Positions 1-64,000 of a DNA stretch of 64,000 nt are shown here, piece after piece. Origin of the DNA: Cedecea neteri (GTDB taxonomy: Bacteria > Pseudomonadota > Gammaproteobacteria > Enterobacterales > Enterobacteriaceae). The notes under the pieces are model-generated. The model was not told where the DNA came from, ran no database searches, and saw nothing but the letters and a program-made list of their open reading frames with translations. Position 1 is the first letter of the stretch. Each line of letters starts with the position of its first letter. Position numbers and translations under genes: made by a program. The stretch covers positions 496,001 through 560,000 of the forward strand of contig NZ_CP009451.1 of the NCBI RefSeq assembly GCF_000757825.1, read 5' to 3'.

Positions 1-1
1 C

Positions 2-430
2 TTTATGGCCGGTGTTTCTGCGGCCTGTATTACTCCACCGCTGGTTATCGCTCTGGCGACAACCTTCTTTCCCAAAGGCTTTAGCGAAGAAGAACGCGCG
101 GCCGGGATGGTGAACTACATTCTTGGCTGCACGCATATTACCGAGGGGGCAATCCCCTTTGCGGCGAAAGATCCGCTCCGCGTTATTCCAATGATGATGA
201 TCGCCTCTTCCATCTCAGCCGTGCTCAGCTACAGCTTGCACATTGAAGTGCCAGCCCCGCACGGCGGCTTCTTGATTCTTCCGCTGGTCAGCAAACCGCT
301 CACGTGGGTGCTCTGTATTCTGGCGGGCTCCGCCTGCGGGGCAGTAATGCTGGGATCATGGCGGTTGTGGAATAGCCGCAAGCAACCCACCGCAGCTCTT
401 CAGGCAGGAGGTCAGAATGCAACTCTGTGA
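2..430 (+). CDS. PTS fructose-type EIIC component, C-terminal part (cut by window start)
   Basis: This is the C-terminal 142 residues of an integral membrane sugar-transport subunit of the PTS fructose/mannitol family. The frame is open through the left edge, so the start is missing. Several hydrophobic segments surround a loop with ITEGAIPF, the motif of fructose-family EIIC proteins. The EIIC domain takes phosphate from EIIB and moves the sugar across the inner membrane. The stop codon overlaps the next gene, an EIIA-HPr fusion, by 14 bases, so the two are co-transcribed and probably translationally coupled. The sugar cannot be told from this fragment; fructose or a fructose-like hexose is an inference from family. 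Confidence 0.85.
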   Translation, partial: FMAGVSAACITPPLVIALATTFFPKGFSEEERAAGMVNYILGCTHITEGAIPFAAKDPLRVIPMMMIASSISAVLSYSLHIEVPAPHGGFLILPLVSKPLTWVLCILAGSACGAVMLGSWRLWNSRKQPTAALQAGGQNATL

Positions 431-1205
431 ACAGGATATTTTCATCAGCCATGAGCGCGTCGATAAGCTTACGGCGCTCCAGTTCGTCTGCGAAAAGTTA
501 GTGGCGGCAGGCAATACAACGCCGGAATATTTGCAGGGAATGCTGGCTCGTGAAGCGCAGATTTCCACTTACCTGGGTCACGGCATTGCCATTCCCCACG
601 GCACAGCGGACACCCGCCATGCGGTGCTCAACACTGGCGTAAAAGTGATTGTTTTCCCGCAGGGCGTGGACTGGGAAGAAGGTAATGTTGCGTTCATGGT
701 AGCCGGGATTGCCGCAAGGTCGAACGAGCATCTCGATATTCTGCGCCAGCTAACCCGCGCATTGAGCGACGAGAGCGTGCCGCACGCGTTGGCGCAGGCA
801 GCTACGCCAGCGGAGGTTTTAGCGATTCTGACCGGCAACAGCGCCGAAAACGCACCACACGAATCCCCCAGAGAAGGTGAACAGGCCACGTTTGTGATCC
901 GTAATCCTCATGGGCTGCATGCCCGACCGAGCGCCGTGCTGGTGAAACTGATCAAGCAGTTTCAAAGTCGTGTCATCGTTGAAAATATCGACAACGCTGC
1001 CGGGCCCGTTGATGGCAAGAATCTGATGAAGGTGGTTTCGTTAGGGGCAAAAATGGGCCACCGTATGCGGTTTACCGCGAGTGGTACCGACGCCCGCCGG
1101 GTACTTGCTGCCATTGAGCAAGGCATTGACAAGGGACTGGGAGAAACGCCCTCCACCCGACCAGAACAACCGAAACGCAGCTGGTTAGCCCGTTTGTTTA
1201 GTTAA
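417..1205 (+). CDS. PTS EIIA (fructose/mannitol type)-HPr fusion phosphocarrier
   Basis: A 262-residue soluble phosphotransfer protein with two domains. Residues 1-145 are an EIIA of the fructose/mannitol family; GIAIPHG places the phospho-accepting His at 61. Residues 155-245 are HPr-like; NPHGLHARP places its active His at 168. It resembles FruB-type diphosphoryl transfer proteins but is shorter and has almost no middle M domain. The position equivalent to HPr Ser46 is Asn (DGKNLMK), so the HPr-kinase site of Gram-positive HPr is absent, as expected here. The start is the ATG at 417, preceded by a strong AGGAGGT, inside the end of the EIIC gene. Together they form a private phosphorelay for one sugar. 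Confidence 0.88.
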   Translation: MQLCEQDIFISHERVDKLTALQFVCEKLVAAGNTTPEYLQGMLAREAQISTYLGHGIAIPHGTADTRHAVLNTGVKVIVFPQGVDWEEGNVAFMVAGIAARSNEHLDILRQLTRALSDESVPHALAQAATPAEVLAILTGNSAENAPHESPREGEQATFVIRNPHGLHARPSAVLVKLIKQFQSRVIVENIDNAAGPVDGKNLMKVVSLGAKMGHRMRFTASGTDARRVLAAIEQGIDKGLGETPSTRPEQPKRSWLARLFS

Positions 1206-1212
1206 TTTCACA

Positions 1213-1238
1213 TGCCGGAGGTCGCTGGACGTCCGGCA
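1213..1238. terminator. Hairpin between convergent genes
   Basis: An inverted repeat with 7-bp arms (TGCCGGA/TCCGGCA) lies 7 bases after the EIIA-HPr stop and before the end of ynfC on the other strand. There is no clear T-run on either side, so terminator function is only inferred from the convergent position. Confidence 0.4.
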
Positions 1239-1257
1239 CTTCGTGATACCCGCGAGA

Positions 1258-1968
1258 TCAATAATACTCCACCGTGTTTTTGATGGTGTAATGCGTGACG
1301 GTTGGCGGCGTGACGGAGTCATCCGTCATTTCCAGGTCACAGGACAGCGAGTTGAAATGGCTGTCGTAATCACAGGTTTGCTTCGCTACGCCGATGATTT
1401 TGCCGTTCAGGCTGGTGGTTGCGCTGTAATCCAACTTTTTCTTTTTATCGACCCCGGCTGTTGCCACGATGGCAAGCTCGCTGTCTTTTGATTTAGTCAC
1501 CTTTCCCAGCGGATAGCCTTCGCTGTCGTATTTGTAGGTCACCAGCACGTCTTTGCCCTTCGCGGCTATCACAAAATCATTGTCGTCGGTGTCGTAGCTG
1601 ATGCCTGCGGCGGGCAACTCTGCAAGCTGGCATTTGCCCTGCAGCCTCACCCGTTTTTCACGGCTGACTTGATCAACATAGTAGTTAGCGTCGAGCGCTA
1701 GCGAAGCGCCGCTGTTGTTTTCAAGATCGTGAAATTCCAGGCTGTCGAAGCACCCTTCCTCAGACAGCGAGCCGCTGACCCTTTTCAGCACCTGCCCCTG
1801 CTCATTCATCAAGGTCTGGCTAAAGTCTTTGACCGGGCCGCGCATAGGATCGAAATCGAACTCGTTAGAAAAACTGGCCATTTCCGGCGTGAACGCCTGC
1901 GGTGACGTCGAGTTGTCGCACCCGACAAGCCCTAAAGCCAGCGTACCGAGGATAATGATTTTCTTCAC
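1258..1968 (-). CDS. ynfC: Lipoprotein YnfC (UPF0257 family)
   Basis: The protein closely resembles E. coli YnfC, including FTPEMASFSNEFDFDP, SEEGCFDSLE and the C-terminal YTIKNT. A short signal peptide ends in a lipobox (LVGC), so the mature protein should be lipid-anchored at Cys in the envelope. The preferred start is GTG at 1968, which gives VKKIIILGTL and 236 residues, the length I recall for E. coli YnfC; AGAGAG lies just upstream. An ATG at 1992 and a longer frame from 2022 are possible but would put charged residues before the signal peptide. Function is unknown. It is divergent from ynfD, as in E. coli. Confidence 0.92.
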   Translation of the reverse strand: MKKIIILGTLALGLVGCDNSTSPQAFTPEMASFSNEFDFDPMRGPVKDFSQTLMNEQGQVLKRVSGSLSEEGCFDSLEFHDLENNSGASLALDANYYVDQVSREKRVRLQGKCQLAELPAAGISYDTDDNDFVIAAKGKDVLVTYKYDSEGYPLGKVTKSKDSELAIVATAGVDKKKKLDYSATTSLNGKIIGVAKQTCDYDSHFNSLSCDLEMTDDSVTPPTVTHYTIKNTVEYY

Positions 1969-2134
1969 GTTTTGCCGCTCTCTTGTTTTCATGTCATAAC
2001 ATGATATAAGCAAATACAACACTTTACACTAGAAGCGCTATTCTTATAGAAAGGGTAACGGCAATGTTCATTGTTTCTTTAAGTCCGGCTTATGGTCTGA
2101 TAAAAACAATGAATAATGTTTTCTGGTTTGCCCC

Positions 2135-2166
2135 AAACGGCCGAAAACCACGTTTTTCGGCCGTTT
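2135..2166. promoter_or_regulatory. Perfect 13-bp inverted repeat upstream of ynfD
   Basis: Arms AAACGGCCGAAAA (2135-2147) and its exact complement (2154-2166) flank a 6-base loop, 41 bases before ynfD in the ynfC/ynfD divergent region. It could be an operator or an mRNA hairpin in the ynfD leader. The T-run lies inside the stem rather than after it, so it is not a standard terminator. Confidence 0.5.
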
Positions 2167-2207
2167 GACATCAAGCTTATAGTTCGCCTCAACATAAGGA
2201 AGAGATG

Positions 2208-2480
2208 ATGAAACGTACCGTTTGGTTAAGCACGATACTGCTGATCGCTGCCGCCCCGGCGTTGGCCGCACAGGGCAGTTGCGAAAAGGTAAAAGCTGAC
2301 ATTCAGCAGAAAATTATCAATAACGGCGTACCGGAGTCAGGCTTCTCGCTCACCATCGTCCCGAACGATCAGGCGGATAAAGCCGGCGGTCAGGTCGTTG
2401 GTCACTGCGCTAACGATACGCAAAAAATTGTCTATACCCGCATTGCCGGCGGCGCCGCGCCGGAAAATGAACCGCAATAA
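2208..2480 (+). CDS. ynfD: DUF1161 periplasmic protein YnfD
   Basis: A 90-residue exported protein with a signal peptide ending in ALA (about residue 21). It has the DUF1161 core: CEKVKADIQQKIINNGVPESGF, IVPNDQA and VVGHCAND, with two Cys likely to form a periplasmic disulfide. It matches YnfD in the same genomic place. ATG codons at 2205 and 2208 are both possible; AAGGA at 2196-2200 is better spaced for 2208. Molecular role is unknown. Confidence 0.88.
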   Translation: MKRTVWLSTILLIAAAPALAAQGSCEKVKADIQQKIINNGVPESGFSLTIVPNDQADKAGGQVVGHCANDTQKIVYTRIAGGAAPENEPQ

Positions 2481-2694
2481 ACGTTGGCAGGGTGCCTGGC
2501 GCCCTGCTTCCCCCTGTATACCTGCCTATTTGCCTTCAACAGCCGCAACTTTGATTGGCGTTAATAACCTCTACTCCTAAATAAGTAACACTCTTCCCCC
2601 GAAAGAGCCCGTTAGCGGGCAGCCTTAGCAATCACCAAAACTCAAAACACAAATAATAACGTCTTCCACACGACAAAAAGTCATGGAGAGAGCG

Positions 2695-5136
2695 ATGTCG
2701 AACCTCAATAATCCAGGCGGGATCAGCCGCCGTAGCCTGGTAAAATCTTCTGCAATTGGCGGCCTGGCGCTCGCCGCTGGCGGCATTTCTCTGCCTTTTG
2801 GCATGCGTAGCGCGGCAGCCGCGGTCGCTGACGCCCTGTCGCCGGAGAGCAAAGACAAAGTTGTCTGGGGAGCCTGTTCGGTAAACTGCGGCAGCCGCTG
2901 CGCCCTGCGGTTGCACGTTCGTGACGAGGAAGTCTTCTGGGTTGAAACGGATAATACCGGGCTGGACACCTACGGCGACCACCAGGTCCGTGCCTGCCTG
3001 CGCGGGCGCTCTATTCGCCGCAGGATCAACCATCCGGAACGCCTGAATTACCCGATGAAGCGCGTAGGCGCCCGAGGCGAAGGCAAGTTTGAACGCATCA
3101 GTTGGGACGAAGCGCTGGACATCGTCAGCGCCAGCCTGAAACAAACCGTCGAAAAATACGGCAACGAAGCGGTTTACATTAACTACTCTTCCGGCGTAGT
3201 CGGCGGGAACATTACCCGCTCGTCCCCTTACGCCTCATTGGTGGCTCGCCTGATGAACTGCTACGGCGGTTTTCTGAGCCATTACGGCACCTACAGCACC
3301 GCTCAAATCGCCTGCGCGATGCCGTATACCTACGGCAGCAATGACGGCAACAGCACGTCGGATATCGAAAACAGCAAGCTGGTCGTTCTGTTCGGCAATA
3401 ATCCGGCGGAAACACGCATGAGCGGCGGCGGCATCACCTATTACCTTGAACAAGCCCGCGAGCGTTCAAACGCCAGAATGATCGTTATCGACCCGCGCTA
3501 CACCGACACGGCCGCCGGTCGCGAAGATGAATGGATCCCCATTCGTCCCGGCACCGACGCGGCGCTTGTGGCGGGTCTCGCCCACGTAATGATTAGCGAA
3601 AATCTGGTCGATCGGCCCTTCCTGGATAAATACTGCGTCGGCTACGACGAGAACACCCTGCCGGCAAATGCCCCGCGTAACGGGCACTATAAGGCCTATA
3701 TTCTGGGCGAAGGCGACGACGGCGTGGAGAAAACCCCGCGGTGGGCCTCCGCAATTACCGGCATTCCTGCTGACAGAATCATCAAGCTGGCGCGTGAAAT
3801 TGCCGGTACAAAACCGGCCTACATTGCCCAGGGCTGGGGTCCGCAGCGCCAGGCTAACGGTGAGCTGACCTCACGCGCCATCGCTATGCTGCCGATTCTG
3901 ACCGGCAACGTGGGCGTTAACGGCGGCAACAGCGGAGCTCGCGAATCCACCTACACCATTACCATCGAACGCATGCCGGTGCTGGAAAACCCGATCAAAA
4001 CGCAAATCTCCTGCTTTAGCTGGACCGATGCCATCACCCGCGGCCCGGAAATGACCGCCAAACGCGACGGCGTGCGTGGCAAAGATAAGCTGGACGTGCC
4101 GATTAAGTTCATCTGGAACTACGCGGGCAATACCATCATCAACCAGCATTCCGACATTAATAAGACCCACGCCATTCTGCAGGACGACAAGCAGTGCGAG
4201 ATGATTGTGGTGATCGAGAACTTTATGACCTCTTCGGCGAAATACGCCGACATTCTGCTGCCGGACCTGATGACCGTTGAGCAGGAGGACATCATTCCTA
4301 ACGATTATGCGGGCAATATGGGCTACCTGATTTTCATCCAGCCCGCCACCGCGCCTAAGTTCGAACGCAAGCCTATTTACTGGATGATGAGCGAGGTTGC
4401 AAAACGGCTGGGCGGCGATGTGCATCAGGCCTTTACGGAAGGCAGAACCCAGCGCGAGTGGCTGCAATATCTGTACGCGAAAATGCTGGCAAAAGACCCG
4501 GCACTGCCCGCCTATGAGGCCCTGCGTGAGATGGGCATTTACAAGCGTAAAGATCCGGCGGGTCATTTCGTGGCTTACAAAAAATTCCGTGAAGATCCGC
4601 AGGCCAATCCGCTCAAAACGCCGTCCGGCAAAATTGAAATTTACTCCAGCAAGCTGGCCGATATTGCCGCCAACTGGGAGCTGGAAAAAGACGAAACCAT
4701 CAGCCCGCTGCCGGTATATGCCTCAACGTTTGAAGGCTGGGACTCTCCGCAACGCAGCGAGTTTCCGCTCCAGCTGTTTGGCTTCCACTACAAATCCAGA
4801 ACACACTCAACCTATGGCAATATTGACGTCCTGCAGGCCGCAGCGCGTCAGGAAGTCTGGATTAACCCGCTCGACGCCAAACGGCGCGGAATAACCAACG
4901 GCGACAAGGTCAGCGTGTTTAACGGGCGCGGTGAGGTGCGTATTGAGGCCAAAGTCACTCCGCGCATCATGCCTGGGGTTGCGGCGATGGGCCAGGGTGC
5001 CTGGCATAATGCCGATATGGGGGGCGATCGAATCGACCACGGGGCCTGCATCAATACGCTGACAACGCATCGCCCGTCGCCGCTGGCAAAGGGCAACCCG
5101 CAGCACACCAATCTCGTTGAGATTAAAAAGATCTAA
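2695..5136 (+). CDS. ynfE: Tat-exported DMSO-reductase-family molybdoenzyme YnfE (putative selenate reductase catalytic subunit)
   Basis: An 813-residue catalytic subunit of the DMSO reductase family, very close to E. coli YnfE/YnfF throughout. A twin-arginine signal (SRRSLVK, residues 11-17) directs folded export. A 4Fe-4S site follows with Cys61, Cys65, Cys69 and Cys101. HYGTYSTAQ supplies the probable Mo-ligand Ser near 201. Start: the ATG at 2695 has GGAG six bases upstream; the in-frame ATG at 2683 contains that Shine-Dalgarno and is less likely. In E. coli the operon is ynfEFGH-dmsD, with YnfG the electron-transfer subunit and YnfH the membrane anchor. Here dmsD follows directly and ynfF, ynfG and ynfH are absent, so the partner subunits must come from elsewhere (for example dmsBC) or the enzyme is an orphan. 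Confidence 0.93.
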   Translation: MSNLNNPGGISRRSLVKSSAIGGLALAAGGISLPFGMRSAAAAVADALSPESKDKVVWGACSVNCGSRCALRLHVRDEEVFWVETDNTGLDTYGDHQVRACLRGRSIRRRINHPERLNYPMKRVGARGEGKFERISWDEALDIVSASLKQTVEKYGNEAVYINYSSGVVGGNITRSSPYASLVARLMNCYGGFLSHYGTYSTAQIACAMPYTYGSNDGNSTSDIENSKLVVLFGNNPAETRMSGGGITYYLEQARERSNARMIVIDPRYTDTAAGREDEWIPIRPGTDAALVAGLAHVMISENLVDRPFLDKYCVGYDENTLPANAPRNGHYKAYILGEGDDGVEKTPRWASAITGIPADRIIKLAREIAGTKPAYIAQGWGPQRQANGELTSRAIAMLPILTGNVGVNGGNSGARESTYTITIERMPVLENPIKTQISCFSWTDAITRGPEMTAKRDGVRGKDKLDVPIKFIWNYAGNTIINQHSDINKTHAILQDDKQCEMIVVIENFMTSSAKYADILLPDLMTVEQEDIIPNDYAGNMGYLIFIQPATAPKFERKPIYWMMSEVAKRLGGDVHQAFTEGRTQREWLQYLYAKMLAKDPALPAYEALREMGIYKRKDPAGHFVAYKKFREDPQANPLKTPSGKIEIYSSKLADIAANWELEKDETISPLPVYASTFEGWDSPQRSEFPLQLFGFHYKSRTHSTYGNIDVLQAAARQEVWINPLDAKRRGITNGDKVSVFNGRGEVRIEAKVTPRIMPGVAAMGQGAWHNADMGGDRIDHGACINTLTTHRPSPLAKGNPQHTNLVEIKKI

Positions 5137-5149
5137 GAAGGAATCAATC

Positions 5150-5776
5150 ATGACCTCTGAACAACAACGCCTGTCGGCGGTAGCCCTTAGCGGCCGGGTG
5201 CTCGGAGCCCTGTTTTACCATGCGCCGAACCACCCGGACTGCGCCTCGCTTCTCGGGATGCTCTCAGCCCCTGAGTGGGTAAAAGAATGGCCGGTACAGG
5301 CTCCCGAACTTGCGGAAATAGCCTCGATGATGGCCGCAGGCCTGGCGGACAGCGACACGTCGGTAGGCGAAGAATATCAGCGCCTGTTTATTGGCCCGTA
5401 CGCGCTGCCCGCGCCGCCCTGGGGTTCCGTCTATCTGGATAAAGAAAACGTGCTGTTTGGCGACTCGATGCTTGAGTTGCGCCAGTGGATGCGCGCGCAG
5501 GGCTTTGCCCCGCAAACGGAGCAAAACGAGCCAGAAGATCATTTTGGCTTAATGCTGATGCTGGCGGCCTGGCTTGCCGACCAGGGGCAACAGCCGCAGC
5601 TTGACGAGCTGCTTGCCTGGCACCTGCTGCCCTGGGCCGATCGTTATCTGAACCTGTTTACCGAAAACGCGGCGAATGATTTCTATCGTGGACTAGGTTT
5701 ACTGGCCAGAATGACGCTTTCAGGCTGGCAGCAAGGCATGCTGATGCCCGTTGCCCGCAAAGAACTGCACTTCTAA
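5150..5776 (+). CDS. dmsD: Tat proofreading chaperone DmsD
   Basis: A 208-residue cytoplasmic redox-enzyme maturation protein of the TorD/DmsD family. It binds the twin-arginine leader of YnfE/DmsA-type enzymes until the cofactor is inserted. The leader-binding motif E-P-E-D-H is at residues 127-131. The start is ATG 5150 with AAGGA upstream, 13 bases after ynfE; the longer in-frame version overlapping ynfE lacks support. Adjacency to ynfE, the only Tat molybdoenzyme in view, identifies the likely client. Confidence 0.92.
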   Translation: MTSEQQRLSAVALSGRVLGALFYHAPNHPDCASLLGMLSAPEWVKEWPVQAPELAEIASMMAAGLADSDTSVGEEYQRLFIGPYALPAPPWGSVYLDKENVLFGDSMLELRQWMRAQGFAPQTEQNEPEDHFGLMLMLAAWLADQGQQPQLDELLAWHLLPWADRYLNLFTENAANDFYRGLGLLARMTLSGWQQGMLMPVARKELHF

Positions 5777-6088
5777 GAATCCTGGACTTTCAGGAGGCCG
5801 GGCGCGACCGGTTTCCTGAAAAATCGCTGATTTCCTCACACCACAAATGTGACAACGTCACTTCACGTTAACATTTTTAAGACAAATCTTTACTTTTCTC
5901 CCTCAGACCAGAAGCCATAAGGCCTGGGCATTACTTTATCCGCTAAACCATTAGCCACTTAATTGTCCCCAAAGCTGGAATCCTTCCCGCTGCGTTGCTA
6001 TAGCTCCAGACACCCTGCCGACACATGGCATAACAACAGGCCGCCCCTCCGGCGGCGATAACGCGTGCACCCAGGGAGACACACTGCA
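5777..6088. promoter_or_regulatory. Intergenic control region before osmU operon
   Basis: 312 bases without a gene. It opens with a hairpin (TTTCAGGA 5788-5795 with TCCTGAAA 5814-5821, plus an inner CCGG pair) that may end dmsD transcription. A 13-bp inverted repeat GTGAC-AAC-GTCAC sits at 5849-5861. The promoter of the osmoprotectant operon should lie in the AT-richer part after it (about 5865-5980), but no clear -35/-10 pair stands out. In Salmonella the homologous operon responds to osmotic stress. Confidence 0.4.
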
Positions 6089-6805
6089 ATGCAAAACGCA
6101 TCCTTCGCAACACGGTTCCTGCTCGGACTGCTTGCGCTTTTTTTAGTGCTCGGTCTACTGGTTTGGGGCATCGGCCTCGACACCCTTAAAGCCCGCCAGG
6201 TCGATTTACTCTACCTCGGGCAGCAACACCTGATTCTGGTCTTCAGCTCTATGGCTCTCGCCCTGCTGGTCGGTATTCCCAGCGGGATTTTGCTCAGCCG
6301 ACCTGCGGCTCGCCGCTGGGCAGAGTACGTCATGCAAATTTTCAACATTGGCAACACGCTGCCGCCGCTTGCGGTGCTGGCGCTGGCGATGGTTATCATT
6401 GGCATCGGCGACAAGCCGGCCATTATCGCCCTGTTCCTCGCCTCGCTGCTTCCCATCGTACGCAATACCTATGCCGGACTTTGCAGCGTTCCCCCCTCGC
6501 TAATAGAGGCCGCCAACGGGATTGGCATGACCAAAATGCAGCGACTGCGTCAGGTAGAAATCCCCAACGCCTGGCCGGTAATTCTTTCCGGCGTGCGTAT
6601 TGCCACCGCCATTAACGTCGGTACCGCGCCGCTGGCCTTTCTTATCGGCGCGAGCAGCTACGGCGAGCTTATCTTCCCGGGGATTTACCTGAACGACTTC
6701 CCGACGCTGATACTCGGCGCCGTGGCAACGGCTCTGTTTGCCTTGATTCTTGACCTGGCGCTGGCCAGCCTGGGCCGGGTGCTCAGCCCCCACACAGCTC
6801 AATAA
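6089..6805 (+). CDS. osmY: Osmoprotectant ABC transporter permease (OsmY of the OsmU system)
   Basis: A 238-residue inner-membrane permease of the OpuB/ProW type, with about five or six hydrophobic segments. The EAA loop reads EAANGIGMTKMQRLRQVEIP, the docking site for the ATPase. It is the first gene of a four-gene operon whose order (permease, binding protein, permease, ATPase) and place beside dmsD match the Salmonella osmU locus STM1494-1491. The Salmonella name osmY is unrelated to the E. coli periplasmic protein OsmY. The start ATG 6089 has AGGGAG ten bases upstream; a GTG at 6065 is the alternative. Confidence 0.85.
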   Translation: MQNASFATRFLLGLLALFLVLGLLVWGIGLDTLKARQVDLLYLGQQHLILVFSSMALALLVGIPSGILLSRPAARRWAEYVMQIFNIGNTLPPLAVLALAMVIIGIGDKPAIIALFLASLLPIVRNTYAGLCSVPPSLIEAANGIGMTKMQRLRQVEIPNAWPVILSGVRIATAINVGTAPLAFLIGASSYGELIFPGIYLNDFPTLILGAVATALFALILDLALASLGRVLSPHTAQ

Positions 6806-6823
6806 CAACAATAAGGAGCGTTT

Positions 6824-7729
6824 ATGAGACTGCTTTCACGCGTGCTGACGGCGGCGTTTGCCGCAGCATCACTTATCGCCTCACAGGCCCAGGCCGCGCC
6901 GCTGATTCTGGCGACCAAGAGCTTTACCGAGCAGCATATTTTGTCGGCCATGACCACCCAGTATCTGGCTAAAAAAGGGTTTCAGGTTACGCCCCAGACC
7001 AACATCGCGACGGTGATTTCTCGTAATGCGATGATCAATAAACAGATTGATATGACCTGGGAGTACACCGGTACTTCGCTGATTATCTTCAACCATATTA
7101 ATAAGCGCATGACGCCCGAAGAGTCGTACAACACGGTCAAAAAGCTGGATGCAAAACTTGGCCTCGTCTGGCTTAAACCGGCCGAAATGAATAACACCTA
7201 CGCCTTCGCCATGAAGCGCGAGCGGGCAGAAAAAGAAGGCATCACCACGATGTCGCAGCTGGTAGAACGCATCGAGCATATTCGCCAGACCGACCCGAAA
7301 CATAACTGGATGCTCGGCCTTGATCTCGAATTCGCCGGACGCAGCGACGGCCTGAAGCCTCTGCAACAGGTTTACAACATGCCGCTGGACCGCCCGCAGA
7401 TCCGCCAGATGGACCCAGGCCTGGTCTATAACGCCATCCGCGACGGTTTTGTCGATGCCGGTCTGATCTACACCACCGACGGCCGGATGAAGGGCTTTGA
7501 CCTGAAAGCGCTGGTTGACGATAAGGGCTTCTTCCCAAGTTACGCTGTCACGCCCGTCGTGCGTAAAGACGTACTGGACTCTCATCCCGGGCTTGAAGAA
7601 GCGCTGAACACCCTTTCGTCCGAGCTGAACAATGAGGTGATAACAACCCTGAACGCCAAAGTTGATATCGACCATGAAACCCCGCAGCAGGTCGCTCGAG
7701 AATTCCTGCAGCAGAAAGGCTTGCTCTAA
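6824..7729 (+). CDS. osmX: Osmoprotectant ABC transporter substrate-binding protein OsmX
   Basis: A 301-residue periplasmic binding protein of the OpuAC/glycine-betaine family. The signal peptide ends at about residue 24 (AQA), with no lipobox. [10 protein letters not shown] is the N-terminal signature of this family, and MTWEYTGT and GLIYTTDGR are typical ligand-lobe segments. It should deliver betaine-like solutes to the OsmW/OsmY permease pair. The start is ATG 6824 with AAGGAG upstream, 18 bases after the first permease gene. Confidence 0.9.
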
Positions 7730-7738
7730 GGAGGTATC

Positions 7739-8377
7739 GTGGAAACGTTACACTATATGATTGATAACGCGGGGTATATTGGTTCCCTTACCCTGCACCA
7801 CCTTTGGTTAGTCCTGATTGCCGTCGGCCTGGCCATCATCATTGGCGTGCCGCTGGGTATTCTCATCGTGCGTCATAAATGGCTTGCTACGCCGGTTCTG
7901 GGCTTTGCCACGATTTTGCTCACCATTCCGTCCGTGGCGCTGTTTGGCCTGATGATCCCCCTGTTTTCGCTGATCGGTCAGGGTATTGGCGTGGTGCCTG
8001 CCGTCACGGCGGTATTCCTCTATTCCCTGCTGCCGATTGTGCGCAACACTCACACCGCGCTGGACAGCCTGCCGCCGGGGCTGCGTGAAGCCGGACGCGG
8101 CATCGGCATGACGTTCTGGCAGCGCTTGCGCTGGGTGGAAATTCCCATGGCGCTGCCGGTGATTTTTGGCGGCATCCGCACCGCCGTAGTCATGAACATT
8201 GGCGTCATGGCGATTGCCGCCGTCATCGGCGCGGGCGGCCTGGGCCTGCTGTTGCTCAACGGCATCGGCGGGAGTGACATCCGCATGCTGATTGCCGGCG
8301 CGGTGATGATCTGCCTGTTAGCCATCGTACTTGACTGGCTGCTGCATCGCCTGCAGCTGCATTTCACTAAGTGGTAG
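7739..8377 (+). CDS. osmW: Osmoprotectant ABC transporter permease OsmW
   Basis: A 212-residue second permease of the same system. The EAA loop (REAGRGIGMTFWQRLRWVEIP) parallels the one in the first permease. The start is GTG at 7739, well supported by a full AAGGAGGT that overlaps the stop of osmX; nine bases separate the genes. Two different permeases imply a heterodimeric membrane domain, as in the Salmonella OsmU and OpuC systems. Confidence 0.9.
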   Translation: METLHYMIDNAGYIGSLTLHHLWLVLIAVGLAIIIGVPLGILIVRHKWLATPVLGFATILLTIPSVALFGLMIPLFSLIGQGIGVVPAVTAVFLYSLLPIVRNTHTALDSLPPGLREAGRGIGMTFWQRLRWVEIPMALPVIFGGIRTAVVMNIGVMAIAAVIGAGGLGLLLLNGIGGSDIRMLIAGAVMICLLAIVLDWLLHRLQLHFTKW

Positions 8378-8413
8378 CCCCACCGTGAAGCCGTATTCAA
8401 AGGAGAGTTAATA

Positions 8414-9559
8414 ATGATAAAACTTGAAAATCTCACGCGACAATTTGTGCAGAAAAACGGCCAGACCTTTAACGCCGTCGACAACATCAGCCTGAACGTG
8501 CCCGAAGGAGAAATGTGTGTCCTGCTCGGCCCTTCCGGCTGTGGCAAGACCACCACGCTGAAAATGATCAATCGCCTGATAAAACCGACCGGCGGCAAAA
8601 TCTTAATCAACGGCCAGGACACCAACGATCTGGATACCGTCACCCTGCGCCGTAATATCGGCTACGTTATCCAGCAAATCGGCCTGTTCCCGAACATGAC
8701 GATCGAAGAAAACATTACCGTCGTGCCGCGCATGCTGGGCTGGGACAAAGCCCGCTGTAAAGAGCGCGCCAGCGAGCTAATGAGCATGGTGGCGCTCGAC
8801 CCCAACCGCTTCCTTAACCGCTACCCGCGTGAAATGTCGGGCGGCCAGCAGCAGCGAATTGGCGTGATCCGCGCCCTCGCGGCGGATCCTCCGGTGCTGC
8901 TGATGGATGAGCCGTTTGGCGCGGTCGACCCGATTAACCGCGAAACCATCCAGAACGAGTTTCTGGATATGCAGCGCCAGCTCAAAAAGACGGTGATGCT
9001 GGTCAGCCACGATATTGATGAAGCGCTGAAGCTGGGCGACCGGATTGCGGTCTTCCGCCAGGGCAAAATCGTCCAGTGTGCCAGCCCGGATGAGCTGCTG
9101 GCGAAACCGGCCAATGACTTCGTCGGCTCGTTTGTCGGACAGGACCGCACGCTGAAGCGCCTGCTGCTGGTGCAGGCCGGGGACGTCACCGACCAGCAGC
9201 CTACCATTACGGCGCGAGAATCCACGCCTCTGGCGGAAGCATTCGCCACCATGGACGATAACGACATGCGTTCAATAACCGTGGTTGACGCCGACGGCAA
9301 ACCCCTGGGCTTCGTTAAGCGTCGCGAAGCTCGAGGCACAACCGGCAGCTGTATCGACCTGCTTCATCCGTTCCGTGTAACAGGCCGCGCGGAGGAAAAC
9401 CTGCGCATCGTGCTTTCTAAGCTGTATGAGCACAACATGGTCTGGATGCCGATCACCGATGAAGATGGCCGCTACAGTGGGGAAATTTCGCAGGATTATA
9501 TTGCCGATTATCTCAGCTCGGGCCGAACGCGCCGGGCGCTGAATATTCAGCAGAGCTAA
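8414..9559 (+). CDS. osmV: Osmoprotectant ABC transporter ATP-binding protein OsmV
   Basis: A 381-residue ATPase. Walker A (GPSGCGKTT, about 37-46), the ABC signature SGGQQQR (about 142) and Walker B LLMDEPFGA (about 162-170) are intact. The C-terminal 120 residues form a CBS-domain pair (ESTPLAEAFATM..., DGKPLGFVKRREA...), which in OpuA/OpuC-type ATPases senses ionic strength or cyclic dinucleotides. The gene ends the operon and is followed by a good terminator. Confidence 0.92.
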   Translation: MIKLENLTRQFVQKNGQTFNAVDNISLNVPEGEMCVLLGPSGCGKTTTLKMINRLIKPTGGKILINGQDTNDLDTVTLRRNIGYVIQQIGLFPNMTIEENITVVPRMLGWDKARCKERASELMSMVALDPNRFLNRYPREMSGGQQQRIGVIRALAADPPVLLMDEPFGAVDPINRETIQNEFLDMQRQLKKTVMLVSHDIDEALKLGDRIAVFRQGKIVQCASPDELLAKPANDFVGSFVGQDRTLKRLLLVQAGDVTDQQPTITARESTPLAEAFATMDDNDMRSITVVDADGKPLGFVKRREARGTTGSCIDLLHPFRVTGRAEENLRIVLSKLYEHNMVWMPITDEDGRYSGEISQDYIADYLSSGRTRRALNIQQS

Positions 9560-9567
9560 GCAACTTC

Positions 9568-9600
9568 ATGCGCTGCCTCCCGGTGGCGCATTTTCTTTTT
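9568..9600 (+). terminator. Rho-independent terminator after osmV
   Basis: The stem ATGCGC (9568-9573) / GCGCAT (9586-9591) continues inward with TGCC/GGTG wobble pairs around TCCC, and is followed by TTTCTTTTT. It closes the osmU operon. Confidence 0.85.
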
Positions 9601-9692
9601 GAGCTTATCGGCGTTCTCCCCCACAATAGCGCCATTCCCCCGCCACCTTTTGCGCTATGCACCGTTTACACGCCTTTCCGGACATCAGAGAA

Positions 9693-10949
9693 ATGCTTCG
9701 CCGCCTGGTGATTGCGATCTTTATTGGCCTGGCCTCCGCGCTGGTTGTGTGGCTATTTCGTCAGGCTATGTATCTGCTGGAAAACGTCTTCCTGGGCGAC
9801 CACGGCGGCAGCCTTGTTGCGGCGGCGTCCGCGCTCGCGCCATGGCGACGCGTATTAACACCTGCGGCAGGCGGCCTGCTGGCCGGGCTTCTGCTATGGG
9901 GCTGGCAGAGAGCTACCCGCCAGCGCCCTTCTGCGCCAACCGACTATATGGAAGCCATTGAAACAGGCGACGGCAGGCTGGACGTTCCTTCCAGCCTGGT
10001 CAAATCCGCCGCATCGCTGATCGTCGTGTCAAGCGGCAGCGCCATCGGCCGTGAAGGGGCGATGATCCTGCTGGCAACGGTTTTTGCCTCCGTATTTGCG
10101 CAGCGCTTTACCCCAGACAAAGAATGGAAGCTATGGGTGGCCTGCGGAGCCGCCGCCGGGATGGCAAGCGCCTACCATGCGCCGCTGGCGGGCAGCCTGT
10201 TTATCGCGGAGATTTTATTTGGCTCGCTGATGCTTGCCTCGCTGGGGCCGGTGGTGATTGCCGCCGTCAGCGCCCTGCTGATGACCCACCTGCTGAACGG
10301 CGGCCAGGCCCCGCTGTACATCGTCACCCTGCTCGATCCGCCTTTGCCTGCCCATTACGGGCTTATGGCGCTGCTCGGGTTAACGGCGGGTGTCGCCGGG
10401 CCGCTCATGCTGTGGCTGCTGGCCAAAAGCAGCGCGCTATTTCGCGGTCTTCGGCTGTCGCCGCCGCTGCAGCTGGCGCTCGGCGGGCTGATTGTCGGCC
10501 TGCTCTCGCTGGTGACGCCAACCGCCTGGGGCAACGGGTACAGCGTGGTGCAGTCGTTTCTTTCCAGCCCGCCCGCGCTGCTGTTTGTGGCGGGCGTATT
10601 GCTGTGCAAGCTGCTGGCGGTGATGGCAAGCAGCGGCTCCGGGGCACCGGGCGGCGTCTTTACGCCAACGTTGTTTATGGGCGCGGCGCTGGGCATGCTG
10701 TTTGGGCAGATTTGCGGGCTTTGGGGTGGCGGCGAACCGCTGATTATCCTGCTGGGGCTAACGGGAATGGCGTCTTTGCTGGCGGCGACCACGCATGCGC
10801 CGATTATGGCGACGCTGATGATTTGCGAAATGACAGGGGAGTTTACGCTGCTCCCCGGTTTACTGCTGACCTGCGTTATCGCCTCAACGCTGTCGCGCTG
10901 GTTACGCCCGCAGTCGGTCTACCGTCAGAGCGTTGCGCAGCCTGGATAA
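9693..10949 (+). CDS. clcB: ClC-family chloride transporter ClcB
   Basis: A 418-residue membrane antiporter of the ClC family, matching E. coli ClcB in length from this start. The selectivity motifs are present: GSAIGREGA with the gating Glu near residue 120, and [12 protein letters not shown]. coli ClC proteins exchange two Cl- for one H+ and support extreme acid resistance. The preferred start is ATG 9693 (MLRRLVIA, as in the E. coli protein); ATG 9657 would add 12 residues. The 3' end overlaps bioD2 on the other strand by 48 bases, so the last 16 codons of both genes share DNA. Confidence 0.92.
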
Positions 10950-11597
10950 ATCGATATACGCGCCCAGCTCGCGCTGTTCTGCTCGGGGTAGATACGGTAG
11001 CTCACCGACCAGCGGCCCTGGCAGTTTCTTACTCAGCACCTCGATGATTTCCGCGTAGTGCGCCAGGCCTGGGTTAATGCGGTTAGCCACCCAGCCAATG
11101 AACGGCAGCCCGTCATTAGCAATCGCCTGCGCGGTCAGTAAAGCGTGATTGATGCAGCCTTCCTGAATGCCCACCACCAGCAGCACCGGCAGTTGCTCCT
11201 GAACAACCCAGTCAGACAGCGGGCGCAGATCGTTCATCAGGCTACGCCAGCCGCCCGTGCCTTCCACCACGACGTGGTCCATTTGGTCGGAAAGCCTTTG
11301 CAGCCCGCTCGACAGCAGCGAATAGTTAATCGGCCCGTGATGGCTGATGCTGCTCTCTTCTTCGCTCAGCGCAATGGGGTTAATGGCTTCGTAAGGCAGT
11401 TTGATCGTCGAGACGCTTTGCAGTACCAACGCATCCCTGTTGCGCAGCCCCTCTGGCGTCTCTTTACTGCCCTTCGCGACCGGTTTGTAACCGACGACGC
11501 TTTTCCCGCTGGCCGACAACGCCTGCAGCAAGGCTCGTGAAACCACCGTCTTCCCCACGGCGGTATCGGTACCTGTTATAAAGAAACGCTTAAGCAT
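10902..11597 (-). CDS. bioD2: Dethiobiotin synthetase paralogue BioD2 (YnfK)
   Basis: A 231-residue ATP-dependent carboxylase-type ligase that closes the ureido ring of dethiobiotin from DAPA, CO2 and ATP. The P-loop GTDTAVGKT starts at residue 9. KPVAKGS and the VVEGTGGW switch are characteristic. It corresponds to E. coli ynfK/bioD2, next to clcB and mlc, and is the second BioD of enterics; the main bioD belongs to the bio operon. The ATG start at 11597 is preceded by GGGAGACAGTC. It overlaps the end of clcB tail to tail. Confidence 0.9.
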
Positions 11598-11719
11598 GAC
11601 TGTCTCCCGAGGTAATGCTAGCCATATAAGTAAAGAGAAAAATTAACTCGGGAAGTCTAAAAGAATGGCGCTTTAGCCAGATTGAGATAGCGCAATTTTT
11701 GGTGAATCAGGGCCTAAGA

Positions 11720-12937
11720 TTAGCCCTGCAGCAGGCGAATTAGTAAAGAGCCGTTATACATTGCGTCTTTAACCAGCGCCGCCCCGGCCATGGTGCCGCG
11801 GTTATTAAACTGTGTGCCTTCCACCACGGTGTGGCTGCTGTAGGCGGGTAAGGCCTGCTGGCGGATACAGTCGGTGATGGCCGGATGAAGGATCGCGGCG
11901 GCGCGATTAAGTGGCGAACCGATAAGGATCTTTTGCGGGTTAAACAGGTTAACCATGATGGCCAGAATGCGCCCAACGTTTTGCCCGACGCCGGTGATAA
12001 TGTCTTTGGCCAGCAGATCACCGTTCAGCGCGGCGTCGCACAGCGATTCCACGCTCAGCGGCTGGCCGTGCAACATCGAGCCCATAGACTGGCTCATACG
12101 CTGCTGCGCCAGTTCCAGCACGCTTTCCACGCTGGCGATAGTTTCCAGACAGCCGTGGTTGCCGCAGTAACAGCGTTTGCCATACGGGTCGACCTGCGTA
12201 TGGCCAATTTCCACCAGGCTGCTGCTGCCGGCGTGAAGCAGGCGGCCATCGGTGATAACCCCGGCCCCCACGTTATGATCAATCACTACCTGAATGACGT
12301 CTCTGGCTCCCTGAGAGGCGCCAAAAAGCCCTTCTGCCATGGTCCACGCGCTGATGTCGTGCTGGATAAATACCGGCACGCCGGTGTGCTTCTCCAGCGC
12401 CTCGCCCAGCGGCATATCGCAGATGTCGTAGAACGGCATGCGATGAATAATGCCGTGCACGGTATCAATAATACCAGGGAGCGTGATAGCGATGGCGGTA
12501 AGACGTTCGAGCTTATGCTGATGGCGAATAAAGAACTGGTCAACCTGGTAAACGATGCGTTCCAGCAGAGGCTGCTGGTCATCCGTCGGGAGGTCCACCG
12601 AGTCTTCTACCACCAGCTTGCTGCTGAGGTCGCGCAGGCCAAGGGAGATTTCGCCCCGGCTCAGGCGTATGGAGAGGTAATGCCACGCTTCGGTTTCCAG
12701 CATCAGGCCGACCGCAGGGCGGCCCCGGCTGCCGGGATCCTGGATTTCCGTTTCCTGTACCAGATGCGCCTCAATCATTTCTCGCACAATCTTGGTGATA
12801 CTGGCCGGGGCCAGCTGCGCCAGGCGGGAAAGATCGATCCGCGACACCGGGCCGTGGGTATCAATCAAGCGATAAACAACGCCGGCATTGGTTTGTTTAA
12901 TCTGATCGATATGGCCCGGTTGACTATCAGCAACCAC
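11720..12937 (-). CDS. mlc: Transcriptional repressor Mlc (DgsA), ROK family
   Basis: A 405-residue ROK-family repressor. An N-terminal winged helix (ISRIDLSRLAQLAPASITK region) binds DNA, and a sugar-kinase-like fold with the zinc motif CYCGNHGCLE follows. Mlc represses ptsG, ptsHI, manXYZ and malT in E. coli and is sequestered at the membrane by unphosphorylated PtsG. The length and sequence match the E. coli protein (406 residues). A likely Mlc/NagC-type operator lies just upstream of its start. It sits between bioD2 and ynfL as in E. coli. Confidence 0.95.
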   Translation of the reverse strand: MVADSQPGHIDQIKQTNAGVVYRLIDTHGPVSRIDLSRLAQLAPASITKIVREMIEAHLVQETEIQDPGSRGRPAVGLMLETEAWHYLSIRLSRGEISLGLRDLSSKLVVEDSVDLPTDDQQPLLERIVYQVDQFFIRHQHKLERLTAIAITLPGIIDTVHGIIHRMPFYDICDMPLGEALEKHTGVPVFIQHDISAWTMAEGLFGASQGARDVIQVVIDHNVGAGVITDGRLLHAGSSSLVEIGHTQVDPYGKRCYCGNHGCLETIASVESVLELAQQRMSQSMGSMLHGQPLSVESLCDAALNGDLLAKDIITGVGQNVGRILAIMVNLFNPQKILIGSPLNRAAAILHPAITDCIRQQALPAYSSHTVVEGTQFNNRGTMAGAALVKDAMYNGSLLIRLLQG

Positions 12938-12948
12938 GTGGTACTCCC

Positions 12949-12972
12949 TTTATTTTCGCGCTTCGAAATAAA
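12949..12972. promoter_or_regulatory. Mlc/NagC-like operator in the mlc leader
   Basis: An inverted repeat TTTATTTTCG-CGCTT-CGAAATAAA lies 12-35 bases upstream of the mlc start. AT-rich arms with a central CG-containing core are the general form of Mlc/NagC sites, and E. coli mlc is known to repress itself. Assignment to Mlc is inferred. Confidence 0.6.
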
Positions 12973-13062
12973 CTTTCAGGCTATGGTGAAACACTTCCCG
13001 CAGGGTCGTCAAATATTTAGGTAGGGATGTGATTTACCGCACATAATCCCGCCACATTAGGC

Positions 13063-13965
13063 CTATTTTAACGCCCAGGAGGCTTCGGTTAACAGCGCCG
13101 AGATACGCTTTGCCGCCTCCGACAGCTCCCGGTGCTTCGGCCAGACCAGCCAAAGTTCCGACTGCGCTTCCTGTTCGTCAATGGGCAGCCACACCACATC
13201 GCTCAGGCGAATGCGTTGAAACGAAGCAGGAAGAATCGATACCCCCAGCCCGGCAGAAACCAGACCAATGATGGTCATCGCCTCACCGACCTCCTGAGTG
13301 ATGTACGGCACGATATGATGACGTCGGAGTAAGCCGATAATGTCGTCGTACAGCCCGGTACCAACGTGCGGGTCAAAGAAAACAAACGGCTCCTGCGCAA
13401 GCTGCTTAAGCGATACCGAGCGGCTGCTGGCCAGCGGATGGTCGCGATGAACCATCGCCAGCAGCGGTTCACGCAAAATCAGCGTCCAGTTCAGGGTATC
13501 CGGCAGGCGCGTATTACGCATTAGCCCCAGCTCAAGCTCGCCCTCATTCAAAGGGGCAATTTGCTCGCGGGTATTCACCTCACGCATCTGGAGATGCACG
13601 TCAGGGTAACGCTTGCGAAAGCGGGACAGGCTGTCTGAAACTGCTTTAATAAACGGCGCGGAGGACGTAAAACCGATACGCAGTTCGCCGGTTTCCCCCT
13701 GATGCAGGCGTGCGGCACGTGCGGCAGAGGCATCAACCTGACTGAGAATTTGCCGGGCATCGCTGAGAAACTGCTGCCCCGCCGCGGTGAGGTTAACGCT
13801 ACGATTGGTGCGCGCCAGCAGTCGGGCACCGATTTGCTCTTCGAGGATTTGAATTTGCTGGCTAAGCGGCGGCTGGGAGATCCGCAGCCGGGCAGCCGCC
13901 CGGCCAAAATGCAGCTCTTCGGCGACGGCGACAAAATAGCGAAGATGGCGCAGCTCAATATTCAT
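13063..13965 (-). CDS. ynfL: LysR-family regulator YnfL
   Basis: A 300-residue LysR-type regulator: N-terminal winged helix (residues 1-60, AAARLRISQPPLSQQIQ) and a C-terminal two-lobe effector domain. It matches E. coli YnfL over its length, including FVFFDPHVGTGLYDDI. It is divergent from the MFS exporter gene ynfM across a 99-base AT-rich gap, the usual arrangement for a LysR regulator and its target. The effector is unknown. Confidence 0.92.
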   Translation of the reverse strand: MNIELRHLRYFVAVAEELHFGRAAARLRISQPPLSQQIQILEEQIGARLLARTNRSVNLTAAGQQFLSDARQILSQVDASAARAARLHQGETGELRIGFTSSAPFIKAVSDSLSRFRKRYPDVHLQMREVNTREQIAPLNEGELELGLMRNTRLPDTLNWTLILREPLLAMVHRDHPLASSRSVSLKQLAQEPFVFFDPHVGTGLYDDIIGLLRRHHIVPYITQEVGEAMTIIGLVSAGLGVSILPASFQRIRLSDVVWLPIDEQEAQSELWLVWPKHRELSEAAKRISALLTEASWALK

Positions 13966-14064
13966 ATGTTTAAAGTATCATTTGAGATTATTAATATATT
14001 AGACAGAACATTTACACTTTTCTACTCTGTAAAGAATAAGTTAACGCCCGCGTAAGGATTTATC

Positions 14065-15315
14065 TTGAGTCGTACAACTACCGTCAGCACCGCCCCGACA
14101 GAGGATGCCGACGAAAGCCCTGCATCTCACTCTGTCAGCTATATCAAACGAGGTACTCCCCAGTTTATGCGCGTCACGCTGGCGCTGTTTTCCGCCGGCC
14201 TTGCTACCTTCGCCCTGCTTTATTGCGTGCAGCCTATTTTGCCGGTGCTATCCCATGAGTTTGGCGTCAGCCCGGCGAGCAGCAGTATCTCGCTCTCGGT
14301 CTCTACCGCCATGCTGGCCATTGGCCTGCTGTTTACCGGCCCACTTTCGGACGCCATCGGCCGTAAACAGGTGATGGTGACCGCGCTGCTGCTGGCCTCC
14401 TGCTGTACCCTGCTGTCGACGCTGATGACCAGCTGGCACGGCATTCTTATTATGCGCGCCCTTATCGGCCTCTCTTTAAGCGGCGTTGCGGCAGTCGGCA
14501 TGACCTACCTTAGCGAGGAGATGCACCCCAGCGTGGTGGCCTTCTCGATGGGCTTATACATTAGCGGGAACTCCATCGGCGGTATGAGCGGCCGCCTTAT
14601 CACCGGCGTCCTGACCGATTTCTTTACCTGGCGCGTGGCGGTGGCGGCTATCGGCTGTTTTGCCCTCGCCTCGGCGCTGATGTTCTGGAAAATATTGCCC
14701 CAGTCCCGGCATTTCCGCGCATCCAGCCTGCGGCCAAAAACGCTGTTTATTAACTTCCGCCTGCACTGGCGTGATGAAGGGCTGCCGCTGCTGTTTGCCG
14801 AGGGCTTCCTGCTGATGGGGGCGTTTGTCACGCTGTTTAACTACATTGGCTATCGGATGATGGAAGCGCCGTGGTTCCTCAGCCAGGCCATTGTGGGCCT
14901 GCTCTCCGTGGCCTACCTCACCGGCACCTGGAGCTCGCCAAAAGCGGGCGCCATGACCGCGAAATATGGCCGTGGCCCGGTGCTGATTGGCTTCACCGCC
15001 ATTATGTTTCTTGGCCTGACGCTGACCGTCTTCTCCTCGCTGATCGTCATTTTTGCCGGGATGCTGCTGTTCTCTGCGGGATTTTTTGCTGCCCACTCGG
15101 TTGCCAGCAGCTGGATTGGCCCACGCGCCCGGCGGGCAAAAGGCCAGGCCTCCTCGCTTTATCTGTTTAGCTATTATCTTGGCTCCAGCCTCGCGGGCAC
15201 CCTCGGCGGCGTGTTCTGGCACCAGTTTGGCTGGAACGGCGTAGCGGCATTTATCGGCTCGCTGCTGCTGGTGGCTTTGCTGGTCGCCACGCGTTTGCAC
15301 CACAAGGCACACTAA
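14065..15315 (+). CDS. ynfM: MFS transporter YnfM
   Basis: A 416-residue inner-membrane transporter with 12 predicted segments and the MFS loop motif GPLSDAIGRKQVM. It resembles E. coli YnfM strongly (KRGTPQFMRVTLALFSAGLATFALLY, SYYLGSS). The start is TTG at 14065: it gives SRTTTV, as in the E. coli protein, and has AAGGAT six bases before it. Substrate is unknown; arabinose or drug efflux has been suggested for the family only. Probable target of the divergent YnfL. Confidence 0.9.
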   Translation: MSRTTTVSTAPTEDADESPASHSVSYIKRGTPQFMRVTLALFSAGLATFALLYCVQPILPVLSHEFGVSPASSSISLSVSTAMLAIGLLFTGPLSDAIGRKQVMVTALLLASCCTLLSTLMTSWHGILIMRALIGLSLSGVAAVGMTYLSEEMHPSVVAFSMGLYISGNSIGGMSGRLITGVLTDFFTWRVAVAAIGCFALASALMFWKILPQSRHFRASSLRPKTLFINFRLHWRDEGLPLLFAEGFLLMGAFVTLFNYIGYRMMEAPWFLSQAIVGLLSVAYLTGTWSSPKAGAMTAKYGRGPVLIGFTAIMFLGLTLTVFSSLIVIFAGMLLFSAGFFAAHSVASSWIGPRARRAKGQASSLYLFSYYLGSSLAGTLGGVFWHQFGWNGVAAFIGSLLLVALLVATRLHHKAH

Positions 15316-15389
15316 CCTGCTGCCGCTCTCGTGTTCAGGTAAGCTTAATGCTATTTTCTTTGGCGTTAACAACCTGTTCACGAGGCCAT

Positions 15390-16874
15390 ATGGAAAAGCA
15401 AAACTATAATCACCTGACCCGAACCTTCCAGCGTCTGTCCCGTTTTGATCACCTGTCTGCCATTGCAGGCTGGGATATGTCCACCATGATGCCGGCCAAC
15501 GGCAGTCAGGCTCGCGGCGAGGCCCTCGCTGAACTTAGCGTGCTTAAGCACCAGATCCTGACCGACAAGAAAATTGCCACCCTGCTACAGGCCGCCGCTC
15601 AGGAAGATCTTAATGACGTTGAGCGCGCCAACCTGCGCGAAATGACCCGCCATTATCAGGAAGCCGTGCTGCTGCCTGACGCGCTGGTGGAAGAAAAGTC
15701 GCTGGTCGGCACCCGCTGTGAACACGGCTGGCGCACCCAGCGCCCGGCCAACGACTGGCAGAGTTTCTCCACGAACCTGAAAGAAGTGGTTCGCGTTAGT
15801 CGCGAAGAAGCTCGCCTGCGTGCGGAGGCCAAAGGTATTTCCCGCTACGATGCGCTGCTGGATATCTACGAGCCGGGCATGACCAGCGCCAAGCTCGACG
15901 TATTGTTTGGCGATCTGCGTGACTGGCTGCCGGACCTGCTACAGAAGGTCGTCGACAAGCAGTCCAAAGAAAAAACGCTGACCCCGCAGGGGCCTTTTGC
16001 CACCGAAACTCAACGTCAACTGGGCCTTGATACCATGGCGCTGCTGGGCTTTGACTTCAACGGCGGGCGTCTGGACGTTAGCGCGCACCCGTTCTGCGGC
16101 GGCGTGCCTGAAGACGTGCGCATCACCACGCGCTATAACGAAGAAGAGTTGTTCAGCTCGCTGTTTGGCGTGATTCACGAAACCGGCCACGCGCGCTACG
16201 AGCAAAACCTGCCGCGTGAATGGCTGGGCCAGCCGGTTTCCCTTGCCCGTTCTACCGCCATCCATGAATCGCAGAGCCTGTTCTTTGAAATGCAGCTTGG
16301 CCGCAGCGCGCCTTTCCTGAAGCTGCTTCTGCCGAAGGTTATTGAGCGTTTTGGTCCGCAGCCGGCGTTTGAACTAAACAACTTTATCAACGTTAACCAG
16401 CAGGTTGAGCGAGGCTATATTCGCGTTGATGCTGATGAGGTGAGCTACCCGGCGCACGTTGTTCTGCGCTATGAGATTGAACGGGCCCTGATCGACGGCG
16501 ATATCGAAGTCGACGACATCCCTGCGCTGTGGAATGAGAAAATGCAGTCCTGGCTCGGCCTGTCCACCGAAGGCAACTACCGCAACGGCTGCATGCAGGA
16601 TATTCACTGGACCGACGGCGCTTTCGGCTACTTCCCGTCTTATACGCTCGGCGCGATGTACGCGGCCCAGCTGTTCAGCACGGCTTCACGGGCGCTGCCA
16701 AACCTGGAGCAGGAGATAGCCGGGGGTAATTTCGGCGCGTTATTTGACTGGTTAAAACAAAATATCTGGCAGCACGGCAGCCGTTTCACCACCTCACAGC
16801 TGATAACCAATGCTACCGGAGAAGACCTTAACCCATTGTATTTCCGCAAACATTTAGAGTCTCGCTACCTGTAA
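15390..16874 (+). CDS. M32-family metallocarboxypeptidase (Taq carboxypeptidase type)
   Basis: A 494-residue cytoplasmic zinc carboxypeptidase, the usual M32 length. The HETGH zinc motif is at residues 263-267 and the third ligand Glu at about 293 (IHESQS). WDMSTMMP near the N-terminus and GAFGYFPSYTLGAMYAAQ near the C-terminus are M32 hallmarks. M32 enzymes release C-terminal residues one at a time from peptides. The start ATG 15390 gives MEKQNYNHL and is preceded by CGAGG; a longer frame from 15348 is unlikely. It lies between ynfM and asr, where E. coli K-12 has no such gene. Confidence 0.9.
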   Translation: MEKQNYNHLTRTFQRLSRFDHLSAIAGWDMSTMMPANGSQARGEALAELSVLKHQILTDKKIATLLQAAAQEDLNDVERANLREMTRHYQEAVLLPDALVEEKSLVGTRCEHGWRTQRPANDWQSFSTNLKEVVRVSREEARLRAEAKGISRYDALLDIYEPGMTSAKLDVLFGDLRDWLPDLLQKVVDKQSKEKTLTPQGPFATETQRQLGLDTMALLGFDFNGGRLDVSAHPFCGGVPEDVRITTRYNEEELFSSLFGVIHETGHARYEQNLPREWLGQPVSLARSTAIHESQSLFFEMQLGRSAPFLKLLLPKVIERFGPQPAFELNNFINVNQQVERGYIRVDADEVSYPAHVVLRYEIERALIDGDIEVDDIPALWNEKMQSWLGLSTEGNYRNGCMQDIHWTDGAFGYFPSYTLGAMYAAQLFSTASRALPNLEQEIAGGNFGALFDWLKQNIWQHGSRFTTSQLITNATGEDLNPLYFRKHLESRYL

Positions 16875-16882
16875 ACCTCTCG

Positions 16883-16905
16883 CGCCGGGTCGTCCGTACC
16901 CGGCG
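16883..16905. terminator. Hairpin after the M32 carboxypeptidase gene
   Basis: Eight-bp arms CGCCGGGT/ACCCGGCG with a 7-base loop begin 8 bases after the stop codon. Only a weak TTG follows, so termination may be inefficient or Rho-assisted. Confidence 0.5.
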
Positions 16906-16908
16906 TTG

Positions 16909-16922
16909 TACATTACGTTACA
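16909..16922 (+). promoter_or_regulatory. RstA-box-like site upstream of asr
   Basis: TACATTACGTTACA matches the RstA box (TACATNTNGTTACA) at all but one fixed position and lies 105 bases before the asr start. In E. coli, asr is induced by acid through RstAB, and PhoBR also acts there. Confidence 0.65.
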
Positions 16923-17026
16923 CGCCGATACCAATCACTCACTGAAGACTTTGATCCACAAGCCTATAGTTCATTTCAACGGCCCCGCAGTGGGGTTGAC
17001 ACACAAACAAATTCGAGGATGTCGAA

Positions 17027-17563
17027 ATGAAAAAAGTATTAGCTCTGGTTGTTGCCGCTGCTATGGGTCTGTCTTCTGCTGCTTTCGCTGCTGACACTAC
17101 CGCTACCGCGCCAGCTGCTGCTCCAGCAACCACCGCTGCTGCACCTGCTGCTAAAGCTCCAGCTGCAAAAGTAACTCATCATAAAAAACACAAAAAAGCT
17201 GCCGCTCAGAAAGCTCAGGCTGCTAAAAAGCACCACAAAAAAGCCGCTAAGCCAGCGACCGAGCAGAAAGCTCAGGCTGCCAAAAAGCACCACAAAAAAG
17301 CAACCAAACCAGCTGCTCAGAAAGCCCAGGCTGCTAAAAAACACCACAAAAAAGCCGCTAAGCCAGCGACCGAGCAGAAAGCTCAGGCTGCCAAAAAGCA
17401 CCACAAAAAAGCAACCAAACCAGCTGCTCAGAAAGCCCAGGCTGCTAAAAAACACCACAAAAAAGCAGTAAAACCAGCTGCTCAGAAAGCTCAGGCTGCT
17501 AAAAAACACGTGAAAAAACATCACAAAGCCGCTGCTAAACCAGCTGCACAGCCAGCAGCATAA
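17027..17563 (+). CDS. asr: Acid shock protein Asr, repeat-expanded
   Basis: A 178-residue periplasmic acid-shock protein. It has a signal peptide cleaved after AFA (about residue 21), an Ala/Pro/Thr-rich stretch, then Lys/His/Ala repeats built on [12 protein letters not shown]. Asr is made strongly at low pH and its basic repeats are thought to protect periplasmic components. As I recall, the E. coli protein is about 100 residues; here a 111-base unit (37 residues) is tandemly repeated from 17243 and again from 17354, plus partial copies. The start ATG 17027 follows CGAGGATG-type spacing. Confidence 0.95.
17200..17530 (+). repeat. Tandem 111-bp repeats within asr
   Basis: The unit starting GCCGCTAAGCCAGCGACC at 17243 recurs at 17354, exactly 111 bases later and nearly identical, with shorter related units before and after. 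It encodes alternating [17 protein letters not shown] and [16 protein letters not shown] blocks. Copy number is likely to vary between strains. Confidence 0.9.
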
Positions 17564-17603
17564 GCCAGACGGGGTAACCCGTTAGCTTAAAGCGTTTACA
17601 AAG

Positions 17604-17628
17604 ACACCCGGCTTGCCGGGTGTTTTCT
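17604..17628 (+). terminator. Rho-independent terminator after asr
   Basis: A 9-bp stem ACACCCGGC/GCCGGGTGT with a TT loop is followed by TTTCTT, 40 bases after the asr stop. Confidence 0.9.
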
Positions 17629-17678
17629 TAGGAATAAGGCACAGCCTTTAGTACGTACTTATTTCTGGAGTGCGGATA

Positions 17679-17759
17679 ATGTTGCGACGCTACAGTTTCG
17701 AGTTAATCCTCGCCCTGCTGATCATCTGCGGTATTATTACGCTGAGCTTTTGGCTCTGA
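17679..17759 (+). CDS. ydgU: Small membrane protein YdgU
   Basis: A 26-codon ORF between asr and ydgD, in the position of the E. coli small protein gene ydgU. It starts with ATG and basic residues (MLRRYSFE), followed by one hydrophobic segment (LILALLIICGIITLSFWL), so a single-span inner-membrane protein is expected. GGAG lies 8 bases before the ATG. The length and the R-Y-F-E-x-I-L pattern fit what I recall of YdgU. Function unknown. Confidence 0.75.
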   Translation: MLRRYSFELILALLIICGIITLSFWL

Positions 17760-17857
17760 AAGCGTAGTCTGCTGTTTTCACTCCCACTTTCGGCCCGTTC
17801 CGACTATAGTTACTGCATCTATAAAAACCATAATTATTAGCCCCTTCAGAGAAAGCT

Positions 17858-18664
17858 ATGCGCAAAAGTGTTGTGTTGTTTTTAGGAGCTTTGATCCTTT
17901 TACCTCAACTCGGTCATGCGGATGATGACGATAGCCCGGCTAACGTTAAAACGCTATTCTTCGGTAAAGATGACCGTGTTCGCGTCACCAATCCTCAGGA
18001 TGCCCCCTGGGATGCCATCGGCCAGTTGGAAACAGCCAGCGGCAATTTATGCACTGCCACCCTTATTTCGCCGCACCTGGCCTTGACCGCCGGGCACTGC
18101 CTGTTACAGCCGCCGCGTGGCAAAGCCGACAAGGCTATCGCGCTGCGCTTTATTTCCCATAAAGGGCAATGGCGCTATGAGATCCATGACATTGAAGGCC
18201 GGGTGGATAAATCACTGGGTCACCGTCTTAAGCCGGACGGCGACGGCTGGCTTGTGCCGTCTAACGCGGCGCCTTATGACTTTGGCCTGATTATTATTCG
18301 TAATCCGCCGTCAGGCATCACGCCGTTGCCGCTTTTTAACGGCGACAAAGACGCGCTGACCGAAGCGTTAAAGGCACAGGATCGCAAAGTCACGCAATCC
18401 GGCTACCCGCTGGATCACCTGGACGACCTGTATACCCATAACAACTGCCTGGTCACGGGCTGGGCACAGGCTTCCGTGCTGTCGCACCAGTGCGATACCC
18501 TGCCCGGCGACAGCGGCTCCCCGCTGCTGTTGAAAACGGACCAGGGCTGGCAGCTAATTGCGGTGCAAAGTTCAGCCCCGGCGGCAAAAGACCGTTACCG
18601 GGCAGATAACCGTGCGATTTCTGTCACCGGCTTTCGCGACAGGCTGGAAGCGCTGGCCCAGTAA
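17858..18664 (+). CDS. ydgD: Periplasmic trypsin-like serine protease YdgD
   Basis: A 268-residue exported S1-family protease. It has a signal peptide ending near residue 21 (GHA), then a chymotrypsin fold with the triad His80 (TAGHC), Asp141 (YDFGLI) and Ser219 (GDSGSPLL). Two Cys pairs (LCTAT...GHC and NNC...QCD) can form disulfides. The triad is complete, so activity is expected, but no substrate is known. It follows ydgU as in E. coli and ends 3 bases before the convergent GGDEF-EAL gene. Confidence 0.9.
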
Positions 18665-18667
18665 GCG

Positions 18668-20836
18668 TTATACCTGATGCCGCTGACGCAGCGATAATAC
18701 TGCGTCCAGCGGCACCGGCTGGCTAAAGTAGTACCCCTGCAGCCGGTCACATCCCGCAAGGCACAGCAGCTTAAGCTGATATTCGTTTTCCACCCCTTCT
18801 GCTGTGACCGCCATGCCCAGCGCGCTGGCAATGCGCACCGTGCCGCTGACCAGCGCCAGCGCTTGCTCATCGCTGTCCACCAGCCCGGCCAGGGATTTGT
18901 CTATTTTGATGGTGTCGAAATTAAAGCGGCGCAGATAGCCAATGCTCGAATAGCCGTTGCCGAAGTCGTCGAGCGCCACCGCCATCCCCTGAGATTTAAG
19001 ATTACGGATGGCCGCCAGCGCACGTTCCGGGTTTTCCAGCACGTAGCTTTCGGTGACCTCAAGCTCCAGCCGCTGCGCCGAAAACTGCGTATCCTGCAAT
19101 ACCCGGGCAACCTTATCTTCAAACTCCGGATCGCGGAACTGCGCCGGAGAGATGTTCACCGACAGCCGTAAATCCTCATAAGGTTCTAAATCCCGGCACG
19201 CGCGACGAAGCACAAACTGCCCCAGGGCGTAAATCAGGCCGCTGGTTTCGGCCACGGTGACAAACTCATCCGGGAACAGTTCGCCTTCCGGGCGACGTGG
19301 CCAGCGCACCAGCGCTTCAACGCCGGTCATCACCTGACTACGCGCATCAATAATGGGTTGATACCAGACCTCAAACTCATCCCGCGCAAGGCCCGCACGG
19401 ATATCATTTTCGATAATCAACCGACGTTCGCGCACGTTGTTTAGCGCCGCATCATAGTAGGTGGTGCGCCCTTTACCGGTAATTTTAGAATGGTACATGG
19501 CGATATCGGCGCGACGGAAAAGCTCAGAGCTGCTGCAGTCCACCAGCGACCCGGAAGCAATACCGATGCTGGCGCTGATGTGGATGGTGCTTTCCCCCAC
19601 GGGGATCGGCTGGCTAAGATAATCCAGCACCGACCCGGCAAAGGCCGAAGAGTGTTCCCCGGCGTGCTCTCCGCCGAGCATCATGGCAAATTCATCTCCA
19701 CCCATACGAACCAGCATGCCGTTTTCCGGCACCCTGTCGCGAAGCTCATGAGCAATGGTGACGATCAGCTTGTCACCAATGTCGTGCCCGTAGATATCGT
19801 TCACGTCCTTAAAGCCGTCGAGATCGATAAACACCACGCTTTTCTCATCGGTATCACCGCGCTTACTGATGGTTTCCAGCCGCTCGATCAACGCCCGGCG
19901 GTTAGGCAAATGGCTGAGCCAGTCGGTCAGCGCGATAGTTCTGGCCTGCTTTTCGCCACGAGCAAGCTTGTACAACCCCAGGCTGCTGATGGCGATAAAT
20001 ACCAGAATCAATACTGCTGCAAGCACGGCAATGCGCATAATGTCGGCCGACGCCGCTTGTGCCGCCTCCGCGCCCGGCAGCCTTGGCCGCCAGCTCAGGT
20101 AGCCCAGCGTCTCGCCTGACGTACTGTTTAACGGTACGCTGGCCGACGTCGACGGGCCGGGCATTAAGCGCAGATTTTCAATCTGAAACGTGTTACCCAG
20201 CTCTTTAAGCATGCCGCTATTAATCTGGCGGCCAATCACCAGATAACGCCGCGTGGCGTCGCGCACCTGAAGCCGCCCCAGCATCGGGCGAATCAGGCCA
20301 ATGCCGATAAACGACACGCCGTACTCTGTCTGGGTGATACCGGCGAAAATCTTTTTATCGTCCCTCAGCGTTTGAGCATTCTGATGAACCAGAGCTTCAA
20401 AACCCTTACCCAGCTGGCTGATATCCCGCCCCGCCACTCGCTGGCCGCGAAAAGAACCCCAGAGGATGTTGAAGCTCTCATCCAGGACGTAAACGCCGTC
20501 ATAAAGGTTATTGATTTTATAGCCCGCGCCCCAGGTGTTATACAGCCAGTTCACGTCCAGTACCGGGCGATAAACCTGATTCACGGCGTCATCCCAGACG
20601 GCGTTGTCGATGACCAACGCCCACACGCGGTTTACCGAGGTCTGAATTGCCCCCTGCACCGACAGCGCGCTGCGGTGTTCATCTATCTCATTGGTTTTGC
20701 TGCTGATAAGGTGAAGTGACAGGTAGAGTAGCGCGAGGGTAGAAACGATCAGCCCGATCCCTGCCATAAAAACCATGGCAAACAGGGTTCCGGCAACGGG
20801 CGTACTTTTCCAGCTAAGAGGATTACGCAATTTCAT
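18668..20836 (-). CDS. Membrane CHASE4-GGDEF-EAL cyclic-di-GMP enzyme
   Basis: A 722-residue inner-membrane signalling protein. One transmembrane segment (about 14-38) leads to a periplasmic CHASE4-type sensor with NAVWDDAVNQVY and DVNWLYNTWGAGYK. A second segment lies at about 272-292. The GGDEF domain keeps GGDEF itself but has no RxxD inhibitory site before it. The EAL domain keeps all main catalytic positions (EAL, ELEVTES, LDDFG, IKIDKS, AEGVEN, LQGYYF). Phosphodiesterase activity is therefore likely and cyclase activity possible. It is inserted between ydgD and mdtI, where E. coli K-12 has none. Confidence 0.9.
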   Translation of the reverse strand: MKLRNPLSWKSTPVAGTLFAMVFMAGIGLIVSTLALLYLSLHLISSKTNEIDEHRSALSVQGAIQTSVNRVWALVIDNAVWDDAVNQVYRPVLDVNWLYNTWGAGYKINNLYDGVYVLDESFNILWGSFRGQRVAGRDISQLGKGFEALVHQNAQTLRDDKKIFAGITQTEYGVSFIGIGLIRPMLGRLQVRDATRRYLVIGRQINSGMLKELGNTFQIENLRLMPGPSTSASVPLNSTSGETLGYLSWRPRLPGAEAAQAASADIMRIAVLAAVLILVFIAISSLGLYKLARGEKQARTIALTDWLSHLPNRRALIERLETISKRGDTDEKSVVFIDLDGFKDVNDIYGHDIGDKLIVTIAHELRDRVPENGMLVRMGGDEFAMMLGGEHAGEHSSAFAGSVLDYLSQPIPVGESTIHISASIGIASGSLVDCSSSELFRRADIAMYHSKITGKGRTTYYDAALNNVRERRLIIENDIRAGLARDEFEVWYQPIIDARSQVMTGVEALVRWPRRPEGELFPDEFVTVAETSGLIYALGQFVLRRACRDLEPYEDLRLSVNISPAQFRDPEFEDKVARVLQDTQFSAQRLELEVTESYVLENPERALAAIRNLKSQGMAVALDDFGNGYSSIGYLRRFNFDTIKIDKSLAGLVDSDEQALALVSGTVRIASALGMAVTAEGVENEYQLKLLCLAGCDRLQGYYFSQPVPLDAVLSLRQRHQV

Positions 20837-20963
20837 CTCTCTTCTCAGTGAAATAATATGGAGATTTCCGGCTTTTTAATTTAGAGAATTTCTATTGCCG
20901 TTAAATAAGCGTAATACACCTTGAGGAAAGCGCTGCCCGATAATTAACGGGCAGCGTGATAGA

Positions 20964-21293
20964 TCAGGCAATTTTGATAATAATCATCCCGACCAGCAGT
21001 AAAGCAAGGCCAACCCAACCTTTGCGGTTGAGGCGCTGGCCGAAGAGGATCCAGCCCGCCGCCACGGTCGCGGCGATACCAAAGCCGCCCCACAGCGCGT
21101 AAGCCACGGATAATTCGATGCCTTTAACCGCCTGTGCCAGGGCACTGAATGCTGCCAGAACCGCCAGCAGAGACAGGACGCCGTACAGCGGGCGACGGAA
21201 ACCGTCCGAATGTTTTAATAATATATTGGCGGCGATTTCCAGAACGATTGCCAGCAGCAGCCACAGAGCGTGAACCCACTCAAACGACGGCAT
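20964..21293 (-). CDS. mdtI: SMR-family spermidine exporter subunit MdtI
   Basis: A 109-residue small multidrug resistance protein with four transmembrane segments and the conserved Glu in the first ([14 protein letters not shown]). With MdtJ it forms a heteromeric spermidine exporter in E. coli. Its start overlaps the end of mdtJ by 14 bases, indicating coupling. Confidence 0.93.
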
Positions 21294-21654
21294 GATGATC
21301 CCCCTTCTCTGACGTCACCGGACGAGATTTTTTCGCTCGCGTACCCGATTTAATCAGCGCAATACCGACAACCAGCGTGGTCAGGCCGAGTATTTTCAGC
21401 GGCGAAATGGACTCATCAAACAGCAGAACGCTGAATAAGGTAATAAACAGAATACCAATCCCTTCCCACATGGCATAGGCCACGCCAAGGGCGATTTTTT
21501 TCACCGAAAACGACAGTAAAATATAAGAAAGCGCGATCATGACCAGCATGAAAATATAACCTGTGTTATTTTCGCTGACGCTTGACCATTTCATGGATAA
21601 GGTGCCGGTAATTTCGGCGACGATAGCTAATCCCAGTAAAATCCAGTAAATCAT
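21280..21654 (-). CDS. mdtJ: SMR-family spermidine exporter subunit MdtJ
   Basis: A 124-residue partner of MdtI with four transmembrane segments and the SMR Glu in [16 protein letters not shown]. The start is ATG 21654 (MIYWILLG, as in E. coli MdtJ); the frame reaches back to 21699 but without homology. GGAGAGAA lies just before this ATG. A short upstream ORF and a 100-base leader precede it. Confidence 0.93.
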
Positions 21655-21761
21655 GATTTCTCTCCTGACAGAGAAAATAGTGCTGCACAAAGCCTGCAAG
21701 ACACGTCAAACGACGAGCAAGGGCAAATTAAAAAACCAGAAAAATTGTCAGAAGAAAGGGA

Positions 21762-21860
21762 CTAAAGCGCGTTGCGCCAGTGCTGCTCACCAGAGAGTGA
21801 AGAAGTAGAAGTGATAAAAATAGAATGCTGATTTAATGAAGTGCTGAACATATTGTCCAT
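21762..21860 (-). CDS. mdtU: Upstream ORF MdtU in the mdtJI leader
   Basis: A 32-codon ORF starts with ATG at 21860 and ends with TAG at 21762, 107 bases before mdtJ. The peptide begins MDNMFSTSLNQHSIF and ends with HWRNAL, and contains no hydrophobic segment. GGAAA precedes the start. In E. coli an upstream ORF, mdtU, in this position has been described as affecting mdtJI expression in response to polyamines. The identity here rests on position and size, plus my recall of similar sequence. Confidence 0.7.
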   Translation of the reverse strand: MDNMFSTSLNQHSIFITSTSSLSGEQHWRNAL

Positions 21861-22116
21861 AATATTTCCAACTTATCCGCGTTGTTGCTTCTCGTCAGTT
21901 GCGGATAGAAAATTGTCCTCGGTAGTTAAACACGCCGATTTTATACCATAATTCGGTATGTTAGCGCCTGACATTTACACTCCTTTACGCTGCGCATCGC
22001 CCATGCCGTAATGTATTAAACTGTTTTCAACGGTTAAAATAGCGTAATTAATGGATGAACTTTTTACTGGCGGTGTATTATTTTTTTTGCCCCGTCACAC
22101 TGGAGAATCAGCAACA
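21861..22116. promoter_or_regulatory. Divergent promoter region mdtUJI/tqsA
   Basis: 256 bases of AT-rich DNA between the divergent mdtU-mdtJI and tqsA units. Promoters for both must lie here. I see no strong palindrome or unmistakable -35/-10 pair. Confidence 0.5.
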
Positions 22117-23151
22117 ATGGCAAAACCGATCATTACTCTCAAGGCGTTGAAGGCCGTGATTATGCTGGGCATGCTGGTCATTATTCTGGTGGGAATAAAA
22201 GCCGCAGCGGATATCATTGTGCCTTTTATTCTGGCACTGTTTATTGCCGTTATTCTTAACCCGCTGATTCGTCGCCTCGAACGACTGCGGGTGCCACGCG
22301 TACTGGCAATTAGCCTCGTTATCGTGGTGATTATTCTGAGCATGGTGCTGCTGCTGGCCTATCTTGGCACCTCGCTTAACGAGCTGGCGAGAACCCTGCC
22401 GCAATATCGTTCTTCGCTGGTGGTGCCGTTAAAGACGATTGAGCCCTGGTTGCAGCGCGTGGGGATCTCAGTTTCCGTCGACGAATTAATGAAGTATGTC
22501 GATCCTAACGCCCTGATGACGCTGGTGACCAGCCTGCTGACCCAGCTTTCCAACGCGATGTCTTCCATCTTCCTGCTGCTGCTCACCGTGGTGTTTATGC
22601 TGATTGAAGTCCCTCAACTGCCGCGCAAACTGCAACAGCTGATGTCTCGTCCCGAAGAAGGGATGGGCGCCATTCAGCGAGCGCTGGACAGCGTCAGCCA
22701 TTATTTGGTGCTGAAAACGGCGATCAGCATCGTGACCGGGCTGGTGGTCTGGGGCATGCTCGCCGCGCTCGACGTTCGTTTTGCCTTTATCTGGGGTCTG
22801 CTGGCCTTTGCGCTGAACTACATTCCAAACATCGGCTCAGTGCTGGCCGCTATCCCGCCCGTGGTGCAGGTCCTGGTATTTAGCGGACTGTATGAAACCC
22901 TGATCGTCGTGGCGGGTTATCTGCTGATTAATCTGGTGTTCGGCAACATTCTCGAGCCGCGAATGATGGGCCGCGGGCTTGGGCTGTCGACGCTGGTGGT
23001 GTTTCTGTCGTTAATCTTCTGGGGCTGGCTGCTCGGCCCGGTGGGAATGCTGCTTTCCGTTCCGCTGACCATTGCGGTGAAAATTGCGCTTGAGCAAACG
23101 GAAGGCGGCAAGAGTATTGCGGTGCTGCTGAGTGATATGAGTAAATCTTGA
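22117..23151 (+). CDS. tqsA: AI-2E family transporter TqsA (YdgG)
   Basis: A 344-residue inner-membrane protein of the AI-2E/PerM family, with about seven hydrophobic segments and conserved [15 protein letters not shown] and [10 protein letters not shown] near the C-terminus. E. coli TqsA affects autoinducer-2 export and biofilm formation. The start ATG 22117 (MAKPIITLK) gives the E. coli length; GGAG lies 11 bases upstream. A frame back to 22051 has no support. Confidence 0.93.
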
Positions 23152-23160
23152 AGGTTGTGA

Positions 23161-23310
23161 CCCTCACCCCGGCCCTCTCCCAAAGGGAGAGGGGGAAAAC
23201 AGACGATGGGGAACATTGTTTGTTCCCTCTCCCAGAGGGAGAGGGGGAAAACAGCCAACGTGAAACATTGTTTATTCCCTCTCCCTCTGGGAGAGGGTTA
23301 GGGTGAGGGT
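23161..23310. repeat. REP/BIME-like cluster of three palindromes
   Basis: Three palindromic elements of the form CCCTCTCCC...GGGAGAGGG lie at 23174-23194, 23225-23245 and 23277-23297. They are separated by a direct repeat of about 52 bases (GGGGGAAAACAG...AACATTGTTTRTTCCCTCTCCC). CCCTCACCC at the left end and GGGTGAGGG at the right end pair with each other. The cluster fills the gap between convergent tqsA and the esterase gene, a typical place for extragenic repeats that may also end transcription. Confidence 0.85.
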
Positions 23311-23315
23311 AAAAA

Positions 23316-23930
23316 CTACTCCGGATCTAACTCAAAACGCTCCGCAATATACCCCAGCGCCTGAGACACCCCATCCGCACTGATGGTATGCACCACGCCC
23401 GGCTCAAACAGCGTTTCGACCTCTGCCCCGGCCTCCGTCAGCGCAGCGGCCGCCGCTTCACTTTCAGACCACGGAATAACCTGGTCGGCCATACCGTGAA
23501 TCAGCAGCGCCGATGCATCTGCCGCGACTTGATACGGTTTTGGCGACGCCAGACGTCCTGAAAATGCTACCACGCCCGCCAGTGGGAACCGGGAAGTGGC
23601 CAGCACATCCAGAGCCATGATAGAACCTTGCGAAAAACCGAGCAGGATGACCTGATCTTTACCCGGCGTCACATCATGTTGTTCAAAAATCGCCTGCAGC
23701 TTAGCGTCAAACGCGGCGCGGGCGTCAACCACGCGCTGCGGCCGGTTCTGCTCGGTAACGTCCGCAAGGCTGAACCACTGCCAGGCATCGCCGCCGCCGT
23801 CAAACGGCTCGCTGCCGTTCGGTGAGGCGAATAATACTTCCGGCATCACCTGCTGAACGAAGAGCCCCAGCCCTTCCAGATCCGCCCCTGAACTTCCTAC
23901 GCCGTGCAACATAACGATCAGTTTTTTCAT
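23316..23930 (-). CDS. Alpha/beta-hydrolase, phospholipase/carboxylesterase family
   Basis: A 204-residue single-domain esterase of the YpfH/carboxylesterase-2 type. The triad is visible: Ser100 in GFSQGS, Asp149 in HGMADQVI and His181 in GVVHTIS. The N-terminal VMLHGVGSSG supplies the oxyanion region. There is no signal peptide, so it is cytoplasmic. Substrate unknown; family members act on short-chain esters or lysophospholipids. Confidence 0.85.
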   Translation of the reverse strand: MKKLIVMLHGVGSSGADLEGLGLFVQQVMPEVLFASPNGSEPFDGGGDAWQWFSLADVTEQNRPQRVVDARAAFDAKLQAIFEQHDVTPGKDQVILLGFSQGSIMALDVLATSRFPLAGVVAFSGRLASPKPYQVAADASALLIHGMADQVIPWSESEAAAAALTEAGAEVETLFEPGVVHTISADGVSQALGYIAERFELDPE

Positions 23931-24047
23931 GTCCCTGCCTTCTGCTAAAACCGGTATTGACTGCTTCTCAGGCGCTTACCTTATCCTGGTCACACCCCAC
24001 GGAACAAGTAAACCGCAGCTAACCGGGTGCCAGAACCGCACTTGCCT

Positions 24048-24092
24048 TTGAGCAACTGCTCAAGTATATTTCGCGCTTGAGCAACCGCTCAA
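24048..24092. promoter_or_regulatory. Tandem TetR-type operator before the MFS exporter
   Basis: Two near-identical 16-bp palindromes, TTGAGCA-AC-TGCTCAA (24048-24063) and TTGAGC-AACC-GCTCAA (24077-24092), are spaced 29 bp centre to centre just upstream of the exporter start. The downstream tetR gene in the same unit is the obvious candidate binder, giving autoregulated repression. Confidence 0.75.
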
Positions 24093-24117
24093 ATTTGTTT
24101 TTTTAGAGGCATTAACC

Positions 24118-25623
24118 ATGCGCTTCACTAATCGCTGGCTGATTCTGGCGATCCTGACCAGCACCCTGTTTCTTATCATTATTGATATGACGGTGCTCTA
24201 TACCGCGCTGCCGCGGCTCACCCAGGCTTTAAACGCAACCGCGTCAGAAAAGCTGTGGATCATTAACGCCTATCCGCTTGTGGCGGCGGGCCTCCTGCCG
24301 GGCGCGGGAATGCTGAGCGATCGTCTCGGCCACAAACTGATGTTTATGTCCGGGCTGCCGGTTTTCGGCATAGCTTCGCTTTGCGCGGCTTATTCGCCCA
24401 CGGCCGAGCTGCTGATCGCTTCACGCGTATTTCTGGCTATTGGCGCAACCATGATGATGCCCGCCACGCTTGCCATCGTGCGTCAGGTCTTTACCAACGA
24501 GCGCGAGCGCGCGCTGGCTATCGGCATCTGGTCTGCCGTCGCCTCGGCGGCTGCCGCGCTTGGCCCGGTTATCGGCGGCGTGCTGCTGGAATACTTCTGG
24601 TGGGGCTCGGTCTTCCTCATCAACGTGCCGGTCGTGTTGCTGGTTATCGTCTTTGCCTGGTTCCTGATCCCACGTGACGCCGGGAACGCGAGCCGCCCGT
24701 GCGATTTCACCGCTTCGCTGCTGATTATGCTTGGCCTGGTGGGCGTAATTTATGCCCTGAAGGAACTCAGCAAAATGGACGCCTCGCTGCTTATCGCGGT
24801 GGGTTCCCTGCTGGCTGGCGTGGTATTTTTAACGCTGTTTGTTCGCCGCCAGCAGCGTTCGGCGCAGCCGATGATCGACTTCTCTCTGTTCCGTAACCGC
24901 ATGTTTGCCAGCGGCATTAGCGTGGCGATTATCACCATGATCGCGTTAACGGGCATTGAGCTGGTGCTGACCCAGCGCCTGCAGCTCGTTCTGGGCATGA
25001 CGCCGCTTTTAGCGGGACTGTCAATTTTACCCATCCCGATTGGCTCCGCCCTTGCCTCACCGCTGGCGGGCGTCATGCTGCCGCGCTGGGGAGGTGCAAA
25101 ATTAATGGTCTTTGGCCTGCTGGTCACGACGATTGGCATGAGCGGCATGGCTTTGCTGGCCGATTACAGCCTGACGCCGCAGCTCGGCGCGCTGTTTGTC
25201 ATCGGGCTTGGGCTTGGCGTGGCGTTTACCGCCGCTTCGACCTCAATCATGCTCAACGCGCCGGAAGAGAAAGCCGGCATGGTCGCCGCGATTGAAGACG
25301 TGTCCTGGGAAATGGGCGGCGTGCTCGGCGTCACCCTGCTGGGCGGCCTGATGACCGCGGTCTACAGCGCAAGCCTGGTGCTGCCGGAAGGGTTAGTCGC
25401 CGGGAACAGCGCCTACGACAGCCTCGATGAAGCATTGCATCTTGCAGGCTCAATGAGCACGGCGAGCGCCCAAATGCTGACGGAGCTGGCGCGTATCGCG
25501 TTCAGCCAGGCCTATCTCACCGTGGTTATCTGCGCTGCGGTCCTGGTCGCGGCGAGTACCTTGGTCTTGAAATATGTGCTGCGTCAGTCAGGAAAGCAAT
25601 CCAGCCAGATCGCTAAAAGCTGA
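24118..25623 (+). CDS. MFS drug exporter, DHA2 (SmvA/QacA-like) family
   Basis: A 501-residue exporter with about 14 membrane segments. Motifs of the 14-TM drug:H+ antiporters are visible: MTVLYTALPRLTQAL with the membrane Asp in the first helix (IIDMTV), WIINAYPLV, GMLSDRLGHK, and GPVIGGVLLEYFWWGSVFLINVP (motif C region). It resembles SmvA/QacA, which export quaternary ammonium compounds and methyl viologen. It is followed 40 bases later by a TetR gene and preceded by a tandem operator. Substrate is inferred from family only. Confidence 0.88.
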   Translation: MRFTNRWLILAILTSTLFLIIIDMTVLYTALPRLTQALNATASEKLWIINAYPLVAAGLLPGAGMLSDRLGHKLMFMSGLPVFGIASLCAAYSPTAELLIASRVFLAIGATMMMPATLAIVRQVFTNERERALAIGIWSAVASAAAALGPVIGGVLLEYFWWGSVFLINVPVVLLVIVFAWFLIPRDAGNASRPCDFTASLLIMLGLVGVIYALKELSKMDASLLIAVGSLLAGVVFLTLFVRRQQRSAQPMIDFSLFRNRMFASGISVAIITMIALTGIELVLTQRLQLVLGMTPLLAGLSILPIPIGSALASPLAGVMLPRWGGAKLMVFGLLVTTIGMSGMALLADYSLTPQLGALFVIGLGLGVAFTAASTSIMLNAPEEKAGMVAAIEDVSWEMGGVLGVTLLGGLMTAVYSASLVLPEGLVAGNSAYDSLDEALHLAGSMSTASAQMLTELARIAFSQAYLTVVICAAVLVAASTLVLKYVLRQSGKQSSQIAKS

Positions 25624-25663
25624 TAAGATGCCCCGCTAGCGTTCAGATAACCGTGGATACGTC

Positions 25664-26245
25664 ATGAAAGAAGCACCGGACACGCTGAGAAGCAAAATCC
25701 TGAGCGGGGCCATTGAGCTGTTCATTGAGAAAGGCATCGAGAAAGTCACCACCCGCGAACTCACCGAGCGGGTGGGCATCTCGCGCAGCCATATCTATCA
25801 CTACTTTCGCGACTGGCAAACGCTGTGCATCGAGGCGATGACCGAGTTTTTAATGGCCGACCTGCACAGGTTTACCGCTGAGACCGACTCGCTTTCCCCA
25901 GCAGATAAACTGCAGCGGCTGATCCACACCTATCTTCCTCATGCTCCGGACGCGGTCTGGCAGCTCTACGGCACACTCTGGCACCAGGCGGCACACAGTA
26001 CCCTCTGGGCCGAACTGGCGCTGGTGATGACGCAGAAATGGGAAAAAGTGCTGGCCGATATCGTCGATGACGGTATTGCCGCCGGGGTGTTTAAAGCGGT
26101 GGATGCGGCAAGAATTACGCGCCAGTTTAGCGCCCTGCTAAACGGCTATGCCGACAAACTGCTGGTCGCCTCAGCGCCCGCCGACAGGCAGCTGGCGCTG
26201 GACGATATTGACGATTTTATCCGCCTGCTGCTTCGCGCGGGCTAA
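25664..26245 (+). CDS. TetR-family repressor of the adjacent exporter
   Basis: A 193-residue TetR-type regulator with the helix-turn-helix VTTRELTERVGISRSHIYHYFRDW at about 27-50 and a variable ligand-binding C-terminal half. It is co-directional with the DHA2 exporter gene. The tandem palindromes upstream of that gene are its likely operator, so exporter and repressor would be induced together by the exporter's substrate. It overlaps the end of kup by 4 bases. Confidence 0.88.
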   Translation: MKEAPDTLRSKILSGAIELFIEKGIEKVTTRELTERVGISRSHIYHYFRDWQTLCIEAMTEFLMADLHRFTAETDSLSPADKLQRLIHTYLPHAPDAVWQLYGTLWHQAAHSTLWAELALVMTQKWEKVLADIVDDGIAAGVFKAVDAARITRQFSALLNGYADKLLVASAPADRQLALDDIDDFIRLLLRAG

Positions 26246-28134
26246 ATCGCTATCCTGCGGCTTATCTCTACCACCCGATCGCCTGGCAGACGATAATAAT
26301 GCGTCACGTGCGTGGCGTTTCTCACCATAAAGGCAAAGCACTTCCGCTGCCAGCTCGCCATGCCCTGCCCGTCCTCACGGGCAACAATGGTTTCGTGCCC
26401 AAGGTAATACGTTACGTCCTCAACGCTAAAGTCGCAGGCCATTTCCCCTAACCTCGACATCAGCTCCGGAATGTCCGGGCGCTCCATAAAACCGTACTGG
26501 GCGATGCCGCGCCAGTAGCCCGCCGCCTGTTCCACGATTACAAGCCTTTCACCCGCCGGCACGCGCGGCACGTTCATGATTGAAATCGTCAGCGACAGCA
26601 CCTGCTGCTGTAGCGCGTGGTTGCGGGCCACGTGCCAGCGCATCACCGGGGGAATACCGTTACGGGTTTTGGTCAGGAACACCGCCGAGCCCTGCACGCG
26701 CGGCACCTCACGCTCTTTTAGTGCGGCAAAGAACGTGTTCACGTCGATAACTTTTTCGTTCACCGCGTTGGACGCCGCCGCCGCGCCACGGTGCCAGACC
26801 AGCATCGTCGTGCAGACCACCGCCGCCAGCAGCAGCGGAATATAACCGCCTTCCAGGACTTTGATCAGGTTCGCTATCAGGAAGCAGGTATCGACAATTA
26901 AAAAGCCCCCCGCCACCAGCGCGCTGGTCAGCCGCCGCCACTGCCAGATATGGCGCATCGCGACATACAGCAGCCCGGAGGTCATCAGCATGGTGAGGGA
27001 AACGGCAATCCCGTAGGCAGCCGCCAGATTTTCAGAGGACTTAAAGAACACCGTCAGGAACAGCGTAACGCCCATCAACAGCCAGTTGATTGTGCCGATA
27101 TAAATTTGCCCGTAGCTCTCCGCTGCCGTCTGGCGAATACGCAGGCGCGGCAGCCAGCCCAGCTGTATTGCCTGCCGGGTCATCGAAAATGCCCCGGTGA
27201 TAATCGCCTGGCTGGCAATAATCGTGGCCAGCGTGGCCAGAATCACCAGCGGGATCAGCAACACAGGTGGGCAAAGGCGGAAGAAGATATTCTGGGTGAT
27301 ATCGGCCCCGGAAAGGATCAGCGCCGACTGCCCGGCATAGTTGAGCAGCAGGCTCGGAAACACCACGCCGTACCACGCCAGCCAGATAGGCTTTTTGCCA
27401 AAATGCCCCATGTCGGCATACAGCGCCTCCGCCCCGGTAACGCACAGAAACACGCCGCCCAGCACCATAAAGCTGACAAAACCATTGGAGACGAGAAACT
27501 GCAGGCCGTACCACGGATTGATAGCCAGCAGCACGGCAGGATGCTGCGCGATGCCCCAAATCCCCAGCCCGGCGATAGAAATAAACCACAGCGCCATAAT
27601 CGGCCCGAAGACTTTGCCGATCTTCGCCGTCCCGAAAGGCTGTACGGCAAACAGCAGCACCAGAATGGTCACCGCAATCGGCAGCACCCAGGTTTCTGCC
27701 TCCGGCAGGATCATGTTCAGCCCTTCGATTGCGGAGAGCACCGAAATCGCCGGCGTAATCGCCCCGTCGCCATAAATCAGCGCCGCCCCTAACAAAGCCG
27801 CCAACACCACCCAGCGTGAGCCTTTATCTCGAGCCACCAGCAGCGACATCAGCGCCATGATCCCGCCCTCGCCGTGGTTGTCGATGCGCATGGCGAACAT
27901 CGCATACTTCACCGAGGTAATAAGGATAAGCGTCCAGATAATCAGCGACAGCAGCCCCAATATCACCGACGGGGTTGGGTTGTTCCCGGAAAGCAGCAGT
28001 ACCGTTTTCAGGGTATAAAGCGGGCTGGTGCCGATATCGCCGAACACCACGCCGAGCGCGCTCCCGGCGAGAATAAACTGATGCGGCGTTGTCCCGGAGG
28101 CTTCCGCGCCGGCCGTCTGCGGCTGGTTTGTCAT
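26242..28134 (-). CDS. kup: Kup-family potassium transporter
   Basis: A 630-residue KUP/HAK/KT potassium:proton symporter. About 12 membrane segments precede a C-terminal cytoplasmic domain of about 170 residues. Family motifs include ALGVVFGDIGTSPLYTLK, GDGAITPAISVLSAIEG and YADMGHFGKKPI. The start is ATG 28134 (MTNQPQT) with AAAGGA upstream; the frame extends to 28263 without homology. It lies downstream of budC but a hairpin with a T-run separates them. The main enteric kup sits beside the rbs operon, so this may be a second copy; whether it is a paralogue cannot be settled here. Confidence 0.88.
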   Translation of the reverse strand: MTNQPQTAGAEASGTTPHQFILAGSALGVVFGDIGTSPLYTLKTVLLLSGNNPTPSVILGLLSLIIWTLILITSVKYAMFAMRIDNHGEGGIMALMSLLVARDKGSRWVVLAALLGAALIYGDGAITPAISVLSAIEGLNMILPEAETWVLPIAVTILVLLFAVQPFGTAKIGKVFGPIMALWFISIAGLGIWGIAQHPAVLLAINPWYGLQFLVSNGFVSFMVLGGVFLCVTGAEALYADMGHFGKKPIWLAWYGVVFPSLLLNYAGQSALILSGADITQNIFFRLCPPVLLIPLVILATLATIIASQAIITGAFSMTRQAIQLGWLPRLRIRQTAAESYGQIYIGTINWLLMGVTLFLTVFFKSSENLAAAYGIAVSLTMLMTSGLLYVAMRHIWQWRRLTSALVAGGFLIVDTCFLIANLIKVLEGGYIPLLLAAVVCTTMLVWHRGAAAASNAVNEKVIDVNTFFAALKEREVPRVQGSAVFLTKTRNGIPPVMRWHVARNHALQQQVLSLTISIMNVPRVPAGERLVIVEQAAGYWRGIAQYGFMERPDIPELMSRLGEMACDFSVEDVTYYLGHETIVAREDGQGMASWQRKCFAFMVRNATHVTHYYRLPGDRVVEISRRIAI

Positions 28135-28218
28135 GCACAATCCTTTCGGTGATTTTTCTGGCAGTTGCCATGACAAAGTATAGAGGTGGATAAAAAACTT
28201 CAGATAAACAGCGGCAAA

Positions 28219-28249
28219 TAAAAAAGGCCCAACGGTTCCCCGCCAGGCC
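28219..28249 (-). terminator. Terminator after the bud operon
   Basis: On the minus strand GGCCTGGCGG-GGAA-CCGTTGGGCC forms a stem with some G-T pairs, followed by TTTTTT, 29 bases after the budC stop. Confidence 0.7.
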
Positions 28250-28277
28250 AAAAGGTACTCCACATTAAAACTCTTTT

Positions 28278-29063
<786 letters not shown>

Positions 29064-29067
29064 TCAT

Positions 29068-30747
29068 TTAAAGAATTTGGCTGAGATGCAGCTGACTCAT
29101 CAGCAGATGGTTGTCGCTGTAATCAACCGGAATCGCTACCACCGCCGGGCCGTTAACGTCCATTGCGGCGCGTAAAGTCGGCTCCAGCGCCTCGGCGCTT
29201 TCCACCGCAAAGCCTCGTGCGCCAAAGGCGTCCGCGTAAGCTTTGAAATCCACCGGCCCGAAGTTAACGCCCGACAGGCGCTGGTATTTTTTCTCTTCCT
29301 GAATCGCCACCATGTTGTAGGCGTTGTCCACCCAGATGATGTGCAGCACGTTTGCCCCCAGGCGCACCGCCGTTTCAAGCTCCATGCTGGACTGCAGGAA
29401 ACCGCCGTCGCCGGAAACCGAAACCACCTTGCGGCCGGGGTTCACCAGCCAGGCACCGATGGCCCACGGCAGCGCCACGCCCATGGTTTGCTGGCCGTTA
29501 GAAATCATTAACTGACGGGCACGGAAGCTATACAGGTAACGGGCGATCCAGATATGGAAGCTGCCCATGTCGACGGTTAAGGTCACGTCGTCGTTCACGA
29601 TGTCCTGCATCGCACGCACGATACGCAGAGGGTGCAGCGCAAACTGGTTTAGCTGTGCGCCACGGCGGCTCAACAGCTCGCGCTGATGCTGCCTGTCGAC
29701 GAGAATTTCGGACGCCCGCGGGCTAAGAATCAGCGGTTTATCGATGCGAGCGGTGAGTTTGTCCAGCGTGCTGGCAATATCGCCAACCAGCTCAACGTCC
29801 GGCACGTAATTACGTTCTTCATAGGCGGGCAACACGTCGATATGCACCAGCGTGGCATCGCCGGTATTCCACATCGCCGGCTCATATTCTACCGGGCTAT
29901 AGCCGATACAAATCACCAGGTCGGCAAGCTGCAGCAGTCGGTCACCGGCCTGATTGTTAAACAGCCCTACACGCCCGGCGAAGCGAGCAAAGTGCTGCTG
30001 ATTCACCGCGCCAGCGGCCTGGTAGGTGCTGGTCACCGGGATATGGCTTTTTTCCAGCAGATGGAACAGCGCGGCGCTGTTTTCGTCCTGGCTTGCCATC
30101 AGGCCCAGCAGGAAAATCGGGTTTTTAGCGCCAGCGATAAGCTTCGCAACTTCTGCAATGCCGGCATCAGGCGCGGCACCGGCTTTAACTGAGCCGTTAG
30201 CAGGCAGGATATTGCCGGTTGCCGGGCCGTCACTGATGTCCTGCGGCAGGCTGACAAAGGCGCTGCCGGGGCGACCGTGCTCGGCGGCGCGGAAAGCATT
30301 CGACACCACCTCAGCAATCGCATCCGAAGAAGAAACCTCTACCGAGTATTTGGTGACCGGGCTGAACATCGCCACCGTGTCCATGCTTTGATGCACCAGC
30401 TTGGCTTTATCCGAACGTTTGACCGCCCCACCCAGCGCCACAACCGGGTCGCCTTCGCTGTTGGCGGTCGCCATGCCGGTAATCAGGTTTGAACAGCCAG
30501 GGCCGGACGTCACCAGCGCAACGCCCGCTTTTCCGGTGATGCGCCCAACCGCCGCGGCCATAAAGGCGGCGTTGGCCTCATGGCGCACCGGAATAAGCTC
30601 AATCGGCGAATCATTCAGTGAGTCAAAAACCTTATCAATCTTCGCCCCAGGGATCCCAAAGACGTGCTTCACGCCCTGCGCTTCCAGCTGGCCGACCACC
30701 ATGTCTGCGCCATGCGCCCACTGACGCAAAGGTTTTTTATTATTCAT
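29068..30747 (-). CDS. budB: Catabolic acetolactate synthase BudB
   Basis: A 559-residue thiamine-diphosphate enzyme joining two pyruvates to alpha-acetolactate and CO2. The ThDP-activating Glu is at 57 (VRHEANAAF), and the ThDP/Mg motif begins at SGDGGF. It has the length and sequence of Klebsiella BudB. As with this catabolic class, there is no adjacent regulatory small subunit. AAGGAG precedes the ATG, 24 bases after budA. Confidence 0.96.
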
Positions 30748-30771
30748 TGCTCACATCTCCTTCAGGGAACG

Positions 30772-31551
30772 CTAGTTTTCGACCGCACGAATCGCGGCGT
30801 CGAGATTTTCGGGGTGCAGGTTGGCGTTAAGAAACGCCTTGTCTGCGGGGAGGTCGATCATCAGTTTGTGGATCTCGCCGAAGGTCAGCACGCCATGCTC
30901 CAGCTGATAATCGAGCAGGTGTCCGCCGCCCTGGCGGTCATCGGTAATAAAGTGTTCGTGATAGCCCGCGACGTTAATACCCTGCATATGCTGCGGCGTG
31001 CGGAACCCTACCAGGACGCCTTCCCGACCGTTAAAACGGAACACCGGCTGGTCGTCCAGCACGTCCGTCATGGCGCGATAAGGTGGCTTCTGGCGAGGAA
31101 CCGTGCGGGTGTGGGCATGGCGGAAGTGACCGTCGATGCGCAGCGCACAAAACAGGTTATCGGAAGGGATTTTTGCATCGATAATCTCGTGCAGCTTCTG
31201 GCGGCTGGTGGTGCTGTCAATCTGCAGGCGGTGCTGCGGCTTAAACCAGGTCATCACCGCAAACGGCGTTTTCTGCTGCGGGCTGGCCGCCCTGGCGCTG
31301 CCGTCTGAACGTAGCTGGTAAACCTGACTATTAAAGGCGATCATCTCGCCGTCCAGCTCGTTAAACGTCCCCAGGCCAAAGTCACCGCGCTTCAGCAGGT
31401 CGGCCATGGTGGTTTCTCCTTCATAGACGCCGCTCAGCAGAGCGCTCATCAATGAAGTCTGATATATCATATTTTCTTTATTGGCTTTGCCGAAGGTCTC
31501 GACCATTTCCAATAGACTTTCTTCACAGGAACATAGAGTTAGATCGCTCAT
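30772..31551 (-). CDS. budA: Alpha-acetolactate decarboxylase BudA
   Basis: A 259-residue zinc enzyme converting alpha-acetolactate to (R)-acetoin. The zinc ligands are His198, His200 and His211 (YHEHFITDDRQGGGH). It is the first gene of budABC and is divergent from the LysR-type budR across a 107-base region with a CRP-like site. The operon diverts pyruvate to neutral products when the medium becomes acidic. Confidence 0.95.
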   Translation of the reverse strand: MSDLTLCSCEESLLEMVETFGKANKENMIYQTSLMSALLSGVYEGETTMADLLKRGDFGLGTFNELDGEMIAFNSQVYQLRSDGSARAASPQQKTPFAVMTWFKPQHRLQIDSTTSRQKLHEIIDAKIPSDNLFCALRIDGHFRHAHTRTVPRQKPPYRAMTDVLDDQPVFRFNGREGVLVGFRTPQHMQGINVAGYHEHFITDDRQGGGHLLDYQLEHGVLTFGEIHKLMIDLPADKAFLNANLHPENLDAAIRAVEN

Positions 31552-31601
31552 GGCGTCCGCCCTCTCTTGCTAAAGGTTAAGAAACATTAATTAAATGTTG
31601 A

Positions 31602-31617
31602 CGTGATCAAGCTCACA
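31602..31617. promoter_or_regulatory. CRP-like site between budA and budR
   Basis: CGTGA-TCAAGC-TCACA matches the CRP consensus TGTGA-N6-TCACA except for the first base, in the centre of the divergent budA/budR promoter region. Catabolite control of the bud operon or of budR is the inference. Confidence 0.6.
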
Positions 31618-31658
31618 GTTCCAATATAAAAGCCCTTCTGGTTTGAGACGTTTTTGAT

Positions 31659-32537
31659 ATGGAACTTCGCTATCTCCGCTACTTCGTCGCCGTCGCGCAG
31701 ACGCACAACTTCACCCGAGCCGCCGAATTATTGGGTATTTCCCAGCCTCCTCTTAGCCAGCAAATTCAAAGGCTTGAACGTGAAGTAGGCACCCCACTGC
31801 TGCATCGCCTAACGCGCGGCGTGGAGCTGACCGATGCGGGAGAAGCGTTTTACCAGGATGCCTGCCAGATTCTGGCCCACAGCGATGCGGCGCTAGAAAA
31901 AGCGCGCGGTATTGCACGCGGTATTAACGGCAAGCTGTCGCTGGGTATCGCCAGCTCTAACGCTTTTCATCCGAAGATCTTTTCCCTGCTGCGCCAGTTT
32001 CAGGCGCATTACCCTGCCATTGAGCTGCGCCAGCGGGAAACCAATATGGCCGGGTTAATGCAGGAACTGGATGAAGGGTTGCTGGACGTGGCGTTTGTGC
32101 GCCTGCCCTGTGAAAGCAGCAAAAGATTCAATCTCAAGCCGATCGCCGAAGAGCCGATGACGATCGCCCTGCATAAAGATCATCCGCTGTCCGGGGAGAG
32201 CGAACTCGCGCTACAGGCGCTGGTTGATGTTCCACCGATACTTTTCCCTCAGGAAGTCGCCCCGGGGCTTTATGAATTGATGTACAACGCCTGCCTGCGG
32301 GCCGGCATTAACCTGAAGAACGCTCGCCAGGCTTCACAAATCTCCTCCTCTCTGAGCATGGTGGCCGCAGGCTTCGGCTTTGCTTTAGTGCCACAGTCCA
32401 TGACCTGTATCGGCAGCCCGAACGTGACTTTTCATGCGATTCGCGGTGACCAGGTGAAAACGGACGTCGCCCTCGCCTGGCGGCAGTTTGAGCGCTCGCC
32501 GTCGGTGAAACGTTTTATACAGCTGTTCGGCCACTAG
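31659..32537 (+). CDS. budR: LysR-family regulator BudR (activator of budABC)
   Basis: A 292-residue LysR-type regulator: HTH AAELLGISQPPLSQQIQ in the first 60 residues, then an effector domain. It is divergent from budABC, as in Klebsiella and Enterobacter, where BudR/AlsR activates the operon in response to acetate and low pH. Identity is from context and sequence. Confidence 0.9.
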   Translation: MELRYLRYFVAVAQTHNFTRAAELLGISQPPLSQQIQRLEREVGTPLLHRLTRGVELTDAGEAFYQDACQILAHSDAALEKARGIARGINGKLSLGIASSNAFHPKIFSLLRQFQAHYPAIELRQRETNMAGLMQELDEGLLDVAFVRLPCESSKRFNLKPIAEEPMTIALHKDHPLSGESELALQALVDVPPILFPQEVAPGLYELMYNACLRAGINLKNARQASQISSSLSMVAAGFGFALVPQSMTCIGSPNVTFHAIRGDQVKTDVALAWRQFERSPSVKRFIQLFGH

Positions 32538-32875
32538 CGGGTATGACGCTGCTGTTCCTGCCCGCAATGTATGCCATTTGGTTCAAAATTCGCCCATAAA
32601 AGGCCAAAAGCTAACCTATTCCCTCAGCCCGTTGAACCTCTCTGCGGGCCATATTCCAAATCATGAACGGCGCTCATGTTCTAATGAAATTAAATCACTT
32701 TTACTAAAACTGTGACTCAGGCATAAAAGATGCAATATTGTTAACAACACGCAAATTGTTAATGACATGCGATATGAAGATTACTGACAGGTAAAACCAC
32801 AGCTAACCAAAGGTTATCTGTGTGAAATCAAGCAGTAGAACAGGCCAAAAAACAGAATTAAGGTGCCGGATTACC
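32538..32875. promoter_or_regulatory. Control region upstream of mesXD
   Basis: 338 bases without a gene between budR and mesX. An imperfect 17-bp palindrome at 32662-32678 (CATGAACG-G-CGCTCATG, one mismatch) contains TGAA-N5-CTCA, one base from the MetR consensus TGAA-N5-TTCA. Further on, two TTGTTAA elements flank 32745-32770. No MetJ-box series and no S-box riboswitch fold was recognised. MetR control is only an inference. Confidence 0.4.
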
Positions 32876-33853
32876 ATGACTAAAGCGTTTACTTTTACTC
32901 TTAAGAGCATTGTTTTTGATGAGAATTACAACCCATCAGGGAATACGCGCATCACAACCAATTTTGCTAACCTGGCCCGCGGCGAGAAGCGTCAGGAGAA
33001 CCTGCGTAACGCTTTGATCATGATGAATAACCGCTTCAATTCGCTGGCAAGCTGGGAAAACCCAACGTCCGATCGCTACGCCGTTGAACTTGAAATTGTT
33101 TCCGTTGAGCTGGATATCGAAGGCCAGGGTAAAACCTTCCCGGCGATTGAAATCCTTAAAACACATGTTCTGGATAAAAAAACTAATCAGCGCATCGAAG
33201 GTATCGTGGGGAACAACTTCTCTTCCTACGTGCGCGACTACGACTTCAGCGTTCTGCTGCCGGCGTACAACCAGGATCGCGCTGAGTTCAGCATCCCGGA
33301 GAACTACGGCGACCTGCACGGGAACCTGTTCAGACACTTCGTCAGCTCGGACACTTACAAAGAAAACTTCAACAAAGCGCCGGTGATTTGCCTGAGCGTA
33401 TCCAGCAAGAACGTCTACCGTCAGACGGGTAATCGCCACCCGGTGCTCGGCATCGAATACGAGCAGGATGCGTCTTCCCTGACCGATATCTATTTCAACA
33501 AAATGGGGCTGAAGGCTCGCTACTTCATGCCGCCAAACAGCGTGGCGCCTTTCGCGTTCTACCACACGGGCGACCTGGTGAATGATTACTCGAATCTCGA
33601 GCTTATCAGCACCATCAGCACCATGGAGACGTTCCAGAAGATTTATCGCCCTGAGATTTACAACGCGAATTCCCCGGCCGGGCTGTGCTACCAGCCGAGC
33701 CTGAACCACCAGGATCATTCATTTACTCAAATTGTTTACGATCGAGAAGAACGCAGCCGGTTGGCCATCGAACAAGGGAAGTTTACTGAAGAGCACTTCA
33801 TCAAACCGTACCAAACAATTTTAGAGCAGTGGTCTGCTAACTACCCTCTTTGA
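32876..33853 (+). CDS. mesX: MesX (DUF1852), partner of methionine synthase MesD
   Basis: A 325-residue DUF1852 protein with no signal peptide or membrane segment. DUF1852 genes are regularly found next to short MetE-like proteins; comparative and genetic work on folate-independent methionine synthases named them MesX and MesD and found that MesD depends on MesX. MesX is thought to help supply the methyl donor. The start ATG 32876 (MTKAFTFTLKS) has AAGGTG ten bases upstream; the longer frame from 32822 looks non-coding. mesD follows after 25 bases. Confidence 0.85.
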   Translation: MTKAFTFTLKSIVFDENYNPSGNTRITTNFANLARGEKRQENLRNALIMMNNRFNSLASWENPTSDRYAVELEIVSVELDIEGQGKTFPAIEILKTHVLDKKTNQRIEGIVGNNFSSYVRDYDFSVLLPAYNQDRAEFSIPENYGDLHGNLFRHFVSSDTYKENFNKAPVICLSVSSKNVYRQTGNRHPVLGIEYEQDASSLTDIYFNKMGLKARYFMPPNSVAPFAFYHTGDLVNDYSNLELISTISTMETFQKIYRPEIYNANSPAGLCYQPSLNHQDHSFTQIVYDREERSRLAIEQGKFTEEHFIKPYQTILEQWSANYPL

Positions 33854-33878
33854 GACACCAAATACAAGGTCATCCGTC

Positions 33879-34910
33879 ATGAAAAGATTATTGCCTACGT
33901 CCACCGCCGGCAGCCTGCCTAAACCATCCTGGCTGGCTCAGCCTGAAACGCTGTGGTCGCCGTGGAAACTGCAGGATCAGGAATTAATTGAGGGTAAACA
34001 GGACGCCCTGCGCCTGTCGCTGCACGAACAACAGCTGGCCGATATCGATATCGTCAGCGACGGCGAGCAGACTCGTCAGCACTTCGTCACCACCTTCATC
34101 GAGCACCTGGACGGCGTGGATTTTGAGAAGCGCGAAACCGTGCGTATTCGTAACCGCTACGATGCCAGCGTCCCGACCGTTGTCGGCGCCGTGGCTCGCC
34201 AGAAGCCGGTATTTGTGGAAGACGCTAAGTATCTTCGCAAGCTGACCAAACAGCCGATCAAGTGGGCGCTGCCTGGGCCGATGACCATGATCGACACGCT
34301 GTATGACAACCACTACAAAAGCCGTGAAAAGCTGGCCTGGGAATTCGCCAAGATCCTGAACCAGGAGGCGAAAGAGCTGGAAGCCGCCGGGGTGGACATC
34401 ATTCAGTTCGATGAGCCAGCCTTCAACGTGTTCTTCGACGAAGTTAACGAGTGGGGCATTGCCACGCTGGAACGCGCCATCGAAGGTCTGAAGTGCGAAA
34501 CCGCCGTGCACATCTGCTACGGCTACGGCATCAAAGCCAACACCGACTGGAAAAAGACGCTGGGCTCCGAGTGGCGTCAGTACGAAGAGGCGTTTCCAAA
34601 GCTGCAGACTTCGAACATCGATATCATCTCGCTGGAGTGCCACAACTCTCACGTGCCGATGGATCTGCTCGAGCTGATCCGTGGCAAGAAAGTGATGGTT
34701 GGCGCTATCGACGTGGCAAACCACGCCATTGAGACGCCGGAAGAAGTCGCCAACACGCTGCGTAAAGCGCTGCAGTTCGTCGATGCCGAAAATCTCTACC
34801 CTTCCACCAACTGCGGCATGGCTCCGCTGCCGCGTCAGGTAGCCAGAGGCAAACTACACGCGCTAAGCGCAGGGGCCGAGATCGTTCGCAGAGAGATTCT
34901 GGGTAAATAA
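33879..34910 (+). CDS. mesD: Folate-independent core methionine synthase MesD
   Basis: A 343-residue protein matching only the C-terminal catalytic barrel of MetE; the N-terminal half of MetE that helps bind methyltetrahydrofolate is missing. The zinc and homocysteine site is intact: His211, Cys213 (VHICYG), Glu253 (SLECH) and Cys312 (STNCGM). With mesX upstream this fits the MesD family, which makes methionine without folate as methyl donor. A terminator follows. The gene pair is additional to the usual enteric metE and metH, neither of which is in the window. Confidence 0.87.
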   Translation: MKRLLPTSTAGSLPKPSWLAQPETLWSPWKLQDQELIEGKQDALRLSLHEQQLADIDIVSDGEQTRQHFVTTFIEHLDGVDFEKRETVRIRNRYDASVPTVVGAVARQKPVFVEDAKYLRKLTKQPIKWALPGPMTMIDTLYDNHYKSREKLAWEFAKILNQEAKELEAAGVDIIQFDEPAFNVFFDEVNEWGIATLERAIEGLKCETAVHICYGYGIKANTDWKKTLGSEWRQYEEAFPKLQTSNIDIISLECHNSHVPMDLLELIRGKKVMVGAIDVANHAIETPEEVANTLRKALQFVDAENLYPSTNCGMAPLPRQVARGKLHALSAGAEIVRREILGK

Positions 34911-34928
34911 CCGGAAGTTTATGTTGTC

Positions 34929-34961
34929 AGCCTGGCGGTTGAAAAATCGCCAGGCTTTTTT
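34929..34961 (+). terminator. Rho-independent terminator after mesD
   Basis: A 9-bp stem AGCCTGGCG/CGCCAGGCT with a 10-base loop is followed by TTTTT, 19 bases after the mesD stop. Confidence 0.93.
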
Positions 34962-35458
34962 CGCCCTGCCAGCGCCCTATCCCGTCAATGCCCGCCCTGG
35001 CAAGTGATTTAATGCTCCAATACGCAACCCATCAAACTATTCAGACATGTATTATTAATCTGCTAACATGCAGCATTACTTGTATAAATATATTATAAAT
35101 TAGCCGAGCAAATATTTTAAATATGTTGCATTCTATATTCCACGTTTCATCTTTGAGATTTAAAAAACCAGCCCACACCAAAATAAGATAAATATCACTC
35201 TTATTTTGTTCATGTCAGCACAAAAAATCAGCCAAAAATAATTTAACCCTACAAGACTGCCGTCAAGGCCATTAACGCTACAAATCCGCATAAAATAGCC
35301 TCTGTGTTTTATAAGGAATATATTCCCACATCAAAAATAGTGGTTTTGACAAAAAAACAGTACCACTCTAACTTTCTAACTCACTCAGCAATTCTCTCGC
35401 CTTTTAGGTTTGCTCTGCCGGCTATTTAATTAGCTGGCTTTTAATGAGGAGTAGAAAT
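34962..35458. other. AT-rich upstream region of the toxin-like cassette
   Basis: About 500 bases with no supported ORF, much richer in A and T than the genes on either side. It holds a good promoter candidate at 35346-35374 and nothing else recognisable. The base composition suggests that the following cassette was acquired. Confidence 0.6.
35346..35374 (+). promoter_or_regulatory. Sigma-70-like promoter for the aegerolysin-fusion cassette
   Basis: A perfect TTGACA (35346-35351), a 17-base spacer and TAACTT (35369-35374) lie 85 bases before the start of the fusion gene. It is the only strong match in the region. Confidence 0.55.
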
Positions 35459-36634
35459 ATGGCCTGGACCTTTTATCTAACAATAACGAATGCCACGGAC
35501 AGGGTGCTTGAAGTCGACAGTAGTTCTATCGAATGGGGAACCTGGTACCGGAACTCCGTAGATGGCCGGGGCCCCATTAGCATTGAACCTAACGCTACCG
35601 TTCAGGCCCTGGGTATCCGTGCGGCCAGGGGAACATGGACGGGGTATGAATGCCACGCGCAATGGAAAGACAAAGTACCTCCCGGGCAAAAAGGCTATGG
35701 CGCAGTTTCTCTCATGATCGATGTTCCTTTTAGCGGCTCTAACGACTCAAGCCTGGTTGCAGGCGGAGCCCTGACCGCAAGCGGATGGACGGATTTACCC
35801 GGCGGAGGCCATGACTTTAGTCGTTCTATAACGATCCGAGCCGGGCGAGACAAGAAATTGTTGATACTGGATGAAGGAGTAATCCCGGTGAAAGTACAAA
35901 AGACTGATGCTGTCGAGGAAGAATATCGTACCTGGCTGCTTGAGCTGGCGGCAAAAAACCCGGACGTTCGCAACTGGAGCGACGTCGAGAAAGATTTACA
36001 GGCCATTGATGATTTCAACCCGCTGCAGTACATCCCTGACGGACCTTACCTGACGAAGCGACTGCTGGCTCGCTCAGAGCCTCTGGTGGTAGAACCCGCG
36101 CTTTGGGAAGGTATTGGCGATGTGGATTACCCCACGCCCTATGCGCAAGACCTGTTTATCGACGAATATTTTGCCGTGGCAATTTACAGCGTGGGAAATA
36201 ACCCACGTACCTTTATTAACGTTCCTGCTGGATCAACACGCAGCACCAGTGAGAAAGTTACGGTCACTTCAGCCATTAAAAATGTTCTGACCGTCAACTG
36301 GTCACTCAAGACTTCTCTTTCCGAAAAAGCCGCAGACCCTATTACAGGATCAGAAGTGGCTTCCAGTATGGATATGGAATTCGGCGTGACCAATGTGCTG
36401 GAAGTAAGCCGTGAATCCGTAACCGAAAAAATCGTAGAAGAGTCCTTCACCGCGCCGCCAGACAGCGATGTACTGATTGTTCCCTGGGTATTTAGTACAG
36501 CGGTAGTGATTTATCGCCGCACTAAAAAAGGTAACGTCAGCCTGGTCGCCGTCTCCGAATGGGCGCAAATGCAATTCTTTAAAAGCTACAGAGTACAAAC
36601 ACTGTTTAAACTTGAATCTGGAGATGCGTCATGA
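35459..36634 (+). CDS. Aegerolysin-like domain fused to an aerolysin/ETX-MTX2-like beta-pore-forming module (putative toxin)
   Basis: A 391-residue protein not matching a named gene I know. Residues 1-128 have the aegerolysin pattern: an N-terminal strand with YLTITNAT, WGTWY at 26-30, TGYE at 61-64, and IDVPFSGSN at 87-95, which corresponds to the WDNPxxGSN segment of aegerolysins. A hinge (130-190) follows. Residues 230-391 are rich in alternating Ser/Thr and hydrophobic residues (for example FINVPAGSTRSTSEKVTVTS, then paired strands to 355), as in the pore-forming half of ETX/MTX2/aerolysin toxins. Aegerolysins bind membrane lipids and usually need a separate pore-former; here both seem to be in one chain. 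No signal peptide. The start is ATG 35459 with GAGGAG seven bases upstream. The stop overlaps the next start (ATGA). Confidence 0.7.
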   Translation: MAWTFYLTITNATDRVLEVDSSSIEWGTWYRNSVDGRGPISIEPNATVQALGIRAARGTWTGYECHAQWKDKVPPGQKGYGAVSLMIDVPFSGSNDSSLVAGGALTASGWTDLPGGGHDFSRSITIRAGRDKKLLILDEGVIPVKVQKTDAVEEEYRTWLLELAAKNPDVRNWSDVEKDLQAIDDFNPLQYIPDGPYLTKRLLARSEPLVVEPALWEGIGDVDYPTPYAQDLFIDEYFAVAIYSVGNNPRTFINVPAGSTRSTSEKVTVTSAIKNVLTVNWSLKTSLSEKAADPITGSEVASSMDMEFGVTNVLEVSRESVTEKIVEESFTAPPDSDVLIVPWVFSTAVVIYRRTKKGNVSLVAVSEWAQMQFFKSYRVQTLFKLESGDAS

Positions 36635-36918
36635 AAACACTCGTTATGGCAATACTCACCGCTATTCTATTCCAGGGCATGGCCCTGGCGGATACGCAAA
36701 ACCCGGCACCCGGAGCTTTGCCTGCTAATGAAAAACCACCTCTTGTTCAGACAGACGACGAACATAAAGCCAGCAAGGCAAATGCCGATCGTAATGAATG
36801 CTGGTCAGCCAGAAATTGTAGCGGCAAGATCCTTAATAATAAGGATGCGCATAACTGCAAAAACTCCGGGGGTAAATCCTGGCGGGGTAAAAACTCCAGC
36901 CAATGCACTAATCTTTAA
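36631..36918 (+). CDS. Small secreted four-cysteine protein coupled to the putative toxin gene
   Basis: A 95-residue protein I do not recognise. A clear signal peptide (residues 1-20, MKTLVMAILT to MALA) is followed by a Pro-rich, then charged, mature region with Cys57, Cys63, Cys76 and Cys92, enough for two disulfides. The C-terminal third is basic and Gly/Asn/Lys-rich. Its ATG overlaps the stop of the aegerolysin-fusion gene in an ATGA, so translation is coupled. A strong terminator follows at once, making a closed two-gene unit. It could be a periplasmic immunity protein, a chaperone, or a second secreted component; the sequence does not decide. Confidence 0.7.
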   Translation: MKTLVMAILTAILFQGMALADTQNPAPGALPANEKPPLVQTDDEHKASKANADRNECWSARNCSGKILNNKDAHNCKNSGGKSWRGKNSSQCTNL

Positions 36919-36934
36919 TTTATAGATACCGAAG

Positions 36935-36974
36935 AAACTATCCTGTCTTTAGATATTATGGACAGGATAGTTTT
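36935..36974. terminator. Strong bidirectional hairpin terminator
   Basis: A perfect 13-bp stem AAACTATCCTGTC/GACAGGATAGTTT with a 13-base loop is followed by T on the plus strand and by AAA-derived T on the minus strand. It lies between the toxin-like cassette and the convergent glutathione peroxidase gene and can serve both. Confidence 0.9.
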
Positions 36975-37021
36975 GGCGAGTGATATAGCTTCATTCATCT
37001 ACTGATGAATCCAGATACCGC

Positions 37022-37504
37022 TCAGATTTCAAGTGCAGCAACGATCGCAGCTTCCATTTTCTCCGGAGTCGTAAGCGGTGCAAAACGCTTGAGCGGCTTC
37101 CCGTCACGCCCAATCAGGAACTTGGTGAAGTTCCACTTGATTCGTCCCCCCAACACGCCCGGCAATTCATTTTTCAGATAACGAAACACCGGATGCGCTG
37201 CGGTTCCGTTGACCTCGACTTTTGCAAACATCGGGAAGCTAACACCGTAGTTAATATGGCAGGTCCGCGCGATGTCATCGGCGTCGCCGGGTTCCTGCTT
37301 ACCAAACTGATTACAGGGGAAACCAAACACCACCAGCCCCTGCGCGGCGTACTTCTTATAGAGCGCTTCAAGGCCCGCGTATTGCGGCGTAAAGCCACAC
37401 TGGCTGGCGGTGTTCACCACCAGAACCAGCTTGCCCGCATAATCAGACATGGAAATCTGTTGGCCGGTGAGGCTGGTGGCCGTCAGTTGATGAAAAGGGT
37501 TCAT
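37022..37504 (-). CDS. Glutathione peroxidase family protein (thioredoxin fold)
   Basis: A 160-residue peroxidase of the GPx/BtuE family. The peroxidatic residue is Cys36 (NTASQCGFTPQY) rather than selenocysteine; Gln70 (FGKQEPG) and the Trp of KWNFTKF complete the usual tetrad with Asn. CNQFGKQ includes the family Cys. Such enzymes reduce hydroperoxides, usually with thioredoxin in bacteria. The start ATG 37504 has AAGGAC upstream; the frame to 37537 overlaps the kinase gene and is less likely. It lies 10 bases after that gene. Confidence 0.9.
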   Translation of the reverse strand: MNPFHQLTATSLTGQQISMSDYAGKLVLVVNTASQCGFTPQYAGLEALYKKYAAQGLVVFGFPCNQFGKQEPGDADDIARTCHINYGVSFPMFAKVEVNGTAAHPVFRYLKNELPGVLGGRIKWNFTKFLIGRDGKPLKRFAPLTTPEKMEAAIVAALEI

Positions 37505-37514
37505 GTTGGAGTCC

Positions 37515-38369
37515 TTAGAGCTTGTCGACATTGCCACGCAGCGCGGGCCGTAATTCTTCTATCGCTAACTTAGCAACGCACAATGCGGTGGGGTTATTGT
37601 TTTCACTTTCAAGTGACCACACCGCAGACAGTCCGCACCAGGCAATGATCCATTTGAGCAGACGTTCCCTGTCCAATTTTGCCATCTCGCTAACGTTACG
37701 CAACCTGCGCCTGAATATCTCCGGAACAGTAGCGACTTCCGGTACGGGATTATCAAGATCCGGATTAGTAAAAATATTAGCAAAATCGAATCCCCGCTCC
37801 CCTATGACTCCTTTAGGATCGATCGCCAGCCAGCCCGAGGATGCAAAATCAAGCACATTGCCGTGGTGTAAATCACCATGCAAGGCCACAACATCCTGTG
37901 GAGAGGTGAGCAGTTCTTGCGAGATATCTGAACAAAATGCCAGCAAGCCGTCCCGCTGCTGCGCCACTGCTTTTAGCGGAGAAAACCAATCATCCAGCGA
38001 AGGCAACTGGGGCAAAGGCTTTTGCCGAACGCGATGCAGCCTGTTTGCCGTGGCACATAAAATACGGCAAGCTTCGAGATCCTGACCTTCTCTGGACATT
38101 ATGGCTAATGACGCGGGGCCTGTGGCCCGGCCGAGGAGAATGGCTTCATTTTCATGGGCAATAACCTGTGCTGCACCATCACCTTCCCACCATACCATCA
38201 GTGAGTTACCCGCTTGTTCATCCCGGTCATCCGTAACTTTCAGCATGGCTTCTATACCATGAGCTGCGGTTTTAACCAGAACTAACTGTGACGTATGAGT
38301 TTTAAAAGGAGTACCGTCCGGAATAAGATCCCAGCGATTTATCCAAGAGGTTAATTTGTCTTTATCCAT
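37515..38369 (-). CDS. APH(6)-like aminoglycoside/hydroxyurea phosphotransferase family protein
   Basis: A 284-residue kinase-like protein of the APH(6)/StrB family. The catalytic loop HGDLHHGNV is at 164-172 (Asp166, Asn171), and the metal-binding IDPKG at 183-187. StrB-type enzymes phosphorylate streptomycin; chromosomal relatives in enterics are often uncharacterised, so resistance should not be assumed. AAGGACGA precedes the ATG. It forms a two-gene unit with the downstream glutathione peroxidase. Confidence 0.82.
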   Translation of the reverse strand: MDKDKLTSWINRWDLIPDGTPFKTHTSQLVLVKTAAHGIEAMLKVTDDRDEQAGNSLMVWWEGDGAAQVIAHENEAILLGRATGPASLAIMSREGQDLEACRILCATANRLHRVRQKPLPQLPSLDDWFSPLKAVAQQRDGLLAFCSDISQELLTSPQDVVALHGDLHHGNVLDFASSGWLAIDPKGVIGERGFDFANIFTNPDLDNPVPEVATVPEIFRRRLRNVSEMAKLDRERLLKWIIAWCGLSAVWSLESENNNPTALCVAKLAIEELRPALRGNVDKL

Positions 38370-38595
38370 GATTCGTCCTTTTATCGCTCACTGCGCAACT
38401 TTGACGGTTTAGTGTTTATTGTCCGACAGGACGAGGAAACCACCAAACTTCGTATTAATGGGTTAACCATAACCTGATGCCTTCTGAGTTACGTTTGATT
38501 TGCCCTCTTCCTACCAGGGCTTTCGCGCTCTGACAGTTAGTGTCTAATTAAATTTGAAGTCAAATCTTAAAGAGAAAGATTTACTTATATACGAG

Positions 38596-39186
38596 TTATT
38601 TTAACTTAAGCTTCTTTTTAAGTTCAGGTTTGTAATAGAATGATAATGGGATGACTGAGCAAGTGTTACCATCTCCAACCGCTAAAACGTGTCGTTGAAA
38701 ATAGCCCGTACCATTACTACCACCTTCGTCATCAATCTTAAAAGCTGTAAAGTCTTCTGCATATTTTACAAGTTCATCTTTTGTCATTCCTGTTTCAAAT
38801 AAGCCACTCGATAATTCTAGTGATGTTTCAACCTCAAAATATCTTGCGCATCGTAAGGTCAATAATTTCCCATTATTTAATTCACCACCAATAATAAAGT
38901 GAAATTTAGCGCGCGGGTCGTTCAGAAATGCCTTCGCTGCGTTATCAAGACCTTGCTTACCAAGTAAAAACTTCTTGTATTCATCTTTGAAATGATCGAG
39001 TGTTTTTTTGAATTCAATTATAAAATATTTACTATCCTTACCAACAACCGCATCAGAAATAGACTCTGTAGGCCCTGCCAAAGGAGATACAAGGTTAAGC
39101 GCACAGTCTCTAAAGGCTCTTAAGATGAAAGTATACTCGACATGCTTTTCCCACCATGATACTTCTTTAATTGCGTTATCACTCAT
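38596..39186 (-). CDS. Orphan protein with a possible PD-(D/E)xK nuclease motif
   Basis: A 196-residue protein that I do not recognise, more AT-rich than its neighbours. Residues 41-60 read ESISDAVVGKDSKYFIIEFK: an acidic residue (Asp45) followed after a short strand by Glu58-x-Lys60 is the layout of PD-(D/E)xK nucleases. The N-terminal helix has WWEKHVEYTFILR. The C-terminus is Lys-rich. No membrane segment. The start ATG 39186 follows AAGGAG; the frame to 39225 is longer but poorly supported. Flanking AT-rich non-coding DNA on both sides suggests an inserted single gene. Confidence 0.6.
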   Translation of the reverse strand: MSDNAIKEVSWWEKHVEYTFILRAFRDCALNLVSPLAGPTESISDAVVGKDSKYFIIEFKKTLDHFKDEYKKFLLGKQGLDNAAKAFLNDPRAKFHFIIGGELNNGKLLTLRCARYFEVETSLELSSGLFETGMTKDELVKYAEDFTAFKIDDEGGSNGTGYFQRHVLAVGDGNTCSVIPLSFYYKPELKKKLKLK

Positions 39187-39361
39187 TACACGCTCCTTAT
39201 TAAATTGTAAAACTGTATTTACCATGCCAAACTATAGTGCAGTTTAAATCCCTAAATAATGATACGGCTTGAAACTTCTGATTCAAATTACAGTTACTTT
39301 AACCGACGGTGAATTATGCCATTTCACTCGACTTAACGATTCACTTTTTGATCTACTAATA

Positions 39362-40270
39362 TTAAGACTCATCCCATGGCCTCCCCGCAATCCGAGCCTT
39401 AAGCAGCTCGATAAACTTCTGCGCCCTTGGACTTCTTTCTGCCTGTGAGGCGCCGCTCAGCGCCACGATGTCGGCATCCGGCAGCGTATATTCCGGCAGC
39501 AGTCTCACCAGCTCGCCGCGGTGAATTTGCGGCAGCACGTCCCACTCGGAGCGCATGATGATTCCCCTGCCCGCCAGCGCCCACTCTTTTACCACCCGTC
39601 CCTCATTGCTTGCCAGCTTTGGCGAAATACGCTGCGGGCAGTCCCCTTGTGGACCGGAGAAACGCCACAGCGTGACGTCTTCGCTGTTTTCCCGCAGCGC
39701 AATACAGTCGTGATCTACAAGCTGTTCCGGCGTCAGCGGCGTACCTTTTCGGTTCAGGTATTCCGGGGAAGCGCAGATAAAGCGTTGGTTCGGCGCAAGC
39801 TTAATGCAGTGCATACTTGAGTCGCGCAGCTCACCGATGAAAATCACCAGATCCCATTTGTGCAGCGTCGCCCAGTGCGGGTCATCGGACAGCGTCAGCT
39901 CTATTTCGAGGTTTTCATGCTGCGCGGCATATTCCCCCAGCAGTGGAGCAATATAATCGTTGCCAAACCCCAGCGGAGCCAGCACGCGCAGTTTGCCTCT
40001 TACCTGCTGCCGCCTGTCGTCCAGCGTCGACTGCAGGCCAGCCAGCTCGGCAAGAATTTTCTCCGCCCGGCTTAGCAGCAGCGAGCCTTCATCGGTGAGC
40101 GATACCTGCCGCGAGGGGCGCAGAATAAGATCGACGCCAAGCTTGCGCTCCAGCCCGCGAAGCCGCTGGGTGACCGAGGGTGGCGTGACGTTCAGCGCCC
40201 TTGCGGCGGCGGCCAGCGTGCTGTGGGTGGCGATGGTGCGGAAGAAAGAGAGATCGTCGCTGCTTATCAT
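39362..40270 (-). CDS. LysR-family regulator, divergent from a PLP aldolase gene
   Basis: A 302-residue LysR-type regulator with HTH AAAARALNVTPPSVTQRLR near residue 20 and a standard effector domain. It is divergent from the D-threonine-aldolase-like gene across 93 bases. That gap holds a direct repeat ACCTAATCA (40280-40288 and 40313-40321, 33 bp apart), a candidate binding site. The likely target is the divergent gene, perhaps in response to a D-amino acid or hydroxyaspartate. Confidence 0.87.
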   Translation of the reverse strand: MISSDDLSFFRTIATHSTLAAAARALNVTPPSVTQRLRGLERKLGVDLILRPSRQVSLTDEGSLLLSRAEKILAELAGLQSTLDDRRQQVRGKLRVLAPLGFGNDYIAPLLGEYAAQHENLEIELTLSDDPHWATLHKWDLVIFIGELRDSSMHCIKLAPNQRFICASPEYLNRKGTPLTPEQLVDHDCIALRENSEDVTLWRFSGPQGDCPQRISPKLASNEGRVVKEWALAGRGIIMRSEWDVLPQIHRGELVRLLPEYTLPDADIVALSGASQAERSPRAQKFIELLKARIAGRPWDES

Positions 40271-40363
40271 TAACTTGAAACCTAATCATTCATTGCTTTT
40301 ATATTAATTTATACCTAATCAGCCGGATGGCAACATGGCCTTTCCCACGACAGGAGACACCCT

Positions 40364-41503
40364 ATGCCCGCTAACTGGATGACCACCCTTGATACCCCTT
40401 TTTTGCTGATCGAGAAAAGCAAATACCTGCGCAATATTGAGCGGCTTTACTCCCGCATTCACGCCTTAGGAAGCGTGGTCCGGCCGCATCTGAAAACGCT
40501 GCGCTCTATTGAGGCCGCCAGCTATCTGCTTGCACAAGGCGATTCTCCGTCCACGGTTTCGACGCTTGCCGAGGCTGAGGCATTTGCCGCCGCGGGCTAC
40601 ACCAATCTGCTCTACGCCGTCGGCATCGCCCCCCATAAACTTGCTCGCGTTGCGGCGCTGATGGCTAAAGGCGTGAACCTGCATATTCTGCTCGACAGCG
40701 AGCCGCAGGCCGACGCCATAGCCGCATTTGGCAAAGAGCATGGCCTCAAATTTTCGGTATTTATTGAAGTTGACTGCGACGGTCATCGCGGCGGTTTGCC
40801 GCCGCACAGCGACGAACTTTTGACGCTGGCCCGCCTAATTGAGGCAAGTGGTTCAACGCTGACCGGGCTGCTGGCTCACGCCGGGGAATCCTATAGCTGC
40901 CGCACCGACGAAGCTATTTTAGCCGCCGCCAGAGCCGAATGCGCCGCGATCAAAACCGCCGGTGACCGCCTACGAGCACACGGTTACGCCTGCCCGATAT
41001 TAAGCGTTGGCGCGACGCCGACCGCACACTTTGCGGACGATCTTTCCGGCATAACCGAAGTCAGAGCCGGGGTGTTTACCACCTTCGACCTGGTGATGAA
41101 AAACGTCGGCGTCTGCCGCCTGGAGGATATTGCGATTAGCATCGTCACCACGGTTATCGGGCACAATAAAGAAAAAGGCTGGGTATTTATCGATGCCGGA
41201 TGGATGGCGCTTTCCCGTGACAGGGGTACGGCAGGCCAAAGCCAGGACTACGGCTATGGGCTGGTGTGCAGCCTGAGCGGCGATCACTACGAAAACCTGC
41301 TGGTTACCACCACCAACCAGGAACACGGGATTATTGCCCTGCCGCCAAACGCTGCCTTTACCGTCGAGAATTTCCCCGTCGGCAGCCGGGTACGTATTCT
41401 GCCCAACCACGCGTGTGCCACCGCCGCTATGCATCTGCAATATCAGGTTTTGAGCGACGATGGTCAGGGGCACGAGGTCTGGCAGCGGATCGTCGGCTGG
41501 TAA
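40364..41503 (+). CDS. PLP-dependent D-threonine aldolase/D-serine dehydratase-like enzyme
   Basis: A 379-residue fold-type III PLP enzyme: an alanine-racemase-like N-terminal barrel with the PLP lysine at about 44 (RPHLKTL), and a C-terminal D-serine-dehydratase-like domain with metal ligands His349 and Cys351 (NHACAT). Family activities are D-threonine aldolase, D-3-hydroxyaspartate aldolase and D-serine dehydratase; all use PLP plus a divalent metal. Which applies cannot be told from sequence. Probably controlled by the divergent LysR. A terminator follows closely. Confidence 0.85.
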   Translation: MPANWMTTLDTPFLLIEKSKYLRNIERLYSRIHALGSVVRPHLKTLRSIEAASYLLAQGDSPSTVSTLAEAEAFAAAGYTNLLYAVGIAPHKLARVAALMAKGVNLHILLDSEPQADAIAAFGKEHGLKFSVFIEVDCDGHRGGLPPHSDELLTLARLIEASGSTLTGLLAHAGESYSCRTDEAILAAARAECAAIKTAGDRLRAHGYACPILSVGATPTAHFADDLSGITEVRAGVFTTFDLVMKNVGVCRLEDIAISIVTTVIGHNKEKGWVFIDAGWMALSRDRGTAGQSQDYGYGLVCSLSGDHYENLLVTTTNQEHGIIALPPNAAFTVENFPVGSRVRILPNHACATAAMHLQYQVLSDDGQGHEVWQRIVGW

Positions 41504-41510
41504 AGTGACG

Positions 41511-41547
41511 GCAGGCCATTGACAATGCGATGGCCTGCGCACTTTTT
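41511..41547 (+). terminator. Rho-independent terminator after the PLP aldolase gene
   Basis: A 9-bp stem GCAGGCCAT (41511-41519) / ATGGCCTGC (41530-41538), then GCAC and TTTTT. Confidence 0.88.
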
Positions 41548-41594
41548 AATCACACGTGGTAGGATAGAAAACATTCATTGAAAGGTTGATCATC

Positions 41595-41761
41595 ATGTCT
41601 TTTATCGATTACGCAATGAAGCTCCTCGCCGGGGGGTCGTCAACAGCTACGGTAACCTGCCCTGTATGCGGCTTTAAATCTACGCAACCCGTTCAAAAAT
41701 TCGTTTGAAGCAGGCCATGCTTTGCCCTGGATGTAAGTCCTTATTTGTCGCGCCTCGCTGA
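41595..41761 (+). pseudogene. YnfU-like zinc-ribbon protein gene with a -1 frameshift in an A5 run
   Basis: The ATG frame encodes MSFIDYAMKLLAGGSS, then TVTCPVCGFKS, and stops at TGA 41707-41709. The next frame immediately continues RLKQAMLCPGCKSLFVAPR and stops at 41761. Together they give the two CPxC knuckles of a zinc ribbon in one 55-residue protein, if one A is added to the AAAAA at 41695-41699 (reading QKIRLKQAM). Small YnfU-type proteins of E. coli have this size and layout (about 56 residues). It is either a real disrupted gene, a homopolymer sequencing error, or a shift site. Confidence 0.65.
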
Positions 41762-41917
41762 TCTTCAGGCTCGTTTTATTACAAAATTCGTGTTCTATAC
41801 TTAAAGATTGATACAGCAGCTGTAAAATCCCTGATGCCTCACGCCCATCCTGAGAGAACGTTTCTGAACTGATTTCGCAACTGCTCCTGCGCGTTTACGT
41901 CGCATCAGAGCAAACCT

Positions 41918-44900
41918 ATGAAAATGAATCCTAAGGCGTGGCTTAGCCGCACCCGTGCCCAGCCACCAGCAGCCGGCCTCGTCCCGTTCCCGGCCAACGA
42001 CCCTACGGTTGAATCCGAACTTTTTTCCACGCCGCAAATGGAGCGCTACGGGCAGAAGCTAGCCCGTTCACATAAGTTATCTCCTGACAGACAGCCTTAC
42101 TACCTGCTTAAACGGCTTGGCGACAATGAGACAATCATTACGCAAAACTGCTATCTGCTAAATGCCGGGAAAAAAGCCAGCGTAATGCCCGCCGGAGAGT
42201 GGCTGCTGGACAATTACTATCTGATTGAGGAACAGATCCGCATCGTACGCCAGCATCTGCCGAATAACTTTGGTAAAGGGCTACCGGCGCTGGCTCCGCC
42301 GCATCATTGCCCGCGTATTTATGATATCGCCGCCGAAGCCATTGCCCACGGAGATGGGCGCTGGGACACAGCCAGCCTGACCGGCTATATCACTGCCTAC
42401 CAGCAGGAAACGCCCCTTACGCTTGGAGAGATCTGGGCGTTACCCGGCATGCTTAGGCTGGCCTTAATTGAGAACCTCCGCCGGGTAAGTATCGATGTGG
42501 TAAAAGCCCAGCAGGAACGCAACCTGGCCGACAGTTGGGTAAGCAAAATCTTCGAGTGTGCAGAGAATGCTCCTGCGGACGTGATCATGGTTGTTGCCGA
42601 CATGGCGCGTTCCCAGCCGCCGCTGAGCAGCGCCTTTGTCGCCGAGCTGGTACGTCGCCTGCAGGGACACGGCAATATGCTGGCGCTGCCCCTGAGCTGG
42701 ATTGAGCAACGACTTGCCGCACAAGGTGTCACTCCCGATATTTTGATCCATAACTTTAATCAGCAGCTTGCCGCCAGTCAGCTCTCTGTCAGCAACAGTA
42801 TTGCCGGTTTGCGTTTACTCAGCGAAACCAACTGGGAGGATTTTGCCGAGACCATGAGCATCGTGGAACAGACCCTGCGCCAGGATCCCGCCGCTATCTA
42901 TCCCCTGATGCATTTTGATACCCGCGACAATTATCGCCATGTGGTTGAGATCCTCGCCAGGGATAGCCGTTTCAGCGAACAGGAAGTCGCTCAGCTTGTA
43001 CTTGACCTGTCCCGCCAGGCTTCGGCCAACATGTCAGGCCATCATATTGGCTACTATCTGGTGGGTGAAGGCCGACAGCACCTTGAAAGACAACTGTCTG
43101 CAGATACCTCACTCCTCATCCGCCTACGGCATAGCTTCACCCAAATCCCTCTGCTTTCGTGGCTTGGCAGCCTGAGTTTATTGACCACCGCGGCGGTGGC
43201 CGAAATTTTGTACCAGACCTCAGAACAGGGAACAGGTTGGCTACTGATACCGCTGGCCGCACCGCTTATCGTCGCGGTAAGCCAGGTAATGAGTGACCTG
43301 CTCAGTGAAATGACTACCCGCTTTCGTACGCCCCGGCCGCTACCGCGAATGGATTATTCTGCCGGGATCCCTGCGGATTCGGCGACCATGGTCGTTATTC
43401 CCTGCCTGTTGACCAGTCGGCAAGGCATCAGCAAACTCGTGACCAGCCTGGAGGTTTGCCAGATCGGTAATCCCAGCGAAAACCTCTGCTTTGCCCTGTT
43501 GACCGACTTTGCAGATTCGACGCATGAAGACTCGCCGGAAAACGCAGCCTTCCTTGAGCTTGCTCGCTCACAGATAGCGGATCTCAACCGGCGCTATCCG
43601 GCCAGCCGCCCACGCTTTTATTTGCTTCACCGGGCGCCGGAGTGGAACCCGCAGCAAAAGGTGTGGATGGGCTATGAGCGCAAACGAGGCAAGCTGGCGT
43701 TGCTGAACAGTTGGTTACGCCACCCCGATGCACAATTCTCCAGCGTGGCCGGTATGCCTGCCCACCTGCTACCGGAGAGCGTCAAATATGTCATTACGCT
43801 GGACAGCGACACACTCCTGCCCCGTGACACGGCGCATAAGCTGGTCGCCACGATGAGTCACCCGCTGAACCGCCCGCAGTATGATCCTCAGCGCCAGCGG
43901 GTGGTTAAAGGCTACGGCATTTTACAACCAGGGCTGGCGGAAGAAATGCCTCGCAATGGCCAGGGGCGCTATGCCGCAATGTGCAGCAGCATACCGGGTA
44001 ATAACCCTTATTCGATGATGTCATCAGATATCTACCAGGATCTGTTCGGGGAGGGTTCGTTCGTTGGCAAGGGCATTTACGACGTCGATATTTTTGTGCT
44101 AGCCACACAAAATACCTGCCCCGAAAATCTGGTACTCAGCCATGATTTACTGGAAGGCTGCTATGCCCGTTCGGGGCTGCTGAGCGAAGTGTTGCTGTAT
44201 GAGCAGTATCCGAATAACTATCTGTCGGACGTCATGCGTCGTACCCGATGGATCCGCGGCGACTGGCAATTGCTGAACTGGCTGAAGCTCCATGTTAAAA
44301 AAGCGGATGGCACCCGCGATAAAAACCAATTATCCGCCCTCTCTTACTGGAAATTATTCGATAACCTGCGCCGCAGTCTGGTGGCCCCCTCGTTTCTGGC
44401 GTTGCTGTTTTGCACATTGTTATGGGTACCCAATCCTCTGTACTGGCTGGGCGTACTGGCGCTGGCGTGGCTACTGCCAACGGCATTGGTCGTTAGCCAG
44501 GATCTGATCGCCAAGCCGGCCCAACGATCTTTAAGCCGGCACCTGCTGCAGGTCGCAGGCGGAGCACAGAGGCGGCTTTCCCGTAGCGGCCTAAGTATCG
44601 TCACGCTGCCGCATGAGGCCGGGTACTCGCTGTACGCTATTGCAGTCACCCTGTGGCGGCTGGGGTTCAGCAAGCGTAATTTGAACCAATGGGCCAGTTT
44701 CAACCCGGACAATGAACCGTCAAAAATCTCCCCGATCCGCTTTTACCGTGCCATGTGGCTAAACCTGGCGAGCGGCGTGGCCTTAACGGTGCTGACGGCC
44801 CATTTTTCTCCCTCTCTCTCGGTCATCTCGCTGCCGCTCAGCATTGCCTGGTGTCTCGCGCCGCTGCTTCTGAGCTGGATGAGCCGGCAGCCTGTACGCC

Positions 44901-47900
44901 AGGCATTTTCAGCAAATAAAGAACAAACGCTGTTGCTACGTCAGACCAGTCGTGAAATCTGGGCCTTTTTTGAAACCTTCGCCACTGAGGAGGAAAACTG
45001 GCTGCCGCCGGACAACTATCAGGAAATTCCACAGCCGCAAGTAGCACACCGCACCTCACCCACCAATATTGGCCTCTCATTGCTGGCCAACCTTACCGCC
45101 TGGGATTTTGGTTATCTACCGTCCGGGGATGTTCTGCAGCGCATAACCCTTACCCTCGACTCGCTGGATAAGATGGAGCATTTTCGCGGCCATTTGTATA
45201 ACTGGTATGACACCCAAACCCTTGCCCCGCTCAATCCTCGCTATGTTTCAAGCGTAGACAGCGGCAATATGGCAGGCCACTTACTGACCCTGCGTGAAGG
45301 ACTCTCCGCCCTGCGCGATATGCCTGTATTAAATGCGTCACGGCTGCTGGCGGGGCTTGACGACACGCTAGGAATTCTTGAAAAACACTGGGGCCAGCAT
45401 GCCCCAACTGAATTGAGACTACTGCGTAAGCACTGCCTGAGCGCGGCCTTACTGCCACCGGCGCGTCTGTTAGCCGAGCTTAAAAACATGCGCAGTCAAA
45501 GCAATCACCTGTCTGCGTCGTATCATCAGGACAACAAGCTGGTGCTCCGCTGGCTCGAACATTTAAAGCGCCAGCTCGTACAACACTGCCAGGAATGGTC
45601 ACATCTTCTGGCCTGGTTACCGCAGAGTTATAGCGACCCTACGCTGCCGTCTCTGAACTGGCTTGCCCGTGCGAAATTTGCCGGTGAAGGCACGCCCCCC
45701 GCCTCGGCTATCGCCCTGGCACGTCTGCGGCTGGACATCATCACCGAGCTTGAACAGCGGCTGAGCGAGCATGCGCGAATGGACTTTACCTTCCTCTATA
45801 GCAAAGTCACCAATCAGCTCAGCATCGGCTACAACAGCGACGGTAATTCGCTGGATAAAAGCCAGTACGACCTGCTGCCATCTGAAATTCGCCTGACCAG
45901 TTTTGTTGCCATCGCCACTAACCAGCTCCCGCTTAAAAGCTGGTATGCGCTCGGGAGGCTATTCACCACCATTGATAACGATACCGCGTTGATGTCCTGG
46001 AGCGGCTCAATGTTTGAGTATCTGATGCCCAATCTGGTGATGCCGGCCTGGTCCGGCAGTCTGCTAGAAAAAATGAGCCAGTCGGCAGTGATGCGCCAGA
46101 TCCACTGGGGAAAAGAGCGTGGCGTGCCCTGGGGCGTGTCAGAGTCCGGCTATCATGCATTTGATGTTCAACAAAACTATCAATATCAGGCATTTGGCGT
46201 TCCCGGCCTGGGCCTGCGTCGCGGGCTGGCAGACGATATGGTGATTGCCCCTTACGCCACGCTACTGGCGCTGATGGTTTCCCCGCAAAAAGCCTGCGAA
46301 AATCTGGCTGCACTGGAAAAAAACGGCGCCCGCGGAGAATACGGTTTCTATGAGGCGCTGGACTATACCGCGTCCCGGCTGGCAACCGGCCAGCTGTACG
46401 CCGTGGTGCAGTCATGGATGGCACACCACCAGGGTATGGCGTTTCAGGCGCTGGCTCACGTGCTGCTGGATGCCCCGATGGCGGACCGCTTTATGTCCAG
46501 TCCCGCCTTTCGCTCTGCCAGCCTTCTCCTCCAGGAGCGGGTACCGGATTCAGTCGATCTTTACAGCCCGCGCCGCCACTTTGAGTCCCACGAAGGCAGA
46601 GTGAAGCCTGTTCGCTATGAACCCCGCTGTTTCACCGCGGCTGAGGGCCCTGCGCCCGAGGTTCAGCTGTTATCCAACGGACATTATCACCTGATGATAA
46701 CCCCCGCGGGAGGAGGCTACAGCCGTTGGAACGACATCGCCCTTACCCGCTGGCGTAGCGATAGCACAAGCGACTGCTGGGGAACGTTCTGTTATATCAG
46801 CGATCCGCAAACCGGCGAGATATGGAGTAACACCTGCCAGCCTAAGGACGAAGCATATGCCGGTGATGAAGCGATCTTTACCGATGCTGGCGCGGAATTT
46901 AAACGAACCCTCGGTACGCTTGGCGTCCGGACGCAGGTGGTTGTGTCACCCGAAGACAATATAGAATTAAGGAGGATCACGCTGCAGCATCGGGGGCGTC
47001 AGCCACGTACCCTGGAGCTGACGACCTACGCAGAAGTGGTATTGGCTCCTGCCGACAGCGACCTGGCACACCCTGCGTTCAGCAATCTGTTTATCCAAAC
47101 GGAGCTGATTCCCGCGCAGGACGCCATTTTGTGCCATCGCAGACCGCGCTCTCAGAACGAAAAAAGCCCGGTCCTGTTCCACATGATGGTGGTGCATGGC
47201 GGCAGCCGCAAGAGCGCCTCGTTTGAAACCGACAGGGCAAAATTCCTCGGGCGCGGCAGGGATGCAGCCAATGCCCTGGCTGCCGAAGAAAACGGCCCTC
47301 TCAGCAACACCTCCGGGCCTGTACTTGATCCCATCCTGGCTATCCGGCAGTCCATCATTCTGCAGCCAGGGCAGCAGGTAACCGTTGATATCATCTACGG
47401 TATCAGCGAAAACCGTCAGCAAAGCCTGGCCCTCCTGGAAAAATATCGCGATCGCCGTATTGCGGACCGTGTTTTTGAGCTGGCGTGGTCCCACAGTCGG
47501 GTAGTATTACGGCAAATTAACGCCAACGAAGATGATGCCGCACTGTTTAACCGTCTTGCGAGCGCCGTGCTTTTCCCCTGCCCGGAACTGCGTGCTGACG
47601 GCCAGATCCTCTGCCGTAACCGACGCGGTCAGTCTGGCCTGTGGGGGTGGACAATTTCTGGCGATCTGCCGATTGTGTTGCTCAACGTCACCAGCGAGGA
47701 GAGTATTCTCTCCATCACCACGCTTATTCAGGCCCACCGCTACTGGCGACTAAAAGGACTGGCAGTAGACCTGGTTATTCTAAATGACGGCCCCGGTGGC
47801 TATCAGCAAGTGTTGCAAAATCAGATTATGGACCTGATTTATGCCGGGTCCGAAGCCAGCCTGCTCGATAAGTCGGGCGGTATTTTTGTCCGTAATGCCG

Positions 47901-50485
47901 AGCACCTTTCCGCAGAAGACAAGCTGCTGCTTATGAGCGTGGCACACCTGTATCTGGACGATCGCGCAGGCGAGCTTAACGAGCAGCTCGATCGCCGTAT
48001 TCATATTGTTAAAACGGCCCCGAGGGCGTTTGTTCCGCATATGGCGCCCGGCGTGAATCAGCATACTCCATGGTCACCAGATACCAGCCAACTGCTTCAT
48101 TTCAATGGGTTCGGTGGTTTTTCTCAGGATGGCCGGGAGTACCAAATTGTACTCAGGGAAAATTCGCCTACGCCCGCCCCCTGGTCCAACGTATTGGCAA
48201 ACCGAGACTTTGGTAGCGTGCTGTCAGAGGCAGGGCAAGCCTACAGCTGGTATGAAAATGCGCATGAATATCGCCTGACCCCGTGGGAAAACGATCCCGT
48301 CAGCGACCGCAGCGGCGAAGCTTTTTATCTACGCGATGAAGAAACCGGCGCGTGCTGGTCACCGACCCCACTGCCGATACGCGGCCAGGGAGACTATCTG
48401 ACCCGCCATGGTTTTGGCTACAGCGTATTTGCCCATCGCGAGAAAGGCATAGACAGTGAGCTCACGGTGCTGGTCGCCGGGCAGGCCCCGGTTAAGCTCG
48501 CAATCCTGACGCTCAGTAACAACTCAGGACGCACTCGTAAACTCTCCGTCACCGGTTATGTAGAGTGGACGTTAGGCGAGTCGCGCACCCGCTCCGCTCT
48601 TCATATCGTTACCCAGCCGACTGGCCTCGCGGGCGTTTGCGGCATCATGGCAAATAACTTTTACGGCGGTAATGGTGCAGAACGAACCGCATTTTTTGCC
48701 GTTACCGGCCCACACTGCTCGCTAACGGGCGATCGCCGCGAGTTTATTGGCCGCAATGGCTCCCTGAAAAATCCCGCCGCAATGCACATGCGCAGGCTGT
48801 CTGATAAAACCGGTGCCGGCCTGGATCCTTGCGGTGCGGTGCAATCTGCAGCGACGTTAATCGATGGCGATCAGAAGACATTTGTTTTCGTGCTGGGCAT
48901 TGGCGAGGATCAAACGCAGGCCCGGGCGACACTCACCCGCTATTTGCATGAAGATACGGCCCGGGAAGAGCTGAACAACGTTCACCGATACTGGCACAAT
49001 GTGCTCGATAAAATCGTTGTCCATACCCCGGACAGCGGCGTTAATTTACTGGTCAACGGCTGGTTGCTGTACCAGACCATAGCCTGTCGCCTGATGGCGC
49101 GCAGCGGTTACTACCAGTCAGGCGGCGCATTTGGTTTCCGCGATCAGTTGCAGGATACGTTGGCTCTGAGTCATGCTGCGCCGGAACGGCTGCGCGAACA
49201 AATCGTACTGTGTGCCTCGAGGCAGTTTATCGAGGGCGACGTCCAGCACTGGTGGCACCCTCCTCACGGCAACGGCGTTCGTACACGCTGTTCGGATGAT
49301 TACCTCTGGCTCCCTTTGGCCGTCTGCCACTATGTGACAACCACGGGAGATAACGTCGTGCTGGAACAACGCATCCCTTATCTGGAAGGCCGCCAGCTCC
49401 AGCCTGGCGAAGAGTCCGTGTACGATAGGCCTGTGACCAGCACCTGCGAAGAAACGCTGTGGTTGCACTGCGTAAAAGCCATTAAGCACGGGCTGCGGTT
49501 TGGCCCGCATGGCCTGCCGCTAATGGGCGCAGGTGACTGGAATGACGGCATGAACCTGGTGGGCATTGAAGGCAGAGGTGAAAGCGTCTGGCTTGGGTTC
49601 TTCCTGTATGACATTTTACAGCGCTTCGCGGACCTTGCAGAGCAGCGTCGGGACGCTGATATTGCTTCACTGTGCCGCACGCAAGCGCTACGTTTGCAGC
49701 AACAGCTTGAGGCCACCGCCTGGGACGGAGAATGGTACCGGCGAGGATATTTTGACGAGGGCACCCCTCTTGGCTCTAAAGCCTCACAGGACTGCCGAAT
49801 TGACGCTATCGCACAGAGCTGGTCGGTGCTGTCCGGAGCCGCCAGTCCGGCACGCAGCGAGCAAGCCATGCAGGCCCTGGACAAGTACCTTGTGGATGAA
49901 GATGCCGGGTTGATTAAACTGTTAACGCCGCCGTTCGACGGCCATGGGCCTAACCCTGGCTATATCCAGGGTTATCTGCCGGGCGTGAGGGAAAACGGCG
50001 GGCAATATACGCACGGAGCTATCTGGGCAGTTATGGCGTTTGCCAGAATGGGCAATGCAGAGCGAGCCTGGCGGCTGTGGTCGCTTATCAGTCCGATAAA
50101 TCACACAGGAAACTCCGCCTCAGTCGGCATATATAAAGCGGAACCTTATGTAATGAGCGCGGATGTTTATAGCGTCAAGCCACATACAGGGCGGGCGGGA
50201 TGGAGCTGGTATACCGGTTCCGCTGGCTGGGCATATCGGCTCCTTACGGAGGAGCTACTGGGGATTACATGTTACGCCACCACCTTTACTGTTCACGCTC
50301 GGCTGCCGCATCACTGGCCGTCTATTTTTATGAATTACCAATACAAATCAAGCAAGTATGAGATAACGATTACTCGAGATGGTGAAGGTTACCAGGTTGC
50401 CCTTGACGGTGTGACGCTGCCGGACGACAACATTCCGCTACTTGATGACGGGCAAAACCACCGGGTTGATATTATTCAGCGCTGA
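41918..50485 (+). CDS. Cyclic beta-1,2-glucan synthase (GT84-GH94, NdvB/Cgs type)
   Basis: A 2855-residue inner-membrane enzyme. In order: an N-terminal region; membrane segments near 410-460; a glycosyltransferase 84 domain with the nucleotide-binding LDSDTLLPRD near 627-636 and RRTRWIRGDW near 775; more membrane segments near 825-870 and 945-985; a glucoamylase-like domain (GYHAFDVQQNYQY near 1410); and a duplicated carbohydrate-phosphorylase region ending in a GH94 catalytic core with GAGDWNDGMN near 2537. This is the architecture of NdvB/Cgs, which build cyclic beta-1,2-glucan from UDP-glucose with a protein-bound intermediate and size it by phosphorolysis. It is best known from rhizobia and Brucella. 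No exporter gene (ndvA/cgt) is adjacent. ATG at 41924 is an alternative start. Confidence 0.9.
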   Translation: MKMNPKAWLSRTRAQPPAAGLVPFPANDPTVESELFSTPQMERYGQKLARSHKLSPDRQPYYLLKRLGDNETIITQNCYLLNAGKKASVMPAGEWLLDNYYLIEEQIRIVRQHLPNNFGKGLPALAPPHHCPRIYDIAAEAIAHGDGRWDTASLTGYITAYQQETPLTLGEIWALPGMLRLALIENLRRVSIDVVKAQQERNLADSWVSKIFECAENAPADVIMVVADMARSQPPLSSAFVAELVRRLQGHGNMLALPLSWIEQRLAAQGVTPDILIHNFNQQLAASQLSVSNSIAGLRLLSETNWEDFAETMSIVEQTLRQDPAAIYPLMHFDTRDNYRHVVEILARDSRFSEQEVAQLVLDLSRQASANMSGHHIGYYLVGEGRQHLERQLSADTSLLIRLRHSFTQIPLLSWLGSLSLLTTAAVAEILYQTSEQGTGWLLIPLAAPLIVAVSQVMSDLLSEMTTRFRTPRPLPRMDYSAGIPADSATMVVIPCLLTSRQGISKLVTSLEVCQIGNPSENLCFALLTDFADSTHEDSPENAAFLELARSQIADLNRRYPASRPRFYLLHRAPEWNPQQKVWMGYERKRGKLALLNSWLRHPDAQFSSVAGMPAHLLPESVKYVITLDSDTLLPRDTAHKLVATMSHPLNRPQYDPQRQRVVKGYGILQPGLAEEMPRNGQGRYAAMCSSIPGNNPYSMMSSDIYQDLFGEGSFVGKGIYDVDIFVLATQNTCPENLVLSHDLLEGCYARSGLLSEVLLYEQYPNNYLSDVMRRTRWIRGDWQLLNWLKLHVKKADGTRDKNQLSALSYWKLFDNLRRSLVAPSFLALLFCTLLWVPNPLYWLGVLALAWLLPTALVVSQDLIAKPAQRSLSRHLLQVAGGAQRRLSRSGLSIVTLPHEAGYSLYAIAVTLWRLGFSKRNLNQWASFNPDNEPSKISPIRFYRAMWLNLASGVALTVLTAHFSPSLSVISLPLSIAWCLAPLLLSWMSRQPVRQAFSANKEQTLLLRQTSREIWAFFETFATEEENWLPPDNYQEIPQPQVAHRTSPTNIGLSLLANLTAWDFGYLPSGDVLQRITLTLDSLDKMEHFRGHLYNWYDTQTLAPLNPRYVSSVDSGNMAGHLLTLREGLSALRDMPVLNASRLLAGLDDTLGILEKHWGQHAPTELRLLRKHCLSAALLPPARLLAELKNMRSQSNHLSASYHQDNKLVLRWLEHLKRQLVQHCQEWSHLLAWLPQSYSDPTLPSLNWLARAKFAGEGTPPASAIALARLRLDIITELEQRLSEHARMDFTFLYSKVTNQLSIGYNSDGNSLDKSQYDLLPSEIRLTSFVAIATNQLPLKSWYALGRLFTTIDNDTALMSWSGSMFEYLMPNLVMPAWSGSLLEKMSQSAVMRQIHWGKERGVPWGVSESGYHAFDVQQNYQYQAFGVPGLGLRRGLADDMVIAPYATLLALMVSPQKACENLAALEKNGARGEYGFYEALDYTASRLATGQLYAVVQSWMAHHQGMAFQALAHVLLDAPMADRFMSSPAFRSASLLLQERVPDSVDLYSPRRHFESHEGRVKPVRYEPRCFTAAEGPAPEVQLLSNGHYHLMITPAGGGYSRWNDIALTRWRSDSTSDCWGTFCYISDPQTGEIWSNTCQPKDEAYAGDEAIFTDAGAEFKRTLGTLGVRTQVVVSPEDNIELRRITLQHRGRQPRTLELTTYAEVVLAPADSDLAHPAFSNLFIQTELIPAQDAILCHRRPRSQNEKSPVLFHMMVVHGGSRKSASFETDRAKFLGRGRDAANALAAEENGPLSNTSGPVLDPILAIRQSIILQPGQQVTVDIIYGISENRQQSLALLEKYRDRRIADRVFELAWSHSRVVLRQINANEDDAALFNRLASAVLFPCPELRADGQILCRNRRGQSGLWGWTISGDLPIVLLNVTSEESILSITTLIQAHRYWRLKGLAVDLVILNDGPGGYQQVLQNQIMDLIYAGSEASLLDKSGGIFVRNAEHLSAEDKLLLMSVAHLYLDDRAGELNEQLDRRIHIVKTAPRAFVPHMAPGVNQHTPWSPDTSQLLHFNGFGGFSQDGREYQIVLRENSPTPAPWSNVLANRDFGSVLSEAGQAYSWYENAHEYRLTPWENDPVSDRSGEAFYLRDEETGACWSPTPLPIRGQGDYLTRHGFGYSVFAHREKGIDSELTVLVAGQAPVKLAILTLSNNSGRTRKLSVTGYVEWTLGESRTRSALHIVTQPTGLAGVCGIMANNFYGGNGAERTAFFAVTGPHCSLTGDRREFIGRNGSLKNPAAMHMRRLSDKTGAGLDPCGAVQSAATLIDGDQKTFVFVLGIGEDQTQARATLTRYLHEDTAREELNNVHRYWHNVLDKIVVHTPDSGVNLLVNGWLLYQTIACRLMARSGYYQSGGAFGFRDQLQDTLALSHAAPERLREQIVLCASRQFIEGDVQHWWHPPHGNGVRTRCSDDYLWLPLAVCHYVTTTGDNVVLEQRIPYLEGRQLQPGEESVYDRPVTSTCEETLWLHCVKAIKHGLRFGPHGLPLMGAGDWNDGMNLVGIEGRGESVWLGFFLYDILQRFADLAEQRRDADIASLCRTQALRLQQQLEATAWDGEWYRRGYFDEGTPLGSKASQDCRIDAIAQSWSVLSGAASPARSEQAMQALDKYLVDEDAGLIKLLTPPFDGHGPNPGYIQGYLPGVRENGGQYTHGAIWAVMAFARMGNAERAWRLWSLISPINHTGNSASVGIYKAEPYVMSADVYSVKPHTGRAGWSWYTGSAGWAYRLLTEELLGITCYATTFTVHARLPHHWPSIFMNYQYKSSKYEITITRDGEGYQVALDGVTLPDDNIPLLDDGQNHRVDIIQR

Positions 50486-50569
50486 GGTGGAACTCAGCTA
50501 CACGCATGGGCGGAAGTGAAGCGAAGCAGCTGTTCAAATGTTCATCGGCATTCTTTTATTGATTAGCCG

Positions 50570-51202
50570 CTATACCTCGCCCGCAGGTGAGTTAAGCCTC
50601 ACCTGTTCCGTTGAAAGGTATAAAACCAGCAGCGCCTGCGCCTCGGCGAGCACCGCCTTACGCTCCTTTTCATTCTGAAGATTGGCCGCCGCCGCGCCTT
50701 TGAGCATTTGCAGAATCACAATAGTCATCAGGCCGGCTCGTTCGGCGGATAAACCAGGGATAACAATCTGGAGCGCGCTGGAAAACCCGCCACGCATGGC
50801 ATCCCTGAACTGAAGTCGGGCCGCTTGATGCTCGCCGCGCTCTTCCACCAGCCTGAGGGCAAAGGTGCGCTGTGACTGAAGCGAGAGCACAAAGCGGGTG
50901 AACAGGTCTGCCGCCTTCGGAATTTCCACCCCGGTCACGCTGGCCTCCAGCACCTCCAGCCGGTCAATCACCTCACGGGTGTACTCCAGCAGCAGCGCAT
51001 CGGCCAGCGACTCTTTGTTCGGGAAAAACCGATACAGCGAACCGATTGCCGTGCCGGAGCTGGCGGCGATTTCGGTCATAGTCACGGCATCAAAGCCCTT
51101 TTCGGCGAAGAGCCGGGTTGCCGCTTCGGTGATAGCCGCCACGCGAAGATGGCCACGCAGGCGTTTAGGCGGTGTGGGCGTTAAGAGAGCTGGTTTTGTC
51201 AT
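50570..51202 (-). CDS. TetR-family regulator, divergent from an AbrB-family membrane protein
   Basis: A 210-residue TetR-type repressor with HTH VTMTEIAASSGTAIGSLYRFFPNK and an all-helical C-terminal domain. The start ATG 51202 (MTKPALL) is preferred; the frame to 51241 adds 13 residues that overlap the control region. Directly upstream are palindromic sites shared with the divergent membrane-protein gene, which is its likely target. Confidence 0.85.
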   Translation of the reverse strand: MTKPALLTPTPPKRLRGHLRVAAITEAATRLFAEKGFDAVTMTEIAASSGTAIGSLYRFFPNKESLADALLLEYTREVIDRLEVLEASVTGVEIPKAADLFTRFVLSLQSQRTFALRLVEERGEHQAARLQFRDAMRGGFSSALQIVIPGLSAERAGLMTIVILQMLKGAAAANLQNEKERKAVLAEAQALLVLYLSTEQVRLNSPAGEV

Positions 51203-51254
51203 AAAAGTATTTCGTTTCCATCCGCTAACATTTAATCGCATGCATCGATTGAGA

Positions 51255-51307
51255 TATGCGAGGACATCCTCTAGAATCCTGAGTTATGCGAGGACTCCCT
51301 CGCATAA
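51255..51307. promoter_or_regulatory. Paired palindromic operators between tetR and the AbrB-family gene
   Basis: A 24-bp perfect palindrome with arms TTATGCGAG/CTCGCATAA lies at 51284-51307. A related element TATGCGAGGACATCCTC lies at 51255-51271, so TATGCGAGGAC repeats with a 30-bp period. The position between divergent genes and the symmetry fit TetR dimers binding both sites. Confidence 0.7.
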
Positions 51308-51394
51308 TGTAACTTCCCATGAGTTTAAGCCACGGCTCTGGCGCGAGCCAGCTTAAACCGAATATTCTTCCGCGCTGCGGGCGGCTATGGAACG

Positions 51395-52483
51395 ATGAAG
51401 AAACAAGATCCTGCTCAACCCAACGGTAATCGCCTGCTGTCACCCCAGCGTATGCAGTGGAGCACGCTGATTATTGCCACCGTGCTTTGCGGGGGACTGC
51501 TGACCTGGCTGAACATTCCTGCCGCCCTGCTGCTGGGGCCGATGATAGCCGGGATCGTTATCTCCCTTAACGGCGCCAGAATTCAGCCCAACGGCACGCT
51601 GTTTCTCATCGCCCAGGGCATCATCGGCTGCATGATTGCCAGCAAAATGCCCCACAGCCTCGCCGACACCTTTGGCGCTCACTGGCTGCTGTTTATCGTC
51701 TGCGTCTTTTCGGTGATTTTTATCTGTATGATGCTCGGCTGGATATTAACCCGCATGCGTATCCTGCCCGGCACCACCGCGTTCTGGGGATTAAGCCCCG
51801 GCGCCGCAACGGCCATGACGCTGATGGCCGAAGCCAACGGCGCGGACACACAGCTTGTCGCCGCCATGCAATATCTGCGCGTGATCATGGTGGCAAGCGT
51901 CGCTTCCGTGCTGATGAAAGTCTCAGGCGAGCACGTCCCTGCCACATCGGCGGCGATAGATCTTTTTGCACACGGCTCTTACGTTGCGATGGCAGAAACC
52001 TTCGGGCTTATCGCCTTCGCCTGTATTGCGGCCAGACTGCTACGCCTCCCCGCCGGGGCGCTACTGATAACCCTGGTGGCTGGCGTGGTGCTCTCACAAA
52101 ATAACTGGATAGAGATAGCCCTGCCGCAGTGGGTGCTGGTCCTCGCGTACACCATTGTCGGCTGGCGTATTGGGCTGAAATTCACCCGCCCGCTGCTAAA
52201 ACATGCCGCCCAGGTACTGCCCCGCATCGCGATCAGCATTGTGATTCTGATTGCCCTTTGCGGGGTGATGGCGGCGGTGCTGGTGAAAGTTACCGATATC
52301 GACCCGCTCACCGCTTATTTAGCCATGAGCCCCGGCGGCGCGGATTCCATAGCGATTATTGCCGCCTCCAGCAAGCACATTGACATCGCCTTTGTGATGT
52401 CGATGCAGATGACCCGCTTTATTATTCTGGTCGCCTTCGGGCCGATCATCGGCAATATCATGAGGCGGCAGGCGAAGAGGTAA
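51395..52483 (+). CDS. AbrB-family (PF05145) integral membrane protein
   Basis: A 362-residue membrane protein with about ten hydrophobic segments arranged as two similar halves: AALLLGPMIAGI... with GLSPGAATAMTLMAEANGAD in the first, and AYLAMSPGGADSIAIIA in the second. These are the repeats of the AbrB family, often misnamed ammonia monooxygenase. Function is not established; regulation by the divergent TetR is likely. The start ATG 51395 is preceded by AACG only; no better start is nearby. Confidence 0.82.
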   Translation: MKKQDPAQPNGNRLLSPQRMQWSTLIIATVLCGGLLTWLNIPAALLLGPMIAGIVISLNGARIQPNGTLFLIAQGIIGCMIASKMPHSLADTFGAHWLLFIVCVFSVIFICMMLGWILTRMRILPGTTAFWGLSPGAATAMTLMAEANGADTQLVAAMQYLRVIMVASVASVLMKVSGEHVPATSAAIDLFAHGSYVAMAETFGLIAFACIAARLLRLPAGALLITLVAGVVLSQNNWIEIALPQWVLVLAYTIVGWRIGLKFTRPLLKHAAQVLPRIAISIVILIALCGVMAAVLVKVTDIDPLTAYLAMSPGGADSIAIIAASSKHIDIAFVMSMQMTRFIILVAFGPIIGNIMRRQAKR

Positions 52484-52486
52484 AAC

Positions 52487-52909
52487 TCAATTCCTGGCTG
52501 AACCCCGTTTCATCGCATCTTCAATATAGCTTTCGATATGAATGTTGTGCTCCTTGCTCACTCGCTGAATAAACTCTGGGAGGAAATCGGACGAAGCGTG
52601 AAGCGTATTCGCGACAGGGGCGTCAAAATCACGCAGAGTGAAACGAATATTTCCCCTCAATGTCGAATGCTGCAACAAACCGTGTGCAATCATCTCGAAG
52701 ACAGCACGTCTGTCATCATCCCTATGCAGAGCATCCAGATCGGCAAGGTGAATCTCAAAGTCGAAAGAGTAGCCCATAAAACCTGACTCAACCGGTTGCG
52801 AGTAAATCAGTCGCTCACCTTCCTGGTTCGCATAAGGTTCCAACCCATCACCCAATAATCGAGCTGGCTGCACAACTTCTTCTATCTGATGTTGATTCTT
52901 TCTTATCAA
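52487..52909 (-). pseudogene. 5'-truncated ORF of unknown function at the island edge
   Basis: The longest reading begins at TTG 52909 without a ribosome-binding site and gives 140 residues I do not recognise (YSFDFEIHLADLDALHRDDD, IRFTLRDFDAP, HIESYIEDAMKRG). The frame stays open upstream of the TTG to a TAA at 52952-52954 with plausible coding (TLKAAAHAALPLI) but no ATG or GTG. So the gene seems to have lost its 5' end where the AT-rich region begins. It could instead start at a non-canonical codon. Confidence 0.5.
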
Positions 52910-52954
52910 CGGAAGAGCGGCATGGGCTGCAGCTTTTAATGTTGTATTATCTTA

Positions 52955-53753
52955 CTTCCCAAAAAGACGCTCAACCTGGCCATTCGTATGTCATCATACC
53001 TGATTGTATTATTTTTCCAACACCTACTATTTAATTAACAAACCTTACCAGGGTATGCACAAAATATAAAGATATCTGTTTGAAGGCTCATCGGAATTGG
53101 TCACAAGATACGCAAGTAAACATACTGTCGCGCCGCAAGACTACGCCTGGTTATGCATGGCATATAGCAATATCAGTTCCGTAACGACTCTATAGTGCAG
53201 GGGTCGGAAAATGACACATATAATGGCTGCCCGATATCCCTCACCTGAGGATAAGAACAGTAATAATTAATAAGAAACCCTTATCAACCTACGCTGCGGG
53301 TTGCTGGTAACGCGGCTAACATGTACAAATCCACATCGTTTTCCGGCATTGCCAAATAACAATTGAACACATACTTTCAACATATTTTCAAAAAACAATT
53401 TACCCACTAACTCATTCGTATTTATAAATGCACAATATTACACAACCGAGCACAATAAAACATAAGAAAAACTAGTGCAATTATTCAATGTATGCGCATA
53501 AACGCAGTAATATGGGCCTAAAACTTAAGAAACTCTGATTTAAATGTTGTATTTATCTCTTGCACAATGTAAAAAAAAACATAAACAAAAATGTATGATT
53601 ACACATTGTAATCAAATAAGAATGTGCTAATTTAGTCATTACAAGGGAAGTTAAAAACGCTAAAAAAACATCTACACTGCCTTCTTTTATTTAAACTTCA
53701 CACGGTGATCACCCATAAATTCGATACAAGCACCTATTAGAAATGGAGTTATT
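52955..53753. other. Long AT-rich non-coding region at the start of the adhesin island
   Basis: About 800 bases with no convincing ORF. The DNA becomes steadily more AT-rich towards the regulator gene at 53754. Repeated ACAATGT/ACATTGT motifs occur at 53560-53620. It probably holds the promoter and control sites of the regulator. Such long AT-rich leaders are typical of H-NS-silenced acquired genes; this is an inference from composition. Confidence 0.5.
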
Positions 53754-54380
53754 ATGTCAAGCACAATACCTTATCAAGCCGTGTCTCGTTTAGGGAATAA
53801 GATTAAAAATCACAAAAACACTTTAAAACTTTCTGTAGGTTCAAATAAAAACATCAACTTCGAGCCCTTTGGAAAAAAATGCATTATTTACTTAGACGAA
53901 GGTAGCATTAGCTTACATCGTAAAAAAGACAGCGTATTACTTTTTAAGTTTGACTCGCCATTCATCGTCGGTCTTGACCAGTTGTTTTTTAGCACGGAAT
54001 ATTATTACATCACTCCAAATGATAATGTTTCACTGTATTTGTTATCACATGAGGACGCTATTGAGATATTTGATAAAGATAAGTCGTGGAAGGATATAGC
54101 ACAATTAATGAGCTATTTCATGGGGCTTAATGAACATCGTAGCCACAATCTGGCAGAAAACAGAAGCGTTTATGACATAATTAAAATTCATCTGGAGATA
54201 ATTTGGGCATTACCTGAGGCTGAGCGAGAAAAAACCTCAGTATTTGATTATATTCTCAAAAGACATAAGATATCCAGAAGCTCGATCGCTAAAATAATAA
54301 AAGAATTAAACAATGGAAATTATATCACAACAAAACGCGGCGTATTAATTAACTTCAATAAGCTACCATCAAAATTCTAA
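53754..54380 (+). CDS. IprA-like winged-helix transcriptional regulator
   Basis: A 208-residue protein resembling the IprA/YaiV type of CRP-like regulators: an N-terminal beta-barrel (FEPFGKKCIIYLDEGSISLHRK, FDSPFIVGL), a helical linker, and a C-terminal winged helix (VFDYILKRHKISRSSIAKIIKELNNGNYI) ending in INFNKLPSKF, like the LISINRLPSEY ending of YaiV. No cyclic-nucleotide pocket is obvious. It converges on the EAL gene with a 12-base tail overlap. It is likely a local regulator of the adhesin island. Confidence 0.75.
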   Translation: MSSTIPYQAVSRLGNKIKNHKNTLKLSVGSNKNINFEPFGKKCIIYLDEGSISLHRKKDSVLLFKFDSPFIVGLDQLFFSTEYYYITPNDNVSLYLLSHEDAIEIFDKDKSWKDIAQLMSYFMGLNEHRSHNLAENRSVYDIIKIHLEIIWALPEAEREKTSVFDYILKRHKISRSSIAKIIKELNNGNYITTKRGVLINFNKLPSKF

Positions 54381-55136
54381 ATCATCCATTTCCATAAAAC
54401 GCAGAAACTCATGTTTCAATAAAGGTTTCGATAGAAAAAAGCCTTGAAACAAACATGGGTTTCTTTTAAGAAGTGAGTATTGAGCATCAGTTTCTATATT
54501 CTCAATCACTGCAATGGCATTAATACTGGCTATTAAAGACAAACACCCCGTTACAATGGATAGCGATCTTTCATTTGAGTCAATTTCATTTAGCAAATCA
54601 CCAGATAACTTCACATAGTCAAAATGATATTTTGAAAGAGTATCAATGTTACTGTAGCCGGAACCAAAATCATCAAGGGACAATGCCAGTCCCATAACTT
54701 TCAATCGATTGAACAACTGCACCATTTGTTTATGATTGGGCAAAGGATAACGCTCGGTAAGCTCCAGGATAAAATTAATATTTTTCGGCATTCCCTGCAC
54801 TAACGAAAAGATATCGTTAATAAAAAACTGACTTTGAAAGTGTAAACCAGACACATTCAAGCTAATGCTAATATCTTTCATTACTGACCATGACTTAACA
54901 TCATCCCTGACCAAATGAAAAAGATGTAAAGTCAAAGGAATTATACAGCCAGATGATTCCGCCTGAGAAATAAATTCAAGCGGGTTTATTTCCACGCCTG
55001 CATTATTTCTCCAACGTAAAAAAACCTCTACGCAGTCAAACAACTGCGTCACATTATTATATATAGGCTGATACATAACATAAAACTCACCGTTATTAAT
55101 AGCTGAGTAAATCTTTCTTTTTGATAAAAAACTCAT
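54369..55136 (-). CDS. Stand-alone EAL-domain protein (putative c-di-GMP phosphodiesterase)
   Basis: A 255-residue EAL domain with no sensor or membrane part. The signature motif is EVF (Glu37 kept, AL changed), but the other catalytic positions are intact: Asn in LNVSG, Glu in ELTER, Asp-Asp in LDDFGSGYSN, Lys in VKLSGD, Glu in IENIE and Gln in FQGFF. Activity is therefore plausible, though a degenerate binding role is possible. It is the last gene of the adhesin operon, 52 bases after the LuxR-type gene, so c-di-GMP turnover is tied to adhesin expression. Confidence 0.85.
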   Translation of the reverse strand: MSFLSKRKIYSAINNGEFYVMYQPIYNNVTQLFDCVEVFLRWRNNAGVEINPLEFISQAESSGCIIPLTLHLFHLVRDDVKSWSVMKDISISLNVSGLHFQSQFFINDIFSLVQGMPKNINFILELTERYPLPNHKQMVQLFNRLKVMGLALSLDDFGSGYSNIDTLSKYHFDYVKLSGDLLNEIDSNERSLSIVTGCLSLIASINAIAVIENIETDAQYSLLKRNPCLFQGFFLSKPLLKHEFLRFMEMDDLEF

Positions 55137-55188
55137 TGCATAACCTCGACAAAACTTTTAACTAAATCTACATGCTGCTCGCTAGCGA

Positions 55189-55746
55189 CTAAGTTAAAAA
55201 AATCCGCATATTTCTTATTTGCTGAACTTTATTATACATACCAACAACGTTGCTAACGTTTAGTTTCCTCATAATTTCAGAGCGACAATAATAAACACTC
55301 TTCATCGAAATATTAAGAATCGTTGATATAGAAGAAAAAGAATAATTTTCCATAATTAATGTTATTAACATTGTCTCTCGATGAGAAAAAAAATCCTTGT
55401 ACATGCAGTTATGTATTAGCGAACCCCCCTCATCACTATTAGTAAAAGCCACTTTAAGATCATCATACAACTGTTCACAAGATCCTTTAGCGACAACATA
55501 TATTGCACGACTACTCCCCCCTGGTATTTGGAACAATTTAAAATCATTTTTATGATCCATTAAAATAACGATCAAAGCATCATCATCGAATTTCTGTGCC
55601 TTACTTATTTGATAACAATTTTCAGGTTCGACTAGAATAACTACGGAATATCTCTCTGGTATAAGGTGTTCAAGATTATTTATAATAGTAGCTACACCTT
55701 TGGCTAAAAAAAAATTTGCGCCAACGAATATAATTTCCTTTAACAT
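55189..55746 (-). CDS. LuxR-type HTH regulator of the adhesin operon
   Basis: A 185-residue regulator. The N-terminal 115 residues resemble a receiver-type alpha/beta domain without an evident phosphorylation pocket. The C-terminal LuxR HTH reads FFSHRETMLITLIMENYSFSSI, then ILNISMKSVYYCRSEIMRKLNV. It is similar in build to FimZ/CsgD/RcsB-like regulators of surface structures. Its ATG is one base after the stop of the second MotB-like gene, so it is in the same transcript. Confidence 0.8.
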   Translation of the reverse strand: MLKEIIFVGANFFLAKGVATIINNLEHLIPERYSVVILVEPENCYQISKAQKFDDDALIVILMDHKNDFKLFQIPGGSSRAIYVVAKGSCEQLYDDLKVAFTNSDEGGSLIHNCMYKDFFSHRETMLITLIMENYSFSSISTILNISMKSVYYCRSEIMRKLNVSNVVGMYNKVQQIRNMRIFLT

Positions 55747-55747
55747 A

Positions 55748-56509
55748 TCACTCTGTCCCTAAGATATATATTTTACCACCCGCCGCATCTACCTTCCCGC
55801 CATAGATGCTTATAGAAATGTTTTTATTAGGCACATCCTTATCCAACAAGACATTTCTCACCGCCATAATTCGCAAATAAGTTAATCGGTTTGAAACGGC
55901 AGAACTCGCCGATGAAACACCCCAAATGAGAACTTTTTGGTTATTGGCAAAACTTTGCGAAAACAAACTATTCAGTTCAGACTTCACTTCATCATCAATT
56001 ACAACAGTATCTTTAGGGTATAAAATAGCAAGCAGTTTATCTCTTTCCTTTTTCACAATAACTTTATCTATTACATTTTCGTTCTGAACGACTGGATCGC
56101 TAGTGACATTTACAATCAGAGTTTTTCCAGATGATGCTGAAGGTTTATCATTTTTTTGGTTAGATAAAGCCAGGTTATTTACATCATTAATTGCTGCACC
56201 TAAGGATGCCTTGGCTGGATCACCGTCCGCCCCTGCCTCGGATGAGGATTCATTCTTTGCCTCTACGCTACGGTCTTTGTTAATCATAAGGTCAACTCGA
56301 CTTTTGTAAGGTTCTTTATTCACCGCTGCATTTTCCAGCGAAGATTTGTTTTTATTATCCGCATTAATCACGCGTAGCCTCGAAGACTCCATACCTAATA
56401 CAAAGATAGCGATAGCGAATATCGCTGAGAGGAAGAGTAAATTTAAGACTAAATTCATTAGCGCATCAACATACCCTGGCCAGAAATCTATTTCTTCCTG
56501 CTTACTCAT
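55748..56509 (-). CDS. MotB/SiiA-like proton-channel subunit, membrane Asp present
   Basis: A 253-residue protein with one N-terminal membrane segment (about 12-40) and a periplasmic remainder. WPGYVDALMNLVLNLLFL places an Asp at 15, where MotB, TolR, ExbD and Salmonella SiiA carry their proton-accepting Asp. A low-complexity linker (60-150) leads to a C-terminal OmpA-like fold (LIWGVSSASSAVSNRLTYLRIMAVRNVLL) that may touch peptidoglycan. In SPI-4, SiiA and SiiB form a proton channel that controls the SiiE adhesin. The paralogue encoded just upstream lacks this Asp. Confidence 0.8.
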   Translation of the reverse strand: MSKQEEIDFWPGYVDALMNLVLNLLFLSAIFAIAIFVLGMESSRLRVINADNKNKSSLENAAVNKEPYKSRVDLMINKDRSVEAKNESSSEAGADGDPAKASLGAAINDVNNLALSNQKNDKPSASSGKTLIVNVTSDPVVQNENVIDKVIVKKERDKLLAILYPKDTVVIDDEVKSELNSLFSQSFANNQKVLIWGVSSASSAVSNRLTYLRIMAVRNVLLDKDVPNKNISISIYGGKVDAAGGKIYILGTE

Positions 56510-56533
56510 GATGCCTCACAAAAAATTAAAAAA

Positions 56534-57316
56534 TCACTCTATCGTGGGTTTATCATCCCTGATGAATTTAATCTTAACCGCATTTTGATTACTAACATCG
56601 GGAGACACGGGGATTAATTTGACAATGACTTTTTCCCGCTCGTAACCACTGTCAAGAAAATAATTACGTACTGCAAGTATGCGTATATAAGCAATACGCG
56701 ATGCAGTTTCAACATCAACCGAAGCTGATGCAGAGATGGTGACGCGATACCCCACGAGGTGTTGTTCAACTATGGTAGTTGACATTTTTTTTGCTGCCTC
56801 ACTCAGCTTGTAGATCCCATCGGAAAACTGATACGTGATATCTGAATCATCTTCACTTTTTCTTTCAGACAGCACTTTTCGATCGTTTTCAATAACTACG
56901 TGATTATTAATTGAACCTTCATTGCCCGGCATGTCTAGCAAAGGATTAGAACCCTTTTTTTGCAGGCCATTACTGCTCTCTTGCACTATGGAAAGTACGC
57001 GAACCGCTTCGCTACTCTTTAAATTCAACGCCGCATCACTGTTCCCTATATCTGCCACAGCAGTCGTTTTTTCTCCTTCGGATGCCGCCAGCTCTTTTTT
57101 ATCATTTTGAACCGCACCTCCTACCGGAGAGGTTAATTTTATGTCACCGTCGATGTTTGGCTTAAACCCCTGGACTATTTTCTCATGAATGCTTGCACCA
57201 ATTTGAAAAATCCCCAGACCAAGTACGGCGATAAGAAGCAACAAACTAATCCCCAGGCCGGCGACAGCTGCAACATAACCGGGCCAAACATTTGGCCCCC
57301 CACCAGATGTTTTCAT
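56534..57316 (-). CDS. MotB/SiiA-like subunit paralogue lacking the membrane Asp
   Basis: A 260-residue paralogue of the next gene, with the same layout. WPGYVAAVAGLGISLLLL aligns with WPGYVDALMNLVLNLLFL, but the Asp is Ala (residue 16). The periplasmic part ends in a similar OmpA-like domain (VTISASASVDVETASRIAYIRILAVRNYFL). It should not carry protons by itself. A mixed dimer with the Asp-bearing paralogue, around a pentamer of the MotA-like protein, is the simplest model. It lies 9 bases after the RTX gene and 24 before its paralogue. Confidence 0.78.
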   Translation of the reverse strand: MKTSGGGPNVWPGYVAAVAGLGISLLLLIAVLGLGIFQIGASIHEKIVQGFKPNIDGDIKLTSPVGGAVQNDKKELAASEGEKTTAVADIGNSDAALNLKSSEAVRVLSIVQESSNGLQKKGSNPLLDMPGNEGSINNHVVIENDRKVLSERKSEDDSDITYQFSDGIYKLSEAAKKMSTTIVEQHLVGYRVTISASASVDVETASRIAYIRILAVRNYFLDSGYEREKVIVKLIPVSPDVSNQNAVKIKFIRDDKPTIE

Positions 57317-57325
57317 ATGATGTCT

Positions 57326-60322
57326 TTAAACAATAATCGTACCGTTGCTAATTAATGTATGGATATCCGTGGGCAGCGTATTAACATTTGTTAAAAATAT
57401 AGTTTGGCTATTCGTGCCCGGACCATTGCCATCTACGTCAATAATAATCGCTGTCCCTGTTTTTCCACTATCCCAACCCAGTGTGCCAGCCTGAGTTGTG
57501 TTATTACGAATACTGACGATCCATTGGCTGATGTCACTAGTGTCTTTGTTATATCCTTCCAGTAATTGTGAAATATCTATGCGGTCACCGTTAGTACCAT
57601 CCCAAACCTGGAAGTCACGGATCACATCAACAGAACTCCCCGTAGCATCGCCACGTTTCCAAACGAATAAATCATTATCGTTTACGTTAGTAAGATTTTG
57701 ACCATTAAACCAGCCAGTGCCGCCGCGACCATACATAATATCGTTGCCCCGGCCTCCGGTAATAATATCGTTACCCCCGCCACCCATGATGTAATCATTA
57801 CCTGCGCCACCATTTATAATATCATTACCCCGCCCCATATCCTGGGTAAACATGAGTCCGGTGCCACTGAGAAACTGGCTTCGTGCATCCGCAACGGTGG
57901 AGCTTACAACGCCGCTGTTGTTAAAAGTTGAGGAACCATTCGCACCGACGTCCGTTTCAGCGACATAGTCATTTATACTGCTATTTTGGACCCCCCAGCC
58001 GCCGCCATTACCTCCTCCGGGATTTCGAGTTGGGCCTAAGGTTGTTCCGCTACTACCAACGGTATTCCCCCCCCCGGCCGCTGCGCCAAGCCCACCCGCG
58101 AAACCGCCGCTGCCACCATACACGCCGCCGCCGCCGCCGCCGCCATATCCGCCAATACCATTCGAACCACTCCAACCGGAGAAACCATCACCGAATATAA
58201 TATCGTCTCCCTCTCCGGCATCTATGTAATCATCTCCACCTCCGGCAAGGCCACCTCGGGAGTTCCCACTCGGATCACCGGCATAAGGGTGTCTCCCGCC
58301 GCCTCCGCCAGAACCATCGCCAAATATCAGATCGCCTTGTGCGGTACCGACAATATTATCGTTACTGCCGCCGCCATTTCCTCCAGCATAGGAACTGCCG
58401 CTTGTCCATTTTGAACTGCTCCCGCCATTACCAGACCCGTCGGCCCAAATAATCATTGCGTTATCACTGGACTTAAACGACAGAGAATCATTGATTTTGA
58501 ATTCGGACTCGCTCCTTACTGAAGGCTGCGTAATGCTGTAATCCACGCGCGCGAAGCTCCCCTGCTGGTTAGCATCAGTCTGCGTATAAGCAATAGTCAC
58601 TCTGCCCAGCATAATATCTTCAAGTGTTACGCTGTTCGCCAGTACACCTTCTTTATAAACTAAGGTATTCGTTAAATTATAGAATGTTATTGTAATATTT
58701 TTAGGGAAATCGCTGGCCAGTCCAAAGTGGCCTGCTGTTAACGTTTCCGTAGCCCGCGAAGAGTTTATTAAAATATTATTATCCATCGCATCAATGCTGC
58801 TTCCGCTGGATAATAACAGCGCGACTTTATCAATAAACACTGGGGGATTAACATCAGCAATAATCACTAAGGGTTGCGTTGACCCCTGCTGGTTTCCAGC
58901 AACATCGGTAACGATCACTTGTAACCTGTTGGTGTCATTGGCACGAAGATTAACAGAGATATCCTGTTTATCTCCGGTCATTGTAAAGTTAGCCAACTCC
59001 TCCCCGGCATCGAATTTATTATTATTATTTAAATCATTAAAAACAATCGCCTGGCTTCCTTTTTCGCCACTTACCGTCACCGTGACCTTAGTATTATAAG
59101 TAATATTATCATTATTAATGCCGCTATCACTCCCAGGTGTTAATGTTACCTGAGAATCAGGCACGGTATTATCAATCGTAATATCCGCCAGCTTTGTCGA
59201 AGCACTTTGATTACCTGTAATATCTTCTTGTAAGACTTTCAGATTGTTATATTCACCTTGTGCAAGATATGCAACATCCACAACGCCTTGCGCACTCCCT
59301 TTTAGGGTTGTTTGTCCAATCAACTCACCTTCATCTAACTTGTTATTATTGTTGCTGTCATTATATATTTTAACTGTTGCTCCTAGCTCTCCTTTCACGT
59401 TAAAGGAGAGGTTATTTTTTGCCGTGATAAAATCATCATTTTTCACACCAGAATCTGATTTCTTATCAAGTAGTGCTTCAGCCACGTCGGGCGCAATGGT
59501 ATCTAACAAAAAATTTACCGCAGGCAAAACCTGTCCGGATGAAGTAGACCCCGTAACCACAATATTGCCTTGTCCCAATTGAGCAAGCTCTTCTGCCGTC
59601 AAAGTAATAGCAACGGGAAGCTCCGCGCCTGCCCCTGTTACCTGACGAGTTACAGTCCCATTGGTACCGGCAAATGAAAGTGATACGACGGTCCCTGAAG
59701 CTGCAACGACACTGACAACCCCGTCTGTCGACTGAGCCTCAATTGCATTCACACCGTCTATGCTTGCTTTGGTCAAATCCAATTTTGTCGGCACAGGCGT
59801 TGATGTTGGAGGAAGAGTAGTTGTTGTTGTTGCACCGCCGCTTTCGCCCCCTCCACCTCCGCCACCCAAGAAAACTCCCGCTACAGCCCCTACCGCTCCG
59901 ATGATAGTTGCTGTTGGAGCCCATTTAAGTATCGTCGCAAAAATACCATCTGGTGCCACTGCCGTGGACGTGGCATTCTCACTCACAGCGCTTGCAGATC
60001 CCGCAGTCTTATTGTCCGAAGCACCACTGTCACTGACCAGTACATCCTCATTAGATTGATCCGCACTCGCAACAGCCACATCACTTAATTCACTAACTTC
60101 CATTTTACCGGCCATGCGTAACAGCGCTGCGCCTTCGATCTCTTTGTCAGTAAATTGAATTTTAAATTGGCTATCAATCATTGACCTTAGCGCACCATCC
60201 TTGATTACTGCACGTTTCCCAGACCTTAAGGTAATAACAAGGTCGGTATCTGCTACTTTTATTTCTTTAACATCACTTAGGGCAATATTATTTAATGTAA
60301 TTTTCGTATCTGCGGTGGCCAT
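57326..60322 (-). CDS. BapA-prefix/RTX type I secretion adhesin
   Basis: A 998-residue surface protein. Residues 1-75 are a BapA-prefix-like domain (DLVITLRSGKRAVIKD). A hydrophobic segment (about 128-152) followed by a Gly7 run may hold the protein in the membrane. Ig-like repeats (about 165-560) contain EF-hand-like loops (NDSNNNNKLDEGE, NDLNNNNKFDAGEE). A Gly/Ser/Asn-rich region (about 630-800) leads to RTX nonapeptides (GGAGNDYIMGGGGNDIITGG, about 825-860), then the DLFVWKRGDA...DRIDISQLL segment and a hydrophobic tail, as in type I-secreted LapA/BapA proteins. No N-terminal signal peptide. It lies between MotA-like and MotB-like genes, so it is a likely client of that channel. Confidence 0.85.
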   Translation of the reverse strand: MATADTKITLNNIALSDVKEIKVADTDLVITLRSGKRAVIKDGALRSMIDSQFKIQFTDKEIEGAALLRMAGKMEVSELSDVAVASADQSNEDVLVSDSGASDNKTAGSASAVSENATSTAVAPDGIFATILKWAPTATIIGAVGAVAGVFLGGGGGGGESGGATTTTTLPPTSTPVPTKLDLTKASIDGVNAIEAQSTDGVVSVVAASGTVVSLSFAGTNGTVTRQVTGAGAELPVAITLTAEELAQLGQGNIVVTGSTSSGQVLPAVNFLLDTIAPDVAEALLDKKSDSGVKNDDFITAKNNLSFNVKGELGATVKIYNDSNNNNKLDEGELIGQTTLKGSAQGVVDVAYLAQGEYNNLKVLQEDITGNQSASTKLADITIDNTVPDSQVTLTPGSDSGINNDNITYNTKVTVTVSGEKGSQAIVFNDLNNNNKFDAGEELANFTMTGDKQDISVNLRANDTNRLQVIVTDVAGNQQGSTQPLVIIADVNPPVFIDKVALLLSSGSSIDAMDNNILINSSRATETLTAGHFGLASDFPKNITITFYNLTNTLVYKEGVLANSVTLEDIMLGRVTIAYTQTDANQQGSFARVDYSITQPSVRSESEFKINDSLSFKSSDNAMIIWADGSGNGGSSSKWTSGSSYAGGNGGGSNDNIVGTAQGDLIFGDGSGGGGGRHPYAGDPSGNSRGGLAGGGDDYIDAGEGDDIIFGDGFSGWSGSNGIGGYGGGGGGGVYGGSGGFAGGLGAAAGGGNTVGSSGTTLGPTRNPGGGNGGGWGVQNSSINDYVAETDVGANGSSTFNNSGVVSSTVADARSQFLSGTGLMFTQDMGRGNDIINGGAGNDYIMGGGGNDIITGGRGNDIMYGRGGTGWFNGQNLTNVNDNDLFVWKRGDATGSSVDVIRDFQVWDGTNGDRIDISQLLEGYNKDTSDISQWIVSIRNNTTQAGTLGWDSGKTGTAIIIDVDGNGPGTNSQTIFLTNVNTLPTDIHTLISNGTIIV

Positions 60323-60327
60323 ATTGT

Positions 60328-61701
60328 TTAATCTCTATCTACTGACATTGAAACAATTGTACGTAATTTAGCTGATACACCCTCAAAGGAGTAACGGCAG
60401 GCATTTAGCCCGTCGAGAATCATCGAAACTTCATTCCCAACAGAAAATACCTTCCCCTCTGATGCATCTAATGCTTCGGCTAACAAGGTATTGAACAACG
60501 CCATTTTTTCGCTTGAGGTGTTAATAGCTTTTAATATGTCATTATTTGAAAGTAACAATTTTGTATTTTGCCCTTGCTGCTCAGAACGCAAACTAGTGAG
60601 TTGCTCATTTATTTGCTGCCATGAATCAATCCAGTGGGAGCCAGAACTCAATACAGTTGTGAATTTTTTATCGATGAGGTTACGCTCATTGAGCGCCTTT
60701 GCGGTCGCAGTCATTGCCTCTGTGACTGCACTAAGCTGCTGGGTAACATTAAAGAATTTTGATAGTAAATCATCCTTGATCATTACCAACTGAACCATCT
60801 CTGAATCGCTCACCTGCGTTTTTTCATTTACCACCTGCAGAGCAGCATAATTCATGGATAACTTATCGAAGGTATCGAATGCCGTATCGTGAACCCGCCC
60901 CAGTAATGTGGTGGCAGTTTTCCCCACGGAGAGTACAACAGCGCCGAGTATCAAAGATCCCAACAAGCCATAAAGTGAAGCAACGAATGCAGTACCCATG
61001 CTCTTCATCGGAGCCTGAAGTTGCACAAGCATGGCACTAAACATTGCCGTTGGGTCACTATTATCCCCCCCGCCGGTTAACGCGGCGAAAAGTTTGCCCA
61101 AATCCTCAAGTGCGCCAAGCAGGCCGATAAACGTTCCCACCAGCCCAATGCCAACCAATGCTCCTGCAATAAAGCCCGGGAAAGAAAGTCTCTCGCCGAT
61201 CTCTTTTTCAGCATGCTCGACCTGACGCTGCAATTCATTTCGGTGATGATTTAAAGGATTTTCGACATAGCTGACTAATAAACCAAAGGCCTCTTTATAG
61301 GGCATCGCATGTGATAAACCATTGACCAGGGTGGCATATTGAGAACTATCGCTTCTACGCCATTTTCTGGCAAAAGAATCGTAGAAAAATAATTTTATTA
61401 ATGTCCACCCAGCCAAAACAATACCCATGATTAAAAAAGCAAAAATAGTATATACCAATGCCGGATGCGGCGTGGATTTTATAGATGAAACGATGTCATC
61501 AAGAAAAAGGAAAACACCGCCAGCAACCAACAAAATCACTGACCAGAAGGCCTTTATAAAATAAATAAAATATCTAACCCCAACACTAGCACATGCATAA
61601 AAAGCATCGAATCTCTTGAAAGAGAAGGTTTTCATCTTCTTAGCCCCAGCGAATACAAAGTAAAATAAAATGACAGGCACACTAACAACGCCGGCAGCCA
61701 T
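60328..61701 (-). CDS. MotA/SiiB-like proton-channel membrane protein
   Basis: A 457-residue inner-membrane protein. Two segments near 45-70 and 80-105 are followed by the conserved MotA/TolQ/ExbB pair: FPGFIAGALVGIGLVGTFIGL (about 174-194) and LQAPMKSMGTAFVASLYGLL (about 229-248). The C-terminal 190 residues are soluble and helical. The size and layout match SiiB of Salmonella SPI-4 (about 460 residues) better than MotA (about 295). It is first in the six-gene operon, 5 bases before the RTX gene. ZorA of the Zorya defence system has similar topology, but no Zorya partner genes are present. Confidence 0.82.
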   Translation of the reverse strand: MAAGVVSVPVILFYFVFAGAKKMKTFSFKRFDAFYACASVGVRYFIYFIKAFWSVILLVAGGVFLFLDDIVSSIKSTPHPALVYTIFAFLIMGIVLAGWTLIKLFFYDSFARKWRRSDSSQYATLVNGLSHAMPYKEAFGLLVSYVENPLNHHRNELQRQVEHAEKEIGERLSFPGFIAGALVGIGLVGTFIGLLGALEDLGKLFAALTGGGDNSDPTAMFSAMLVQLQAPMKSMGTAFVASLYGLLGSLILGAVVLSVGKTATTLLGRVHDTAFDTFDKLSMNYAALQVVNEKTQVSDSEMVQLVMIKDDLLSKFFNVTQQLSAVTEAMTATAKALNERNLIDKKFTTVLSSGSHWIDSWQQINEQLTSLRSEQQGQNTKLLLSNNDILKAINTSSEKMALFNTLLAEALDASEGKVFSVGNEVSMILDGLNACRYSFEGVSAKLRTIVSMSVDRD

Positions 61702-62087
61702 AATTAGGCAAGCTCATCAGACACTGATATATGTGATACTTAACAACACCCGCAATCACGATTATAACTTTGCAAGCAAGAAAATTCCTAGTCAGCTCGG
61801 GATGGATGAGTAATATTACACAAAACCCAATTACGCCCACGCAAAAAAAACACACCTCAGGAAGAGCATAACACCATGTTAAGAAAGGTTTTTTAATTTA
61901 AATAAACACTGCATTAGTACACATAACTTAAGACAAAAAGGCCGATCGCCAGAATGATCACTGATTCATTAATTGTTTAACATTTGTTTTGAGTTAGAAT
62001 GAATAAATAATACTTTGGATTTATGCAACATCTACAACTCCAAACATTTACCAACTTCTCTCTAATCATATAGAAGTGTATTTTTCT
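61702..62087. promoter_or_regulatory. Divergent control region of the two adhesin units
   Basis: 386 bases of AT-rich DNA between the minus-strand six-gene operon and the plus-strand giant adhesin gene. Both promoters must lie here. I see no clear operator, and no ORF worth annotating. Confidence 0.5.
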
Positions 62088-64000
62088 ATGAAGAAAACAT
62101 ATTCAGCCCGCCATAAAGAATCAATTGAAAAACCCACTAAGAATAGCCAGGAACAGATCATATCAGGTCCGGGGGCAGGACAAACCACCGTTACCCCTGG
62201 CTCTCATCTGATAACCCGTGAAGCAAAAAAAAACGTTGAGAATAAAGATGATCACGAGGGCTATAAAAAACTTGGATGGTGGGCTCTGGGTATTGGCGCG
62301 CTGGGTGGCGTTACGGCAGCGATATTGGGTGGTCATAGTTCAGGAGATGAACCACGCCCTGACTTGCCAGCCAGGCCAACGCCGCCTGAAGGTGTGATGG
62401 CGATACCCAGCGCAGAAATAACCGCGATCAATGATAATGTTGGCCCCATTATCGGGAATATTACAAGAGGTGGGATTTCAGATGATGCAAATCCTATATT
62501 AACAGGCAAAACCACAGCCCCCCTCACCGCCAGACAAACCATAAACATATTCGACAACGGTAATTTCCTCGGCAATGCCACTTTCGATGCTGCCACCCTG
62601 ACCTGGCGTTATGCTGATACCAGATCGTTGAAGAATGGTGTTAATCCGTCCTATACCGCTCAGGTTATCGATAGTGATGGCAGAGCGTCGCAGGTGAGTG
62701 AGTCTTATGAGATTCATATTGTCATTCTCCCCACCACGACCGCCAACATTAACAGTGTGGTGACTCATACTGGCACCGTCATGGAGAATGGCGGAGCAAC
62801 GAATGAGACAAGTTTACAGCTCTCTGGCTCGCTAAGCGCCCCACTGAAAGACGGTGAAACTGTTCGCATCTATGACGGCAAAACCTTCCTGGGAACGGCT
62901 ATCGTGGACAACATCGGGCAGACCTGGCGTTATACCGATGCCCGTACACTGAGCGACGGCGACAAACCATCTTACAACGCCCAGGTTGCCGATTCTGATG
63001 GGAATTTTAATTCATCCGGTGCGTCATGGAGTGTGTCTATAGATACATCCCCGCCTACGACAACGGCAACCGTGACCGGAGTTGAAGATGACGTTGGGAT
63101 TATTACCGGCAATGTTACGAGCGGCAATACAACCGATGACTCGCATTTATTTATCTCCGGGACGCTTAACGGCCCCCTTGTGGCGGGTGATACCATCCGC
63201 GTATATGACGGCACGACGTTTCTTGGTATGGCCAGCGTTGACAGGGTAAATCAAACCTGGACATATACTGACTCCCGTACCTTGGTTAACGGTGCCATCC
63301 CCTCCTATACCGCGCGAGTCACCGATGCCGCAGGAAATCAGTCCGCTGCAGGTGTGCCCTATAGCGTAACCATTGATACTTCTGTCCCAACTACCTCAGC
63401 AATAGTCACCGGCGTAGCTGACGACGCTGGGGTCATCACGGGTAATGTTGCTAGCGGGGGAACAACTGACGACACCAGTTTGGTTATTTCAGGTACGCTT
63501 AGCGCCGCAGCAGCAAACGGAGAGACCATTCGCATTTATGATGGCGCCACCTTCCTGGGCATTGCTACCGTTGATTTAAGCCACAATACCTGGCGTTATG
63601 CAGACACGCGAAGCCTGAAAAACGGCGCAGCGCCTTCTTATACAGCAAGAGTTGCTGATGCAGCGGGAAATATGTCTGACGCAGGTACGCCCTATAGCGT
63701 CACCATAGATACGACTGTCCCTGCCACGACAGCTACTGTTACCGGAGTAACGGATAACGTGGGTGCTGTCACCGGCAACGTGGCAAACGGCGGTACTACC
63801 GATGACACCAATCTGGTTATTTCAGGCACGCTTAGCAAAGTCCCCGCCTTACAGGAAACTGTGCGTATATATGACGGTACGACATACCTCGGCAATGCCA
63901 CGATTAATGTCAGCACTAGCACATGGAGTTACACCGATACACGAACTCTGACGAATGGCACGTCTCCCTCCTATACCGCACGGGTTGCAAACAGTATTGG
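62088..64000 (+). CDS. Giant Ig-repeat adhesin, N-terminal part (continues past the window)
   Basis: The frame is open from ATG 62088 to the window end: 637 complete codons with no stop. The N-terminus (MKKTYSARHKE...) is charged and not a signal peptide. Residues about 64-83 (LGWWALGIGALGGVTAAILG) form one hydrophobic segment, followed by a Pro-rich linker. From about residue 111, bacterial Ig-like repeats of about 110 residues follow one another, each with a VRIYDGTTFLG-like strand, TWxYTDxRTL and SYTARVxDxxGN. This is the build of BapA/SiiE-type giant adhesins exported by type I secretion. The start is weakly supported (AGAAG 12 bases upstream; GTG 62076 is the alternative). The C-terminal secretion signal and transporter genes should lie to the right of the window. 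Confidence 0.88.
   Translation, partial: MKKTYSARHKESIEKPTKNSQEQIISGPGAGQTTVTPGSHLITREAKKNVENKDDHEGYKKLGWWALGIGALGGVTAAILGGHSSGDEPRPDLPARPTPPEGVMAIPSAEITAINDNVGPIIGNITRGGISDDANPILTGKTTAPLTARQTINIFDNGNFLGNATFDAATLTWRYADTRSLKNGVNPSYTAQVIDSDGRASQVSESYEIHIVILPTTTANINSVVTHTGTVMENGGATNETSLQLSGSLSAPLKDGETVRIYDGKTFLGTAIVDNIGQTWRYTDARTLSDGDKPSYNAQVADSDGNFNSSGASWSVSIDTSPPTTTATVTGVEDDVGIITGNVTSGNTTDDSHLFISGTLNGPLVAGDTIRVYDGTTFLGMASVDRVNQTWTYTDSRTLVNGAIPSYTARVTDAAGNQSAAGVPYSVTIDTSVPTTSAIVTGVADDAGVITGNVASGGTTDDTSLVISGTLSAAAANGETIRIYDGATFLGIATVDLSHNTWRYADTRSLKNGAAPSYTARVADAAGNMSDAGTPYSVTIDTTVPATTATVTGVTDNVGAVTGNVANGGTTDDTNLVISGTLSKVPALQETVRIYDGTTYLGNATINVSTSTWSYTDTRTLTNGTSPSYTARVANSI
62418..64000 (+). repeat. 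Tandem Ig-like domain repeats of the giant adhesin
   Basis: About five units of about 320-330 bases begin near 62418, 62732, 63055, 63388 and 63718. The last three are the most alike (GNVxxGGTTDDTxLVISGTLS, YSVTIDTxVP), suggesting recent duplication towards the centre of the gene. The last unit is cut by the window. Confidence 0.85.

What the first reader, a model, noticed from the sequence alone, without database searches (positions are those of the whole stretch)
55748..57316. Two MotB/SiiA-like subunits, one with the proton-channel Asp and one with Ala
Seen: WPGYVDALMNLVLNLL (Asp15) versus WPGYVAAVAGLGISLL (Ala16) in adjacent paralogues with the same overall build. Known: the membrane Asp of MotB/TolR/ExbD/SiiA carries the proton, and the stators are 5:2 complexes. 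Inferred: an obligate heterodimeric stator with a single proton path, unlike the SPI-4 SiiAB channel with one SiiA.
Basis: partly seen in the sequence, partly recalled or inferred. Interest (0 to 1): 0.85.

Follow-up and report, generated by a model that had tools for sequence, protein, structure and literature searches.

The report
Stator with one proton-less axle subunit
Beside a bacterial adhesin-secretion system sit one motor-ring gene and two axle genes, only one of which keeps the acid that carries protons, and the same odd pair recurs in distant bacteria, which suggests a motor with a deliberately uneven axle.

Summary

The pair is not a one-off. Three Burkholderiales genomes carry it in the same A-then-D order: Ala in 3 of 3 first genes, Asp in 3 of 3 second genes, one MotA, overlapping A-D junctions. 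Between two of them the Ala-bearing helix has dN/dS 0.05. Of 111 loci with a single MotB-like gene, 110 carry Asp and one is unreadable.

Most likely the product is a MotA5:D:A stator with a single proton-carrying Asp that energises adhesin display. The co-complex and proton flux are inferred, not shown. Against: a distant twin locus has Asp in both genes, the sister locus L075 has no Ala partner, and separate duplications are not excluded. New variant of a known kind.

The parts
55748..56509 (-). MotB/SiiA-like subunit D: N-terminal TM helix with Asp15 (WPGYVD), disordered linker, OmpA/SiiA-like periplasmic domain with R208/R213
   Evidence: ORF; HMM (member of the seed set); AF2 model; alignment A8
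56465..56467 (-). codon GAT, Asp15, predicted proton carrier
   Evidence: sequence; Asp in the other rows at this column
56534..57316 (-). MotB/SiiA-like subunit A: same build, Ala16 in place of the Asp, no acidic residue in the hydrophobic core of the helix (residues 11-40), keeps W-P-G-Y-V and R207/R212
   Evidence: ORF; HMM 3.6e-18; AF2; SiiA top structural match by Z
57269..57271 (-). codon GCA, Ala16, at the proton-carrier site
   Evidence: sequence; alignments
57326..60322 (-). 998-aa T1SS substrate: weakly BapA-like prefix, Ig-like and RTX repeats, T1SS C-terminal target domain, lying between MotA and the MotB pair
   Evidence: prefix sub-threshold there; prefix 54% identical over 61 residues to an adhesin of L211
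60328..61701 (-). MotA/TolQ/ExbB-like ring subunit, the only one of this type found in the genome
62076..64000 (+). start of giant adhesin 1 (1836 aa); followed beyond the window by a 2146-aa adhesin-like protein and TolC-like, ABC and HlyD genes
   Evidence: L020 = G000:C1:558001-577900
55189..55746 (-). LuxR-type (GerE) regulator, one base after the D stop codon
54369..55136 (-). EAL-domain protein (c-di-GMP phosphodiesterase family), probably the same transcription unit
   Evidence: operon membership inferred from spacing

Best explanation
The two genes encode the two unlike B-subunits of one T1SS-associated stator of the SiiAB/MotAB kind. Most likely five copies of the MotA-like protein surround a heterodimer of D and A. 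Only D carries the membrane Asp, so the complex has one proton-binding site instead of two; A supplies the second helix of the axle, with a permanently neutral residue at the site, and a second peptidoglycan-binding domain. By analogy with SiiAB, which is not needed for SiiE secretion but is needed for full invasion of polarised cells, the motor would act on adhesins exported by the neighbouring TolC-ABC-HlyD machine, perhaps through their N-terminal prefix domain, to retain or display them. Shown: paralogy, loss of the Asp in one copy, conservation of the pair and its order in 4 of 4 loci found in the clade, one MotA of this type per genome, purifying selection on A between two Burkholderiales, predicted SiiA-like fold. 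Inferred: the heterodimer, the 5:1:1 count, proton flux, the target. If the published turnstile model of 5:2 motors holds, one site predicts 5 rather than 10 protons per turn and 72 degree rather than 36 degree cycles.
Against: No direct evidence of a complex, and the complex could not be modelled here. Trees in which window A and window D are sisters, or in which the six Burkholderiales A and D are one clade, meaning separate duplications with parallel Asp loss, are not rejected (p-AU 0.206 and 0.302), and winA is a long branch. The fork that joins the A clade, the D clade and L075 D is unresolved. Only four loci are known, three of them from one family. The L075 genome (a MAG) has D alone. 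L192 shows that paired B genes can both keep Asp. The window's TolC is nearest to L205, not to the twin loci. The Ala protein's motif Pro is Gln in the three Burkholderiales. By E-value Foldseek ranks SiiA fourth among OmpA-like domains.
Confidence: 0.6

Rival explanations
1. Two homodimeric stators share one MotA: MotA5D2 is the proton motor and MotA5A2 is a non-conducting form that competes for MotA or for the peptidoglycan and adhesin sites and so tunes the motor.
For: One MotA of this type for two B genes in each of the four genomes; A keeps most of the TM motif and the peptidoglycan-binding arginines.
Against: Overlapping A-D genes in three loci and preserved A-D order in four fit a fixed 1:1 partnership better than a regulated competitor.
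Confidence: 0.2
2. A is not in the MotA pore: it is a membrane-anchored peptidoglycan-binding assembly or clamp protein derived from a MotB that lost its channel role.
For: No Asp, and in the three Burkholderiales loci the conserved Pro of the motif is Gln (WQGYV).
Against: The first 45 codons, with the membrane helix, are the most conserved part of A (93% identical, dN/dS 0.052 between L211 and L212) and keep W-x-G-Y-V-A-A in 4 of 4, which a mere anchor would not need.
Confidence: 0.14
3. A is a decaying duplicate without function.
For: Loss of the residue held essential in other stators; low identity to D (23%).
Against: Intact ORFs in 4 of 4 loci, family signature retained, purifying selection between L211 and L212, presence in both an Enterobacteriaceae and a Burkholderiales family.
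Confidence: 0.03

Closest known systems
SiiA/SiiB of Salmonella SPI-4 (T1SS for the giant adhesin SiiE)
   Same: MotA-like plus MotB-like genes beside T1SS genes and giant Ig-like adhesins; of the chains aligned, A's periplasmic domain is closest by Z to SiiA (6qvp); the R162/R167 positions are kept
   Different: The Salmonella loci seen have one MotB-like gene, with Asp; here there are two, one without Asp, plus LuxR and EAL genes
Single-MotB T1SS operons of beta-proteobacteria (Limnohabitans, Methylobacillus, Herbaspirillum)
   Same: MotB(Asp)-HlyD-MotA order beside a giant adhesin, WPG[YF]VDA motif, prefix-like adhesin start
   Different: One MotB-like gene per MotA
AglR-AglQ-AglS of Myxococcus
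   Same: One MotA homologue with two MotB homologues; whether they form heterodimers is said to be unknown (PMC9389320 passages)
   Different: Both AglQ and AglS are described there as carrying the Asp; gliding, not T1SS
PRK09039 (NCBIfam peptidoglycan-binding protein)
   Same: Best NCBIfam hit of D, over its N-terminal 90 residues (35.6 bits)
   Different: Far below cut-off (362 bits). The MotA-MotB pairs, with longer MotBs, resemble it by motif only; the name was not tested on them

Membership tests
SiiAB-type T1SS stator | MotA/TolQ/ExbB-like ring protein with the conserved TM3-TM4 core | tested here: met
   Pfam alone is sub-threshold (20.2 bits, cut-off 22.9)
SiiAB-type T1SS stator | MotB-like subunit with membrane Asp | tested here: met
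   D carries Asp15
SiiAB-type T1SS stator | every B-subunit gene of the locus carries the Asp | tested here: not met
   A has Ala16 in the window and Ala in L204, L211, L212
SiiAB-type T1SS stator | SiiA-like periplasmic domain | tested here: met
   A model: 6qvp top by Z, 13.9, 1.9 A, 101 residues; fourth by Foldseek E-value; no match by sequence alone
SiiAB-type T1SS stator | peptidoglycan-binding Arg pair (SiiA R162/R167) | tested here: met
   R207/R212 in A, R208/R213 in D, invariant in 30 of 30 chosen rows; with more distant rows only the second Arg is nearly invariant (23 rows); binding itself not tested
SiiAB-type T1SS stator | encoded with T1SS and giant adhesin | tested here: met
SiiAB-type T1SS stator | single SiiA gene per locus | tested here: not met
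   two MotB-like genes
SiiAB-type T1SS stator | proton conduction | not testable with these tools
   needs flux assay
5:2 rotary motor | five MotA around two B subunits | not testable with these tools
   no complex prediction offered
AglRQS | two MotB homologues, both with Asp | tested here: not met
   A lacks Asp
ZorAB anti-phage system | passes ZorA model cut-off | tested here: not met
   14.5 bits, cut-off 500
PRK09039 peptidoglycan-binding protein | passes NCBIfam cut-off | tested here: not met
   D 35.6 bits, A 13.5 bits, cut-off 362

The most novel reading that the evidence does not exclude
A natural 5:1:1 motor: an obligately heterodimeric axle in which one chain is a permanently neutral dummy at the proton site, so that a rotary stator runs on a single carboxylate. 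It would be a dedicated module for adhesin display, kept in both beta- and gamma-proteobacterial lineages.
Probability: 0.5. Interest if true: 0.88.

Novelty: new variant of a known kind. Interest (0 to 1): 0.76.

Why it matters
A published general model of 5:2 motors rests on two equivalent proton sites that swap roles every 36 degrees (PMC9389320 section 9). A conserved natural motor with one site removed would test whether two sites are needed, and would give a fixed, identifiable orientation of the axle inside the ring, which homodimeric stators deny to structural and single-molecule work. It would also widen the SiiAB type of adhesin-display motor beyond Salmonella.

Tried and rejected
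Plasmids: the two genes by blastn found nothing, the window's MotA by tblastn found one Salmonella record at 28% over 35% of the query, and L211 MotA found nothing. E. coli genomes by blastn with MotA: nothing. Viral contigs: nothing. First genome-contig scan with MotA alone: no relative. The second, with alignment A1, used a pattern that does not match the window's own MotA (IGLVGTF), so close kin may be missed; it kept the best 80 of 114 confirmed loci.

An acidic pair after TM3 of MotA (E199/D200) looked like a possible compensation for the lost Asp. It was dropped because single-MotB relatives have it too. L106 holds a second, weak OmpA-like membrane protein without the motif (E 5.6e-4); it was not counted as a twin. 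Profile A7 against PDB sequences hits SiiA (2.2e-15), but A7 contains SiiA-type rows; the four A sequences alone find nothing credible by sequence (one hit, E 4), so the SiiA claim for A rests on the fold. The paper searches showed no title or abstract start that reports a paired Asp/Ala MotB or SiiA; I saw listings of at most 12 rows each, of up to 167 papers, in one open-access library.

Sampling: the genomes were samples, not all species. The window's MotA was sought in 392 family genomes (17 with a match, the window's own among them) and 394 order genomes (7, own included), and alignment A2 in 369 class genomes (152). 18, 6 and 32 neighbourhoods were fetched from these. MotB alignment A3 was sought in 399 genomes of the order of the Limnohabitans locus L064 (85 with a match; G1306 alone listed two neighbouring MotB-like frames), and 7 neighbourhoods were fetched. 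Twin-type MotA was sought in 98 (7 with a match), 198 (5) and 117 (8) genomes. Of the 7, G1551 and G1550 gave new twins, G1306 and G1136 were already fetched, and G1565, G1566 and G1597 were not opened. The short loci that came, and its new genomes G1628, G1633 and G1635, were not opened. In the count, MotB-like hits over 9 kb from MotA, and hits that also matched the MotA model, were dropped.

Full report
What is there. The window lies in a 4.88 Mb genome whose name is not given. Its family, as the tool groups it, includes genomes whose contig sizes match named Salmonella and Erwinia records, so I call it Enterobacteriaceae in the wide GTDB sense. On the minus strand, in transcription order, lie: a MotA-like gene (61701-60328), a 998-aa T1SS substrate (60322-57326), MotB-like A (57316-56534), MotB-like D (56509-55748), a LuxR-type regulator (55746-55189) and an EAL-domain gene (55136-54369). 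Divergently on the plus strand start a 1836-aa and a 2146-aa protein with Ig-like repeats, then TolC-, ABC- and HlyD-type genes just beyond the window. The stretch from 53 to 62 kb has GC 0.34-0.50 per kb, against 0.55-0.59 at 44-52 kb. A search with protein A matched 1 of 8 genomes of the genus, the window's own. The module therefore looks acquired (inference).

The observation. Asp15 and Ala16 are as described. The pair is 23% identical. The Ala protein belongs to the MotB/SiiA family by an HMM trained only on Asp-bearing proteins (E 3.6e-18), although Pfam names no family for it. AlphaFold gives A a long helix at residues 11-50 and a folded domain at 150-253 (mean pLDDT 70, pTM 0.45); D is alike (74). 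Of 989 chains aligned, SiiA comes first by Z (6qvp, 13.9, rmsd 1.9 A over 101 residues, next 11.6); by Foldseek E-value it is fourth among OmpA-like domains. Both proteins keep R-x4-R, invariant in 30 of 30 aligned relatives chosen, though in a wider set of 23 only the second Arg is nearly invariant. SiiA needs R162 and R167 to bind peptidoglycan (PMC12607715, passages). So A has lost the proton carrier and little else of the family signature.

Is the pair kept elsewhere? Across all loci fetched up to, 143 held a MotA-family gene, the window included (not all independent, as some records recur in two collections, and some are distant MotA pairs unlinked to T1SS). Of these, 27 gave no MotB-like hit at E 1e-4 (in some, such as L173, weaker hits were seen). 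111 gave one, of which 110 carry Asp at the site (108 plus L086 and L100) and one (L076) could not be read. Five gave two. Four of the five are Asp/Ala: the window, L204, L211 and L212. The fifth, L192, is Asp/Asp. L204, L211 and L212 are from three genomes of one family, 3 of 98 genomes searched in it, within the order of a Limnohabitans genome, that is Burkholderiales. In all three the order is TolC-ABC-HlyD-A-D-MotA, and the A stop overlaps the D start as ATGA; a gene ahead of TolC is GT41 by Pfam in L204. The window's MotA is 32% identical to L204's over 390 residues (1.4e-52), and these three are its nearest rows in the MotA tree. Among 15 loci compared, ABC (37-40%) and HlyD (40-42%) are also nearest to these three, and the adhesin prefix (54%) to L211; the window's TolC is nearest to L205 instead. 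I read this as one homologous module with some exchange of parts.

Evolution. In the MotA tree the four twin loci are one clade (99/98), sister to L071/L075 (100/99). In the MotB tree the four A proteins group (93/87) and the four D proteins group (95/88); the fork that joins them with L075 D is unresolved. The simplest history is one duplication before the beta and gamma copies parted, with Asp lost once. Two alternatives are not rejected: window A + window D as sisters (p-AU 0.206), and the six Burkholderiales A and D as one clade (0.302); window A is a long branch. L075's genome shows D only. L071's genome gave no match to the A queries and its locus has no MotB-like hit. Both are metagenome bins. 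Selection: between L211 and L212, A has dN/dS 0.194 overall and 0.052 in its first 45 codons (D 0.212 and 0.076; MotA 0.125). The Ala-bearing helix is therefore being kept there, not decaying. These ratios are Nei-Gojobori with high dS, so they are rough, and no such test was possible for the window's own copy.

Mechanism. In a published general model of 5:2 motors two equivalent sites on the inner dimer alternate, giving 36 degree steps and one proton each (PMC9389320, section 9 part 1 of 2). That review says it is unknown whether AglQ and AglS, both with Asp, form homo- or heterodimers (passages). Here one MotA gene serves two B genes that lie in tandem (overlapping in three loci), and one of them is neutral at the site. 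The best reading is a MotA5:D:A complex with one working carboxylate. Ala would act as an always-neutral site, so a cycle would cost one proton per 72 degrees if the turnstile model applies; this is inference. Without siiA and siiB, SiiE is still secreted but invasion of polarised cells falls (PMC12607715 passages), so I infer that the motor acts on the displayed or retained adhesin. The strongly conserved prefix (54%, when window A and D are 25% and 28% identical to those of L211) is a candidate contact.

Rivals. Separate D2 and A2 stators sharing MotA; A as an anchor outside the pore; a decaying copy. The last is disfavoured by selection and conservation. The first two need biochemistry.

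Known or new. It works like SiiAB and is related to it, but it fails the one-B-gene and Asp-in-every-B features. No report of such a pair showed in the listings of nine paper searches of one open-access library. I rate it a new variant of a known kind.

Noticed in passing
L192 (G803:C24) 1672-4971: A distant MotA followed by two MotB-like genes that both carry Asp (WPTSVD, WPGFVD) and a TolC-like gene (named by eye): a second, independent kind of twin-B stator.
   Followed up: partly
window 54369-55746: LuxR-type regulator and EAL-domain gene directly behind the MotB pair (1-base gap to D); the EAL signature reads EVF-LR but other EAL motifs look kept (motifs recalled), hinting at c-di-GMP control.
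   Followed up: no
L211, L212, L214-L216; L204 14943-16940: Adhesin-like proteins next to the Burkholderiales twin loci are huge repeat proteins (ALTTAQ repeats by Pfam in L211; in L214 one open frame spans the 20 kb), with a GT41 glycosyltransferase gene ahead of TolC in L204.
   Followed up: partly
L205 (G1304) 10708-14157: One open frame begins like an EAL domain and runs on into Ig-like/T1SS adhesin-like sequence, next to a MotB-like gene with no MotA hit in the 20 kb: real fusion or assembly artefact.
   Followed up: no
L106 6366-7364: A 332-aa OmpA-like membrane protein without the WPxxVD motif sits just upstream of the MotB(Asp) gene in a T1SS-MotA operon; possibly another non-Asp partner.
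   Followed up: partly
window 57326-60322 (N-terminus) and adhesins of L211, L075, L084, L077, L064, L104, L078: In 7 of 15 loci compared (E < 1e-4) an adhesin begins with a prefix similar to that of the window's T1SS substrate; it may be what the stator acts on.
   Followed up: partly
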